Source: Daucus carota subsp. sativus (taxonomy: Eukaryota; Streptophyta; Magnoliopsida; Apiales; Apiaceae). From it: a stretch of DNA of 64,000 nt. The stretch is from contig NC_030388.2 of the NCBI RefSeq assembly GCF_001625215.2, positions 21,874,558 through 21,938,557 on the forward strand, in the 5' to 3' direction. Below, one piece after another: positions 1-64,000 of this stretch. The position numbers were made by a program, and so were the translations under genes. Numbering within the stretch: position 1 is the stretch's first letter; each line of letters opens with the position of its first letter. The notes beneath the pieces were generated by a model, which was not told the origin of the DNA, did not search any database, and saw only the letters and a list, made by a program, of their open reading frames with translations.

Positions 1-633
1 GTGTTTTCATCTATTTTTTTAATTATTGTTGAATTACTATATGTGATTTAGTTTTGTTTGTGACTTGATATTTGTTAATAGGTAATAATATAATGTAAGC
101 TTATATTTTTTTATAATGCTTATTCAAATAATAATGACCTTTTATTTGTTTAAAAGAATTCATACACATGTATTATTATACATTCTTCTGGCTTAAGTAA
201 CTTGAAAATCATATCATCTTAACTATCTAACTTCACACCTAATTAACTGGACCCTAGCTTATATAGGTTTCTTCAATATGGCTAATCTGTCTCTCTTTTA
301 AGGTTTTTTTTTTTTTTTGAAAGTATCTTTTAAGGTTTTTAATCTCCCCAAAACCGAACTCGTCAATTTTTATTTTGAGGCATTTTCTTAAGATTTGTAA
401 CTGCGTGTTTATCTCTAATATTGTTAATGTTTTTCCTTGATTTGAATGGTAAAATCTAGTCTTTTATATTTGATCATTTAGGTTGTAGACATGCTTGTAA
501 TAATGTAATTCCTTGTTGCCGAACAATTAATAGCTTGGAAGCATGCTTAAAATTTTTAAAGCCCTATGGCTATCTCTTGGATCCCAGAAGCTCAATGATA
601 TATGATGTGTAACTTCCTGAGAGAGATTTGCAG
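1..633 (+). other. Intron sequence of the SEH1-like gene
   Basis: AT-rich, no open frame resembling a SEH1 exon; ends in a CAG acceptor at 631-633. A T-run lies at 303-318. Nothing else seen. Confidence 0.6.
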
Positions 634-1891
634 GTTTGGGAATTTGATCTTGATCATCAGAGATGGCTTCCAGTTGCTGAATTAGCTCTGGCTAATGACA
701 AGGGTGATCCAGTTTACACAGTTTCTTGGGCACCGAATATTGGCAGGTAGGACCATTTACAGTTTACAATATAATCCACTAATCATACAATTACTTCCTG
801 AAGACATCAAACACGGCCTGTACTTAAATTTTAGGTTTTTGAAATCATTTTGGATTCACACTTGACATATATCTTATCTTTCCCAACCCAATCAGCACAT
901 TATGGCCCTGTTTGGGAATTAGCGGTTAGCTGTTAGCGGATTGAATTAGATGTTTTGACTAGCTGATTTAAATAGATGTTTTGACTAGCGGATTGAATTA
1001 GCGGTTTCTTGTAAAACTGTTTGATAAATAGCTGTTTGATGAGCTTTTTGTGACACATACCCAAACCGCTAACCCAAAAAGCTCCTCAAACTAGCTTTTT
1101 AAAAATTAGCTTTTTGAGCCCAAACCTCTATTTCAATCCGCTAACTACCAAACACTAACATTAGCGGATTGAAATGGTCAAACCTCTAAAACACCCAAAA
1201 CCTCTAATTTTACCCCAAACCTCTAACTTCCAAACACCCCCTATATCTGTTACTGTTACTGCTGCTTATTTGTTTTTCCAAATAGAAGAAAACAAACATT
1301 CAAAAAAATTTCCTGTAAATATGTAAGACTGAAATTGAATAATTTCTGAACAGGCCGTATGAGATTGTAGCTACCGCCACCAACAAGGGTATTGCAATAT
1401 GGCATATTGGCGTGGACGCTAATCAGGTGGGAAGGCTCTCAGTGGAGAAAGTAGCACTATTGTCTGGTCATGAGGGCGGGGTATGCATTCTATTTTCTGC
1501 CAGTATACTAGTAGTAAAAAAGCTGCAGGGTTTGAGGAAAAAAGTACCTAATTGGTATGCAGAGTGCATGTCGTTAAGAGGCATGAACAATATATTTTGT
1601 TTATTCTAAATAAACAATGCTATAACATGGTTTAACATTCCTTTTGTTCCTTCTAAGTGGAATGTTCCTCAAGTTTTTTGTTTTTATTTGGAGAGTTATT
1701 GTATGTTTTTTGGCTGGGTATCAAGCTGAGATTTTAACAATCAACTTAATTTTGTTTAGGCATGGCAGATGGAGTGGGATATGAGTGGGATGACACTAGC
1801 AACTACCGGGGATGATGGAAGGGTTAGGTTGTGGCAGTCCAATTTAAATGGAGTTTGGCATGAACAGGCTGCTATTCAACCCACCACTTAG
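634..1891 (+). CDS. SEH1: SEH1-like WD40 nucleoporin, 3' end (last three exons)
   Basis: Partial gene; the upstream exons lie before the window. Exons are 634-746, 1354-1480 and 1760-1891, joined in frame with AG acceptors and GT donors, ending in TAG. The first exon reads VWEFDLDHQRWLPVAELAL and runs on to WAPNIGR, the second gives PYEIVATATNKGIAIWHIG and a LLSGH repeat start, and the last gives AWQMEWDMSGMTLATTGDDG with a closing VRLWQSNLNGVWHEQ. This is the C-terminal beta-propeller of plant SEH1, a subunit of the Nup107-160 scaffold of the nuclear pore that is shared with the SEA/GATOR complex (family knowledge). The intron between 746 and 1354 carries a MITE (904-1241). The symbol rests on recognised sequence similarity; no search was run. 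Confidence 0.9.
904..1241. mobile_element. PIF/Harbinger (Tourist)-like MITE, family A copy 1
   Basis: The ends are imperfect inverted repeats: the left starts GGCCCTGTTTGGGAATTAG, and the right, reverse-complemented, starts GGGGGTGTTTGGAAGTTAG. Three-base TAT duplications flank it (901-903 and 1242-1244). It lies within an intron of the SEH1-like gene. Related copies are at 9984-10299 and 46961-47298, with a decayed one near 11386-11650. It has no coding capacity. Confidence 0.75.
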
Positions 1892-2478
1892 CATAACTAT
1901 TAAGACACGAGAAGACATTGTAAAAATGCTGATAATTTGTAACAATGTTTTGTCGGAAGGGGTGTTTGTAGAAGAAATAGTATGCCTACATTTCAGTTTT
2001 ATTACTGGTAATGTCTATTAATATTTTATCAATTGACAAAATAAAAAAAAATATGTTACTGGAAATAACTTTTAATCATGTAATTTTCGGTTTTTAAAAA
2101 TAATGAAAAAGTAATTTATAATCTTTGGTCAAAACTTATTCAATTTGAACAACATAATAAGAATAGAAATGTGACAAGTGAAAAAGACGGAGAAAATATT
2201 TTATTATCAGTCAGTTTTGCATATTCCTTCTATTAGTAATACATATAACCTTTAATATAGCCCAGCGGAGCGGTCAACAATACTAGTACAGCATATAGTG
2301 CAGAATCATTTTGTCAAAGATGTGAAATATGTTGTTGTCTACTGCATTTATATTTTAAGACTGATGGGCATGAGGGTGACCTAAGGGTGTTGCCTGAGGT
2401 TAAAAGAAATAGTAAAAGGGTTATATTTACAGATTTACCCCTATAAATTGTAACATACTAATATGTGATAACCAATTA

Positions 2479-2853
2479 GAGCAAGTCCAAGAGAAGCCCT
2501 ATAACTTGTCTTAAGTTATAATTTAAGGCACTTGATGAAAAATGTTGATCCAAAAGTGTCCTAGTGATGCCTTATATCACTAGGACAATCTCTTCAAGCC
2601 CTATTAATAGGGCACCTCTCTCCTTGCCCTATCCAATATTTTAATATAAAATTTTATATCCACCCTCTTTCTCTCTCTAATTTATATTGTGTTTTAATGA
2701 TGAAAAGAAGACTTTAATAATAAAATATTAAACATATATTGAAAATAAGGCACATTGTTGGAGTTGAACTTACATAACCATGTCCTAAATCACTAGGACA
2801 TCATATTTTATATTATATTTGGGGCTCTAACTAGGACATTGTTGGACTTGCTC
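2479..2853. mobile_element. Harbinger-type MITE, family B copy 1 (375 bp)
   Basis: Starts GAGCAAGTCCAAGAGAAG and ends TTGGACTTGCTC, an inverted terminal repeat, with TTA target duplications at 2476-2478 and 2854-2856. A copy of the same length (375 bp) and nearly the same sequence lies at 63383-63757. TTA duplications and non-coding content fit a PIF/Harbinger MITE. Confidence 0.85.
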
Positions 2854-3239
2854 TTACAACGTTAATTTGATTCACTAATGAATTCGTTTGATGATCATTC
2901 TAAATTCTGAACTCAAAACATATTCGGATATGAATGATGAGATTGGATACTGCTAAATTCTTCGCTGTGCTGTGCTGTTGCTGACTTGCTGCATTCTGAA
3001 ATAGCGTTTGAGCATAAAATCTTACTAGCTTGTTTGAAGTAATCCTACAGAGTCCATATTATTACAGACATTTTTGATTGGATATGCCTTTTAGTAGTCT
3101 ACATTATCAAAATTACTACCATGTCAACCCCTGACCCTTGACCTAGCATATTGAAATTTATGTTACTTTACAAGCTTCTTCTCTATGCAAGCCATCAGGG
3201 TTCTCACAACTAACTCATCAAGATTTTGAAGTTGAATTA

Positions 3240-4625
3240 CTAGAAAAATCCTGGTGTATCAAATGGAAATTTCAGATCAAGATCCGCGTGATCAATCTGG
3301 AAGTCCAAGTCCAGTATCGGAGAGTTGCTGGTTGATGTGTTTGCTGATATTATCTCGTTATGATCAGACTCTGGAAACTGTCCAAAGCTGTTCATCTGGT
3401 AAGGCGAAACAGAGAAGTAGCTTGATCCAGATGTGGCCGGAGAAATGAACGACGGAGAGAAATTCCCCATCACATTCTCATTAACCAGTTGTGAAAACGA
3501 AGACAGTTGGGCCTCACCTGTCAGATTTTCGATCCCTTGAGGAAAAGAGAAGGAATCCGAGGCTTCCTTCTTATGCAAGTCCTCTGTTTCAACTCTTAGA
3601 TTTTCTCTAAAGTTAATAAGCACATCGTTCGTTGGTTCTTGATTATGATGATGATAATGATAATGGCTCTCGTGCTTTAGTTCTTGATTCTCCGGTGTTG
3701 CTGGTGGAACTGAGTTGTTCGCCTGGAGGCAGGTATGTTTTCCTTTGTAAGTGATTTCAAATATTGTGGGATCATTATCTGATCTTTGAACTTGCTTTGT
3801 GGCATAACACATTTGAGTGTTCCTGTATGTGCATCTGTAATAGCTTCTGCAAAATCAACAAATTGCCATAAGTTTTACAGTATTACTTAAACATCTAGAA
3901 ATATTTACCAAATCGTGTACTGAATGATTTGGTGACAGTACGCCATTTGGTAAATATTTAAATAAATGTCACGGTGACCCACGTTCACATCAACATTCGA
4001 TACACCACTTACGTGTTTGTTTTGCTAATTTTTCCGTTAAAAGATACCATATCATGAGTATTATAGTAGAATCTAACTCTCACCTTGGATGAGTAGCTCC
4101 AAGAATGTCCTTTTGTCCGTACTTCCTCCAACTATATCCATCTTCAGCAGAGCTTTCCACTCCATTCTCAAAATAAATCCTCACATGGTCTTTCCATGTA
4201 GGCAATGCCTTTCTGCAATACACCAAAGAGAAACAACTTCAGACAAATTCCCACATTAAATCTAAAAAAAACTGCATAAAAAAAACCATGGACTAATAGC
4301 TGAAATGCACTAAGAATCACCTCTTCTTGGAAACATCCTGGTGATGATCCTTAAATTCCCCTGGACTCCCCTCAGTCGAAATCGGAGACTGCGGCAGACT
4401 GACCATGGCTGGCACAGCCTGAGCCTGCACTGCTGAGGACTCACTCCAGTTAAGAAGCAACAAAGCATTGTCATAAGAAGAAAGAATCCTCTGCAGCAGC
4501 CTCTGATGAGTATCTGGTGATGAAGTTGATGAGCTCAAGTGAAACTTTAGCTGCCTAGCTACTTCCATTCCTTGGATCAGCTCATTGGCAATAGTACTCT
4601 TCTCCCAGTTACAAGCACTCCCCAT
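3240..4625 (-). CDS. Group III WRKY transcription factor (WRKY41/53-like)
   Basis: Three exons, complement(4321-4625, 4084-4212, 3240-3846), encode 346 residues. The start is the ATG at 4625; six bases further upstream there is only a TTG. Residues 130-136 are WRKYGQK, followed by a C-X7-C-X23-H-T-C zinc finger (C150, C158, H182, C184), which defines group III. The second intron splits the Arg codon after THP, the conserved R-type position. The N-terminus (ELIQGMEVARQL, LLQRILSSYDNALLLL) matches the WRKY41/53/46 branch. These nuclear proteins bind W-boxes and act in defence and senescence (family knowledge). The C-terminal part is acidic and Ser-rich. Which paralogue it is cannot be settled here. 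Confidence 0.95.
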
Positions 4626-4796
4626 TTTCAAAAAAAAAATAAAATTTTTTTTTAGCTCAAATGAGTGGACTTTTCACAACAATATCATAAAATTTCAAGT
4701 TCTTAAATATTTTTTTTTTTTAGTGGAATAGAGGGAAAAGAATGAGTTGGGCTATGAGTGAAAGTTGAGATGAAGCAGAAGAGTGAAGGAAAAATG

Positions 4797-4864
4797 GTAT
4801 ATAAAGAGATGCAATTTAAGCTTTGACTGAAATATGTTGTTAGTAAGAGTGTTGAAGGTTGACT
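4797..4864 (-). promoter_or_regulatory. Core promoter region of the WRKY gene: TATA-like box and two W-boxes
   Basis: A TATATA-type box on the minus strand at about 4797-4806 lies some 175 bp before the ATG. Two TTGACT cores (written on the + strand, 4823-4828 and 4859-4864) lie upstream of it, 36 bp apart. TTGACC/T is the W-box core, so self- or cross-regulation by WRKY factors is plausible (inference). Confidence 0.5.
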
Positions 4865-4969
4865 GAGAAACCGAGTTTTTTTTGTTAAACTAGTCTTTGA
4901 TAGTACGAGTGGTTTTGATGGTTTGATGAGATAGCACGAGAGGGCCCTGCTGACCAATTCAATTCTAAC

Positions 4970-7190
4970 GTATCATGCATTCAGCATATGTTTTATAATG
5001 CCCTTTTACAACTAGACTATTGTTAATTAAGCCGCGTGGTTCATCAACATTATATTAACAAACTTAAGTTTAACACAAGTAGTCCATATTAGACAAAATA
5101 ACAAAGATATTGTAACCATAATAGGCTGTTAGACTTTAGTACTGGTTATAGTTTAATTTAATAAAGGGATATTATCATTTTTTTTGCTTGGACTTGTGAT
5201 AATTTTGTACAATTATTTTTCTGCACATAATACTCTTTCTATTGAATAAAGCTAAGGCAAACATTTGAAATTGTTGTACTGAAATACATGCATTTGAATC
5301 ATGTAAAACAGAGTGAAATATATTCAAATTTCATCATCAAACTTTTACGGTGAATATCTTATTCATTTTCACTCTATTCAATATGATTGAAGGGTGTATT
5401 ACATGCATTTTTTATATTGATTTTAAATATAAAATATATTTTATAATTGTAAAATTTTATGACATTATATTTAATTTTTCTTAATATATTGATATTATAT
5501 ATATAAGCCCAAATATACATAACTATTACAAACAAAAATATGATAATACTAACGGGAAAAATCAATTATAAAGCGATACAACGGAGAATTTCCCTTTAAT
5601 TAATCACGCAAGTATTCCAAGTAAATTATTAAAGACCGTGCACAGTCCAATTCTCCCAGATTAGAAGTACCAGGAAAAAGTAATATTTTCCTCAAATCAT
5701 GTATACAAAAAGTATATCATTATAAATTTTTCAAAAAAGAAATTTTTGAGAGAGGGTGTTGGTTCCGTATGCCATCTGAAGGGATGTGATGTGAATGTCA
5801 TAATTTTGAAATATGGTTATAGATGTCACTGCAAAACACGTAATTTCGTCTCACATTTATGAAAACGCAAATTCTTTTTACGTTTACTGTTTAATATGTT
5901 ATATACTTTTTATTTTTACAAATTTGTTATGTCTATATGATAAGTTGTTGGGTTTACGAGGAAAATATAATTTCGAATAATATTTTGAATAAAAATATAA
6001 ACACAATTATATGTTGTGTTTTGAGATGATAACAGAATTCTTATTTTCATGTAAAGATATTTGAGATATTATGTATTAAAATAATGACATCGAGCACTTT
6101 TCTCAAAAAGAAAAAAAGGAAGGGCAAGGAGGTATGATCAAACATAAAAGAAAGGAAAAGGGGGAGTATAATTTTCTTTGGATCTACATATAAATACTAA
6201 TTGCTTTCATTCAAGTTTACATATATACCTCCTATAATAAGCTAGGCCATCAAAGTTTCCCTTTCCTCATAAAAGGAAGTTATACTCGGTCTCTCAGTGG
6301 GGTATAACATAGCGGAAATACTGACCGATTCAATGTTTCAAGAAAAACATGGTCACTCTATACACTTAATCATTTCGACACACATTAAAAAGAAAAGAAT
6401 GCAAGAAACAAAGTCAGATATTGAATTCTACTGCATAAAATGGTTGGTATTATTATTAGACCACAGAAGCTTCTCTGACTAGTAACTGTACAATTTAAGC
6501 ACTTGGTTTTTTCTTACCAATGTTAAAAGTCATCGTTGTGTTGCCAGGAGACAAAAGAGATAATTTGTGGCTTACGTTCACAGGTAACATAATTATTCTT
6601 TCCACGAACCTTTTTTACGTTCTCAGCTTCTCTTCTGACTCATTCCTACTTCCAGATGGACTGGCCGTGATTCCTACTATCTAAGATCATGGGGGTGAGC
6701 ATTTGGTTGGTCCGGTCCAAAACCGGACCAAATTTCATTTTTTTCGGACTGAACCGAAATAATTCGGTTTGGTCCAATCTGGGCTGAAAGAACCGAATTT
6801 TTTTCGGGAAAAAAAAACAAACTACCCAGAGTACTTGGCAACATATCCAAAGGCTGCTATTATGTAAAGTATGGATCTCCGGAATATATACTAGGTCAGC
6901 TAGCTGAGATATAAAATATTGACATAGACTAACACCATAATCAGTTCTCAAACAGAGAGCATACACAATATTCTAGTTCTGGAAGAACACTACGTCAACT
7001 AACTAACAAGTGGGTTTACAAGATTAGAAGTAAGCAATCTTCATAAGGCATGATAACATATCAACAGATACCACAAAAAGGTAGTAACAGTATCCGTTGT
7101 GAATTTGTTATCATTCTAGCGATGAACTTCTTCCAAAAGGATGCTCGAAGACAAACTATAAGTCGCATGCAAAACACATTCTGATCCACT
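4970..7190. other. Intergenic stretch, no gene seen
   Basis: AT-rich DNA between the WRKY promoter and the hydrolase gene. The open frames are short and do not resemble proteins. At about 6690-6830 there is a GGGGGTGAGC end followed by GGTCCGGTCC/GGACC repeats, a look typical of a plant hAT-type terminus, but I could not find the opposite end. Confidence 0.5.
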
Positions 7191-7212
7191 TGATTACTGG
7201 CACAAAGAGGTT

Positions 7213-10200
7213 TCACCTTCCTTCCATGAGCCCGGATATGAACTTTGATATGGCATTAGCAGCACACTCCTCAGCTTCTTCTTGAGAAGACCCCTCTAAC
7301 TGCAGATGTTTCTTGCCAATCTTGAATGAGTGGTCACCCCCTTCTATCACATACAATTCATTCAAAGAAGTCATCTTCTTCCTAACAGCCTCAAGCTTTT
7401 CTAGCGGACAAAGTGCATCTTTGCTACCCTAGTATGTCAGATAATCAGCATAAAGAACTTGATTATAAAATCTCCATATCATTATCAGTTAAATTATTTT
7501 TTTGCTAAATTACTCTCAGCGTAAGTGGTTGAAACAAATCTAGGCTACGCAACTAAAATGCAGACTATAAAAGTTTATCCACAACTAATAACATCTAATG
7601 TCTCAGCATTGGTATCCAGCCCAAGCAAGTATAGTATCACTGTACCAAGCTTGTTAGCTTTGTAGCTTATGCTAACAGTGAAGACAAATGTTTTATTAAA
7701 TTCAGTGCTCTCTCCCTATCTCTCGCATGTCAGCATGTGTATCAGTACATACGAACGACTATAACAAAATATAGAGGTTACCTGTACAAACATGACAGGA
7801 ACCTTAAGTTGCAAGAGTGTATCGTCTCGAACAGCTCCCTTCATGCCCTGTAATATATATTCATCAATTCATAATATTCAACTCTGTCAAATTATGAAGA
7901 TTACCCTTGTTTAAATCGAAATCCTGATATCTGATAAGTAAATACTAGATAAAGTTTATCCCTAGGAAAGCACAATTAGTTATCTGGCAGGCAGTAAAGA
8001 ACTAGATAGAGTTTCCAAGACAGTTTTGTTTAGATTGCCTATTCCAAGTAAATCTGATCCAATTGCCGCATATTATTATGATTTGTAGAAAAATATTGGC
8101 AAGGTAAAATTAAGTTATATATGTACATATCACATATGCACACATATACCCTATAGAGGAAGAAACGAAGAGGAGACCACGTCAACATAAAATGCAAACC
8201 CATAAATTTGAAATTCATCAAAACAGGCATAACTTGCTCCGAAACCCAAACCTTGTATTGTGATCAAGTAAAATTAAACTATCCTCAAACCTTTAGTGGA
8301 TATCCCAAGCAAACTACAGCCGAAGCAAAAATGTGTTCACCTCCAGCTACCATGCAGCTAACCCTGCAAGAAATGACGACTTCTGGATCAACCAAAGTTT
8401 AAATTGTAATTACAACCCACCCCCTCCCCCCGGAAATGTACATGACTGCATATACGCTTTAATGGGAAGGCAATATACATTGTTATTCTTTCTGCAATCT
8501 CCAGATAGTTCCAGTTTTAATACCTTCCCTGTTTAATAAATACATTAATAAAACATTTCGAGAAACAAACTCCTCTTCTATAATTACCAGTATGAACTTT
8601 TTTGCAGCATAATAAGAACTGAGATGTTCCAGCACCAATCACAGTCAATACAACATTACTACTAGTTGCCCCCCCCCCCCCCCCCCCCCAAAACAAAAAA
8701 AAAATTATCATCAAGGTAAAAAGAGAATACAGAACTTTATGCCAAAAATCATTCAGAGAAGGAGTTAATATTCTCATCAATTATTACCTTGAGCCCATAG
8801 ATTTCCCTACCAAAATCAGGGGATGATCTGGGTATTTTGCGACAGCCTTCTTAATAATATCAGAATGAAAGTCTATCAATTTTTCAGCCTTAGGAGGGGC
8901 CCTTTTCTTTCCTCCAGATATATCTGTTAAAGTGCCATATTAAGAAGTTTTAGGAAACCAGAAGCATGCCATGTAACATATTCGACAAAATTATCTTGGA
9001 CAAATGTCATTGCAAGAAATTTGAATATCCTCAAACAAAAATTACGACATGGACTAAGAGTGCATTGTTTAGAGACCACTCACATGGATAGTCAAAAGTT
9101 ACTACTTCAACAGCACTCAGTGCTTTGGCCAACAATTCCTTCCATCTGCATTTAAATACAATGATCAAGTTGTCAAGGAAACCAAAAAGCGATGAACATT
9201 TCTGCAGAATTATTAAACTATCACACAGTGATCGTCAATTGTACAGACAGTATCTTGTTAAAACATCATAACAGAATAGTGATGTTTTTTCTAGGAATTT
9301 ATGCTATGCATATTACAAAACACTTGATTGACCAGTTACCACAATATAGTTGCCTCAAAAACGACAAGGTTCTGTATGTCAAACTTGTGCATCACCAAAG
9401 CCCTGAAAAACCGCTGATTTTTTTTGTTTCAATCATGTTTTGATATTAAATATTAGTCTTGTAAGATTGGGAATTGTGCTTAATCGGTAAAAACACGGGT
9501 GTTGGCCCCCTTTATCACAATTTCAAGCAACAATGTCTCAAATATCACGTCCAGAAAAATGGCCTTAAATATCAGTTTATCACGTTAAATTGTGAGCGTT
9601 TACCCTCTTCTAAACCCATAAGGAAAACAAATGCAAACCTAAAAAAACCTTAAAAAAGCTAACGTGAGATTATGTAACAGTACTATGACGTTACTTTATG
9701 TAACATTTGAAGTTCAAACTCATATAAAATATAATTTAAACGCTCCATCATGTAGCGTTTTATTATCATAAACCTAACGCTACATTATGTAGTGTTTTAT
9801 TATGATATTCAGGGTCAATGATGTGATATTTAGGACATTTTAATCCTCAAATTGTGAGATTTGGGGTATTTTCTCTGAAAATCTGAACCTAAGATTAATC
9901 ACATACTAATTACATTGATCGAAAATTAATCGGATGATGAATAATCCGAGATTTAATCAGTTCGACGAGTTACGAAACATATAGGCCCTGTTTGGGGATT
10001 AGCTTTTAGCGGATTGAATTAGATGTTTTGACTAGCGGATTGAAATAGATATTTTGACTAGCGGATTGAATTAGCTGTTTCTCGTAAAACTGTTTGGTTA
10101 ATAGTTGATTGATTAGCTTTTTCTCACACAAACCAAAACCTCTAAACCAAAAACCTCCTCAAAGTTGGTTTTTTAAAAATAAGCTTTTTGGGTCCAAACC

Positions 10201-10539
10201 TTTATTTCAATCCCCTAACTACCAAACACTTATATTGCTGGTGGTCAAACCTCTGAGCTACCCCAAACCTCTAATTTTACCCCAAACCTAAACAGGGCCA
10301 TATTATGGTGATAAAATAGTGTAAGGGGTGGGAAATATGAATTAACAAGATGAAAAATGGGGTTGTTTTTTTACCAACCTAATCATCCAATCTGAAGTGG
10401 AAGGGGCACCAGCACCATGAGCGAACACCACCACTGGTGCCTTGTCTCTGCTGCCTTTTCTGGTCTTTACTTCAACTGGTTGTTCTTTGTCTTCTTCCAC
10501 ATTCGCTCGCTTGCGTTTGGATGCACCAGTTTTTGCCAT
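7213..10539 (-). CDS. TEX30/KANL3-like alpha/beta-hydrolase
   Basis: Six exons, complement(10379-10539, 9084-9145, 8788-8923, 8291-8363, 7782-7847, 7213-7428), give 237 residues; all junctions are GT-AG and keep frame. A basic N-terminus (ASKRKRANVEED) precedes VVVFAHGAGAP (His41, oxyanion region). GKSMGS puts the nucleophile elbow Ser at 116, GSKD puts the acid Asp at about 170, and GGDHSFK puts His at 199: a complete Ser-Asp-His triad. Small plant and animal proteins of this fold (TEX30/KANL3 hydrolase-like) have no well-defined substrate, so no reaction is assigned. A further in-frame ATG exists at 10608, but family proteins start near 10539. Intron 1 holds a MITE and intron 3 a 21-base homopolymer. 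Confidence 0.9.
8669..8689. repeat. Homopolymer: 21 C on the + strand
   Basis: An uninterrupted run of 21 C inside intron 3 of the minus-strand hydrolase gene, so the transcript carries G21. An A-rich run follows directly on the + strand. Confidence 0.95.
9480..9870. repeat. Decayed dispersed repeat, intronic
   Basis: Low-complexity stretch with phrases such as CTCAAATATCACGTCCAGAAA and repeated TAACGCTACATTATGTAG-like words. A related stretch lies at about 11650-12080 (CCCAAATATCATAACCCAGA). It looks like remnants of one transposon family; no ends could be set. Confidence 0.4.
9984..10299. mobile_element. PIF/Harbinger (Tourist)-like MITE, family A copy 2
   Basis: Starts GGCCCTGTTTGGGG and ends AAACAGGGCC, with a three-base ATA duplication at 9981-9983 and 10300-10302. 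It lies in intron 1 of the hydrolase gene, close to the exon 1 donor at 10378. Its interior resembles copy 1 (tracts of AGCGGATTGAATTAG). Confidence 0.8.
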
Positions 10540-10627
10540 TCTCAAACAACTCGTTTCTTTCTTCGCCCTGCTGTTAAACAAACACCTCTTAGTTTTATTG
10601 ACGCACATAGTTGTGTTGGTTTTCGCG

Positions 10628-11311
10628 CGGGTTAATATGCAAAAAGCTCACCAAACTCATGACCAATTTGCAGTTGAGTCACTGAACTCAAAAAGTTTGC
10701 AAACGGATCACAGAACTAGATTTAACTTGCAATTAATTCACTGAACTAATAAAATGTTGCATTTAATTCACTGTTCCGTTATGTATCAGTTGACTTTAAC
10801 GGAATTCGTTAAAAAAATTAAAAAAAAAAACTTTGAAAAAAATTAAAAAGAATTCGTTTTTTAAAAAAAAAATTGAAAACTTAAAAAAAAATTGAAATTT
10901 TTAGAAAAGCTATAAAAAATCCGATTTTTTTTATAAAAAACTGAAAACTTACAAAATTTTGAAAAAGCTATAAATAAATATGAAATTTTTTAAAAATATG
11001 AAAAAATTGTAAAAACTTCGAAAAAAATCTAAATTTTTTGAAAACAATCAAAAAAATCTGGAATTCAAAAAATGTACCTAAAATTTTCGAATTAAAAAAA
11101 TTTCAGAATTTTATCCAATTTACAAAACTTTTGAATTTTTAAAGTTTTTTCACAATTTTCAGATTTTTTTTAAGAAAATCAATTTTTATGTTTTTTTCAA
11201 AGTTTTTTTTAATTTTTACTAATTTTATATGATTCGTTTGTAAACTTTTTTAGTTCAGTGACTCAACTGCAAGTTAGTCATGAGTTCAGTGATCTTTTTG
11301 TCTATTAACTC
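10628..11311. mobile_element. Mutator-like non-autonomous element (long TIRs, 9-bp TSD)
   Basis: Long inverted terminal repeats of about 85-90 bp: the left arm contains TTGCAGTTGAGTCACTGAAC and the right arm its reverse complement. The flanks carry a nine-base duplication, GTTTTCGCG (10619-10627 and 11312-11320). The interior is A/T-run DNA without an open frame. Long TIRs with a 9-bp duplication are the mark of Mutator-like elements. It sits directly upstream of the hydrolase gene, about 80 bp before its ATG. Confidence 0.8.
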
Positions 11312-11385
11312 GTTTTCGCGTCAACTTGTTTTCTTCCTTCTAATTTTGTTCACGCTGTAAAGGAAAAAACAAAAAGAGAAAGATA

Positions 11386-11650
11386 CGGGAATTAGATTGA
11401 ATCAAATGTTTTTTTGAGTAATTGATTGAAACATATGTTTTAATTAGTTTTTTATGTTACATATCAAAACTTTTAATACAAAAAAAATTTCAAAATAGAT
11501 TTTTGAAAATTAGTTTTTTGAGCTTAAAAGTCAAAACTCTATTTCAATCCGCCAACTATCAAACATTATCATTAGCGAATTAAAATGTTCAAACCTCTAA
11601 AATACCTTGAACCTCTAATTTTACTCCAAACTGTTAACTTTTGAATACGA
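11386..11650. mobile_element. Decayed family A MITE remnant
   Basis: Contains GGGAATTAGATTGAATCAAA at the left and AACCTCTAATTTTACTCCAA toward the right, as in the intact copies at 904 and 9984, but the ends and duplications are worn away. Confidence 0.5.
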
Positions 11651-12590
11651 TCAAAAAAAGTTCGCAATATCATAATTTATAGTTAGAATATCCCAAATAT
11701 CATAACCCAGAAAAATAACCCTAAATATCATTATAAAATGTAAGATCGTATTATGTTACCCCACACAGCACAATAACGTAATATAATATAGTGTTGTGTT
11801 GACATTTTTGTTACTTTTCTCATGTTTTCTTTTTTAATAATAATTTTGGTAATTTAGGATTAAGTTGTGTTTTGTATCCAAAAGACAACTTAAAGTTGTG
11901 TTTTAAACCCAAAACATCACTTTAAATGACGTTTTGAATTTAGAAAATTATTAAATAAAATAGGTAACCCAGGATAAGTAGCGTTTTGCACTCAAAACAC
12001 AATTTAAAATAACATTTTATACCCAAAACACCACTTTAAGTAGCGTTTTTTAACTTAAAAAAATGAAAAATATTTTTTACCCAAAACTGACGGCTAACAC
12101 GTTAGTGCGCCGAGTGGTCAATTTTTAAAGCAATAAGGAATTGTATAATTTTTAAAGCTATTAGGAATATTTTAAAATTCAACATGCCAGCTCGATATTC
12201 TGACTAATGGATACATATCGTTGGAGATGCTCTTGCTATGAATAATTTAAAATTCAAAGACCAAACCTAAATTATTGGTCCAGGATCATACCTGAATATA
12301 TCCGGTCCGTTTATCATCACACGAAAAATTGATTTTTATTTCCGATCAGAAAACTTGAATCAGATTATATACATATATATTATTATTCATTATTTCACTC
12401 TTAATTTACAAATCTTAGATATGAAAAAATAAAATATGTCATATTTAAGTAGAAAACTAAAAAAAATAAAGATATTCGAGTCATAATAATCAAGACATCA
12501 AATTCAATGAATAAATACATAAATCGAAACTCGTATACTTATAACTCATTCCTATTTAGAAAAATATAAAATATTTAGCTATTTTTAAAT
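11651..12590. other. Intergenic stretch of degraded repeats
   Basis: AT-rich; 11650-12080 repeats phrases such as GTTGTGTTTTAAACCCAAAA and AAAACACCACTTTAAGTAGC at irregular spacing, related to 9480-9870. No gene seen. Confidence 0.45.
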
Positions 12591-12595
12591 TTATA

Positions 12596-12772
12596 CTCCT
12601 TCCGTTCCTTTTTATTAGTCGCTTTGACTCTTTGCACATATTTTGAGGTGCAATAACACGTTATTTTTTCAATTTTCTTTTTTTGAATAAAATATAGATG
12701 TCAAATTTTTATTCAGAAAAAGATATTTGAAAAATAATATGTAGAAGTATATTGTTTGTACACACGGAGGGA
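12596..12772. mobile_element. Stowaway-like MITE
   Basis: Begins CTCCTTCCGTTCC after a TA and ends near CGGAGGGA followed by TA. The CTCCNTCCGT termini and TA duplication are those of Tc1/mariner-derived Stowaway MITEs. Confidence 0.6.
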
Positions 12773-13065
12773 ATATTAACTCACAAATAACCTGTATCTC
12801 TAAAATCAAAATAATAACAAAATAAAATTTCAAAAATATAAAATGTTAAAAATATCAAGTAATGAGTACAAGATCCAGCCCGAAAACCGAATACAACATC
12901 CCGTTCCCCACGGATGAATTCAAAAAAATCTAGTATTCCATCCGGTCCGCCGGTCCGGCATGATTTTGGACCATCGTGGAGTACTAATTTCTAGTATGAT
13001 CCTCCTTAACGTGCTTTTTGCTCAATTTTCAGAATTTTGTAATCTTGTCGTCATCGGTATTTTTT

Positions 13066-13237
13066 TTTCCGGACCAGCTTGCACGCACATCGACTAATCC
13101 GGTTAAGCTATTAGCAGACTCGTACCCCCGAACATGGTAGCCCACTTACTTCCGGATTGCCCAGGAAATCGAACTCGTGACCTCAAGGGAGCAAGTCTCG
13201 AGCGCCACTATCCAATCATCTGGGACACCCCATGGGG
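13066..13237 (-). mobile_element. tRNA-derived SINE with target duplications
   Basis: On the minus strand the element begins near GGTGTCCCAGATGATTGG, carries a B-box-like GGTCACGAGTTCGATTTCC, and ends in a short A-run. The flanks repeat GTCGTYATCGGTATTTTT (about 13047-13064 and 13238-13255), as expected from target-primed reverse transcription. The A-box is weaker. It is about 170 bp long and non-coding. Confidence 0.75.
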
Positions 13238-13395
13238 GTCGTTATCGGTATTTTTCTACACGTAAGAAAAATCATGGGAGTGCCTACTAATTTCCTTCCA
13301 TTCCGCAGCGAGTCTGAGTCTATCTTCACTGACTTGACTGCACTCAATTCCATATATATATTATGCCCAAGAAACTCCACTAAACATATGAACAA

Positions 13396-15864
13396 ATGGC
13401 TTTATTACACAATCCTCTTGTTCATGCACTCATTTATGTCTTCTTTATCTCCATACTTTCACTTCATACCACATTTTCATCAAAACCTCAAGGAGAGGCT
13501 CTTGTCCAATGGAAGAACACTTTAATACCATTTGATTCACCTGGAGATTATGATATGCTGCATTCTTGGTCCTTAAACAATCTCGAAAGCCTTTGTAACT
13601 GGAAGGGCATTACCTGCAATGCTGGAGGAACCATTCTGAAGCTCAACGTTTCAGGTCTCCATCTCAACGGAACACTTGTTAACCTCAGTTTCAATTCGTT
13701 TCCGAACCTCATTTCCCTGGACATGAGTTCCAACTTCTTTATAGATGTCATACCAGCAGAGATTGGAAGCCTGACACAACTTCAGCACTTGAGCTTTTCC
13801 TTCAACAATCTTAATGGTACCATTCTTTCCCAAATTAGTCATCTTCAGAAGTTGACCTTTCTTGATTTGTCATGGAATAGGTTGACAGGATCCCTGCCTC
13901 AATCGATGTTTACCCATTTAACTAATCTTGAATTCCTCGATCTAAGTCTTAATCATTTCGAAGGGCCATTGCCAGGAAATATTTCAAAGCTTTCCAGGCT
14001 AAAGGAACTTAATTTAGGAAGAAATAATTTCTCAGGGTCTATTCCTGATGAAGTAGGTCTTTTACACCATCTTCAAGTTCTCAGATTGTCTGAGAATTTA
14101 TTTGTAGGTAAAATTCCTTTTTCTATCGGCCAACTTAAGAAGCTTCAAACACTTGATCTCAGAGCAAATTCTCTAACTGGCCCTCTGCCTTCGTCCTTCA
14201 CAAATCTTTCACAGATTTCTGTACTAGACCTATCAGATAATCTTCTGTCCGGTAAGCTCTTGCCTCATTTCTTCAGCAACTGGACTGAGTTAACATATCT
14301 GCGGATGAGAAACAATACATTCACTGGTATTATTCCTTCTGAAATTGGTATGCTCGGAGGACTTCAGATCTTAGACCTGTCAAGAAACTGTTTAGCAGGT
14401 TCAGTTCCAGCAACTATTGGCAACCTCACCAAACTGGATACCTTACGTTTGTTCTTGAACAATCTCACTGGAACTATTCCACATGAAATTGGGAATTTAA
14501 CACAGCTAACACTTCTTTATCTCAACAATAATCAATTGTATGGAAAGGTGCCAGATTCAATTTCTGGTTTAAGTAACTTGTTGTTACTTTACCTTTATGC
14601 CAATAGTTTTACTGGCAGCATTCCGAAGGACCTGGGATTTATCAACACTCCAAACTTGACGTTTGTTGATTTATCAAAGAACAACTTTTCTGGTAAGCTT
14701 TACAAGACATTTATACTTAACTCTTTTCTTCAGAGTAAACTAATAGTATTACACCATATTTTAGCTGAGGCTGAGGCGTGTACATCAAATTCTAGTTTAC
14801 TAATATCTCTATTATACCCTGTTACCAGTGAAGGGAATTTGGAATTTGTCACACTGGTGATCCCTTTATTTTTGTACCTGGTTTGTTTTGACATTTCAAT
14901 CCAAGCTCTTTTATTTTTTGACAGGAGATATTCCTGCAACACTTTGCCAACATACGTCCCTTCGGCTTCTTGATTTGTCAAGGAACAGCTTAAGCGGTGA
15001 ACTTACACACTATATGGAAGATTCTTTCACTGAGAGCTGCCAACTGACAACTTTCAACATGAACAGCAATGACTTCGAAGGGCCGATACCCCTAGCCTTG
15101 GCAAACTGTAAGCAGTTGCAGATTCTTGATCTTGGAAATAACAAAATAAGTGGCACGATTCCATCGTGGCTTGTTACTCTTCCAGAGCTACAAATCTTTG
15201 TCTTACGATCAAACAGACTTCATGGTATGTTGGGTGTGAGAAAAGTGGAGCATCCATTCCCCAAATTGCGCATCATGGATCTCTCTCACAATCAATTTAG
15301 TGGTAACCTGGACATCGAATTTCTCGTTAGTTTCAAAATTTTGGTAAATCCAGATCAAATTCATGATTTGGACATATATCTACCACGATACGGTAATTAC
15401 ATAATACCCAAACAAGCTATACACTACGAAGCATCTGTCCTGTTAACTGTCAAAGGACTAGATGTTAAAGTGAAAAAAATTCTCAAATTGTACACAGTTA
15501 TAGATTTATCAAGCAACATGTTCAGTGGAGAGATTCCAGAGCTCATTGGCGAACTAAAATCACTCCGGCTGCTAAACTTATCACATAACAGCCTTACAGG
15601 CCATATACCGTCTCTGAGAAACATGAGCCTTCTTGAATCTTTAGATTTGTCTTCAAACCAGTTGAGCGGTACAATTTCTTCCCAATTGACTGGTTTGACA
15701 TTTCTATCATCCTTGAACCTCTCGGAAAACCATCTTTCTGGAGCTATTCCACGTGGAAGCCAATTCGACACATTCAGTAATGACTCATTCCGACATAACC
15801 CGGCCCTGTGTGGAGTTCCTCTGACAAAGAAATGCATAGATGACGAGTTGCCAACACAAGAAGT

Positions 15865-15926
<62 letters not shown>

Positions 15927-16093
15927 TGAATTGGTTTGATTGGCAAATGGCCCTAATAGGCTATGGAAGTGGATTGGTATGCGGATTATCCCTGGGATAC
16001 ATTTTTTGCACAACTACAATGGCTTTACAGTGTGTGATATTCATTGAAATAGCTCATCAAAAGTTGGCCCGAAAATACAGTAAGAACTCTTGA
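13396..16093 (+). CDS. LRR receptor-like protein (RLP), no kinase
   Basis: Two exons, 13396-14692 and 14925-16093, encode 821 residues; the 232-base GT-AG intron splits a Gly codon. A hydrophobic signal peptide (about residues 1-28) is followed by an LRRNT cap with the CNWKGITC motif, then a long run of plant-type LRRs (LDLSxNxLxGxIP). A loop with YEASVLLTVKG resembles the island segment of RLPs. The C-terminal cap ends in NPALCGVPL. An acidic tract holds 20 consecutive Asp (residues 747-766), then a membrane span carrying YGSGLVCGLSLGY, and a short basic tail. RLPs sit in the plasma membrane and signal through partner kinases such as SOBIR1 (family knowledge). Ligand unknown. Many RLP genes lack introns, so the intron is a little unusual. 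Confidence 0.93.
15866..15925. repeat. Coding (GAT)20 microsatellite
   Basis: Twenty perfect GAT codons inside the RLP gene, encoding the Asp tract just before the membrane span. Its perfection suggests recent expansion and length variation between alleles (inference). Confidence 0.97.
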
Positions 16094-17539
16094 TTGGCAT
16101 AAGGCTTTGAATTATTTATCTCGTAATCTAATATTTTTCTTTTTCACAGGGTCTCTGCAGCTTTATTGAGAAGCAACTAAGCTGTTAAATAATTAGTAAG
16201 CATGAGACTAACTTCCACTGCACTTGGCAAAAATGCACTTAAATCATTCTCATTAATTGCATCATCTTTGTCATTAGAACCCATTTTGTAACTCCTCATT
16301 TGATGTGCAGATGCATACACGGCACAATGTTCGTCCTCCCAGAACTCCTCCACATTCTCACTCTTAATCGCTTCACACCTCCTCATTTGATGTGCAAGAC
16401 ATGTACACTGCAAGAGTTCCTGTGTTAATCATTGTTTTCAATACTCTTCTCAGTCCGTGTAACCGTGTTTAAGACTTTCTTTGTTATGCTTATTGATATC
16501 ACATGAAATACTATGCTAAATAAAGCAACTGTTCTTATAGCAAATTACTCGGTCTACTTTTATCTACTCTATGTGAAGTCTAGCTAATGTAGAGGTAATT
16601 TGGCAATTACAAGCAAGAAAATCAAAATCGCCCTACTTGGTATATTCCATGATATTAATTTGCTTTTTTACCACTCTGTCTGATTCTATCTTTTTCGCAC
16701 AAATTTATATTTCACGAACCTTTTAGTTTTTTTTTGATAATTAACCACAGTCCATAGTCACACACCCATCTTGTTTTTGACAAGATTTGAATCCTCGATC
16801 TCTTGATAAAGAAAGCAAGGGAGATATTGTCAAAAACTAAACACCTAAAAAAAATAATTCAAAGTATCAATTACGATCATGAGTTTTCAATCTACTGCAG
16901 TATTCAATTTTTGGCAGCAAAGCTGTTGCTTCATGTATGATTTGTTTCTTCTAATTGCAGTACTGAAAAAAAGTATTAATAAAATTTATCTGCTTTTTGT
17001 TTGCTAAGCATTTATGTAGTTTCTTATAACTTCCGTTTGGTCATAGAAAGTGATTCCAAAGATTAGCCTGGGATTCCAGTAGGAAGTGTTACGCGTTTTC
17101 AGGAAACTACGATTCAGTAGCTGATAATGTGGCTCTGCAAGAACCCTAGGCAACTCTAACCAAGGAGCTTATTAAAAACACCTGTGGTGATACTATCTAT
17201 TGTAATTACATAGCTAACAAAGATTTTAAACCCTTTAATTTCATTGTTTTAAAAACAGAACAGTAAAATGAGTCAATTGTGAACGAATCCTCAAAATTTC
17301 CTAGTTCCTCCATTCTCTATCAAGTCCCCAGAATGTCTGAACCCTTGTAAGCTATACTATTAAACAACCGTAACTTGCCAAATATGCATCTTAACATATT
17401 CATATCATATGTTTCGATCAAACTTAATGTAGTAATTCCACGAGTAACGACGTATAATGTAGTATACATAAACACGCTTCAAGGAATGAAAATGATGTAT
17501 ACAGATTAGTTGTTGGATATTACAAGACTGGATGTGATG
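16094..17539. other. Intergenic stretch downstream of the RLP gene
   Basis: Holds the RLP 3' flank with an AATAAA-type signal near 16519. At about 16730-16850 a stretch carries a B-box-like GGATTCAAATC on the minus strand and an A/T tail, suggesting an old SINE (weak). Two related phrases (CTCCTCATTTGATGTGCA at about 16294 and 16379) form a local duplication. No gene seen. Confidence 0.45.
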
Positions 17540-17544
17540 GATTG

Positions 17545-18156
17545 TGATAACTCCTTTTTTCGTCGGGGGTTCCAATGCACTGTTCCGGGAAGCTCAGGTC
17601 GCGACCTAACCTGCAAAACAACGCCGCACGGGGGGGTGTCCCGTGAAGCGCCTCCGGCGTGATAATCAGTGATTGGAATGCTTGACAAGTAGGGTAATCA
17701 GAGAGCCGAAACTCTAAATGTGCGAGGTGTGATATGTGCTTTGTATGCTTTGAAGAGTGAATATTTGTGATAGCCCAGAGAGAGAATATTTAGAGATGAA
17801 TATTCTGTGTGTTGTGAGCATGCTTGATACTAGTGAGGCCCCTCCCTTCATATGTGAAAAGGCCTGTATTTATAGTGTAGTCATGTGGACATTACAGAAC
17901 AAATAGCATGTGCCGTGGTGTAGTGCAAATTTGACCATACCTTGCCACCATACTTTCTGTCATTGAGTTGTTGTACCTGCATGCTACAGTTGAGTCATTT
18001 ATCACTCATGCCAAGTACAGTTGATTTGTCCTTTTACACATGGGTGTGGCGTGTGGTGTTTATCTTTACCTTTATTGCTCCCCTGCTTTATATCTAATTG
18101 TTTACCATATTTTGTCAAGTCTGTAAATTAAATGATAATAATGCATGGTATTATCA
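17545..18156 (-). repeat. LTR (3' LTR in element orientation)
   Basis: 612 bp, identical in length to the LTR at 21735-22346. Reading the two together I see one substitution (GAATATTCTG against GAATATTTTG, near 17808). The minus-strand TATA box is at 17867-17874. Confidence 0.95.
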
Positions 18157-18179
18157 TTGCCCCCCTACTCCTTCCATTT
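18157..18179 (-). promoter_or_regulatory. Polypurine tract of the LTR element
   Basis: On the minus strand a purine-rich stretch ending GGAAGGAGTAGGGGGGCAA directly precedes the TGATAA start of the 3' LTR, the place expected for the plus-strand primer. Confidence 0.75.
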
Positions 18180-18318
18180 GCTTTAGCGGATGGGAGGAGT
18201 AAGTAAAAAAGAAAATCGAGCTGGGACAAGTTTGAAGAAAAATAAGTTGTTTGGGTGCTTTTCATGTGTTGGGTGCGAGCAACACGGAAAAAGAAAATTT
18301 TGTGAATATTTTGATGGT

Positions 18319-18855
18319 TGCCCCCCAGTGTTGGTTGCGGACAACACTCGGGAAAGAGAAGATTTTGCGAAAAAATTGTGCTTGGTTGCCCCCCAGTGTT
18401 GGTTGCGGACAACATTCGGGAAAGAGAAAATTTTTGTGAAAAATTGGTGCTTGGTTGCCCCCCAGTGTTGGGCGCGGACAACACAGAAATAGGAATTTTT
18501 TGTGAAAAAATTGTGCTTGGTTGCCCCCCAGTGTTGGGCGCGGACAACACAGAAATAGGAATTTTTTGTGAAAAAATTGTGCTTGGTTGCCCCCCAGTGT
18601 TGGTTGCGGACAACATTCGGGAAAGAGAAAATTTTTGTGAAAAATTGGTGCTTGGTTGCCCCCCAGTGTTGGGCGCGGACAACACAGAAATAGGAATTTT
18701 TTGTGAAAAAATTGTGCTTGGTTGCCCCCCAGTGTTGGGCGCGGACAACACAGAAATAGGAATTTTTTGTGAAAAAAAATTGTGCTTGGTTGCCCCCCAG
18801 TGTTGGGCGCGGACAACACAGAAATAGGAATTTTTTGTGAAAAAATTGTGCTTGT
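18319..18855. repeat. Tandem array of 8 units (about 66 bp) in the LTR element
   Basis: Each unit holds TTGCCCCCCAGTGTTGG (+ strand), then GCGGACAACA and a T/A-rich spacer. Two subtypes occur: A (TTGGTTGCGGACAACA with TCGGGAAAGAG) and B (TTGGGCGCGGACAACACAG). Their order is A A B B A B B B, so units 2-4 and 5-7 repeat as a three-unit block. Long open frames across the array are a by-product of the repeat. Confidence 0.93.
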
Positions 18856-19340
18856 ATGAATTTTGTCTAAATGTGGGAGAATATTGCACGGATGCACAAG
18901 ACTAAAACATATATATGATGATAAAGCTGGTGTTGGTTGTAGCTAGCAAATACGTATAAAGTGGAGGATCTTGAGAGAGATTTCGGTGACGACATAATGA
19001 GAAGAAATATAAAATAGTAAGTAGTGCAGGATATAGCAGTCCATGAGTGATGGCAGTGTTAGATATGAATGGAGGTAGCGGACATAGGCATATTCTGTTG
19101 AACACACATACATGTGATTGTGAGCTATTGGAATAATTTATTCTGTTTATACAAGCTAGTAACTGAGGTGATGGGCCGGGATGAGGTGGCGGGCCCGGTA
19201 GGGGTCTGGGCTAATAACAGTAACAGATAGGATGGTTGGTGGCATGTGTTGGTGTGTGGTAGCGGGAGGCAGAATTGACACGAGGTGGCGGGAGGCTTTG
19301 ATGGCGGTACAAGAGAGAACATAGGTGAAGGTAGCGGACA

Positions 19341-19343
<3 letters not shown>

Positions 19344-19388
<45 letters not shown>
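19344..19388. repeat. (TA)n microsatellite
   Basis: About 45 bp of alternating AT inside the LTR element; the open frames rich in Tyr-Ile here are artefacts. Confidence 0.95.
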
Positions 19389-19396
<8 letters not shown>

Positions 19397-21044
19397 TTAC
19401 TACTGGTTGTGGTAGGTTACAGAGATTGCGGACTGTTGTTGAAGTGAGCTGTTTTGTATATTACTTAGTATGTACCGCTTTTATAATATTCAAGAATAAA
19501 GGTGGCGGGCCTAGTAAGGCTATGTGATGGGCTTGGCTAAGAGGTGACCTAAAAATGATGTTTGAGGAAGGGTGTTGTAGCGGCAGCCTGCAAGCGGCAA
19601 TTTGTGATGAGCTTTGGTAGCGGTACAGGTGATATAACATGCATGGAGCCAGAAGAGTGTGAGTGGGGTAAAACGAAAAAGGAGAGAAAACTGAAAAATA
19701 ATTATTCAGGCTCTGACTTGCAACTCTAGGTGAAGCTTACTGAATAATATAATTTGTGTGCTTCAAGTGGTAGCGGATAACATTTGGGGGGGAAAAATAA
19801 AAATATTTGACAAAAAATTAAATTTGTTGTTGTGCTCCACATTGTGAGAATAGTGATAAATATGCTGGAAATATTTAAAATGATTGTTTTTGCAATAAAA
19901 TTATTATTGGACAGAGTAAATAAATCTGTAAAAATTGCAGGGCTTGATTTAATGCATTAAATGTGCAGTAATATTTTCTCCAAATGAGCATAATATTTTT
20001 TGTACATTAACACTAAGAAACATGTGTCACAGCAACCCCTTACAAAAAGGGTAATTTGCAAAATTTCAGAAAATGCGAAACTGAATTTGTTTTTGCTTTT
20101 TTTTTTTTTTTTGCCTTCGATAGAAATTTGTAAATAAAAGTGTGAGTTAATAAATGCAATGTGCAATTTTTTGTATTAAAATGTGGAAATGTTTGGCAAA
20201 CAAACAAAATTGTGATAAATATGCAAATATGCACTTAAAATTTTTGTGTAACGGAGCATTAACAATAGTGCATCTTAGAATAAAAAATAAATATGTTGCG
20301 TCATGTGCTTTAAGGAATGAAGCTGTAATAATTTTTTTTTTACAAATAAATTGAGTGATATGAATATTTTGCTTCAACAAATATTTTTATGAGATAAAAA
20401 ATAATTGTTGAGAGAAAATAAAGTGAAATAAATAGAGCTGGAGGGTTGCAGTAAAAAATATATAGTATTGTAACACTGAACAAGAGTTTATGTGTCCGCG
20501 TTAAATATATATGAGATAGGTTGACAACAAGAATGCATTATGTGGTGCTTAACCTTGGGTAGACGCAAAAAGAATTGGAAGGTAGCGGGCAAGTGGAGGT
20601 AGCGGGCAATATTAGTATACAGGAGGGGTGATGCTAGTTGGCAACAATTTTAACAATAACACTGACAGGGCATATCAAGACATATAAGTGATAAAGTGTG
20701 AAGCATGTTAATGAATAATAATGTGGATACATGTACTGTGATATTGGAAGCATAAAAAGTAAATGTAATCATGATAGATTGGTGAGCTGGCAGGATAATT
20801 GTGAATATAAAAATATATTGAAAAAGAAAGAACCTGTGCCTCCCAAATATATAATATTTGTATGTAGTGGTTTAGTTGTGTCCGTGGGAGAGATGAGCTT
20901 GGTCCGCCATCATGCTTCTTATTAAATAAGAGTAATTTGTTGTGAGGACCCATAAGGTTGATATTCTTGCTTCATTGAATGTGGATGCTTCTAATTGCTG
21001 CAATAAAGGCGGACCAAAATTTGTAAAAATAGTTGTACTACTTT

Positions 21045-21345
21045 TTTGCTTGCTTTTGTGATGTGTGCATGATGCTTTTGTTGCTTGCTTTTGTGAGATG
21101 CATGATGCTTTTGTTGCTTGCTTTTGTGAGATGCATGATGCTTTTTGTTGCTTGCTTTTGTGAGATGCATGATGCTTTTTGTTGCTTGCTTTTGTGAGAT
21201 GCATGATGCTTTTTGTTGCTTGGTTTTGTAAGATGCGTGATGCTTTTTGTTGCTTGCTTTTGTGAGATAGATGCATGATGCTTTTTGCTTGTTTTGTGAT
21301 ATGTGCATGATGCTTTTGTGTTTGCTTTTATGAGATGTGTGTTGC
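21045..21345. repeat. Tandem array of about 34-bp units in the LTR element
   Basis: About eight or nine units of the form TTGCTTGCTTTTGTGAGATG plus CATGATGCTTTT, drifting at both ends. It lies in the 5' half of the element as transcribed. Lys/Ser/Gln-rich open frames on the minus strand are repeat-driven and not accepted as genes. Confidence 0.9.
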
Positions 21346-21714
21346 TTTGTTGCTTGGTCACGGGACACGGTTGTGTGTTTCCTTGTTGCTTGGTTGCGGG
21401 ACCTAGTTGTGTGTTGCATGTTGCTTGACTTCAGAGACATATATATGTTGCTTTTTTGTCCGCTTTTGAGAGATATTAGCATGTTGTTTATTTGCTTGGT
21501 TTGGCTTGGTGGTCCACTTGAAGAGTTGTATGTTGTCCCACTACAAAAGTGGTGTGATGCTCTATTTGAAAAATGGCATGGTGCTCCACTTTAAAAGTAG
21601 CATAGTGTCCATCTAGTGAAAATGAGATAACTCGATGTACCGCTTCCACTTGGAGTAGATTGTAATTTTTTGTGACCCTGCAGAGGTGATGAAGGTTTTT
21701 CTTAATGAAAAACG

Positions 21715-21732
21715 CCCCTTCCTGGCGCGCCA
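21715..21732 (-). promoter_or_regulatory. Primer-binding site of the LTR element
   Basis: Minus strand TGGCGCGCCAGGAAGGGG, starting with the TGG expected against a tRNA CCA end and two bases inside the 5' LTR. The exact tRNA is not proven here. Confidence 0.65.
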
Positions 21733-21734
21733 AA

Positions 21735-22346
21735 TGATAACTCCTTTTTTCGTCGGGGGTTCCAATGCACTGTTCCGGGAAGCTCAGGTCGCGACCTAAC
21801 CTGCAAAACAACGCCGCACGGGGGGGTGTCCCGTGAAGCGCCTCCGGCGTGATAATCAGTGATTGGAATGCTTGACAAGTAGGGTAATCAGAGAGCCGAA
21901 ACTCTAAATGTGCGAGGTGTGATATGTGCTTTGTATGCTTTGAAGAGTGAATATTTGTGATAGCCCAGAGAGAGAATATTTAGAGATGAATATTTTGTGT
22001 GTTGTGAGCATGCTTGATACTAGTGAGGCCCCTCCCTTCATATGTGAAAAGGCCTGTATTTATAGTGTAGTCATGTGGACATTACAGAACAAATAGCATG
22101 TGCCGTGGTGTAGTGCAAATTTGACCATACCTTGCCACCATACTTTCTGTCATTGAGTTGTTGTACCTGCATGCTACAGTTGAGTCATTTATCACTCATG
22201 CCAAGTACAGTTGATTTGTCCTTTTACACATGGGTGTGGCGTGTGGTGTTTATCTTTACCTTTATTGCTCCCCTGCTTTATATCTAATTGTTTACCATAT
22301 TTTGTCAAGTCTGTAAATTAAATGATAATAATGCATGGTATTATCA
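21735..22346 (-). repeat. LTR (5' LTR in element orientation) with TATA box
   Basis: 612 bp, TGATAA...TTATCA. The minus-strand TATAAATA box at 22057-22064 would drive transcription leftward into the element. Confidence 0.95.
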
Positions 22347-22740
22347 GATTGATATAAAGAAATGCAGATATTAATCTGTTGGCCAACGTAAGTTAGTAAC
22401 CTCTGCCTCTTCGGTAATAACAAACAACTGTACTCTACTAATATTCACACAAGATTCTCCAGTCTGCAACAGCTTAATCCAAACCATAAAATCCAGATTC
22501 ATGAACAGCGGAAAATGACTTATATAAGTTTTTCTTTTGCAGGACATTGTATCGGTACTCAGGACAGAGAGTTTGATCGTTTGGTGTGATTAATGTCGCG
22601 GTTGCTTCTTGATTGATTCGATCTTAGCATTTTGAAATCACAAAATAAAACTATTTCTGAAAACACAGAATTTATTATTTCCTCACGCATATAGTACAAA
22701 TAATATATAATGAAGATACAATTTCTAGCTAACTAGAATT

Positions 22741-23832
22741 TTACTTGATTATGTCTCCTAGATATAACAATATTTGCTCCATGGAAGGCCTGGCGTCCGG
22801 GGAATTATTTGTACATGCCAGAGCGATATCCAGAACCTTCAGGGCTTGCTTTCTGGCTTTCCCTGTTGTCGGAAACTCAAAAAACTGGCATTTGCCATTC
22901 TTGATTTCTTCTTTCTTCTCTATGATCTCATTTTTTGACTCGCTTGATGTATGCCCTGCTAGCAAGTCCAACAGGATAATCCCAAAGTTGTAAATGTCAC
23001 ATTTCTGGGAGAAAGAGTCAATGTATAACCTCGGCTGTGAATCCAGAGGAGGCTTCACTTGACAGATGTCGGAAACTTTTACTCTTTCAGCTAGTTGGAC
23101 AAAGCCATAATCCGAAATGCTGGCATCAAAATCACAATTGATCATGACATTGGAGGACTTGATGTTACCATGGACATTTAAGATCAAGTGCTTCTCTTGG
23201 GATGGAGATTGTCCGTGTATGAAAGCAATGGCTCGTGCCATGTGAAAAACGATCTTAAGGCGTTGCTTCCAATCTAGAGCAGTGTGACCTAGTTCTCTGG
23301 CACCTGAACATTAAGTACAACATCATATGAGATTTAATGATAAGTACTTTCCGAACAACCCTAGAAATTATAGTTTATGTGATTACTTACCAGCAAGCAG
23401 ATCCGCGAGGCTTCCCATAGGAAAGTAATGAGAAACAACAAACTTGATTCTCCTCGTGTAAAGATAGGAAGTGACAGGCACCAAATACTTACACTGCTTG
23501 CTAATCTCTGCTAGCCGCTGAATTCTTCTCCCGAACTCAATTCTCTTGACACTAACTTCCCTGAACCTCTTAAGAGAACAGACTTGACCTCCAAGCAGCA
23601 CTACTTTCTCAATCATGCCTAGACGGCTCTGTCCAACAACTCCAACCGAACCCCTCAACACCTCTCTGAGGGTCAAGTGGATTGCACCAGGGACATCATT
23701 GCAATTCTTGAGTGGGGGATCATCCATGAAACCAATAATGCAGTCCTCGTACTCATGGATCGAGGCTGATCTGCAGCTGGTTTCGCCATACCTAAAGCTC
23801 TTTCGAGGGGTTGTGAAGGCTCTCGAGAGCAT
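22741..23832 (-). CDS. Receptor-like cytoplasmic pseudokinase (LRR-III RLK-like)
   Basis: Two exons, complement(23391-23832, 22741-23303), encode 334 residues; the 87-base intron splits a Gly codon in phase. The protein is a kinase domain alone, with no signal peptide, LRRs or membrane span. The glycine loop is degenerate (GSVGVVGQSRLG), the beta-3 Lys is kept (CSLKRF, Lys88), the catalytic loop reads HGNIKSSN (residues 192-199; Asp of HRD replaced by Asn), and DFG is SDYGF (212-215). Later subdomains are present (QKCDIYNFGIILLDLLAG, ARPSMEQI). The sequence resembles the kinase part of LRR-III receptor kinases, many of which are catalytically dead. It probably acts as a scaffold or regulator; partner unknown. 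Confidence 0.88.
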
Positions 23833-23849
23833 TTTCTTTAGGTGATGGA

Positions 23850-25895
23850 CGTATGAAGGTAGCGAGGGGTGGAGTATATGTTGGCTACCATCTGGTCATT
23901 CATTGGTCTGATTCTCCAGAGACCTAGTTCTCATCGAAAAATAATATATGGTGGGGGAACAAAATTGATAAAAACAATGATCCCAGAAGATCCAAAATTT
24001 GGGTCTTTTAAATTACTTATAATTGTTTTGATCCTGTCAGATAATATTCACTGCATCATCACATCCTGATATGCAGATATGCAGAATATCTTTTCAAGGT
24101 GAAATGTGTACATTTCAAGAAAATCAGGACCTCTGATCAAAAAATCTAGAAGTAAATGATGCTTGTTTTTAGACTCACTTGTGTAATCTACATAATTGAG
24201 ACAGTAAAAAGTCTGAGATATTTCCAACTTGAACATATGAAGGAACTTTATTACGTCCTTACCCCTCCAGAAGCTTACAAATTTAGCATATGTTGACATG
24301 TTGTCTTCAAGTCTTTGACAACTGGTTCAAACCAAAGATAAATTCTGAGGCCATGCCTGATCAGACATTAGAAAAGTTCACGTTAGCTTAACGAGCTACT
24401 CTATAATAAATGACCACGCACTGGCAGCGGCGGAGCTAGGTTTTCAAGTTAGGGTCCCGGATTAAAACAATCCGGAACCCCACTATCCGGATCCAGTGCG
24501 GGACTGACTACGTGTCAGCATTATTCATTCTCAGCCTTCTCGACTCTGGATATCACAAAAGATCGCCGTTGTTAGTTTGTCACAAGTCAGATTAGTTGCA
24601 TGCCGAGTAACAACAGTTCTTAAGATGTGCATGAACATATCACTTCTCAACCGGCTTCATTTAGGTGCACAAAAATATGTCACTCCCTCGGTCTCAATTT
24701 ATAGGTCGCTTTCAGAAAAAAAAAATTGTCCCAAAATACTTGTCTCTCTCTTCTTTCAATACAAATTTATCTATATATTAATTGTGATTTTTTTGAAACT
24801 CAACATTATTCTCATTTCTCAATGCACTAAATCTCTATATTTATTGTGATTTTTTTGAAACTCGACTATATTCTCACTTATCAATGCACTAATTAATGAT
24901 ATATGAGATAAGATTCTATCTAACCAACTTTTTTCCTAATATGCGTGTTTATTCCAAAATGGACCTATAAATTGAAACGAAAGGAGTACTATTTTATTAC
25001 TACAATTGCTATAGAAAAGGCATAACCCATTTATAATAATCTCAGTTTGCATCCACGAGAACAAAGGTGGAATAATGACACCCCGAATTCCACTGACCTT
25101 GTACTTTTCATTTCTGAATCCAACTGCTTCTCGTACATACTCGGAATGTTCCAATTTAGTAAATTGTATCCTCATTGGTTCCCGAGGACTTCTAATTTCC
25201 ACTCAAATAAGCAACACACTCTCCACTTTCCAAGACCACTGAGAAAAGCAAAAGACATAACTTTACAATTTCTAAGCATTCACAAACAAGTGGACAGACG
25301 TACAGATAAATTGGAGAAGCTTTAATATATGCTCATCAAAAAATGATCACGAGCCGAGAAAGAGTGGATCAAGTAGAGAAGCTTTAATATGCGATTTAGT
25401 CTAGCATGATATACTTACTGTTCGACATCACTCATTTGTATTCAGCAAGACAACATGATATTGCTAGTGTCTAGTTTTCAAAAGAAATGAACTGGTAAGC
25501 TCATCAGTTGTATGCTAAGATCAGCACCACAACCATAAGCAATAATGACGAAACACTTGTGATTTAAAAAAAGGTTTTATACAACACGTGTTAACAACAA
25601 AATCGAACACATAATCGTCAAATTTTCTCAAGCATAGATATTTACAACACAAGTCCGGTCCAGTGTCTAGTGAATAAAACAAACATAGAGATTTGTTTAC
25701 AAAGTGGAAGCAGAATGACACCTAATAATGAGCCAGTAAACAGTTTGCTGACGCAACAATTTAATACCATCTCCAGATAATTGAAGCATTGAACCACATT
25801 TGTACTTCCAAATATCAAAGAGAGCTTCCTTACATAGTTCAGACAGAACATCATTTACCCAAAACGACTGGAACTTCTAATCAGAACCTCAAACA
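23850..25895. other. Intergenic stretch between pseudokinase and ABA receptor genes
   Basis: Contains GCGGCGGAGCTAGG (24427-24440), a phrase common at plant hAT-type ends, but no partner end was found, and a Stowaway-like MITE (24683-24986). The part next to 25902 is probably the 3' UTR of the PYL gene. No other gene seen. Confidence 0.45.
24683..24986. mobile_element. Stowaway-like MITE
   Basis: Left end CTCCCTCGGTCTCAATTTAT and right end ATAAATTGAAACGAAAGGAG are inverted repeats. A TA follows the right end; the left neighbour has CA. Confidence 0.75.
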
Positions 25896-25901
25896 AGTTT
25901 C

Positions 25902-28900
25902 TCAAATTCTGTCAATGGGCTCAGTTCGGTCTTGCACAGCCAAACGCTCAGAGACATCAGCCAGCGATTTTAAATTGCACTTTATCAAGGCCTCAACAAA
26001 GTAGCATGTTTCATCTTTCGTGTTTCCATCAGGTACATCCACCACAAATGATTCAATCACAACTGTGCCTGGTCTACCATCTACGATCTCAGGATGAACA
26101 GTAATTACTGAAGAGTAATTCTGCAAAAAAAAAAAAAAAAAAAGGATGCACACAGTTGTGATAACTAAAGTAATAAAAGCTAATAAAAACAGAGATATCC
26201 AAAACTACAAATAGAATATAGCATATCATATTTATTATATAAATCTGGTAGTCCTATCATGATCCTACTCAACTTAAAAGCATATTTTTATTTCATCCTG
26301 ATAATAATACTTTTACTTTCAGATCCAGGGGCCTAGGTCAGAAGATAAGTCTATAAATGCGTCTGCAAGCAGCTGCATTTAACCAGCTAGCACATTACAG
26401 CTTCACATAAAACATGTGTGTAATATACGTAAGCAATAAGACTAGAAGGACCTGTAAGCAATAAGATTAGAAGGACCTACGAGCGAATATGCTTGTGCAC
26501 TTGCATAACAAATCAATAAGTTAGAGATTGGAGCGCAGGATATTAATAAATCTCTAAACATAGGGTTTTTTGAAGAAGACAAAGCAATATAATTATCACA
26601 AATCTCTAGGTTGCTTAACGTCTGAAATGTCATATATCACAATGTGGTATGATTCAAATGCCCTTGCATATACAGCTCATCTTAGTAACCAGTCCTCTAG
26701 CCTATCCTGCTCAACTATAACCTGACTAATGTATATTGTACTCTACAAGCTTTATTATTCTCTGCAAACATTACAACACAGTGAACGTAACCTAAACAAA
26801 AATATATATGACACAGCAGGCACCATTGCACCCCATTAATATTTGTATATATGACACAGCAGGCACCATTGCACCCCATTAATATTTGTCCACCAAAAAC
26901 TAGGTTATCATTAATGTGCTCTTCAGCATGACATTAATAAAGTTAAGTATTTTATTATAGAGAATGTAGAAAGACATGGTACTTTAAAGACCTTACATAT
27001 TTCGAGACCCAAGACGTCCGCCTATTTGACCTAGAGCCTGTTTGGGATGGATTTACGTTAGAGGCTTAAAGTGATTTCAGACTTTAAGTTGAGATATGTC
27101 TCTGGATTATCAGAAAGTGACTAAAAGTAAAAATAAAATAAAAAGAAGCTTAAAGCCGGAAATTAGTAGAAGCAACTATTTTTAACAACTTATTTTATTT
27201 TTTTGGTTTTGAATAATAAAAGTTTACTCCCTCTGTCCCTCCAGGTAGTTTACTTTGGGGGACGGGAGCTTGGCACGCATTTTAAGCCTCCTTTGAAATG
27301 TAGTTTCACAAATTATTTTAAACCTTTTTTCTTCTGAATAAAAATTTAAAGTTTAAATATTGATACAATAAAGAAATTTCAAAAATAAGTCATGAAACTA
27401 TATATTATATGCACCTTAAAATGAGTGCCAAGCAATTTAAAAAAACTGTAATGAAATAAGTGGAACAAAGGGAGTATATCATAATCCAAATGAACAACCC
27501 ATCAAATTGATTTAAATTTATTACAATAATTATATAAAAATATTAAAATAATTTAAAAACTTCAAGGTGATGATTAATTTGGATGCTCTAGAACCTATGT
27601 TGTAATAGGTACATTTATCTCCAAATCCCAATCTAATGCATCAACAGCTCATAATTTCAACATTGTTCTAGTTTACTAGATATCAATAGCAGTCATTATT
27701 ACCCTCAGCCATAGATGTTGGCTTATCAGCAAGGGAGCACAAACTCTTCAAAATGGGTTCCGTATGTGTTTCCGATCAGCGACTCAGCTGAGTATGTGTC
27801 CGACCCGCCACGTGACCTATTAACACTCATACGGCCAACCGTTAAGGATAGAGGGGGGAGAAGTGTGATAATGCTACTATTGTAGTAAGATGTAGGTTGC
27901 ATCCTACTCTTGTGTTCTTGCTCATTTAGTCAAGATTAAAGAACAAGGAGTGGCTGCTTGCAATATTGTGACTCCTCAACATAAGTTTGAGAATTATGAG
28001 CTTAATCTAGAGGCTGAGAATTTGAAGAAATCAAAATCAGTTAATTTACCTCTTCCACCATCAGTCAGTGGCATTACCTTTACCCATGGGAGGCTTTGCA
28101 TTACCTCATATTTGATTACGACTTACTGTAAAAGACTGTTGTGTGTGTGTGTGTGTTTGTCCAGTTGATTACATTGTAAAATCTCTGGTGGTTAAGGTTA
28201 ATTGAGCTTGTAATTGCAACTACTGCATTATCCTCTAAAAAGACACGATTTGTAGGCCAAAAAGTCGTGACAACTGATATTGTTAGTAATAGTACTATTG
28301 CAACTATATAACCCTTAAAATAATAATATCTAAAATTTGAGATAAACTTGATATCTATATTATTGGCTTTGATGGCTATTATAGGTCAGGGAAGAGCAAT
28401 CTTTCGGTAGGAGGACGGTTGAAATGCATGACAGGGTATCACTTCTTATTACTAAAATGTACCTGTAGTCCATTAATTTAAGATTATGATTTTGATTTTT
28501 GGATCACTTGATCGAAAAGATGATATTGTTAAAGAGACATTACATGGTAATAAAAAATACCAGATCTTGAAAAAACATGTATTTGTTCCTCAGGAACTCC
28601 ATTTAATTTGGAAACTGTCGTGTCTATAAAGTCTGATACGAATCTTTAGGCTTGAACCCCATTAAAATTTTACTTCCATGTAAGTTAGTTTATCATGGCA
28701 AGATATCATTCTTGACTAGCATTTTAATTGTTCACGCTTGCCATTATCTTCTTAACTTTTTACAAGTCGGGCTAGAGGTCGGTGAGGTCAAAAGTGCAAG
28801 GAAGGATAAGGAAAATATGAGAACATGTGTTGTACTCACTATAGGGACAGTCATAGATTTGCTTTGGTTAGAGAAACTGTGCAATGTCATTCAACCTCGA

Positions 28901-30662
28901 AATGCTGACCTTTGTAACTGACTAGGACCATTTGTCCTCGAACCATAAGCTAGCGTACATGCCGAGATTTGTCCTCAAACCATTAACTAATGAGCAAAAA
29001 AATAATTTTGAATATAGGTAACTTTCTTCAATAAAGTATTTGCACTTTAATAAGTGAAATACTTTATGTTCAGTAGTAATGTGAAATTCGCTATTGGTAC
29101 TACCAATTTCAGGAGCAAACGCTATAGCTATATGAAAAGATAATGCATATGGAGATATCATACAAAGTAGGTGAAAAACAAAGGAGTTAGCAGGACATAA
29201 AATTAATTTAAAATCATGATCACGAAAAATAAGAGTATAACAGCATTACTCGAAGCAAAAGCAGTCATTAGCGTGACAAGTGATGATAGAAAGAGGAATG
29301 TAAAAAATCACACCTTGAGCCTGTGATCACCACCAACAATCTTCATGCCAAAGATATGCTCTTCGTCATTCAAAAGTTCCAACCTCTCGGTGCTAGTAGT
29401 TGCCGGAAGTCCAGATCTTACATTGACTTCCCTAACACTCCCAATCTCAAAGTTACCCTGCGCAACACACTCGCTCACAAAGGGTTTGTACTTCTGTGGT
29501 TGATCAAAACTTCTCACCAGAGACCAAACCTGCAAGAACCCGATCTATCATAAACATTAAATATCTCATTGAGGAATTACAACTAAACTTCAGTTGTTTC
29601 TTGTTCTACTGATATACATACATGGAACTAATGAATTGAGATCATATCAATCTATAGTTACACAAACAAAGAAACATTCTTCTTTAGATACAATGTGATT
29701 TAAAAGTTTAACCTATATAGAGGAAACAATGCCCTTTACATGTCCAACTTATAATGTCAACAGTAATCACGCAAATATCAACAGTAATCACGCAAATATC
29801 AACAGTAATCACACAAATGATTTTGCTTTAAAAAATTATTACAATTAATTCCAATTGCTGATATATATCCAACTCAACTTAAATTCTCCTAGAACTTATT
29901 CCGCAAATTTCCGAACATTTTAACTAAATCATATCCAACAGATATTCTTTAAAACATAAAATGTACCAATAAACTACCCTTTCTAAAGATGCGCAAAAAA
30001 ACCTATCTGCTGTTACACTAGGAACATTCCAATCAGGTAACTACCTGAAACTGTTCTCTTCATCAACTTGTTAACTACTTGTAACTAGCCATAATAAAGT
30101 TACGCAAACAAAACCTCTTTGTTACCACACTAGTAACATTCCAATCAGGTAAGTTAACTGAAAACGTTCTCTCTAAACATAGCAATAATATGTATATTAC
30201 AAACCGAGGCACGGATTCTCCTAAAACTCCTTGACTACCGCGAACTTAAACACAACCTAATCACCACAAGACTCGAAACGTTCAATTCCATTCCAATCAG
30301 TTCAGTCCGTGAAAATGTTCTCTCTCAACAGGCTCACTAAAATGTTCAGCACCGCAGCATACACGACTAAAACAAAACATCTAATTCCTTCTCTAATTCA
30401 CAATCACCGACTCTCCAGACTAATCAACACAACTAATTAACTAATTGATAAATTAATTAAAAGGCACAAGAAATTGCAGAGAGAGAGATAGAGCAGAGAG
30501 AGGGAGAGAGGGAGAGAGGGAGGGAGAGAGAGAGAGAGAGAGAGAGACCAAATGAACAGGAGCTTTGACGTGTTTAACGAGCGAAGATGTGCACTGATTC
30601 TCTCTGACCTGGTGCTTGTGATGCTTTCTTATGTACTCATCCTCCATCTTATAACTTACCAT
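25902..30662 (-). CDS. PYL9-like: Abscisic acid receptor, PYL8/PYL9-like (RCAR)
   Basis: Three exons, complement(30549-30662, 29314-29529, 25902-26120), encode 182 residues with phase-0 introns at the usual PYL positions. ENQCTSSLVKHVKAPVHL, then VWSLVRSFDQPQKYKPF (Lys53, the ABA-binding Lys position), the gate loop SGLPA (77-81), the latch GGDHRLK (HRL 107-109), and DETCYFVEALIKCNLKSLADVSERLA are all PYR/PYL/RCAR hallmarks and fit the monomeric PYL8/9 group. ABA-bound receptor inhibits clade A PP2C phosphatases in cytosol and nucleus (family knowledge). A second ATG at 30647 is possible. Intron 2 is long (3.2 kb) and holds a Stowaway-like MITE. The first intron's donor is odd: it reads straight into a CT repeat. 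Confidence 0.95.
26803..26888. repeat. Perfect 43-bp tandem duplication in PYL intron 2
   Basis: Two 43-bp units (26803-26845 and 26846-26888) starting TATATATGACACAGCAGGC and appearing identical. A smaller tandem duplication (about 27 bp) occurs near 26433-26488. Confidence 0.9.
27227..27474. mobile_element. Stowaway-like MITE in PYL intron 2
   Basis: Starts CTCCCTCTGTCCCTCC and ends near AACAAAGGGAG, flanked by TA on both sides. An older element end (GCCTGTTTGGGATGG, near 27037) lies to its left, so it may be nested. Confidence 0.75.
29757..29819. repeat. Three copies of a 21-bp tandem repeat in PYL intron 1-2 region
   Basis: Three units of CAACAGTAATCACGCAAATA type, the last with one change. 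It lies in PYL intron 1 (29530-30548). Confidence 0.85.
30479..30547. repeat. GA/CT microsatellite touching the PYL exon 1 donor
   Basis: Imperfect (GA)n and GGGAGA repeats on the + strand; on the gene strand it is a CT repeat that starts within the intron's first bases. Confidence 0.95.
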
Positions 30663-30869
30663 ACGCGCCGATCCAACTGCTGTATGTATAGGTGTATGTA
30701 TAGGTTTGAAAAGAAGCGTCGAAAACGCAGCGTCAGGAGAAGGGGAGAGGGGGAGCCAATGGCTGATGGTCCACGCCCTTTCTTCTCTCTCACTCTCTCT
30801 CTCTCTTCATCCACATCCTCTTCGCTCTCTTTATTATAATATTATTATATTTTATTATATTTTATTATT

Positions 30870-33035
30870 TGATTAATAATAACAATAATAATACTAATAA
30901 TTTATCAGTAGTTATGGTATAGTTATTGTTTTTATTTAATGAGTGACAACAATAAAACAAAAGTGGGGATGGGGGATGGGATGGGTGGGATGAACTTTAC
31001 TTATTTATTGGCCCTCACATTTGGTTGTGCGTCTGCTACTTTTTTATATTCCATGTTAATTCTTTCTTCTTTCCAATTTTTTATTTAAATAATTCATTTA
31101 TAAGCTCTATTCTAAAAGTCTTTCATTAATTCATGTTTCGTAATTCGTCGAACTGATTAAATACTTGATTAGTCGTTGATCAATCCAACTAATCCTTGTT
31201 TTGTGATTTCATCAATTAAATCTGATTTCTACTTTATAATAACACTTGCTAGTTGCTTATAAAAAAGAACTTTAAGTTTTACATGATGCATTAGTCATGA
31301 GACACATTATCCAAAAATAAGGTCTTCATTGTCATTTTGAGACACAAATTAAAATCACATTTTTATTTTTATCATTTACTTCCTCTATATTTTCGTTTCC
31401 CTCATTAGGTCGATGTGCACCGACTGTAGCCGTCCAGCGTCGGAGCGGTTACGTCGTCCCTTCTTACTTACTCGTCCCTTCTTAGCTTACTACCTCTTTT
31501 TCTTGTCTCTTTATTATTGCAAAAAATCCCCTTATACGATTCTGCTTCGGTCACTTATTGTTGCTCGGTCATCTATAAATACACGCGATGGTGCATCGTT
31601 TCTACTCTCATCATCGTCTATGGGTGACAACTGACAATATCGGACACAATCCGAAAATCGACCCAATCCACAACCTGATTTATTGAGACAAAACTCAAAA
31701 AGGACCCAAAAATACTCGAAAAATTAGAAATTCATTTCTATAACTTCAATTTTCAATTTTATTTAATGTTAAGTGATTTTAATTTGATCCGAAATCGACC
31801 CGATTGCTGAGACGAATACGACCTGTTACGCAAAATTGTCACTCGACGCCGTTGCAGTGAATTTCAACACAAGTCTCATCTTTTAACCGGCTGAACCAAC
31901 CGTTACGGTTTTTTTCGCCTTTTCTATTGTTTTGCCATTATGTTATCCCCGGTGCTCTCTCCATTTCCAAACAATACTTCACTTTCGAATAAATATATTC
32001 ATTTTAAGGCGAAAATTATTTTTTCAGCCAGGTTTAATACTTCACAGCGGAATAGATTGTTCATTCAAAATCTTGAATGCTACGGGTACATGTTTATAAA
32101 AAATATCATTTATTAAAATTTGGAAACCATATTTGTTTTTCAGGTAAAATATATTTTGTATTATAATATGTCTTTTAATATTTTATTCGAAGAATTATTT
32201 GATCTTAATTTTTGATTTAAATACATAAATAAATAAGACTATAAGAGTGGTTTATATACGGATGTATTCTACGTATATGCATATTATGTAAAAATATTTG
32301 TGTTATGTCTGCGTATAATATTATAATTGTCTATATGTTATATTATTATTACTGATATTGGTCTTAAAATATGTTATATACATTCGTGGCAGCTAGATAA
32401 TGTTTACGTTAATATTTGAATCTAAAAATCTAAATATATATAAAAGTGATCAACTGATTGATATAATCTGAAATATAGTGACATTTTTATATTTATTAGT
32501 ATTGAATGATAATTAGAATTAAGCCACCCAGCAACTCAGGGAAATCTCAGAATGAAATTTGACGTACCCGGATGGATAACTAATTAATACAATCGGATCA
32601 ATTTAGTACCCCATCTGAATATTCGCTTAAGCGTACCGGGCTTAACCCGAAGTCCCAAATTCTTGCTGTATTCTCCATCTCGCTAGCTTAGAATTGGTAC
32701 CACTTTGTGCGCGACGGATTTAAGATGAGGTGCGGGGACACGTGTCTAGTATTTTTTTTAAAAAAAATTTCTATCATTCTAAATTTTGAAAAATTATAAA
32801 AGTGTTTTCATAAAACAAAAAAATATACATATGTTTTCTGAAAATTTGTTTATTACCCCTGAACTTTGAATCTTACATCGACCCCCTGAATCCTGATTGT
32901 ACCCGATATTGGTTTTCAGTATTTTTTGGCCAAGATCGGGGTTGCAAACCTGTTTGAACCCTCACTCTTGAGGGAGGATGATAATACAGAGCATATACAG
33001 AGTAAACCGAGGAGCAACATATAGCTGGTAACATG
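30870..33035. other. Intergenic stretch upstream of the PYL gene
   Basis: AT-rich, with short open frames only. The first 200 bp before the ATG (30663-30840) are CT-rich, typical of a plant 5' leader. No gene or bounded repeat seen between 31000 and 33035. Confidence 0.45.
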
Positions 33036-33043
33036 GCGGGAAG

Positions 33044-33219
33044 TAGGGGCGAGCAGGAAAAACCGAAACCGCAAAAAAAACCTAAAAAAACCGAAAAACC
33101 ACACCGAAAAAAACCAAACCGCAAATAAAACCGAAAATAACCGAGATAAAAAACCGAAATTAGTGGTGCGGTTTTATTTTCGGTTTTATGCTAAAACCGC
33201 ACCGAAATTAACCGAACCG

Positions 33220-33263
<44 letters not shown>

Positions 33264-33266
33264 TAT

Positions 33267-33303
<37 letters not shown>

Positions 33304-33969
33304 TAGTAATAAAGCACCTTAGTCATTTTTAAACTTCACATCTAATTTTGTATGGAGGTTCTTCTTCCATACTTGCATACTTGCTTAGTCACTTAAATAA
33401 CCGGGCACCCAAATATTTGGAGGAGCGCTTGATCGAAAATTAGGGCTATTGTGATTTGCCACAAAGCAGAAATATTTCTGTTGTTAATCTGCTAATCAAA
33501 TTTTATTATGAAACCTATTCTACTTTTTTTATTTATGTATTTTTTGAAAACTTTTTATTTGAATTTCATGATTAGTTGATTTTGGGTAATTTTATTGACT
33601 TGACATCATCTAATTTCTTGTCAAAATACATATCTTTTAGTTTTTATTGTGTATTAAGGTTTTTAGATGAAAGTATGTAATGTTTCCTATATCCTCATAT
33701 AGAAACAATAGTAAATAGTAACCGAACATATTGTACATGTTCATGAAAATTTTACATTTTTTTAAAAATATCATTATGCACAAGAGTAGCAAATAATAGT
33801 GGAAAAACCGGAAAAAAACCGCAACCGACTAATGGTTAACCGCAACCGAAAAACCGTTTTAGTTGGTGCGGTTACGGTTAATGATGATTAACCGAACCGA
33901 ACCGCATTCATCGGTTTGGTAACGGTTAATGTCCAGAACCGCACCAAACCGCACCATGCACCCCCCCTA
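33044..33969. mobile_element. hAT-like non-autonomous element rich in ACCGAA repeats (926 bp)
   Basis: Ends TAGGGGCGAGCAGG (left) and, reverse-complemented, TAGGGGGGGTGCATGG (right). Eight-base flanks GCGGGAAG (33036-33043) and GCGGGAAA (33970-33977) match at seven of eight positions, as expected for a hAT duplication. Sub-terminal zones are packed with AACCGAACCG/CGGTTNGGT motifs in both orientations. Inside are two (TA)n tracts (33222-33257, 33270-33297). No transposase is seen. Confidence 0.75.
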
Positions 33970-34115
33970 GCGGGAAAAGTTGTTACAAAGTAGTGGTAAC
34001 AGTCTCACTCATAGATATAAGGCATATAGTTGTAAACTAAACACAGACTCTCTCTTTTAAAATCACATAGTTACAATCTCCCTGTAAATACAAACTCCTT
34101 TTTTAATGAAATATA

Positions 34116-34365
34116 GTGGCTGTTTGGCGGGGGGCTTAAAAGCCCCGCTTCTGGACTTTTAAGTTAGAAGCACTTATTTCGTACCGTTTGTGTAAAAAGT
34201 CGAGAAGCACTTATAAAAAGCTACGATTCCTAGCTTTTGTTTCATGACTTCTGCTTTTTTCCCAAACACTTTAATCACTTATAAGTCTTAACTAACTTCT
34301 AACTTCTACTTCACTTTTTTATTTTAAGCAAGAAGCACTTATTTTAAGCTCACCCAAACGGCCCC
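34116..34365. mobile_element. MITE, family C copy 1 (250 bp)
   Basis: Left end GTGGCTGTTTGGCGGGG and right end (reversed) GGGGCCGTTTGGGTG, flanked by TATA on both sides (34112-34115 and 34366-34369). The interior AAGTTAGAAGCACTTATTT is shared with copies at 60478 and 62517. Confidence 0.75.
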
Positions 34366-34852
34366 TATAGTCTTCATTATTGTTATCTTCTCAAGCTTAA
34401 TGCTTCTTTACCAAAGCTATCAGTATCATCGGAAAGAAACTTCACTTTAGGACTTGCAGAGAATGAGTAGTTTTCCGATTACAACGATGTATCTGCCCTA
34501 GTAGACCCTCATAAGTTGATTCTTAATTTCCTACATGTCAATGTAGACTGAGTAAGCCAGATATATGCTCTTAATTACAAGCATCTCCCTTTCACACAGC
34601 CTGAATTTTGAAAATCTGGAATTGGTGCTAAGATAGTAAGATGTGGTTGTGGCAATTTTCAGTTATTCTAGTTTCCAAAGTATCAGCTTTTGATTCCCCT
34701 ACATCATCTAGAATTCTGATTTAGACGTGCTTCTGTCAACAAAGCTTGATAAGTAGTTATGTTCATGTTTTTGTTAAAGAAAATTAGTTCTGTTTACTCA
34801 TCTTTACAGAACAAGCTAAAACTAATAAAGAAGCCCTAAAGTTTCATTTGAA

Positions 34853-35060
34853 CTAGCAAGCTCAGGATCAAACGACGAGATATGTGCTAGAGAGCAACCT
34901 TCTCCACAATCCCTCATAAACGCTTGAAGAAACCAGTTCATCGCTCTAAGTACCATAATTGATCATCAAAGACAAAGAAATGGAGCCAATCTTCATAAAT
35001 TTTTCACTCTTATTAACTAGACTACCTAGCTGTCTTAACTTTTCTTGCCACTGGTTTTCA
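34853..35060 (-). pseudogene. Decayed fragment of an ERF gene (copy of the gene at 40465)
   Basis: The + strand text CAGGATCAAACGACGAGATA, then GTGCTAGAGAGCAACCTTC, GCTTGAAGAAACCAGTTCAT, TGATCATCAAAGACAAAGAA and CTTTTCTTGCCACT follows the C-terminal coding part of the ERF gene at about 40490-40765, in the same order and orientation but with a deletion of about 80 bp and many changes. It encodes nothing intact. A short phrase near 34448 (ACTTGCAGAGAATGAGTAGT) also resembles the ERF 5' leader near 41442, so the duplication was larger or rearranged. Confidence 0.75.
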
Positions 35061-35625
35061 CCATGTTCGGTTATAATAAGATAGTATAGAAGTATAGATA
35101 GAACATATAATAGATATACTAATGGTGCTTAGCTCGTGGATGAATATTGAATAGCATAATTATTATAACAAATTTCAGCACCTGATTATATTATTGTTTT
35201 CCAGAGCATCAAGGATCATGCAGCGGCTGTTTGTTTACTTTAAGGTACTAGCTACCGGCCAGCTTTGATTTGATAAACATATAAGTTGCTTCCACTAGAT
35301 CTTAAATTTTTTGATAGCCGAATTGTTTTTACAATCAAAATATTGAATACAGCTCAACTTGATGCTCTTCTCTTAAGCCTGCACTGATCGATCATCCCAA
35401 GAAGCAAGACTTGTGTCAGGTCAATACTTAAAAATATAGAGGATGGCATAGGAAAATATATTAATGTAGCAGTTCATCTGTCGAGACGTAGGGCAGACCA
35501 ATTTAGTAAGTTGTGTTCCCTTAAAGCTCTGGATTTTGTTTCTTAGCATCTGTTTTTCTTGACTGTCTGCCAAATAATTATGCGTGAGGGACTATATAAT
35601 GCGGTAGCAGGTTGAGAGGAGCAAG

Positions 35626-35689
35626 ATAGAGGGAGAGAGAGGGAGAGAGGTAGGATCAAGATTGAGGGGGAGAGAGAGAGAGAGGGAGA

Positions 35690-35770
<81 letters not shown>
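35626..35770. repeat. GA microsatellite abutting the start codon of the SDR gene
   Basis: Imperfect GAGA/GGGAGA leading into a perfect (AG)n block from about 35696 to 35770; the ATG at 35771 follows at once. Long CT-Leu/Ser frames on the opposite strand are artefacts. Confidence 0.95.
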
Positions 35771-35775
<5 letters not shown>

Positions 35776-37592
35776 AGGAAATGGCAGCTGTAAAAAGAAA
35801 AAGGTTTGTGTAACAGGTGCAGGAGGGTATGTGGCATCCTGGCTTGTTAAGGTTCTCCTTTCAAAGGGTTATACCGTTCATGGAACTGCCAGGGACCCCT
35901 GTAAGTGAGGAATACTATAACTTCCTTATTCAAGCATACATTACAGTTTACTGCTGTTGCAACTTATAGGACCCCTGTATATTTTTTGGATAAATCATCA
36001 GTGTCAGTAAGTTTGAAAACCTAAATCTTTGTTTGTTGGTGTTGTTCAAGAACAACCGCTATCAGAAAACACTTAATACATGATGATTGCTGTTAGTTAA
36101 GTTATAAAACAGTCGGTATGTTGTCCATGTTATTAATAAAACAACGTTTTGAGTGCATGGTCATGACTTACATAAGTCATAACCACCTGGATGCTTTGTC
36201 GAAAAGTGATGAGTCTTTCTTCTGGTGCATATCGTACAATAATCTTGGCCGACTTGACCTCTTTTAGAAAGGGATCTTACATTCATGTGTTAATTCGTAG
36301 GGGATGAGAAAAAGAATGGACATTTAGGAAAACTGGAAAATGCATCAGAGAATCTGCAGCTCTTTAAGACAGATTTGCTAGACTGTGAAGGCCTCTCTGC
36401 TGCCATTGTTGGATGCATGGGAGTGTTCCATGTTGCTTCTCCAGTTCCTGATAAAAATGTTCATGTGGCTAATCCTGAGGCAAGTCTGTCATATAATTAT
36501 GAAAAACTATTGTTAAATAACAAGCTTCTTAACTTGATTTCTCCAATCAAAATAAATCCCTATTATTGGTATAAAGGAATTATCATATGATTAATTAATA
36601 AGTTTGATTTTTGTTTTATGCAGGTAGAGCTAGTTGAACCAGCTGTAACAGGTACACGAAACGTACTTCAAGCCTGCTTAAAAGCAGGGGTAAATAAGGT
36701 GGTGGTTGTTTCATCTGCTGCTGCCAATATGGTGAATCCCAAATGGCCTATGGATCAGGACATAGATGAAACCTCTTGGACTGATATTGAATATTGCAGA
36801 TCCACAAAGGTAATTCCCTTGTAACTTATAGTGGATCGATATGGTATTAAAGTAATTTAAGTATCGGATATCTACTGGCCTTCTATCATAATGTACTGAA
36901 ATCATATTGCATGAGCAGAACTGGTATTGTCTTTCCAAGACTATTGCGGAAAAAGAAGCCTGGTGCCATGCAAAAGAAAGTGGACTTGACATTGTGACAA
37001 TATGTCCATCCATTGTCATTGGGCCAATGCTGCAATCCACAGCAAATGCCTCTAGCTTGCATATTCTTCGTTACATGAAAGGTCAGTGTTATAGTGCTAT
37101 TTTCTTTGCTCCAAGGAAATATGTAGCATAATCCTGGTTTGTTACACATATTTATCATCGTTATATTAAAAAATTAGGTGGACGTGAAGGGGTAGAAAAT
37201 ATAGAATTTCCTCTTGTGGATGTACGCGACTTGGCCAAGGGAATCGTTTTGCTGTATGAAAAGGATGAAGCAAAGGGACGGTATATATGCTCCTCCTTTG
37301 GTCTTCGTGTTAAAGAATTGGTAGAAAAGTTGCAGTGCTTGTTTCCAGACTACGAGTACCCTACAAGGTAAACCTTCTTGTTCTGTTTTCTTCTATTTTG
37401 TGTCATCAAAATTTCAGTTTCATACTGCTAAAAAGGTACTTTGATCTCAGCTTCAACGAGGTACAGCATATAAACTCATGGAAGTTGAATTCCCAGAAGC
37501 TGCAAAGCCTGGGGTGGGTGTTTAAGCCATTGGAAGAGACTCTGAAAGATGTTGTGAAAGATTATGAAGAACATGATCTATTTGCTAGTTAA
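35771..37592 (+). CDS. Cinnamoyl-CoA-reductase-like SDR (extended short-chain dehydrogenase)
   Basis: Six exons, 35771-35900, 36301-36479, 36624-36809, 36919-37081, 37178-37367 and 37451-37592, encode 329 residues. [15 protein letters not shown] (residues 12-26) is the NAD(P)-binding glycine motif; VVVVSSAAA gives the catalytic Ser (about 134), and NWYCLSK (166-172) gives Tyr168-x3-Lys172. True CCRs carry NWYCYGK, so this is a CCR-like or related NADPH reductase (CRL group), not a proven lignin enzyme. Intron 2 has a GC donor (AG|GCAAGT). The last acceptor was placed at 37450 because PTSFNEV then aligns with the family; in-frame acceptors at 37416 and 37435 would add 5-12 residues. AATAAA at 37651. 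Confidence 0.9.
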
Positions 37593-38102
37593 CATATAGT
37601 ACCTAGCTAATATGATTTGTGGATATAAGTAACGCACATTCTTATTTGTGAATAAAGTTTATAATGTACTCACTTTGAAATTGTGATGTAATGTGAAGTC
37701 CTCAAGTTCAAATGATTGTATGATAAGTGGTCGAGTACTTTACTGAATTGCTAGCTGCTCCACATTGTAAATTTGTATTAAAACAAAGCATTCAAGGATC
37801 AGACGATGTTGGCACATTTAGGTTGCTAATAAAGTCCGCTGTATAAAGATTTCCATAAGCTGCATACAATTTTCCGCGTATTAAGGGAGTTTCACATGTA
37901 AGGAGACATCCTCAGTTACTTGTGTTCGTCTAACGTTTACTGTCTTTCCACAAGGTGGGGCTCTAGCAGTTATGGCTGTTATTGAAAGGTTAGTAAAGCC
38001 TTCAGTCATCAATAGTAGAGGTCTGGCTCTGCAGAATTGAATTCTTGGAGGTTTTCTTGCTTGATGCACCATTTAGTGTCAAAAGGAAACTATCGGTTGG
38101 TT

Positions 38103-38107
<5 letters not shown>

Positions 38108-38133
<26 letters not shown>

Positions 38134-39201
38134 GAAAATGAGAATAAATCTCAACGAGAATCGGCAATTCACCGTGATAATTCTTTCATTCAAGAAAGCT
38201 TATTATCTAACCGTCGGACATGCAAGATGACCGGGGAAATTTAGACAATAAAACTTTAATGTCCGAAAAGAAAACCGGCCTTCTTCCAAGAATCCTGAAA
38301 ATAAAACAAGAGAAACAAAAGAATATAAGTCGATATATTTAACAGATTACATCAAAATATTCCCACAATCATGATAACTCATGATTGAGACAATTAAGCT
38401 CTTAATTAAGGCATAATAATAAAATATTAATATCCTTAATTAAGACACAATTAACGCCCTCAAATAAGGCCCAATTAACGCCCTCAATAAATAGGCACAA
38501 TTTACGCCCTCAATAATTGAGGCACAATTTACGCCCTCAATAAAGAGGCATAATTAACGAGGCACAATTACCGCCTTCAATTAAGGCACAATTAGCGAAC
38601 TTTCCTTTCTGAAACCGGATCCCGTCCTGAAACCGCCGTCACCGCCACCACCGCTATGCTATCGATCAAGTTGTCTCGTCGTATGCGAAGCGAACAACGA
38701 AGCGTATCACATGTAACACGAAAAATCGCCAAAAACATCAAAAACCAAACAAAACACATGGATTAAACAAACAAAAAAATACACACAAACAAACAAACAA
38801 GATTAAAATCAACACTTTTCGCAATTCCACTCAAAATCATGAGAAAAAGAAAGAATATTGTAAATAATTGTAATAGAAGGGCATACCATATCATATTGTT
38901 CACGTAAGAAATATCAAAAATCAAGAAGAGATATACCCATGAACTGATTAGAAGAAGCATGAGCACATTTTGCAGATTTTCCCATGCATATTCCCATTTT
39001 CTCTTCACCACCAAATACAAAGTACATAGTCTTTCACCATTTTTGATCCTGATGATCAACACTAATCTTTTGTTTTTCGAGAATTTGTTGAGAGGTATGT
39101 AGTTGGTCACTTAAATGAGTTTAATGTGTCAAATTGATCACGGAACTAAAAATGATATTAAGATGGTCATTGTCTTCACATGATTGTATCGCCGGTTCAC
39201 T
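38108..39201 (-). mobile_element. Poly(A) retroposon with 15-bp target duplication
   Basis: The 15-base word TCGGTTGGTTCCTTT occurs at 38093-38107 and 39202-39216. Right after the first copy is a T-run to 38133, the poly(A) tail of a minus-strand element. The first about 230 bp (to about 38346) recur at 59067-59297 and are therefore the 3' end of a dispersed family, probably LINE-like. The remaining 850 bp include a tandem stretch with repeated GGCACAATTTACGCCCTCAA (38430-38600) and a hydrophobic 115-residue frame of no recognised family (38763-39110). Confidence 0.75.
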
Positions 39202-39216
39202 TCGGTTGGTTCCTTT

Positions 39217-40464
39217 AGTTTTTCTGTATCCGATAAACTTGTAAAAGCTGGTTCAATGAGGCTATCATGTCATGTCGATCACATGTTTCTCTTTTTAGGC
39301 CATGTAGACTCACCGGGTTCTGTTTTCTTCTTAATATGTAATGAAAATCTTGTCTATCAGAAAAATAGATAAAAAGTAAAGCATGTGGGGAAATTATATA
39401 AATGAAAGTAGTTTTTCGTCAGAGATATGCTCTCCATTAGCAACATCTAGTTGTCTGATTGTTTGAACTGAGTTACTGAGGTTATAACTTTTACGTGCTT
39501 CTGTCTGAGCTTTGAATTTCCGATGTTAATGTCAAGATGTAGTGCTTTTGATTCCCTTCCATTTCCAGAAGCCTGATATGAGCATGATATTATGGACTTG
39601 ATTGTCCCTTACATGGACCCTGAACTTCCAAGATTCAATGTACACAACTCACTTGCACATCTCTGTACAGTGTTCACCCGTAGGAGACCGGGGGGACCTC
39701 TGATCTCCATACTTGATTATTTCACATGCTCTGCCATCATTTCTTCCGAGATACAGAGATAACAACAACACAATATGATCTGAATTATTGCAAGCGCGAA
39801 ATCCTCAAATTAAACTCTTAACTTAGGCCTTAAAGTATAGTTTCCCACAGTCATATCTAGTTCAAGTGAAAAGAAGTGATGCTACCTTGAGTTGAAGAAG
39901 TATCATGCAAAAGTCCTTATCGGATATTCTAATTAGATGACAAACTAGACTTTTAAGAGTCGAGAGATTTCTTTTAAGTTAGGATAGATACATTGACTTC
40001 ACACTTAGGACCACACCTTTTTTCATCTAACAGCTTTTGGCATCATCCAGAGGCAGAAAGATAAGTCAAGAAATGTGGCTGATTTCCCTTTCCTTCCCCA
40101 TTTGATGTGGGAACAACCACAGACTTATAAGACCAGAGGTAAGGTCGGCGTATATCTGAACATCTTACACTCTAATTCTGAGTAAAGATAACCGTTATAT
40201 GATTTAAAAGCGTCATTATTGGAAGATTTATTAGAAGAATTAAAACAAAATACTGAAATGTTTAACAAGATTTATTAGATTAAAACTTTCTCATAAACTA
40301 CTTCAATAAATACTTCTACTTGACTCAATTTTACAACTAATTAACCAAGTCACTTAAAAAAGTAAACCATACTTTGATAATACAGTATGGAACTATTAAC
40401 TGACATATGCTGCTTGCAAGTCTAGTACTACATCAGAACTAACAAGATTGTCTAAATTGTCGTT
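39217..40464. other. Intergenic stretch between the retroposon and the ERF gene
   Basis: No gene seen. The phrase GCTTTTGATTCCC near 39545 also occurs near 34690, in line with an old duplication between 34.4-35.1 kb and 39.5-41.4 kb. The last part is the 3' flank of the ERF gene. Confidence 0.4.
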
Positions 40465-41367
40465 CTACTTAGCAAGGACTTCCCAGATCAATTCAGGATC
40501 AAACGACGGCATATGTGCCAGAGAGCACCCTTCAAACTCTAATTCTTGGGGAACGCCTGAACACGGGCCAAGAACAGAATATGGGGAGTTGACATCCATC
40601 CATAACCCCTCTTCAGACACACTTGAAGAAACCATTTCATTGCTCGAAGTACTGTTATTGATCATCGAAGACGAGGAATTGGAGTCAAATTTCATTGATT
40701 TCTCACTCTCACTGATTTTACCTGTACCAGCAGAGGAGCTGTCACAGCTTTTCTTGCCACTCTTTTTCGCCTTCTCTCGTCTCACTTTCTGACAAATTGC
40801 TGTAATTTTGGCATCCACAGCATTTTTCAAGGCATTCAGTCTTGAACTATCTCCAAATCCCAGTTTGCTTGGATCACGAAGATTTGGGAAGTTCAAGCGC
40901 GCATATTCACCGCGAAGCTTATAAGCAGCACGATCATAAGCATAGGCTGCAGCTTCAGGTGTCTCATAAGTCCCTAACCAAACTCTCATCCTGTTTTGAG
41001 GTAGTCTAATCTCAGCTACCCATTTTCCCCAGTGCCTCTGTCTCACTCCTCTGTAGAGCTTTTTCTTCGGCGGAGCCAGGTAGTTATTCTTGTACAGAGA
41101 GATATCAAGTGGCCTGGAGAGATCAGGTTCTGACACTGAATTTTTTGAGGGGTTTTCCTGACAGAACTTCTGGAGCAAATCTCTCTGTGTCAGATAAACC
41201 GAAGAGCCTAATTGCTCGAAAGCCGGGCTTGTCGACGATGAGCAGCTAGAAAAGATTGAATCCAGGGTGTTAGTGTTGCTTGCTAGTATGAGATTAGACA
41301 GGGAAACTCCTATGTTATTACCCTGGAAGTGTGCACAAGGAATGCTGGTTTCTTGCATTCTGTCCAT
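40465..41367 (-). CDS. AP2/ERF transcription factor, DREB A-6 type (ERF060/061/062-like)
   Basis: Intronless, 300 residues. One AP2/ERF domain at about residues 105-162: [19 protein letters not shown], then [20 protein letters not shown] and [14 protein letters not shown], which continues into DPSKLGFGD. The WLG core and the LNFPNL continuation fit DREB subgroup A-6. The N-terminal 100 residues are Ser/Asn-rich; after the domain comes a basic Lys-rich stretch ([10 protein letters not shown], possible nuclear signal), a poly-Ser region, and a short conserved-looking end with DPELIWEVL. It should bind GCC or DRE elements in the nucleus (family knowledge). The start at 41367 is the first in-frame ATG. 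A decayed partial copy lies at 34853-35060. Confidence 0.95.
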
Positions 41368-41600
41368 ATTTTCGAAATTTTCGAGATGAAAAAAGAGGAA
41401 ATAGGATGCTTAAAAATTGTCCCTGTTCCTCTGAACTTAAGGCCTTGCAGAAAATGAATAGTTTCTGCTAGAGAAGCTAAGGTTAGTTGAAAGCTGAAAC
41501 AGAGAAGAGGAGAGTTGAAATAAAAGAGGTGTTAGATGTGAAGAACAGGCCTTTGAAAAATGTTTGATGTGTCTGAGTTTAGTAGCTCTCTTGTTGTGTG

Positions 41601-41608
41601 TATTTATA
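41601..41608 (-). promoter_or_regulatory. TATA box of the ERF gene
   Basis: TATAAATA on the minus strand, about 235 bp before the ATG, followed by a purine/pyrimidine-mixed leader without open frame. Position predicts a start site near 41570. Confidence 0.6.
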
Positions 41609-41649
41609 GTGCTGGGTCAAGATTTTACTTGCCCCTCATAACTCCCACC

Positions 41650-44600
41650 GGTTCAAATTGTACGGGTTTTTTAACACGCAAAAAGTACGTTTTTAAGCTT
41701 TAGTTGGTTGAATAAAATATTGCAAGCTTGTAGGATGAATATCGTCGATTACCTTCCGGTCACTGTTTTCAGATTTCCAAATCCATTAAAACTCTCATTA
41801 TTTTATTAATTATTTGATTAATACGATTTATTATTGTTCGATATTTTCATCAACTAAATCTTATTCACATTTTTTATTAGGCTATTTATAGTGAAAACTT
41901 ATACTCAATTGAACTAGAATTTGAACTTTATTACCATGAATTAGGGAGATCGGAGATATATTAATAAATAGGTCCTAATCTACTACAAACTCTTCCTAAA
42001 CTAAAAAAAAAATAAAATTATCCACATATTTTATATAAATCAACTCATATTATCATATCTGATATAATAAGTTATATCTAGTTGATGTCTATATATACTA
42101 ATAAAATTTTCAAACCAGTTAATTACTCAGTGAAAAATATAAATTAAATATTATGACTTATTTTCGTGTGAGAAAAGTAATACACAAAATGATCATAACA
42201 TGTATTTTTGAATAATAAACTCGTTTGAGTTCGGCATCCATACTTTGATACTAAATAATTTTATTTGATGGATATAATAATCATAATGACTTTATATCAT
42301 AAATTTAGTACTTAAATTATAGTAAACATAAAATTAATATGAATTATTATTATATGTTCTACTATTTAAAATAATATATACAAAAAAATTAAAATAAATT
42401 TAAGCCAAAGGAGAGGGAGTATATAACATCAAATTCATGTACAAGTAACAACTATGACCATTTCATGTATATAAGAGTAGCTATCGACAGCTAGAAACCA
42501 TATATTGACTTTTTGGACAAAGCTAAATACGGTGCTAGAATTTCGCAAGGGTGGAATATTTGATGTCAAGTTTGTCTAAATGAAGCAAAAAATCATAGGC
42601 AAATCATGATTCTTAACTTACCCCTGCCTGCTTAAAGTGTGATGTTTTAAAATTTAAGTTCTTCTTCAATTACGCATCTAGAAAGAGAAGCTTTTTACAT
42701 GGATGAAAAAGAAACAACACTCTATTATTGAGAAAATAGTAAACCATATTATTTGAGTTCATAGTTGGATTTGACTCCATGTGGAGCCCTGGAGGAAAGA
42801 TATAAGAAACAGATGTCTACTTTTTATATTTATTGTTCAAGTGGCAAGAGTGACTGCTTCTCAAGTCCACACAAATGTGAATTGTGTTCGTAACGTGTAT
42901 AATTCGTCTATTGTATTGTTTGACACATAACATAGATAATTATGTATCTTGTACAAGTCGATAAACTGAAATATTTCCATTGACTTATTGCTTCATGATG
43001 ATTCATCAGAAATTTATCGTAATATTTTTAAATATTAAAAAAAATTTAATCAAGTTAGAGTATAATTGATAAAATATATAAAGATTAATTAAAAATATAT
43101 CTGAGAATTTTAATAAATCAGGGATATCTAGAAAACTTATTCATGTTCATCAATTAATAATTATAATACATTTTATCAATTTAATATTTACAATTTTAAA
43201 TTAAAAAAATTCATCAGTCAATTTCCAAAGTTTACACTTTACAACAACCCACGTGTAACTAGCCTGTGAACAAACTCCATGAAATGTTTGTGCAACAAAC
43301 CACATGATATCGAGCTTAATTTCAAAAGCTAAACCACCGTCAAAAATCTTTGCTCAGTCTTGTCAAATTCACATACATATTTCTGTCGCTATTTTAACTT
43401 TGCTGGAGATGCCATCGCAATTCGAACAAGTGTTTCACTAGTTATTGAACCAGTTAGCATCCAATTCTAAACACCCTTGTATGGAAATCACTCAAAATTT
43501 TACGTCTCTAGCACAATTCCAAGTCACTTGTAAAGTTTAGGCACGTAGCAATGGCGTGTCGAACTCAAATTTCAACCTTTAAAACTTCTCATGTTTCGTG
43601 TTTCACATAGACTCACTCACCCTAAATTCAATACAAGTCGAAAATTGTTAGATACGAATATGAACACAAATTTAATAAATTAATGGATGCATTGAATTAA
43701 GATTTTAATGGATTGTTTTTCGTCTATGGATTGTATGTGATTTTGATTTTGTGTGTATTCTTGATAAAATGTCGCAGAGTTGATAGGATTTAAGCACAAT
43801 GCTTCAAAATCCCATTGATTTTAGTGGGATTTCAAAAAACTTAAAATCCATCATTTTATGAAATCCAAAAAAAATCAATCAGCATCTCAATACCATCAGA
43901 TTTTAATGGATTTTAAACAATCACAATTGAATATCATCGGATTTTAAAGCATAATTTAAAATCCAATTTGAATACCACCAGATTTTTTAGCATAATTTAA
44001 AATCCCAATTGAATACATTTTAATGAATTTCAAACAATTTCAATCCAATACCCCGAATACCCTCAGATTTCATGAATGCAAAAAAATGATTTGAAATCCT
44101 GATCCAATAGACCCTTCTAAATTTATCATCCGAATCAATTTACCGCAAGAGCCTCTTATTACCAATCAAAGGGCAAGTGGATGGAGCGATGCATTACACG
44201 CAACTTTACAAGATCTTAACCGATCAAGTCGAAGCACGAATATGTAGGTGAATAAAGTTGTAAATCACGTATGACCAATTTTTGGGATCTGTAATGAAAC
44301 CGAAAAGGTGAATGTCAGCATCAATAATAGTACGAGTAAGGTGAAGGCATTAAATTCATAAAGTTGATCTCAGAAAAGCTTGTAAAGACGTAGCTCGTGA
44401 TGGACCCGACCCATCACGCCATTATTATCATCTTCATCATGCACCATAAAGCTAGCCAGTGAGTCATCCCATGTGATGTTAAACCTAACTTTTCACCTTT
44501 TAGTTTGCTAAGTCAAAATCTCGATATTGTGTGCATCTTTCTGGATGTGCACACGCGTTGCCCTACCCATGCTTGGTTCGTTGCTTTTGACGGTTTTGCC

Positions 44601-45010
44601 CTTGAGCAGCTCACAACAATTGACATTTTTGTTTAGGGAATATTATGAAAACTTGACATGCTTGGAAGATGTTTTCTGAGCCATTCGCTTCATTTTCAGG
44701 CATAATTTTGTGAAACGTATGTAATTAAAAATTATCCGTCTCTTTCAAATTTATTGTTCTTTCCGTTTTTTTTGAGTAAATAATAATTACGTAAACAATA
44801 TTATTTATATTGATAAATTTGCAAACATATCCATATTTTCACATTTATCTTCAAAAATATAGTCAACATTGCTTACGAGATCGCCATATTGATTGAAAGT
44901 AGTTTTTCGGATTGCAGGAGTTGTAATTGAGATTGTTTATATGGTCATACCGTATTTTTGAAATAAAATTCGTAACTCGAATATTTTCAAAATATTCTCT
45001 AATCATATAT
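41650..45010. other. Intergenic stretch, no gene seen
   Basis: AT-rich. At about 43684-44114 there is a possible MITE: the left reads GGATGCATTGAATTAAGATT and the right, reversed, GGGTCTATTGGATCAGGATT, with many internal AAAATCCA words. Its target duplication could not be set. Nothing else recognisable. Confidence 0.4.
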
Positions 45011-45014
45011 TGTA

Positions 45015-45281
45015 CTCTCTCTGTCCCTCTCATTTCTTTACAGTTACTATTTTAGGATGTCCCTCTCATTTCTTTACGTTACTATAAATAGTAAGTATTT
45101 CCCATCATCACACCCACTATCTTCCTCTAATATCTCATATTTAATAATAAAAATTACTATTACACCCACTACTTTCCTCCACTATCTCAAATCTATTATT
45201 AAATAATTTACTCATTTTTCATACATTATTTTGGTCTCTGTGTCCCCCTCCAATGTAAACAATTGAGGGGGACAGAGAGAG
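45015..45281. mobile_element. Stowaway-like MITE
   Basis: CTCTCTCTGTCCCTCTCATT at the left and GAGGGGGACAGAGAGAG at the right, flanked by TA at both sides. Confidence 0.8.
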
Positions 45282-45289
45282 TATCATAA

Positions 45290-46105
45290 GACGATATCAT
45301 GTTTTCTACACACAAGACTGGGGACAAATTTATCGTTCCACAGAGAAATATGTCCTGCTTGCTTAATTGCAAAATTTCAAGACGCAAAGTCTAAGCTAAA
45401 TTCAAGGCTCAGCACCATGTCGACTGAAAATGAGCGGAAGACGGGGAAAAACGTAAACACTTGAGAGTCCAAGTGATTGAGAAACGAAGAGAGTAAATAA
45501 GCAAGAAGAGTAGGGGTATTTAAGGGATTACAAGTGCTCAAAAAGTTGTGTTTTGGAAGTATTCGGACATGGTCGCCAGACGACACCGACAATTTGTGGT
45601 CACTCCTATCGGATAATACTCAGACAGCCTGTCCTATTTTCTCGTGACTTCTGTTCGAAACAGACTCCTCTTATCAATGTAATTCTCACTTTTTACGACG
45701 TCGTTTACACTAGAACTGCAAAACGTCACCGAGGGGAAATGTGATGTCAGCATATCGTCAGATAAAAAATGAGGTGCCTTCAGTGACGGTGATATTGTAG
45801 TCGATTGAAGCTGGAAACGAAGACTTTTTTGGTGTTCTAATCAGCCAACAAGTAACCAATTTACTATCAGCACCGCCGGAATGACCATTTCTTTGTTGCT
45901 TTTATTCAACCATTCGTTTGCGGAAATCAACATTTATGAATATACGGGATTTCAAATTATTTTTTTTCCCAAGATATTTAACTTGAATTTTAAAAATTTG
46001 TCAAAATTTTGGAATATTTAATTAGAATCTATTTCCGTATAAAAAGATAACAATGGACAAAAAGAGTAATTATATTAGTTGTGAAGTTACTATTTTACCT
46101 TATAT
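45290..46105. other. Intergenic stretch, no gene seen
   Basis: Open frames of about 63-71 codons on both strands at 45377-45744 have no family features. Nothing else recognised. Confidence 0.4.
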
Positions 46106-46109
46106 GTTA

Positions 46110-46361
46110 CTCCCTCTGTCCCTCTCATTTCTTTACAGTTTTTTCACACTGCTCGAAACGCATTTTAAGGCGCATATAAAACATAGTTTTATAACTTATT
46201 TTTAGAATTTTTCTTTTTTGTATAAAAATTTAAACATCAAATTTTTATTCAGAAGAAAAAAAAAGTTGAAAATAATTTATCGAACTATATTTCACGAGAG
46301 CATCAGAATGCGTGCCGAGCTCCCGTCCCCCAATATAAACAAATGAGTGGGACGGAGGGAG
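46110..46361. mobile_element. Stowaway-like MITE
   Basis: CTCCCTCTGTCCCTCTCATT at the left and TGAGTGGGACGGAGGGAG at the right are inverted repeats. A TA precedes it; TC follows, so one side of the duplication has changed. Confidence 0.75.
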
Positions 46362-46960
46362 TCCATGTATTGTTAATGATAAAAATAGATAAGTATGTGT
46401 AAAAATTGAGAGTTACACACCACTTACATCTCAATATAAATTTTATATAATAACCATTGTGCCATCTTGAACTCTAATTTCGTAATAAAATATTAATTAA
46501 TAAACCATATTCACTCTCTTTTTTTGTAACACCGCATCACATAGCAAATCATTTAACAGGCAATACTTCAGGGTTTAATAAACCATATTCTCTCATCATA
46601 TCCTAATTTCTTTTAACTCTTGCGAAAATGAAATGTTGATTCATATTATTTATATGACTCCGTCTTTTTTATTTTAGAAAATAACCATATATCAACATTT
46701 TATAACTTACTTTCACTTTTATATATTAAAATACAATCGAGGGTTAAATGAGTCACAAAAAGTTGGGTGTGAAATATCAACAATATCTTTAGTTAATATT
46801 TAATTATTAAAATATTAATATATGATTCGTTTATAAAGTGTGGCCACCATTTTAAAATTCAACAAAAATTTTGATCACCAATTTGTAAAATTTGAAATTA
46901 TAGTCACTGTTTTGAAACTCGATGCAAACTATGGTCATCAAATTGCAACCGACTCGTAAT

Positions 46961-47298
46961 GGTCATGTTTGGCAATTAGAGGTTTGGGGTAAAATTGGAA
47001 GTTTGGGGGTGTTTTAGAGTTTTCACTATTTCAATCCGCTAATGCTAGTGTTTGACAGTTAGCGGATTGAAATATAAGTTTGGGTTCAAAAAACTGATTT
47101 TCAAAAAATTACGGCGGGGAGTTTTTTTTCAGTTAGAGTTTTTGATATGCATCATAAAAAACTAATCAAATATTTATTTACCAAACAGTTTTACAAGAAA
47201 TCGCTGCTTCAATCTACTAGTCAAAACATCTAGTTCAATCAACTAACTAGTCAAAATATCTAATTCGATTTCCTAACGGCTAATTCCCAAACAGGACC
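46961..47298. mobile_element. PIF/Harbinger (Tourist)-like MITE, family A copy 3
   Basis: Starts GGTCATGTTTGGCAATTAG, ends CCCAAACAGGACC, with AAT duplications at 46958-46960 and 47299-47301. It is in the opposite orientation to the copy at 9984. Confidence 0.8.
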
Positions 47299-47301
47299 AA
47301 T

Positions 47302-49758
47302 ATATATATTACTCTTAGAAATTTATTATATTTGTAAGAGTGCCAACTCTAGCAATACTCTTTATAAGTTTATATTTTATTTATATATGGACTAAAAAAG
47401 AGAAAAATATGGTGGATGAACTCGGGGGAAACGGGTCAAAGTTCAGAAGCAGCTCCGACTTCTGTTAACCAAACAGGCACATACAAATGCATGATCCTCA
47501 TTTAAATAGTACAATTAAAAAATATAGAATTTATGAGATGATACAATAATATAAGTTCAATATGCCCATGTATATATGTGGCAACACGCTGCAATATACA
47601 TAAACATATATAAGAAAATAATACAAATCACAAATTAAGATAGGGGAAGAAACAGGTTAAATGACATTTAGGTTGCTCAACTCAATACTAATTTTCAGTT
47701 GTGTCATGCAATTCAAAAAACTTTCAGCCAACTTATTGTTTTCTTCAAAATTTTCAAATAGGCCACTTGTCTTTACTGACGTTAAAAAATGAATGAAAAT
47801 CCGAGTGAGCAATCTGACGTGGCATGAACCTCACCTAAGCATTACACCCCGCTCAGTTGTTATATAACCTAATTAAACTTAATTAGGGTTCTAACAAATG
47901 AAAAATGTAATCAAAAGCTGAAGACTTTCATGTTCTCGTTCGAGCTTGACCTATCATGTCACGCCATTTCATTACAGGTTCCAACACAATTATACATTCA
48001 AAATCAATACACCTTTTAAACAATTTCAATTAACATTGATCAAACAAATAACTAAAATTCAAACTTCAAAATCATAAAATTTACACTTTCCCCTTTCTTC
48101 ACTTTCCTTATCATTTAGCTCCTCCACTAAATTTTGAATTGCTTTTGATAACCTGAAAGAACCTCTGAAATTCAACAACCCACAACAGTGAAAATCCCTT
48201 TTAACACCCGAAACTCTTTTATTCCCAAATACGTAAAGTATCCCTGTCTATATTGCTAGAAAATGTGAAAAATTGAGGATGTTTTGAAATTAAATGATCA
48301 GTAGATAATGAGTGAAGGGTGTTTTGAAGAGGCGAAAAAGATTGTTGGACTAGTGAAACGAGCTTGAATTGCCTTGAAAAAAGCGAACATTTTACGAGAA
48401 TGTTCATCCATGATCAAGTTGATGTAGAAAATAGTGAAATCGGGGTTGGGGTTTTGTGAAGGATCACAATTTCATCTTCAAAGGATTTTCACTATTGGGG
48501 TTATAAGAGGGTGTATTTTATGGGTTCGCGTTTGCAATTGGACAAGTATTACTGATGACGATGAATGATCTAAGCGTTTTCATCAAAACATAATACCGTA
48601 ACACTCAAAACCTCTTTATCGCTAATTCATCCGTTAATGAATGATCTCAGCCTTTCTACCAAAATATAACGTCATAACACTCAAAAATTCTGAAGCCACG
48701 AGACCGAATCTTAATTACTCTAATACGCCGTGTTCACGGGGACTAAAAAAATCGGTTGTGCTCTCTTTTCCTATATTCTCGGTGATACAATAAAAAAAAT
48801 AGGTTGTACGAGATTAGCCAACCATGCTAGCATCTTAGTTGGATGATTTCACTTGTAAATAAACTGGAGGACTACTTATCGTAAAAAGAAAATTAGTAAT
48901 TCGTTAATATGAAAGTCTAAAAACAAAAAAGGAATAAAAACAAAAGCAGCGCGGGAGGTTATAAGCCCGTTGCCCGTAATTCAAACACAAGTACCACGCT
49001 ACATAAATTGGATAAATGTATTGGGCTGGATCTTTGGATTGAGTTCTGGCAGGTCTTAGTATTACAGGCTTTTCTTGTCAAATTATAAAACGGCATTTAT
49101 ATTAAAGGAAAATCGGGCTGCAAGTAAAGAGCCCATAATATCACTTTAGGGCTTGGGCTTTATTTTAGCTTTTCACTAGATATCCGTGATTATAGTTTTC
49201 ATGAGCTATCTTATTATTACGTTAGGCTTTTTCCGAGGGCTGGCCTGAGTTGCCTCACAGCTTCAGACTATAGTAAAGTTGCTAAAATTTGAAATGGACT
49301 ACTTATATTATTATATTCATAATTCATAAAGTCAATTATAACAAGATTTTAGAAAATGATGTTTATGTTTCAAAAAAGAAATAAAAGAAGACAGGAACAA
49401 ATCTGGATAATCGTCGGGAAAAAGCCGACCTAGTCTTAAAAAAAAAAAATACATGTTTTTCTATAATGCTTATGGGCACATATTAAGTATAAAAATTTAT
49501 GAATTTGAAAGTTTTTAATTGACTAAAACTACCTAATAATAATGGTGGACTCCTCATGCATTAACAACAACAACATCAATCAAAACCGTTCAAATTTATA
49601 AATTTTAGTGTTTAGCATGTGATCATGACACACACTGGACAAACTTTTTTCTATATATATAAGATTGACCTGATAAAAGCCCTTCATAACATAGATTCTT
49701 AAATGTTTGTTTGGTTTGTGGAGTGGCATGATGTTATAATGAGAAATCGGATTAATGT
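47302..49758. other. Intergenic stretch, no gene seen
   Basis: Around 47655-47850 phrases like TTTAGGTTGCTCAACTCAA and GTGAGCAATCTGACGTGGCA recall sub-terminal DNA of Mutator-like elements, but no second end was found. Short open frames near 48219-48407 show no family features. Confidence 0.4.
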
Positions 49759-49763
49759 GATAT

Positions 49764-50010
49764 TGTTATAAATAGTGATTGACATGTGGTCAATGTTCTA
49801 ATAGTTGAGCTATGGCATATACATGAAGAATTACTGCATTGCATTTATTACTTGTTACTTTTCCTTTGCTATAAATAGGATACAAGCTGAATGAAGAAAA
49901 TGCACCGAGCATTACAAATCCATCAGCTCTTGAATTCTCTCTGCTATCTTTCTGCTCTATTTATTATTATAGCATCAGCTCTCTAATATAGAAGCTAGTA
50001 TATTACAACA
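49764..50010 (+). repeat. Copia 5' LTR with TATA box
   Basis: 247 bp. TATAAATA at 49870-49877 is the likely promoter of the element. Confidence 0.95.
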
Positions 50011-50097
50011 CGTTATCAGCACGAAGCCCTGCCGGAACTGAGAAGGTATAATTTTATTTAAATGTACACACAGATATATATATATATATATATATAA

Positions 50098-50245
50098 GTA
50101 GACGTGGTTATACCCTCTACAATTAATTTAAATATATGTGACCGGAGTAGACGTGGTTATACCCTCTACTAATAAATTTATATATATAACTGGAGTAGAC
50201 GTGGTTACACCCTCTACAAATATTTTAACTACATATGGCCGGAGC
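50098..50245 (+). repeat. Three tandem repeats in the copia leader
   Basis: GTAGACGTGGTTATACCCTC occurs at about 50098, 50147 and 50195 (the last with ACACCC), each followed by an AT spacer and CCGGAG or CTGGAG, giving units of roughly 50 bp. They lie in the untranslated leader between the 5' LTR and gag. Confidence 0.85.
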
Positions 50246-50598
50246 ACCGCCTATTTACGGTACCATATAATTTTGGGTAATACCGAAATATAGTGGGAAC
50301 CTTGATTTATAAATTGCCTGCTTATCGGATAATAATTCTTTTGTGCCTAACTAACTTATGCAGGATTTATCACTTAAATATATTATTGGTTGGAGATAAC
50401 CTGTATACGCAGACGTCCGTATGGCGGGTGAAAATCCATTTGTCATTTTATATATAGATCTGTTCATAATATCGATGATAATAATGATATACACATTCAT
50501 TATTGCTTACTTGTTAACGCATCCGATTCAGTAGGATTTTATGTAATATTTACATTGATAATTTAAGTTAATAATTTTGGTGTTAAATTCAGATTATA

Positions 50599-51603
50599 AT
50601 GACAAATCTTACAAACTTGTCGTTCGTTGCATTGGACATTTCTGGGGAGAATTATTTATCGTGGGTACAAGATGTAAAGTTGCATTTGGGTTCAAAGAAA
50701 TTAAGCGACACAATAAAAGCAGCAAACACATCCACGATCGAAGAAAACTTTACCTCTATTATTTTCCTCCGACACCACATGCATGAAGATTTAAAATCTG
50801 AGTACCTAGAAGTTGAGGATCCCTTTATTTTATGGGAAAATCTAAAGGATAGGTTCGATCATCAGAAACTAGTTTATCTACCAGCGGCTGAAAATGATTG
50901 GGCTAATCTAAGACTTCAGGATTTTAAGAGTGTTCGGGCATATAGCTCTGCCCTATTCAAAATAAGTTCTAGGCTCATTATGTGTGGTGAGGTTGTTACT
51001 GAGAAAAGAAAGATCGACAAAACACTATCTACTTTTCATCCCAATAATATCAACTTAGCCGAGATGTACAGGGAGCGGAAGTTTACCAAATTTGGGGATC
51101 TCCTTTCAACCCTCCTTGTTGCCGAGCAGAATCATGAATTGGTGATTAAGAATCATCAATCCCGTCCAACGGGATCTGCCCCTTTACCAGAAGTAAATAA
51201 CACGACATTCCAGCAGAATGTACGTGGAAAAGGGCATAGAGGTGGACGAGGCCATGGTCGTTACCGTGGACGAGGCCGTGGTCGTGGGCATTTTCGTCCT
51301 TATAATAGCTCTAGTCACCAGAAGTGGCAACCTGAAACACATAGCAAAAGAAAGGCACCACAAGGAGGGAAAACTGACAATTTATGTCACAAGTGTGGAA
51401 TGGAAGGGCATTGGTCACGTAATTGTTATATCCCACAACATCTTGTTGATTTATATCAGTCATCTAAAAGATCAAAAGGAAAAATGGTGGAAACCAATTT
51501 CGCCAACAACTTAGATGATTCCCTTATAATATCAACTGGGGGAATAAGTGTTAATGGTCCTAATGAGTCTAACGAAACTCCCATGTGGGAGGCTGAGGAT
51601 TAG
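50599..51603 (+). CDS. gag: Copia Gag polyprotein
   Basis: 334 residues, starting at an ATG about 590 bp after the 5' LTR. The N-terminal two thirds is a UBN2-type Gag domain (FVALDISGENYLSWVQDV, ILWENLKDRF). An Arg/Gly-rich stretch follows, then one zinc knuckle, CHKCGMEGHWSRNC (residues 263-276, C-X2-C-X4-H-X4-C), for RNA binding. It forms the virus-like particle in the cytoplasm (family knowledge). It ends in TAG; Pol follows in another frame, 38 bp further if counted from the first Pol ATG. Confidence 0.93.
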   Translation: MTNLTNLSFVALDISGENYLSWVQDVKLHLGSKKLSDTIKAANTSTIEENFTSIIFLRHHMHEDLKSEYLEVEDPFILWENLKDRFDHQKLVYLPAAENDWANLRLQDFKSVRAYSSALFKISSRLIMCGEVVTEKRKIDKTLSTFHPNNINLAEMYRERKFTKFGDLLSTLLVAEQNHELVIKNHQSRPTGSAPLPEVNNTTFQQNVRGKGHRGGRGHGRYRGRGRGRGHFRPYNSSSHQKWQPETHSKRKAPQGGKTDNLCHKCGMEGHWSRNCYIPQHLVDLYQSSKRSKGKMVETNFANNLDDSLIISTGGISVNGPNESNETPMWEAED

Positions 51604-51641
51604 TTTCATAAAATTATTAGCAACTGGAGGAATGAGCATTA

Positions 51642-54600
51642 ATGGTCCGAATTACTATAGTTACTAGTGTGTACTGTGTGCTTTATTTGAACTATGTAAT
51701 GTGTTATATGTTCTTATTAAATAAATTATGTTTCTTAATTATATACAGAATGGATTCCGAAGATATATGCATTGCTGATTGTGGTACAACTCATACGATT
51801 CTACAGAATCGAAAATACTTTAGCCATATAACCAAAACCGAAGCTCAAGTTGGAACGATATCTGGCGTATCTAATATAATCGAAGGTTTTGGAAAAGCTA
51901 GTTTCGTCTTACCTAATGGTACACACATACATATTCCAAATGCATTATTTTCTAGTAGGTCCACTAGAAATCTCCTTAGTTTTAAGGATATCAGATTTAA
52001 CAATTTTCACATCGAAACCACTTCTGAGGATGGTAAAGAATATCTTCTTATTACTTCTGCTAATTCTAGCAACAAGAAAATCTTAGAAAAATTTCACTCA
52101 CTTTCTTCAGGATTATATATGATGAAAATCAGAACCATTGAGTCACACAATGTCATTGCTTCCAAACTCATAGATCCAAAATCATTTACCCTTTGGCATG
52201 AAAGGTTAGGTCATCCGGGAGTCTCTATGATGCGTCGTATTATAGAGAATTCTACTGGACATCCACTTAGAGATCTTAAAGTTCTTTCTAAAAATGACCT
52301 TCCATGTTCAGCATGTTCTTTAGGAAAACTTATTACCCAGCCATCTCCTACTAAAGTTAAGCTTGAAAGTCCAAGTTTTCTAGAAAGGATCCAGGGCGAC
52401 ATATGTGGACCGATCCACCCATCATCTGGTCCATTTAGGTACTTCATGGTACTAATAGATGCCTCAACTAGATGGTCTCATGTTTGTCTTCTCTCAACTC
52501 GTAATGATGCTTTTGCAAAATTACTTGCCCAGATAATCAAGTTGCGAGCTCAATTCCCAGACCATTGTATTAAGTCAATTCGTTTAGATAATGCCGGCGA
52601 GTTTACATCTGCAACCTTTGTCGACTATTGCATGTCTATAGGAATTTCAGTTGAGCACCCAGTTCCTCATGTACATACACAAAATGGGTTAGCCGAGTCC
52701 TTTATCAAAAGACTTCAACTTATTGCAAGACCATTGTTATTGAAAGCCAAATTACCTACATCTATTTGGGGTCATGCAATACTTCATGCTGCTAATCTTA
52801 TTAGGATTAGACCAACTGCCTATAATCAACATTCTCCACTACAGTTGGTACTTGGTCAAATCCCTAATATTTCTCACTTCAAAATCTTCGGAAGTGCTGT
52901 ATATGTACCGATTGCTCCACCACAGAGATCGAAGATGGGAGCTCAAAGAAGAATAGGTATTTATGTTGGTTTTGATTCAACATCTATAATTAGATATCTT
53001 GAACCACTAACTGGAGACTTATTTACTGCACGATACGCAGATTGTCATTTTGACGAATCTTTGTTTCCTCCCTTAGGGGGAGATAAACATGTGAATAAGA
53101 TTAATCCTGACATAACATGGAATGCATCGGGGTTACATTTTCTAGATCCACGTACCGGTCAATGCGAAATTGAAGTTAAAAGAATCATCCATATGCAAAA
53201 TATCGCAAACCAAATGCCTGACGCATTTAACGATTCTAGAAATGTAATAAAATCTCATATACCTGCAGTAAATACTCCAGCTAGAGTAGATATACCAATT
53301 CAAAAATCAAGTACAAATGAATTGGTTACAGATTCAAAGCCACGCCTGAAGCGTGGTAGACCGGTCGGTGCAAAAGATGTTGCACCAAGAAAAAGAAAGA
53401 CAAAGAAAATTGCCCCTGAAGTGGCACATGCTCCAGAAGAAGCAAATACCCCTGAAGTGGTATTATCTCCTGAAGAGATTCCCGTCCCTGAAGATTCGGG
53501 ATTAAACAATCATGAAATTTCAATAAATTATGTGCATGATATGAAATTATGGGATCGAAGTAAAGCCATAATCGATGATGTATTTGTGTATTCAGCGGCA
53601 TTGGATGTCGACATAAATTCTGATCCTGAACCACAAAGTGTGGATGAATGCCGTCGAAGAAAAGACTGGCTAAAATGGAAAGACGCAATTCAAACAGAAT
53701 TAAATTCATTGCGCAAAAGAGAAGTATTTGGACCTGTTGTCCAAACACCAATCGGTGTGAACCCTGTTGGAAATAAATGGGTATTCATAAGAAAAAGAAA
53801 TGAAAAGAATGAAATTGTGAGATATAAAGCCCGACTTGTTGCACAAGGGTTTTCTCAAAGGCCTGGCATTGATTATAATGAGACATACTCGCCAGTAATG
53901 GATGGAATTACTTTTCGTTTTATATTAGGTATGGCATCGAAAGAAAAATTGGAAACACGTCTTATGGACGTTGTTACTGCATACCTATATGGATCACTTG
54001 ATAGTGATATTTTTATGAAAATCCCAGAAGGATTAAAAATGGATGAGTTCAAGAAACCTCGTCATATATACTCCATTAAACTTCAACGATCATTGTATGG
54101 ATTGAAACAATCTGGTCGTATGTGGTATAACAGACTTAGTCGTTATTTACAAAAGAATGGGTATATTAGTAATCAAATCTGTCCATGTGTTTTTATCAAA
54201 AAATCACAATTTGGCTTTGTGATTATTGCTGTATATGTGGATGATTTAAATCTTGTAGGAACAACTACAGAGGTTGATGAAGCTGTCATATATCTAAAGA
54301 CAGAGTTTGAAATGAAAGATCTTGGGAAGACAAAGTATTGTCTTGGTATACAAGTCGAGCACTTGTCATCAGGAATTTTCCTCCATCAATCTACATATAC
54401 AGAAAAGGTCTTGAACAGATTTTACATGGATAAATCTCATCCGTTGACTACTCCAATGGTGGTAAGATCTTTAGAACCAGATAAAGATCCATTTCGACCA
54501 CAAGAAGATGATGAAGAGGTTCTTGGTCCTGAAATCCCATATCTTGGAGCAATTGGTGCACTTATGTATCTTGCGAATAATACAAGGCCGGATATTGCCT

Positions 54601-55253
54601 TTGCTGTGAATTTATTGGCTAGATTTAGCTCTGCTCCGATGGCCAGACATTGGAATGGGATCAAGCATATATTTCGTTATCTTCGTGGAACAATTGATTT
54701 CGGGTTATTCTTTCCGGAAAATTCGACATCTCAGTTGATTGGATATGCAGACGCTGGATATCTGTCAGATCCTCATTTTGGCAAATCACAAACTGGATAT
54801 GTATTCACATATTGCGGTACGGCCATTTCCTGGAAATCCACAAAGCAAACTACAGTGGCGACCTCAACAAATCACTCAGAACTAATTGCAATTCACGAAG
54901 CCAGTAGAGAATGTGTTTGGTTGCGATCTATTATCAAGAATATTCAAGAATCGTGTGGATTATCGGACATCACGAGAAGTCCTACTATTATGTTTGAGGA
55001 TAACACTGCATGCATTGATCAACTCAAAGAGGGATATATCAAAGGAGACAGGACGAAGCACATTTCACCAAAATTCTTTTATACTCATGAGCTTCAAAAG
55101 AATGGTGAAATTGATGTACAACAAATTCAATCATGTGACAACCTTGCAGACTTATTCACAAAATCGTTACCGAATTCAACATTTGCAAAGCTGCGACGTA
55201 ACATTGGAATGCGTCGACTCAAGGATTTGTTGCAGCAAAACTTCAGTGATTGA
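51642..55253 (+). CDS. pol: Copia Pol polyprotein (protease, integrase, RT, RNase H)
   Basis: Up to 1203 residues from the ATG at 51642; a second ATG at 51750 (residue 37) begins right before the protease and is as likely. In order: protease with ADCGTTHTIL, pre-integrase zinc region (LWHERLGHPG), integrase core with Asp (GDICGP), Asp (RLDNAGEF) and Glu (GLAESF), RVT_2 reverse transcriptase (NKWVFIRKRNEKNEIVRYKA, with YVDD), and RNase H ending in the ADLFTKSLP motif. No stop or frameshift is visible. Being out of frame with Gag, it would need a frameshift, reinitiation or splicing to be made. Confidence 0.95.
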   Translation: MVRITIVTSVYCVLYLNYVMCYMFLLNKLCFLIIYRMDSEDICIADCGTTHTILQNRKYFSHITKTEAQVGTISGVSNIIEGFGKASFVLPNGTHIHIPNALFSSRSTRNLLSFKDIRFNNFHIETTSEDGKEYLLITSANSSNKKILEKFHSLSSGLYMMKIRTIESHNVIASKLIDPKSFTLWHERLGHPGVSMMRRIIENSTGHPLRDLKVLSKNDLPCSACSLGKLITQPSPTKVKLESPSFLERIQGDICGPIHPSSGPFRYFMVLIDASTRWSHVCLLSTRNDAFAKLLAQIIKLRAQFPDHCIKSIRLDNAGEFTSATFVDYCMSIGISVEHPVPHVHTQNGLAESFIKRLQLIARPLLLKAKLPTSIWGHAILHAANLIRIRPTAYNQHSPLQLVLGQIPNISHFKIFGSAVYVPIAPPQRSKMGAQRRIGIYVGFDSTSIIRYLEPLTGDLFTARYADCHFDESLFPPLGGDKHVNKINPDITWNASGLHFLDPRTGQCEIEVKRIIHMQNIANQMPDAFNDSRNVIKSHIPAVNTPARVDIPIQKSSTNELVTDSKPRLKRGRPVGAKDVAPRKRKTKKIAPEVAHAPEEANTPEVVLSPEEIPVPEDSGLNNHEISINYVHDMKLWDRSKAIIDDVFVYSAALDVDINSDPEPQSVDECRRRKDWLKWKDAIQTELNSLRKREVFGPVVQTPIGVNPVGNKWVFIRKRNEKNEIVRYKARLVAQGFSQRPGIDYNETYSPVMDGITFRFILGMASKEKLETRLMDVVTAYLYGSLDSDIFMKIPEGLKMDEFKKPRHIYSIKLQRSLYGLKQSGRMWYNRLSRYLQKNGYISNQICPCVFIKKSQFGFVIIAVYVDDLNLVGTTTEVDEAVIYLKTEFEMKDLGKTKYCLGIQVEHLSSGIFLHQSTYTEKVLNRFYMDKSHPLTTPMVVRSLEPDKDPFRPQEDDEEVLGPEIPYLGAIGALMYLANNTRPDIAFAVNLLARFSSAPMARHWNGIKHIFRYLRGTIDFGLFFPENSTSQLIGYADAGYLSDPHFGKSQTGYVFTYCGTAISWKSTKQTTVATSTNHSELIAIHEASRECVWLRSIIKNIQESCGLSDITRSPTIMFEDNTACIDQLKEGYIKGDRTKHISPKFFYTHELQKNGEIDVQQIQSCDNLADLFTKSLPNSTFAKLRRNIGMRRLKDLLQQNFSD

Positions 55254-55380
55254 TGTTTTCATCCAAGGGGAGATTGTACTCTTTTTCCTTCGTTAAAGTT
55301 TTTATCCCACTGGGTTTTTCTTTGACAAGGTTTTAATGAGGCAATCTATGATCCACACCACCATGACAATCAAAGGGGAG

Positions 55381-55627
55381 TGTTATAAATAGTGATTGAC
55401 ATGTGGTCAATGTTCTAATAGTTGAGCTATGACATAGACATGAAGAATTACTGCATTGCATTTATTACTTGTTACTTTTCCTTTGCTATAAATAGGATAC
55501 AAGCTGAATGAAGAAAATGCACCGAGCATTACAAATCCATCAGCTCTTGAATTCTCTCTGCTATCTTTCTGCTCTATTTATTATTATAGCATCAGCTCTC
55601 TAATATAGAAGCTAGTATATTACAACA
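55381..55627 (+). repeat. Copia 3' LTR
   Basis: 247 bp, two visible differences from the 5' LTR. Directly preceded by AAAGGGGAG. Confidence 0.95.
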
Positions 55628-55820
55628 GATATGAGTTTAAGCTACCATATTTTACGTTTCATTAAGTACTTGAATAAATATATTCAATTTTAAAAAATAA
55701 GTTATTAATTTATATAAATTTAATTATTATTCTTAATAAATGATTAAAACGATTATATTCGTATATAATTAATACGATTTTGATGTTGAAAACTTGATTA
55801 TATTCGTAGTATAATTAATA

Positions 55821-56770
55821 CTAGCTTATAGCCCGTGCAAGGCACGGGAGTTTTTTAATTATTTATAAATTTTTTAAATATATTTTAAATAGTGTGAAAA
55901 ATTTAATTTATAAATAATATATTAAAATTGTATGTATCAAGCCAAAGTATTAAATTCTTTCTATCAAATTTTAAATTATTTTAAGTAAAATATGTGACGC
56001 CAACTCCTATTAGATTATATTTATAAATGTATTTTACATTAGAATTATTATAATGTGATTAAAATATTTTTCTAAAAATTTTTATGGTTCGAGATTAAAA
56101 TTGATAAACACAATTTGTTTTGAATTAAGAAGATGAATCATAAACATGCAATAAGATGGTAGAATTTGTTTTGGATTAAGAAAAAGTTTTTGTATTCGTT
56201 CCTCACATAAATCGGGCTTATTAATTTTAAAATATATTAGATAAAAATAATTTTGTGACGCCGCGATTTATTTGATTCTACAAATAAAATTGGTAGAAAA
56301 TAATTATTTTCAATTAAAAAAAATCGTAAACACGTGAAATACAGAATTTGTTTTGGATTCAGAAAAGGAATTATAAACATGCAAGTAGATATCAGTTGTC
56401 TTATGGAACGGAAGTTAATTTTGTTTAAATCTAACGGTGCTTATTTGTTCAATATACGATCCGATGGATAAAAATAATTTTGTGACAGTGCGATTTATAC
56501 GATTCTACAATTAAAATTTGTAAGAATTATTTATTTTGGATTAAAAAGAACCAAAAACACATGAAAGACAGAATTTGTTTTGGATTTAGAAAAGAAATTA
56601 TAATCATGCAAGTAGATGTCAGTTTCCTTATAAAACAGATTCTAATTTTGTTCTAATCTAACGGTGCTTATTTGTTCAATATACGATCCGACGGATGATA
56701 AGCTTTTGGACCATAGGACCATGCGACCAAATTATCTCCCTTACGCTTATTATAAATAGGTATATAATGA
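55821..56770 (-). mobile_element. Non-autonomous Helitron (950 bp)
   Basis: Read on the minus strand it starts TCATTATATACC and ends in a 7-bp-stem hairpin (CCCGTGC-CTT-GCACGGG, 55832-55848), 7 bases, then CTAG. It lies between host A and T, the Helitron target, with no duplication. No Rep/helicase is encoded. The inside has tandem blocks of about 225 bp: 56253-56477 and 56478-56700 share TTTGTGACNNNGCGATTTAT, GAATTTGTTTTGGATT and TAACGGTGCTTATTTGTTC, with a weaker third block to the left. Confidence 0.8.
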
Positions 56771-57055
56771 TAAAAATAATAATAGATCACGTTTATATAA
56801 ACTCAATCCCCGGTTAATAAAATACATACAATTCCGATCAATCCGGGAACCTGATTAACTTTGCCTGCGGCCGAACGCCAAGCAGATATTTAAGTCCATA
56901 TAAATATAAAAAGTAATTGCATATCGCACCCCACTAACTAACGATCAAAAATGTTGTACCGATATTTTGGGAAACTCAACTTGCAAGCTCTATTTTTACA
57001 TTTCAATAACGATACGCACCCTATCTGTTAAATTTCGTTAATTTCCGTTAAAATA

Positions 57056-57190
57056 CTCCCTCCGTCTTAATTTACATGTCCTTTTTACTTTTCGAGAAGT
57101 CAATTGACTAATTTTTTAACCAACTATTAGAAAATATTTATTTATTATTTTAAAAAATAATAATTTACATGTGAATTGAGACGGAGAAAG
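57056..57190. mobile_element. Short Stowaway-like MITE (135 bp)
   Basis: CTCCCTCCGTCTTAATTTAC at the left, GTGAATTGAGACGGAGAAAG at the right, TA on both sides. Confidence 0.8.
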
Positions 57191-57194
57191 TATT

Positions 57195-57865
57195 TTAACG
57201 GAAGTTAATGGAATTTAATCGAGAGGGGTGCGTATCGTTATTGAAATGTAAAGATAGGAGGTGCGAGTTGAATTTCTCAAAATATGCGTACAATATCATT
57301 TTTGAACGATAATCAAGAGTGCGATACGCAATTACCTCTAAATATAAATATCTCGCGTAAATAAATGACTTGGTCCAGACTTCAAATTCAAAGAGTCTCC
57401 GTCCACACACTCCCTTACGTGTGACACTCCGATTGAAGAAGATGCACATGCAAGGGCTTCTTTCCGGCGGTGGAGGGATACAAACGTGGTGGGTCCGGCA
57501 CTATCACGTGCACTCACATGACAAATTTAAGGCGCAGACCAATTTACAAGAGTTCACACACGTGTGTATTTTTGTTCTCAGCTTCGATATTTCACTGTTA
57601 TAAATCAATTTACAAGCAAGCAACTGGCCGGAAATTGCGCTGGTAAACGGCTCTTGTCCACCGCTATCTTGTCATATTCTCAGCTTTTTTCGATATAGGT
57701 CAGCATGCGTTAATTTTCTATTCATTAGAAAGCTTCAAATAAAATTTACACTAATTTAGAGGATAATTGTCCGAACAAACCATGTCCAAAATCCAAATAA
57801 AATCACACCAATTCAGTACGAGCACTAAACAAATGGAGAGCAAGTACGTTGTAACAAACAAAATA
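57195..57865. other. Intergenic stretch, no gene seen
   Basis: Open frames at 57370-57603 and 57195-57449 show no family features. A phrase at about 57205-57260 (GGAATTTAATCGAGAGGGGTG) mirrors one at 56990-57050, suggesting the Stowaway copy split an older inverted-repeat element. Confidence 0.4.
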
Positions 57866-57868
57866 ATA

Positions 57869-58120
57869 CTCACTCCATCCCAAATTATGAGAAAAAAAAT
57901 TATCTCAAAATAATTCAGCCTCTCTATTTTTAATACATTTTTATTAACAATCTTCCATATTTATGCTCTTTTATTTATTATTTCCAATGTATCATCTAAT
58001 TAATACTATAGAAAGCCAACACAATTAATATGGGCAGAGATGGAAAAATGAACAATCATTTAATATTTCTTAATATGTGTGAAATGAGCAAAAGTCTCAT
58101 ATAATTTGGGATGGATGGAG
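57869..58120. mobile_element. Stowaway-like MITE
   Basis: CTCACTCCATCCCAAATTAT at the left and ATAATTTGGGATGGATGGAG at the right are inverted repeats, with TA on both sides. Confidence 0.8.
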
Positions 58121-58124
58121 TATT

Positions 58125-59060
58125 ATACTAATAAATATCCAGCCATTAAAAATTATGTAAACATTGATATCATGCTCCAGTAATTGATTATATTTTAAAA
58201 ATAATATATATTTATATTATAAATAGATTATATTATTTCATTATGATAATATATAACAAGTATTTGATTAGTTGTTGTAGTTATTGTTTCTTGAAAATTT
58301 GTGTGATCACCTTGTTCTAATGTTAGAATTGACAAAAATTAATGATAAAAAAGTTTAGACCACTCAAATGGCAAATGCATTGAACTGTTTTTGCTGGGGT
58401 AACTATAAATTGAATTAAGTTATATATGTTATCATGACTAATATTAACATATGTTGTATCACTACTCCAATTTGAGATTCGGACATCTAAAAAACTAAAT
58501 CAAAATCATCTAAAAACTTATCATTCGGATGCTAGTTATACATTGAATAAAATTATTAAAATAATTATATCATATCACGGAGAAAGGCAGTGGAACACCA
58601 ATGAACCTGCTTGTCATTATCGATGAGTGCGGACTAATTATTATTTTTATCATGGAATTTCTTAAATAATTAAATTTCCGGACTGGAGAGCAATTGCTTA
58701 GATATCTACCATAAATAGTGTTGTTTAATTGCAATGATTGAGAAGAATAATTAACTAAACAATAACTCATATATAAAAATCTGAATATTACACACACACA
58801 TATATATAAATTGATATCATAAATGGGTCTTTCTAGTGTCTGTCCATGAGCACACATTATACACTAAATTTGAGAAGTTTGGTGGATTTTAATTAGTGGA
58901 CTTGATATAAATGCAAGGGGGTCATCTTTATTTATGATTAGATGACCAATAAAAATGCACCAAATGCATAGGATTTAGTGCTTATTGTGTACACATGGGA
59001 ACACCATAGAAAAACCGATCATAAATATCAAATAATTCAAACACACATGTATCACAGTTT
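58125..59060. other. Intergenic stretch, no gene seen
   Basis: AT-rich; only short open frames without family features. Confidence 0.45.
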
Positions 59061-59066
59061 AACTTC

Positions 59067-59297
59067 TTTTTTTTTTGAAAATGAGAATAAATCTCACAAA
59101 TATGAATCGGCAATTTACCGTAATAATTCTTTCATTCAAGAAAACTTATTATCTAACCGTCGGACATGCAAGATGACCGGGGAAATTTAGATAATAAAAC
59201 TTTAATGTCCGAAAAAAAAAACCGGTCTTCTTCCAAGAATCCTGAAAATAAAACAAAAGAAATAAGAAAAATATAAGACGATATATTAGATTACATA
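59067..59297 (-). mobile_element. Second copy of the poly(A) retroposon 3' end
   Basis: Begins with a T-run and follows the 38105-38346 sequence closely (GAAAATGAGAATAAATCTC, CTAACCGTCGGACATGCAAG, TTCTTCCAAGAATCCTGAAA). Similarity stops near 59297, so this looks like a 5'-truncated LINE-like copy on the minus strand. No target duplication could be set. Confidence 0.65.
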
Positions 59298-59371
59298 AAT
59301 TATAAAAATAAAAATATATTCAATAATTAATTATTTATATTTGGGTTTCTTTTATAACTGTCTAACCTTTT

Positions 59372-59672
59372 ACATTTTTTTACAAAATTTTTTAAAAATA
59401 TTATTTTTTTTTAAATTATTTACAGAATACGACTTGCTGCAACCTCGTTTGAAACAACATTTTACTACAGTTGCACATAGTGGCAACTTGTGCAAACTCG
59501 TTTGCATCAGCAACAGTTGCAAATGAGACATTTCATTTGCAACGGTTGCAAACTGATGTTGCAAATGAGATTGCAGAAGTTGCAAGTCGTATTTTTGTAA
59601 ATAATTCGAAAAAGTTGTATTTAAAAAAAAAACCATCTTCACAGTATTTTTGTAAATAATTTGCAAAATATT
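59372..59672. repeat. Fold-back repeat with TTTGCAAC motifs
   Basis: AATTATTTACAGAATACGAC (from about 59414) is answered by an inverted counterpart near 59582-59608 (GTCGTATTTTTGTAAATAATT). The middle repeats GTTGCAAA/TTTGCAAC words several times. It may be a MITE; the outer ends are blurred by A/T runs. Confidence 0.55.
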
Positions 59673-60477
59673 GGTATATTTATAGATATTCCTTTATATT
59701 TCTACAATATATAAAAAATGATTAGCAGTCTTACAATTTGAAGTTATATTATTATTCTAAATTTTTATTAATATAACTAAAATAACATTGATCGTATTCA
59801 TCGTTTGCCGATTATGAGAAGACAAGAACTGGAACAGGCTTTCACCTAATACTTATGTTTTTGTCATAAATTCCAAGCATCAAGTTATATATGTAAACAC
59901 AAAATGAAACAATTATTCTACTAATTTAATTGAAAAGAAAACTAAATAATTGGTCTGGAAATAAATAATGTTTACAGACTGGTCCATGGTCGATAAAAAT
60001 AAACGGAGGGTGGCTATTACATTACAATACAGAACATGCAACCGGAATTGGCTCAGGTGGTCCACTCTGGAACTCATACACAATACATACAGCCAAATTA
60101 TTCCACCTTGATTAGCGCCAATCGCTATAATAATTACATAATGCAGGTCTTGGCTTCTAAATAGTACTAATATGAGGTAATTAAATCTATTTTTAATCCT
60201 AATTATTTTCCTAAATGTGGTGACATTTGAAATAGATTTTAGAATTTTGGATACTCTAACATTTCTTAATTTGTTCTATTTATTTTTAAAATGCAATATT
60301 ATGTACTTTATAGAATTTTCTAATGTGTGTTATTAACAACTATTTTTTATTTTTTATATTAGATGACAGATTGTTTTTGATAGAGATTTTCATGCATTCA
60401 CAAAGTCATCATTATTTAAAAGATTCGTGTTCATAAAAATGCGCAATCTAATGAAAAAGTATTTTTCAATATACGTA

Positions 60478-60725
60478 GGGGGTGTTTGGGGAGGGCGTAA
60501 AAGTCCGGCTTCTTAATTATAAGTTAGAAGCACTTATTCGTACTGTTTGTGTAAGAAGTCAACAAGCATTTATAAAAAGTTAGGAATGCTAGCTTTTGTT
60601 TCATGACGACTTCTGCTTATTTGTCAAACACTTTAACCACTTATAAATCTTAATTTACTTGTAACTTCTTTTCCACTTCTTTACTTTAAGCAAAAAGCAC
60701 TTATTTTAACCTTACCCAAACACCC
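60478..60725. mobile_element. MITE, family C copy 2 (248 bp)
   Basis: Starts GGGGGTGTTTGGGGAGGGC, ends CCCAAACACCC, flanked by ACGTA on both sides (60473-60477, 60726-60730). The interior matches the copy at 34116. Confidence 0.8.
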
Positions 60726-60799
60726 ACGTAATACACACTAAAAAAAAATGTATGTTACATATTGGATTTTGTTTCAGATTTTATTAAATTGATTAAATT

Positions 60800-60930
60800 T
60801 GTCCGCTTGGTTCAGCTGGTTAAAAGAGGAGACTTAGTATCCTCTTGATCACATGGAGTCGAATTTGTGATTCAGTTGAAATATCTCTACAAGGATTATT
60901 ATGACTGTTCGGATATACAAAATTTATGAT
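60800..60930 (+). mobile_element. Possible tRNA-derived SINE
   Basis: GTCCGCTTGGTTCAGCTGGTTAA holds an A-box-like TGGTTCAGCTGG; about 50 bp later GGAGTCGAATTTGTGATT resembles a B-box. Flanking duplications are not clear, so this is tentative. Confidence 0.45.
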
Positions 60931-61291
60931 TTTAAGAATAACAGGATTGCATGGTGAACATGGGTGCTGGTGCTAACCGCTAACGGCAAAATTTGGCTGA
61001 TTGAGCAACTTGCATATGAAGTTGCAATAATAAAGTTTATTTTAGCGGTCCATATAACAGTTAGAAGTTGGAACAAAAATAAGTTATTAGCGTAAGGATA
61101 AGAGGAAGGGAGGGCCTATAGATGCCCTATAATTTATATGGACCTTAACAATAAGGGCCTCTTCTCATGTTCCATCAACTCAATTCGTGCACATGCATGT
61201 AGATATTTTTCACAATAAAATCTCAAGCTTATACATTTGCATATATAAGTAGTTTGAGTAATTAATCTTATAAAAAATAATTGATTCATAG

Positions 61292-61294
<3 letters not shown>

Positions 61295-61361
<67 letters not shown>
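61295..61361. repeat. (TA)n microsatellite
   Basis: About 67 bp of perfect alternating AT. Confidence 0.97.
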
Positions 61362-61363
<2 letters not shown>

Positions 61364-61733
61364 GGTTTTTTCGGATTAATAGTTACAAAATTTTATGCAT
61401 GAAATCGGTTTATTAGTGTTCTACTGAATGCACATGCCATGTTTTTTTGTCATGTACTCGATTTCTTTTATATGAGCTTTTTATATGATTGTATAATACG
61501 AGATATACAGACAATTTGTTGCATGTTTTAATATTTCGAAATGTAAGTATTATATACCCGCTCCCGAGTTTTAAATGGAAAGCAGGTGAAGAGTAAGTAA
61601 ACTTATCTAACTCTCATTCATACTCGTACTCTCAAGTTCTTTAGGGGACGAAAGCAAGTGAAAGTGAGTGCAAATATAGCATAATATTACTCCAAAAGTG
61701 AGATGAAAGTGAAAGCACACTTTCTTTCACTTA

Positions 61734-62019
61734 TGTTGTGTTTGGTTGGGGAGAATGGAATGAAATGAGTAAAAAATACTTGAAATTAATAGAGATAAAA
61801 AGAAAATTTTGAAAAAATTTGAAGAAGTGCAAAATTACTATGATGAGATTTGAGAAGAAATTGAGGATGGGAGAAAATGGAGCATTCCATCTCAAATGGA
61901 AGGGGTGATATCTAGCATATGATGTAGGGAATGGAATGGAGGAAGGAATGAAAATTCTTAAAAATCATCATTTTTCATTCCATTTCTTCCAGAATCATTC
62001 ACCCTAACCAAACACAACA
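61734..62019. mobile_element. Harbinger-type MITE, family D (286 bp)
   Basis: Left TGTTGTGTTTGGTTGGGG and right CCTAACCAAACACAACA form an inverted terminal repeat; TTA duplications lie at 61731-61733 and 62020-62022. The inside is rich in GGAATGGAATG words. Confidence 0.85.
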
Positions 62020-62516
62020 TTACATTCATTTGCTTTCTCTCCTAAAAAAACTCGGGAGCAAAACCTATAATAATGCATGAAAAGAGAATGTGACAAGTGA
62101 ATGAAGGATTCGAGTGACCCGCTGCTGATCCTTTGTCTGAAATAAAACACTGTGCGCGGAGCTCGCACCACGTCTCAAAGAACACTTGTCGCAACACTCT
62201 GCCACTCAGATTCTCATAATACAGACCGATCTGTAACTTATCACTTGGAACTATTAATTACGAGAGAGGGGTCAGTATTTGATGATTAAAAGGGCATGGA
62301 CACTAAATAATACCGCTTCTTTTTCTCTAAATTAATACTCCATTTTATTTGAACTTGTATAGTTACAAGAATTTATATTAATTGAGATGTATTCGATTGA
62401 TATTTTAAAAATTATTTCCATTCATAAAATCCGAATATATTCAATTATAAAAAAAATTTGGGGACACAGACCACCCATATTTATAGTGGGATAGTGGGAA
62501 TACTAACCCTTACATA

Positions 62517-62763
62517 GGGGGTGTTTGGCTGGGTTTTTAAGCCCAGTTTCTGAATTTATAAATTAAAAACACTTATTTGTGCCGTTTGTGTAAAAACCCA
62601 AGGAACACTTTTAAAAAGTTAGGAATGCTAGTTTTTGTTTCACGAATTCTACTTATTTCCCAAACACCTTAATCACTTATAAGTTTTAACTTGATTCTCA
62701 CTTCTATTTCACTTTTTGATTTTAAGCAAAAAGCATTTATTTTAAATTCAATCAAATGGCCCC
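62517..62763. mobile_element. MITE, family C copy 3 (247 bp)
   Basis: Starts GGGGGTGTTTGGCTGGG, ends CAAATGGCCCC, flanked by ATA (62514-62516 and 62764-62766). The interior is as in copies at 34116 and 60478, more diverged. Confidence 0.75.
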
Positions 62764-63037
62764 ATAATGTTGTGCGATATATCATCCGTTATTATAAAAA
62801 TATCAGTTCATTTATCATAAATAACATAAAAAACGTGGTTTGATTCTTATCGACTTTTTAAAAATAAGTATCATTTTGTTTGTTTTTGTACCTTATTTTT
62901 TTAATATTATATTTAAACTCATATGAAATCCCATCAATTATATAAGTTTTTCTTAACCTCATAATTACCAATTTTTATGTACATCCTGAACGATCCTGTC
63001 ATCGCTAATGTGTCAATCCAGTAGCATAAATTTCTTA

Positions 63038-63797
63038 GAGCATCTCCAAAAGACTCTTTATTTAGCCTCCTAACTTGAGATTTGAGGAGGAAGAGCAAAA
63101 ATATTGCTCCAAGAGACTCTTAAGTGACTCTTAAATCTTAAGAGTCTCTTGTTTCTCTCTCCTCTCTCCTCAAAGTTAAGAGTCACCACATGACTCCTAA
63201 CTTATTTTTTTACAATAAAAAAATCTTTCCCTCCAATTCATCTTCATCTTTCACTCTCTTTTGTTGTAGCGGAACCCAATATATGAATAAAATATTAAAT
63301 AGAGAAGATATGTAGAGAGTATTTTTGGAGTTTACACTCTTAACTTTGTTCTAAATTGTTAAGAGCCACATTTTTTATATTAGAGCAAGTCCAAGAGAAG
63401 CCCTATAACTTGTCTTAAGTTATAATTTAAGGCACTTGATGAAAAATGTTGATCCAAGAGTGTCCTAGTGATGCCTTATATCACTAGGACAATCTCTTCA
63501 AGCCCTATTAATAGGGCACCTCTCTCCTTGCCCTATCCAATATTTTAATATAAAATTTTATATCCACCCTCTTTCTCTCTCTACTTTATATTGTGTTTTA
63601 ATGATGAAAGGAAGACTTTAATAATAAAATATTAAACATATATTGAAAATAAAGCACATTGTTGGAGTTGAACTTACATAACCATGTCCTAAATCACTAG
63701 GACACCATATTTTATATTATATTTGGGGCTCTAACTAGGACATTGTTGGACTTGCTCTTATATTTAGGAGTAAACAAGGAGTCTCTTGGAGATGCTC
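63038..63797. mobile_element. Harbinger-type MITE, family E, split by a nested insertion
   Basis: Starts GAGCATCTCCAAAAGACTC and ends GTCTCTTGGAGATGCTC, with TTA duplications at 63035-63037 and 63798-63800. The family B element at 63383-63757 is inserted inside, so the original was about 382 bp. Confidence 0.85.
63383..63757. mobile_element. Harbinger-type MITE, family B copy 2, nested (375 bp)
   Basis: Same ends and length as the copy at 2479-2853, with TTA at 63380-63382 and 63758-63760. Very few differences from copy 1 are visible (for example CCAAAAGTG against CCAAGAGTG, and CATCATATT against CACCATATT). Confidence 0.88.
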
Positions 63798-64000
63798 TTA
63801 TGAGTTATGCTATGTATATAAAATTATGTACAAAAAATTTGTACATATATAATATGATAATTGATTTGAAATATTTTAATTAGGATTGTTGACGTGAATA
63901 TAAGTGACTCGTACCGATTATAATCTATCACATGTCATTATATACAAAATTTTGTACATAATTTCGTACCCAAAACATTTTACATTTCTTATCGAGGATA

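Follow-up and report, generated by a model that had tools for sequence, protein, structure and literature searches.

A young coding-free LTR element of carrot with mosaic LTRs and the terminal signals of a coding Retand family

Introduction

A young LTR element with no coding domains raises two questions: whose proteins moved it, and which copy in the genome gave rise to it. Such an element lies in a 64,000-nucleotide stretch of the Daucus carota subsp. sativus genome (contig NC_030388.2; hereafter the window). A first-pass annotation had read it as a very recent insertion that must be moved by proteins of another family, and had expected its parent still to exist in the genome. The reading favoured here, at a probability of roughly 85%, is that the element is a LARD-like, Retand-dependent recombinant formed during reverse transcription.

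Structure and coding content

Alignment of the LTRs gave exact borders for the insertion, with two direct LTRs of 612 bp each in an element of 4802 bp, flanked on both sides by a perfect GATTG duplication (Table 1). In the minus-strand reading the element runs TGATAA...TTATCA, TTTGGCGCGCCAGGAAGGGGC follows the 5' LTR, AAGGAGTAGGGGGGCAA precedes the 3' LTR, and a TATA box (TATAAATA) lies at LTR position 283. Direct TG...CA LTRs, target duplication, primer site and polypurine tract identify an LTR retrotransposon, and primer site, polypurine tract and TATA box agree on the minus-strand orientation. The first-pass annotation had described the near-identical LTRs, the duplication and the orientation in the same way. 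Over the whole window, ARAGORN found no tRNA, and Rfam gave no match at gathering score.

Table 1. Features of the insertion (window positions)
Feature	Position	Strand	Remark
Left target-site duplication	17540..17544	.	GATTG
3' LTR, 612 bp	17545..18156	-	single mismatch to 5' LTR (17805 C / 21995 T)
Polypurine tract	18157..18173	-	AAGGAGTAGGGGGGCAA
Interior 3' end	18157..18476	-	
66-69-bp tandem array	18266..18854	-	mix of L015/L017-type and L014-type units
Coding-free central interior	18855..21036	-	L015-like with L017-like patch
34-bp tandem array	21041..21356	-	about 9 copies, behind leader
Primer-binding site	21715..21732	-	TGGCGCGCCAGGAAGGGG; exact complement of tRNA-Arg-CCU 18-nt 3' end (CCA added)
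5' LTR, 612 bp	21735..22346	-	
LTR module 2, rest of R and U5 (LTR 326-612)	21735..22021	-	also 17545-17831
Switch zone (LTR 291-325)	22022..22056	-	also 17832-17866; nearest L017, 32/35
LTR module 1, U3 to TATA box end (LTR 1-290)	22057..22346	-	also 17867-18156 in 3' LTR
Right target-site duplication	22347..22351	.	GATTG

Coding domains are absent, as had been noted by eye: Pfam found no gag, pol or other retroelement domain in any of the 47 stop-to-stop frames (40 aa or longer) taken from both strands of 18157-21734. At E<=1 these frames matched 22 families, one frame each, the best being GMC_oxred_C_1st (0.0018). The same 47 frames contain neither the RT, RNase H, additional RNase H and integrase by which a Retand member is recognized, nor an antisense Transposase_28 frame, and the lack of coding domains leaves the element without a phylogenetic placement.

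The interior is conserved in two other copies (95% and 94% identity over 1551 bp), and the element belongs to a small family within this genome. LARDs are over 4 kb in size, and the first described had LTRs of several kb, as against 612 bp here. The class, named in a passage of PMC10741241, is otherwise matched by length (>4 kb), intact LTRs and signals, and the absence of coding domains, so that the element is best described as a non-autonomous, LARD-like LTR retrotransposon. With its 4802 bp it falls outside the TRIM size of about 250-1500 bp given in the same source.

Insertion age

The insertion is young. One substitution between the LTRs corresponds to 0.063 My at 1.3e-8 substitutions per site per year (Poisson 95% interval 0.002-0.35 My), or 0.117 My at 7e-9 (0.003-0.65 My). 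The proposed age of under about 0.1 My thus holds as a point estimate; as a bound it was too tight, since the interval from a single change is wide and at the faster rate reaches 0.35 My. The base seen at 21995 is found in all five aligned copies that carry the stretch (L015, L018, L019, L020 and L036), which places the change most likely in the left LTR (17805), more likely as T to C. Deamination of a methylated C was dropped as the source of the mismatch because the relatives carry T (plus strand).

A coding Retand family as likely helper

A coding relative does exist, as the first-pass annotation had anticipated, and agrees with the element in part of its LTR, in the primer-binding site and in the polypurine tract. 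The element itself, being coding-free, must be moved in trans. The relative, at C9:38.441-38.459 Mb, belongs to a coding Retand family (Ty3/gypsy, Tat) and has LTRs that differ by 3 substitutions in 499, an ACAAC target-site duplication, domains for gag, RT, RNase H, a second RNase H (RVT_3) and integrase, an antisense Transposase_28 frame, and an array of 52 x 68-bp units. Its primer site is the same as that of the element, and its U5 (184 nt, 85%), the surroundings of the primer site (42 nt) and the polypurine tract (52 nt) match the element by blastn; neither its interior nor its U3 did so at E 0.01. Judged by these signals, the coding family is likely the helper of the element. Part of the candidates was scored in these genome searches (in one, 40 of 144), and 16 of 26 related 5'-end matches were paired with 3' LTR matches at 12-27 kb, 14 of these at 12-17 kb.

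The helper resembles the Retand lineage, as described in passages of PMC11963269 and PMC6317226, in its additional RNase H, its antisense Transposase_28 frame and the tandem repeats between pol and the 3' LTR, whereas the focal element lacks the coding parts and is similar at its termini only. The antisense frame is given for 97% of recently active clusters (PMC11963269) and for 23% of Retand elements (PMC6317226).

A genome pattern search for the tRNA gave 11 matches, seven of which are tRNA-Arg(cct) genes by ARAGORN. In six of them the end is exactly complementary to the primer site; the seventh has the plant tRNA-Arg end from which the site differs by one mismatch, the reading first considered for it. 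The remaining four matches, which are not tRNA genes, resemble the primer sites of further elements. A 12-letter primer-site string matched literature without a retrotransposon subject, judged by title, and three pattern scans of viral contigs gave 0, 2 and 0 matches.

Mosaic LTR and 3' end

A single parental copy was not found. Among the 40 of 208 genome candidates scored, the best other whole LTR was only 82% identical (L014 reaches 86.5% over ungapped columns), as against 99.8% within the element's own pair, because the LTR, compared part by part, reads as a mosaic; LTR and 3' end come from at least two lineages. LTR 1-290 agrees with L014 (C2:19.85 Mb) at 284/290 positions (97.9%), and with L015 and L036 at 172/249. 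In LTR 326-612 the closest relatives are L036 (284/287, 99.0%) and L015 (281/287, 97.9%), and L014 falls to 191/251 (76.1%). An order test on 148 informative sites (L014 versus L015) gave a value reached by none of 100,000 permutations, with the main break at about 280-306 of the LTR, at the TATA box, from which the extent of R was inferred rather than mapped. Of eight control triples in which a sister copy served as one donor, none stood at zero of 10,000 and two fell below 0.005. The donors were chosen as the best of 11 other LTRs, and 42 of 110 ordered donor pairs gave 0 of 2000, so that the test does not single out the exact donors.

The interior changes affinity as well. Its central part, which is G-poor on the sense strand and carries 10 copies of the motif CCGCYACC on that strand only, is closest to L015 (98.8% over 2140 aligned bases), a larger divergence than would be expected between so young an insertion and its own template. 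The units of the 66-69-bp array carry a hairpin followed by TGGGGGGCAA; four of the seven compared are nearest to L015 or L017 types (0-2 edits, with 10-12 to L014) and three to L014 types (0-1 edits, with 11 to the others). The 320 bp adjoining the 3' LTR are 98.4% identical to L014 and 83.8% to L015, and share a gap with L014 alone among nine aligned rows. Four sites at LTR 107-119 look L015-like within the otherwise L014-like part; together with the L017-like switch zone and interior patch, they point to several rounds or to three or more lineages. The near donors are 97.9-99.0% identical and none is identical, and the true templates were thus not found in this assembly.

Other copies are mosaic too. 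In L017 the last 192 nt of the LTR are 96.9% identical to the helper U5, with a break at 468-482, a joint at which the two parental versions follow each other in tandem. The L018 LTR is of L015 type to 363 and of L014/L032 type from 400. In both, the order was reached by 0 of 100,000 permutations. With L018, all four U3 x U5 combinations are present (focal element, L014, L015 and L018). A U5 hairpin is not claimed, since no pair was changed on both sides in 17 LTRs (11 distinct rows).

Origin of the mosaic

The nearest relative switches along the element, both LTRs are alike, and the breaks fall in or close to the inferred R, as in LTR swapping by reverse-transcription recombination. The element keeps only the signals for a Retand helper (the tRNA-Arg-CCU primer site, the polypurine tract and a helper-type U5), and its RNA would have been packaged in Retand particles beside a second, divergent RNA. 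Strong-stop DNA would have been copied from the first RNA, with an R-U5 of L015/L036 type, and would have been transferred, inside R or at its border, to the second RNA's 3' end, which supplied an L014-type U3, the polypurine tract and the last array units. Within the 66-bp array, synthesis may then have moved on to a template of L015 type, and the product would have been inserted by the helper's integrase. Since reverse transcription places a copy of R-U5 and of U3 in each LTR, such a course yields the chimeric LTR twice, alike, within an intact target duplication.

Proteins from a family other than Retand are an unlikely source. Two loci, about 16 and 17.6 kb long and bounded at either end by family LTRs, do contain gag-pol elements of other lineages, an Athila-like one at C2:19.84-19.85 Mb and one of chromodomain type at C7:25.94-25.95 Mb, and had been considered as coding parents; comparison of their pieces showed these to be nested insertions into coding-free copies, each with an LTR pair of its own (1269 and 295 bp, respectively), not partners. 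The element agrees with Retand in primer site, polypurine tract, U5 and array design, and L017 carries a Retand U5. Gene conversion or unequal recombination between chromosomal copies after insertion is a still less probable origin of the mosaics. Ectopic recombination seems to occur in the family, in which LTR and interior are repeated in tandem at C2:19.91-19.93 Mb with a period of 7.66 kb, but it would usually change one LTR and break the duplication, whereas each young copy carries the same mosaic on both LTRs (pairs 99.35-100% identical in seven copies), 5-bp duplications are perfect in six of nine copies tested, and the breaks within the LTR fall at R or close to it. A single clonal lineage with ordinary fast U3 evolution is hardly credible: U3 is generally the least conserved part of the LTR, but differences in rate cannot swap the nearest relatives along a sequence, and here the module closest to L014 is U3, with the reverse for L015 and L036 downstream.

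Reverse-transcription recombination, the preferred reading, makes the element another, well-resolved case of known LTR swapping. In soybean, a non-autonomous element reportedly swaps LTRs with its autonomous partner (Du et al. 2010, by title); the likeness lies in this exchange, resolved here into U3, R-U5 and array-unit modules and four U3 x U5 combinations. For ONSEN in Arabidopsis, passages of PMC5668417 describe new insertions as mostly recombinant, with parents nearly always pairwise, and most within-LTR products as fitting a first template switch in R. The recombinant insertions and R-consistent products are alike; ONSEN, however, was a laboratory-observed burst in one family, whereas the present case links a coding-free family to a presumed gypsy helper and draws on a single assembly. 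For Triticeae, chimeric LTRs were likewise proposed in a passage of PMC1950507 to arise by R-to-R switching between co-packaged RNAs, there in complex fused elements and here in normally structured insertions.

Implications

In the coding-free family as in the Retand helper, the array units carry a hairpin of six pairs whose loop is of CCGC type. Behind it come a run of G and then CA, much as in the actual polypurine tract, and the stems of the two families differ in both arms (GTGTTG/CAACAC versus TATTGG/CCAATA). It is conceivable, though doubtful, that the array has a working role common to both partners and is kept by selection, for example as extra plus-strand starts or a favoured place for template switches. 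The common unit design offers a testable idea of why arrays recur in the Retand lineage.

A search for a single parent by whole-LTR identity misses relatives with 95-99% identical interiors, and clustering by LTR similarity would split one recombining family. With helper, dependant and partial donors visible in one assembly, reverse-transcription recombination may be read module by module.

Structure, setting and age of the coding-free element

The first-pass annotation had described a coding-free LTR element with all hallmarks in place, and this description was borne out: the two LTRs, when compared, differ at a single base, the GATTG target duplication is perfect, the primer-binding site, polypurine tract and TATA box of a minus-strand element are all present, and none of the 47 open frames of at least 40 aa in the 3578-bp interior contains a retroelement domain (Pfam), in agreement with the reported lack of gag and pol. 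The proposed age of under about 0.1 My holds as a point estimate (0.063 My, from 1 change in 612 bp at 1.3e-8 per site per year), but the Poisson 95% interval (0.002-0.35 My) extends beyond it. The sense strand of the interior is G-poor (12.5% G, 25.2% C, skew 0.334), with skews outside the element of -0.139 to 0.157 (104 overlapping plus-strand windows). The motif CCGCYACC, picked after viewing the sequence, occurs ten times outside the arrays (window 19081-20605), always on the sense strand (against a mean of 0.041 and a maximum of 3 in 1000 dinucleotide shuffles), and is found 10 times each in the interiors of sister copies L015 and L017 and 4-6 times in those of L016, L018, L019 and L020.

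The insertion is flanked by a leucine-rich-repeat receptor-like gene, near the end of which a TGA-unit repeat (20.7 copies) is read as an Asp run, and on its other side by a kinase-like gene, whose frame ends ~0.4 kb away. The window also contains a complete-looking copia element (247-bp LTRs, 99.2% identity; a 338-aa frame, and one of 1205 aa that contains integrase and RVT_2 domains) and a 382-bp direct repeat (98.7% identity, copies 61 kb apart).

Features of the focal element, its surroundings and the candidate helper
Feature	Position	Strand	Remarks
Complete LTR retrotransposon (focal)	window 17545-22346	minus	4802 bp, 612-bp LTRs
TATA box	LTR position 283	minus	
34-bp array	window 21041-21356	minus	behind leader
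66-69-bp array	window 18266-18854	minus	ahead of 3' LTR
Leucine-rich-repeat receptor-like gene	window 13384-16090		
Kinase-like gene	window 22744-23895		
Copia element	window 49764-55627		
382-bp direct repeat	window 2475-2856 and 63379-63760		
Helper element	C9:38,441,365-38,458,847		L046 and L045; member of the related LTR family with similar U5

Relatives in the same genome

In the searched assembly (441,086,747 bases, 11 contigs), the LTR plus 44 bp has at least 43 matches, the best other whole-LTR match being 82% identical (40 of 208 candidates scored). The central interior has copies at 95, 94 and 90% identity plus weaker ones (16 of 16 scored), and the leader at 99, 98, 98 and 96% plus weaker ones (40 of 55 scored), so the nearest interiors are far closer than the nearest LTRs. 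Other copies are as young as the focal element: at most one LTR difference is present in 6 of the 11 copies with both LTRs compared (focal 1, L015 0, L016 0, L018 0, L019 1, L020 0). The remaining copies show LTR-pair identities of 99.35% (L017), 97.8% (L013/L014), 94.2% (L032), 93.9% (L011/L012) and 91.7% (L033, partial LTR only). Perfect 5-bp duplications flank six of nine copies tested; among the other three (L016, L032, L033), four of five bases agree by eye at L016, and no duplication was found at L032.

Two coding-free copies contain nested insertions: L013/L014 carries an Athila-like element whose 1269-bp LTRs are 99.8% identical, and L011/L012 a gypsy element of chromodomain type (295-bp LTRs, 99.7%). 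At C2:19.911-19.928 Mb (L034/L035), the family forms an LTR-interior tandem array (7.66-kb period, 99.8% identity) containing a further 468-bp repeat pair.

Mosaic LTR and interior

As judged from an alignment of 12 LTRs, the focal LTR is a mosaic. Over positions 1-290, it agrees with L014 (C2:19.85 Mb) in 284/290 and with each of L015 and L036 in 172/249; positions 326-612 match L036 at 284/287 and L015 at 281/287, but L014 at only 191/251; positions 291-325 are closest to L017 (32/35). In an order test on 148 sites, 0 of 100,000 permutations reached the observed value, with four sites at 107-119 contradicting the main pattern. Eight control triples, each with a sister copy as one donor, gave 10000, 10000, 32, 10000, 1258, 41, 245 and 3535 per 10,000 permutations, none at zero and two below 0.005. 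Among all donor pairs for the focal LTR, 42 of 110 ordered pairs gave 0 of 2000 permutations, and L014 is second in nine of the ten strongest and first in the tenth; the test thus reveals a mosaic but cannot alone name the other donor, which is identified instead by the segment identities. The LTRs of L018, L019 and L020 are L015-type up to 363 and L014/L032-type from 400, with a few reverting sites, so that, together with the focal element, L014 and L015, they complete the set of four possible pairings of two U3 types with two U5 types.

By similar comparisons, the interior is likewise a mosaic. Its last 320 bp are 98.4% identical to L014 and 83.8% to L015, with a gap common to the focal element and L014 only (nine rows). 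The central 2.1 kb are 98.79% identical to L015 and 97.62% to L017 (ungapped columns), with 37 L015-only, 12 L017-only and 14 private sites, nine of the 12 L017-only sites falling at positions 304-381 of this stretch. Among the seven array units compared, numbers 1, 2, 4 and 5 are L015/L017-like and numbers 3, 6 and 7 L014-like, an order that one switch and one duplication would explain, given that a 201-bp stretch of three 66-69-bp units is repeated at 99%.

A candidate Retand helper

The search for a coding relative, which the first-pass annotation expected to survive in the genome, led to a family whose LTRs are related to the focal one and similar in U5 (79-88% identity, the query's own locus excluded; 40 of 144 candidates scored), including an element on C9 with an identical primer-binding site, TTTGGCGCGCCAGGAAGGGGC. 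This site is the exact 18-nt complement of the tRNA-Arg-CCU 3' end with CCA added; 7 of 11 pattern matches in the genome are tRNA-Arg(cct) genes, six of which have the matching end. The LTRs of the C9 element differ by 3 substitutions in 499 bp; the element has an ACAAC duplication, 52 copies of a 68-bp repeat, an antisense Transposase_28 frame, and a 1794-aa frame encoding gag, RT, RNase H, an additional RNase H (RVT_3) and integrase. Section 13 of PMC6317226 lists an additional RNase H, located between the usual RNase H and integrase, as a hallmark of Ogre and Retand, and, together with PMC11963269, links Transposase_28 and an antisense frame to Retand; the domain content points to assignment to Retand. 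Of 26 five-prime-end matches, taken from the 49 leader-search matches listed, 16 pair with 3' LTR matches at 12-27 kb (14 at 12-17 kb); among these copies, the C9:38.4-Mb one was read in sequence.

A simple, recent deletion of the C9 helper does not account for the focal family, since at E 0.01 blastn found nothing in the helper's interior or U3 that matches the focal element. The last 192 nt of the L017 LTR are 96.9% identical to the helper LTR; the break lies at 468-482, where a short stretch stands in tandem in both its parental versions, and most plausibly reflects a switch between helper RNA and dependant RNA within one particle. In the array units of both families, a hairpin precedes a G-run and CA. 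The focal form is GTGTTGTCCGCGCCCAACACTGGGGGGCA in five of eight contexts, with two others starting ATGTTG, which spoils the first pair; the helper form is TATTGGCCGCGTCCAATACTTGGGGGGCA in most contexts listed. The stem is altered on both sides between the two families compared, in a register chosen by us, which hints that structure is kept.

Proposed recombination mechanism

The mosaics of LTR and interior are consistent with reverse transcription that used two RNAs as templates. R-U5 of the strong-stop DNA would derive from RNA 1 (L015/L036 type); after transfer within R onto the 3' end of RNA 2 (L014 type), U3, the polypurine tract and the last array units of that RNA would be copied, before the template changed inside the array to one resembling RNA 1. 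The L017-like stretches imply that earlier rounds or further lineages contributed too. Chromosomal exchange as the source of the mosaics is less likely, because both LTRs agree and the target duplications are intact.

None of the open-licence papers listed in the literature searches was on the focal family. The literature already has precedents for exchange of LTRs between coding and non-coding partners, for recombination in R and for non-autonomous Retand elements; Du et al. 2010, from its title, reportedly describes LTR swapping between autonomous and non-autonomous partners. The template switching proposed for the focal element begins with a step that also fits ONSEN: in experimentally induced ONSEN insertions, the same first switch explains most within-LTR recombination products, according to an excerpt of PMC5668417.
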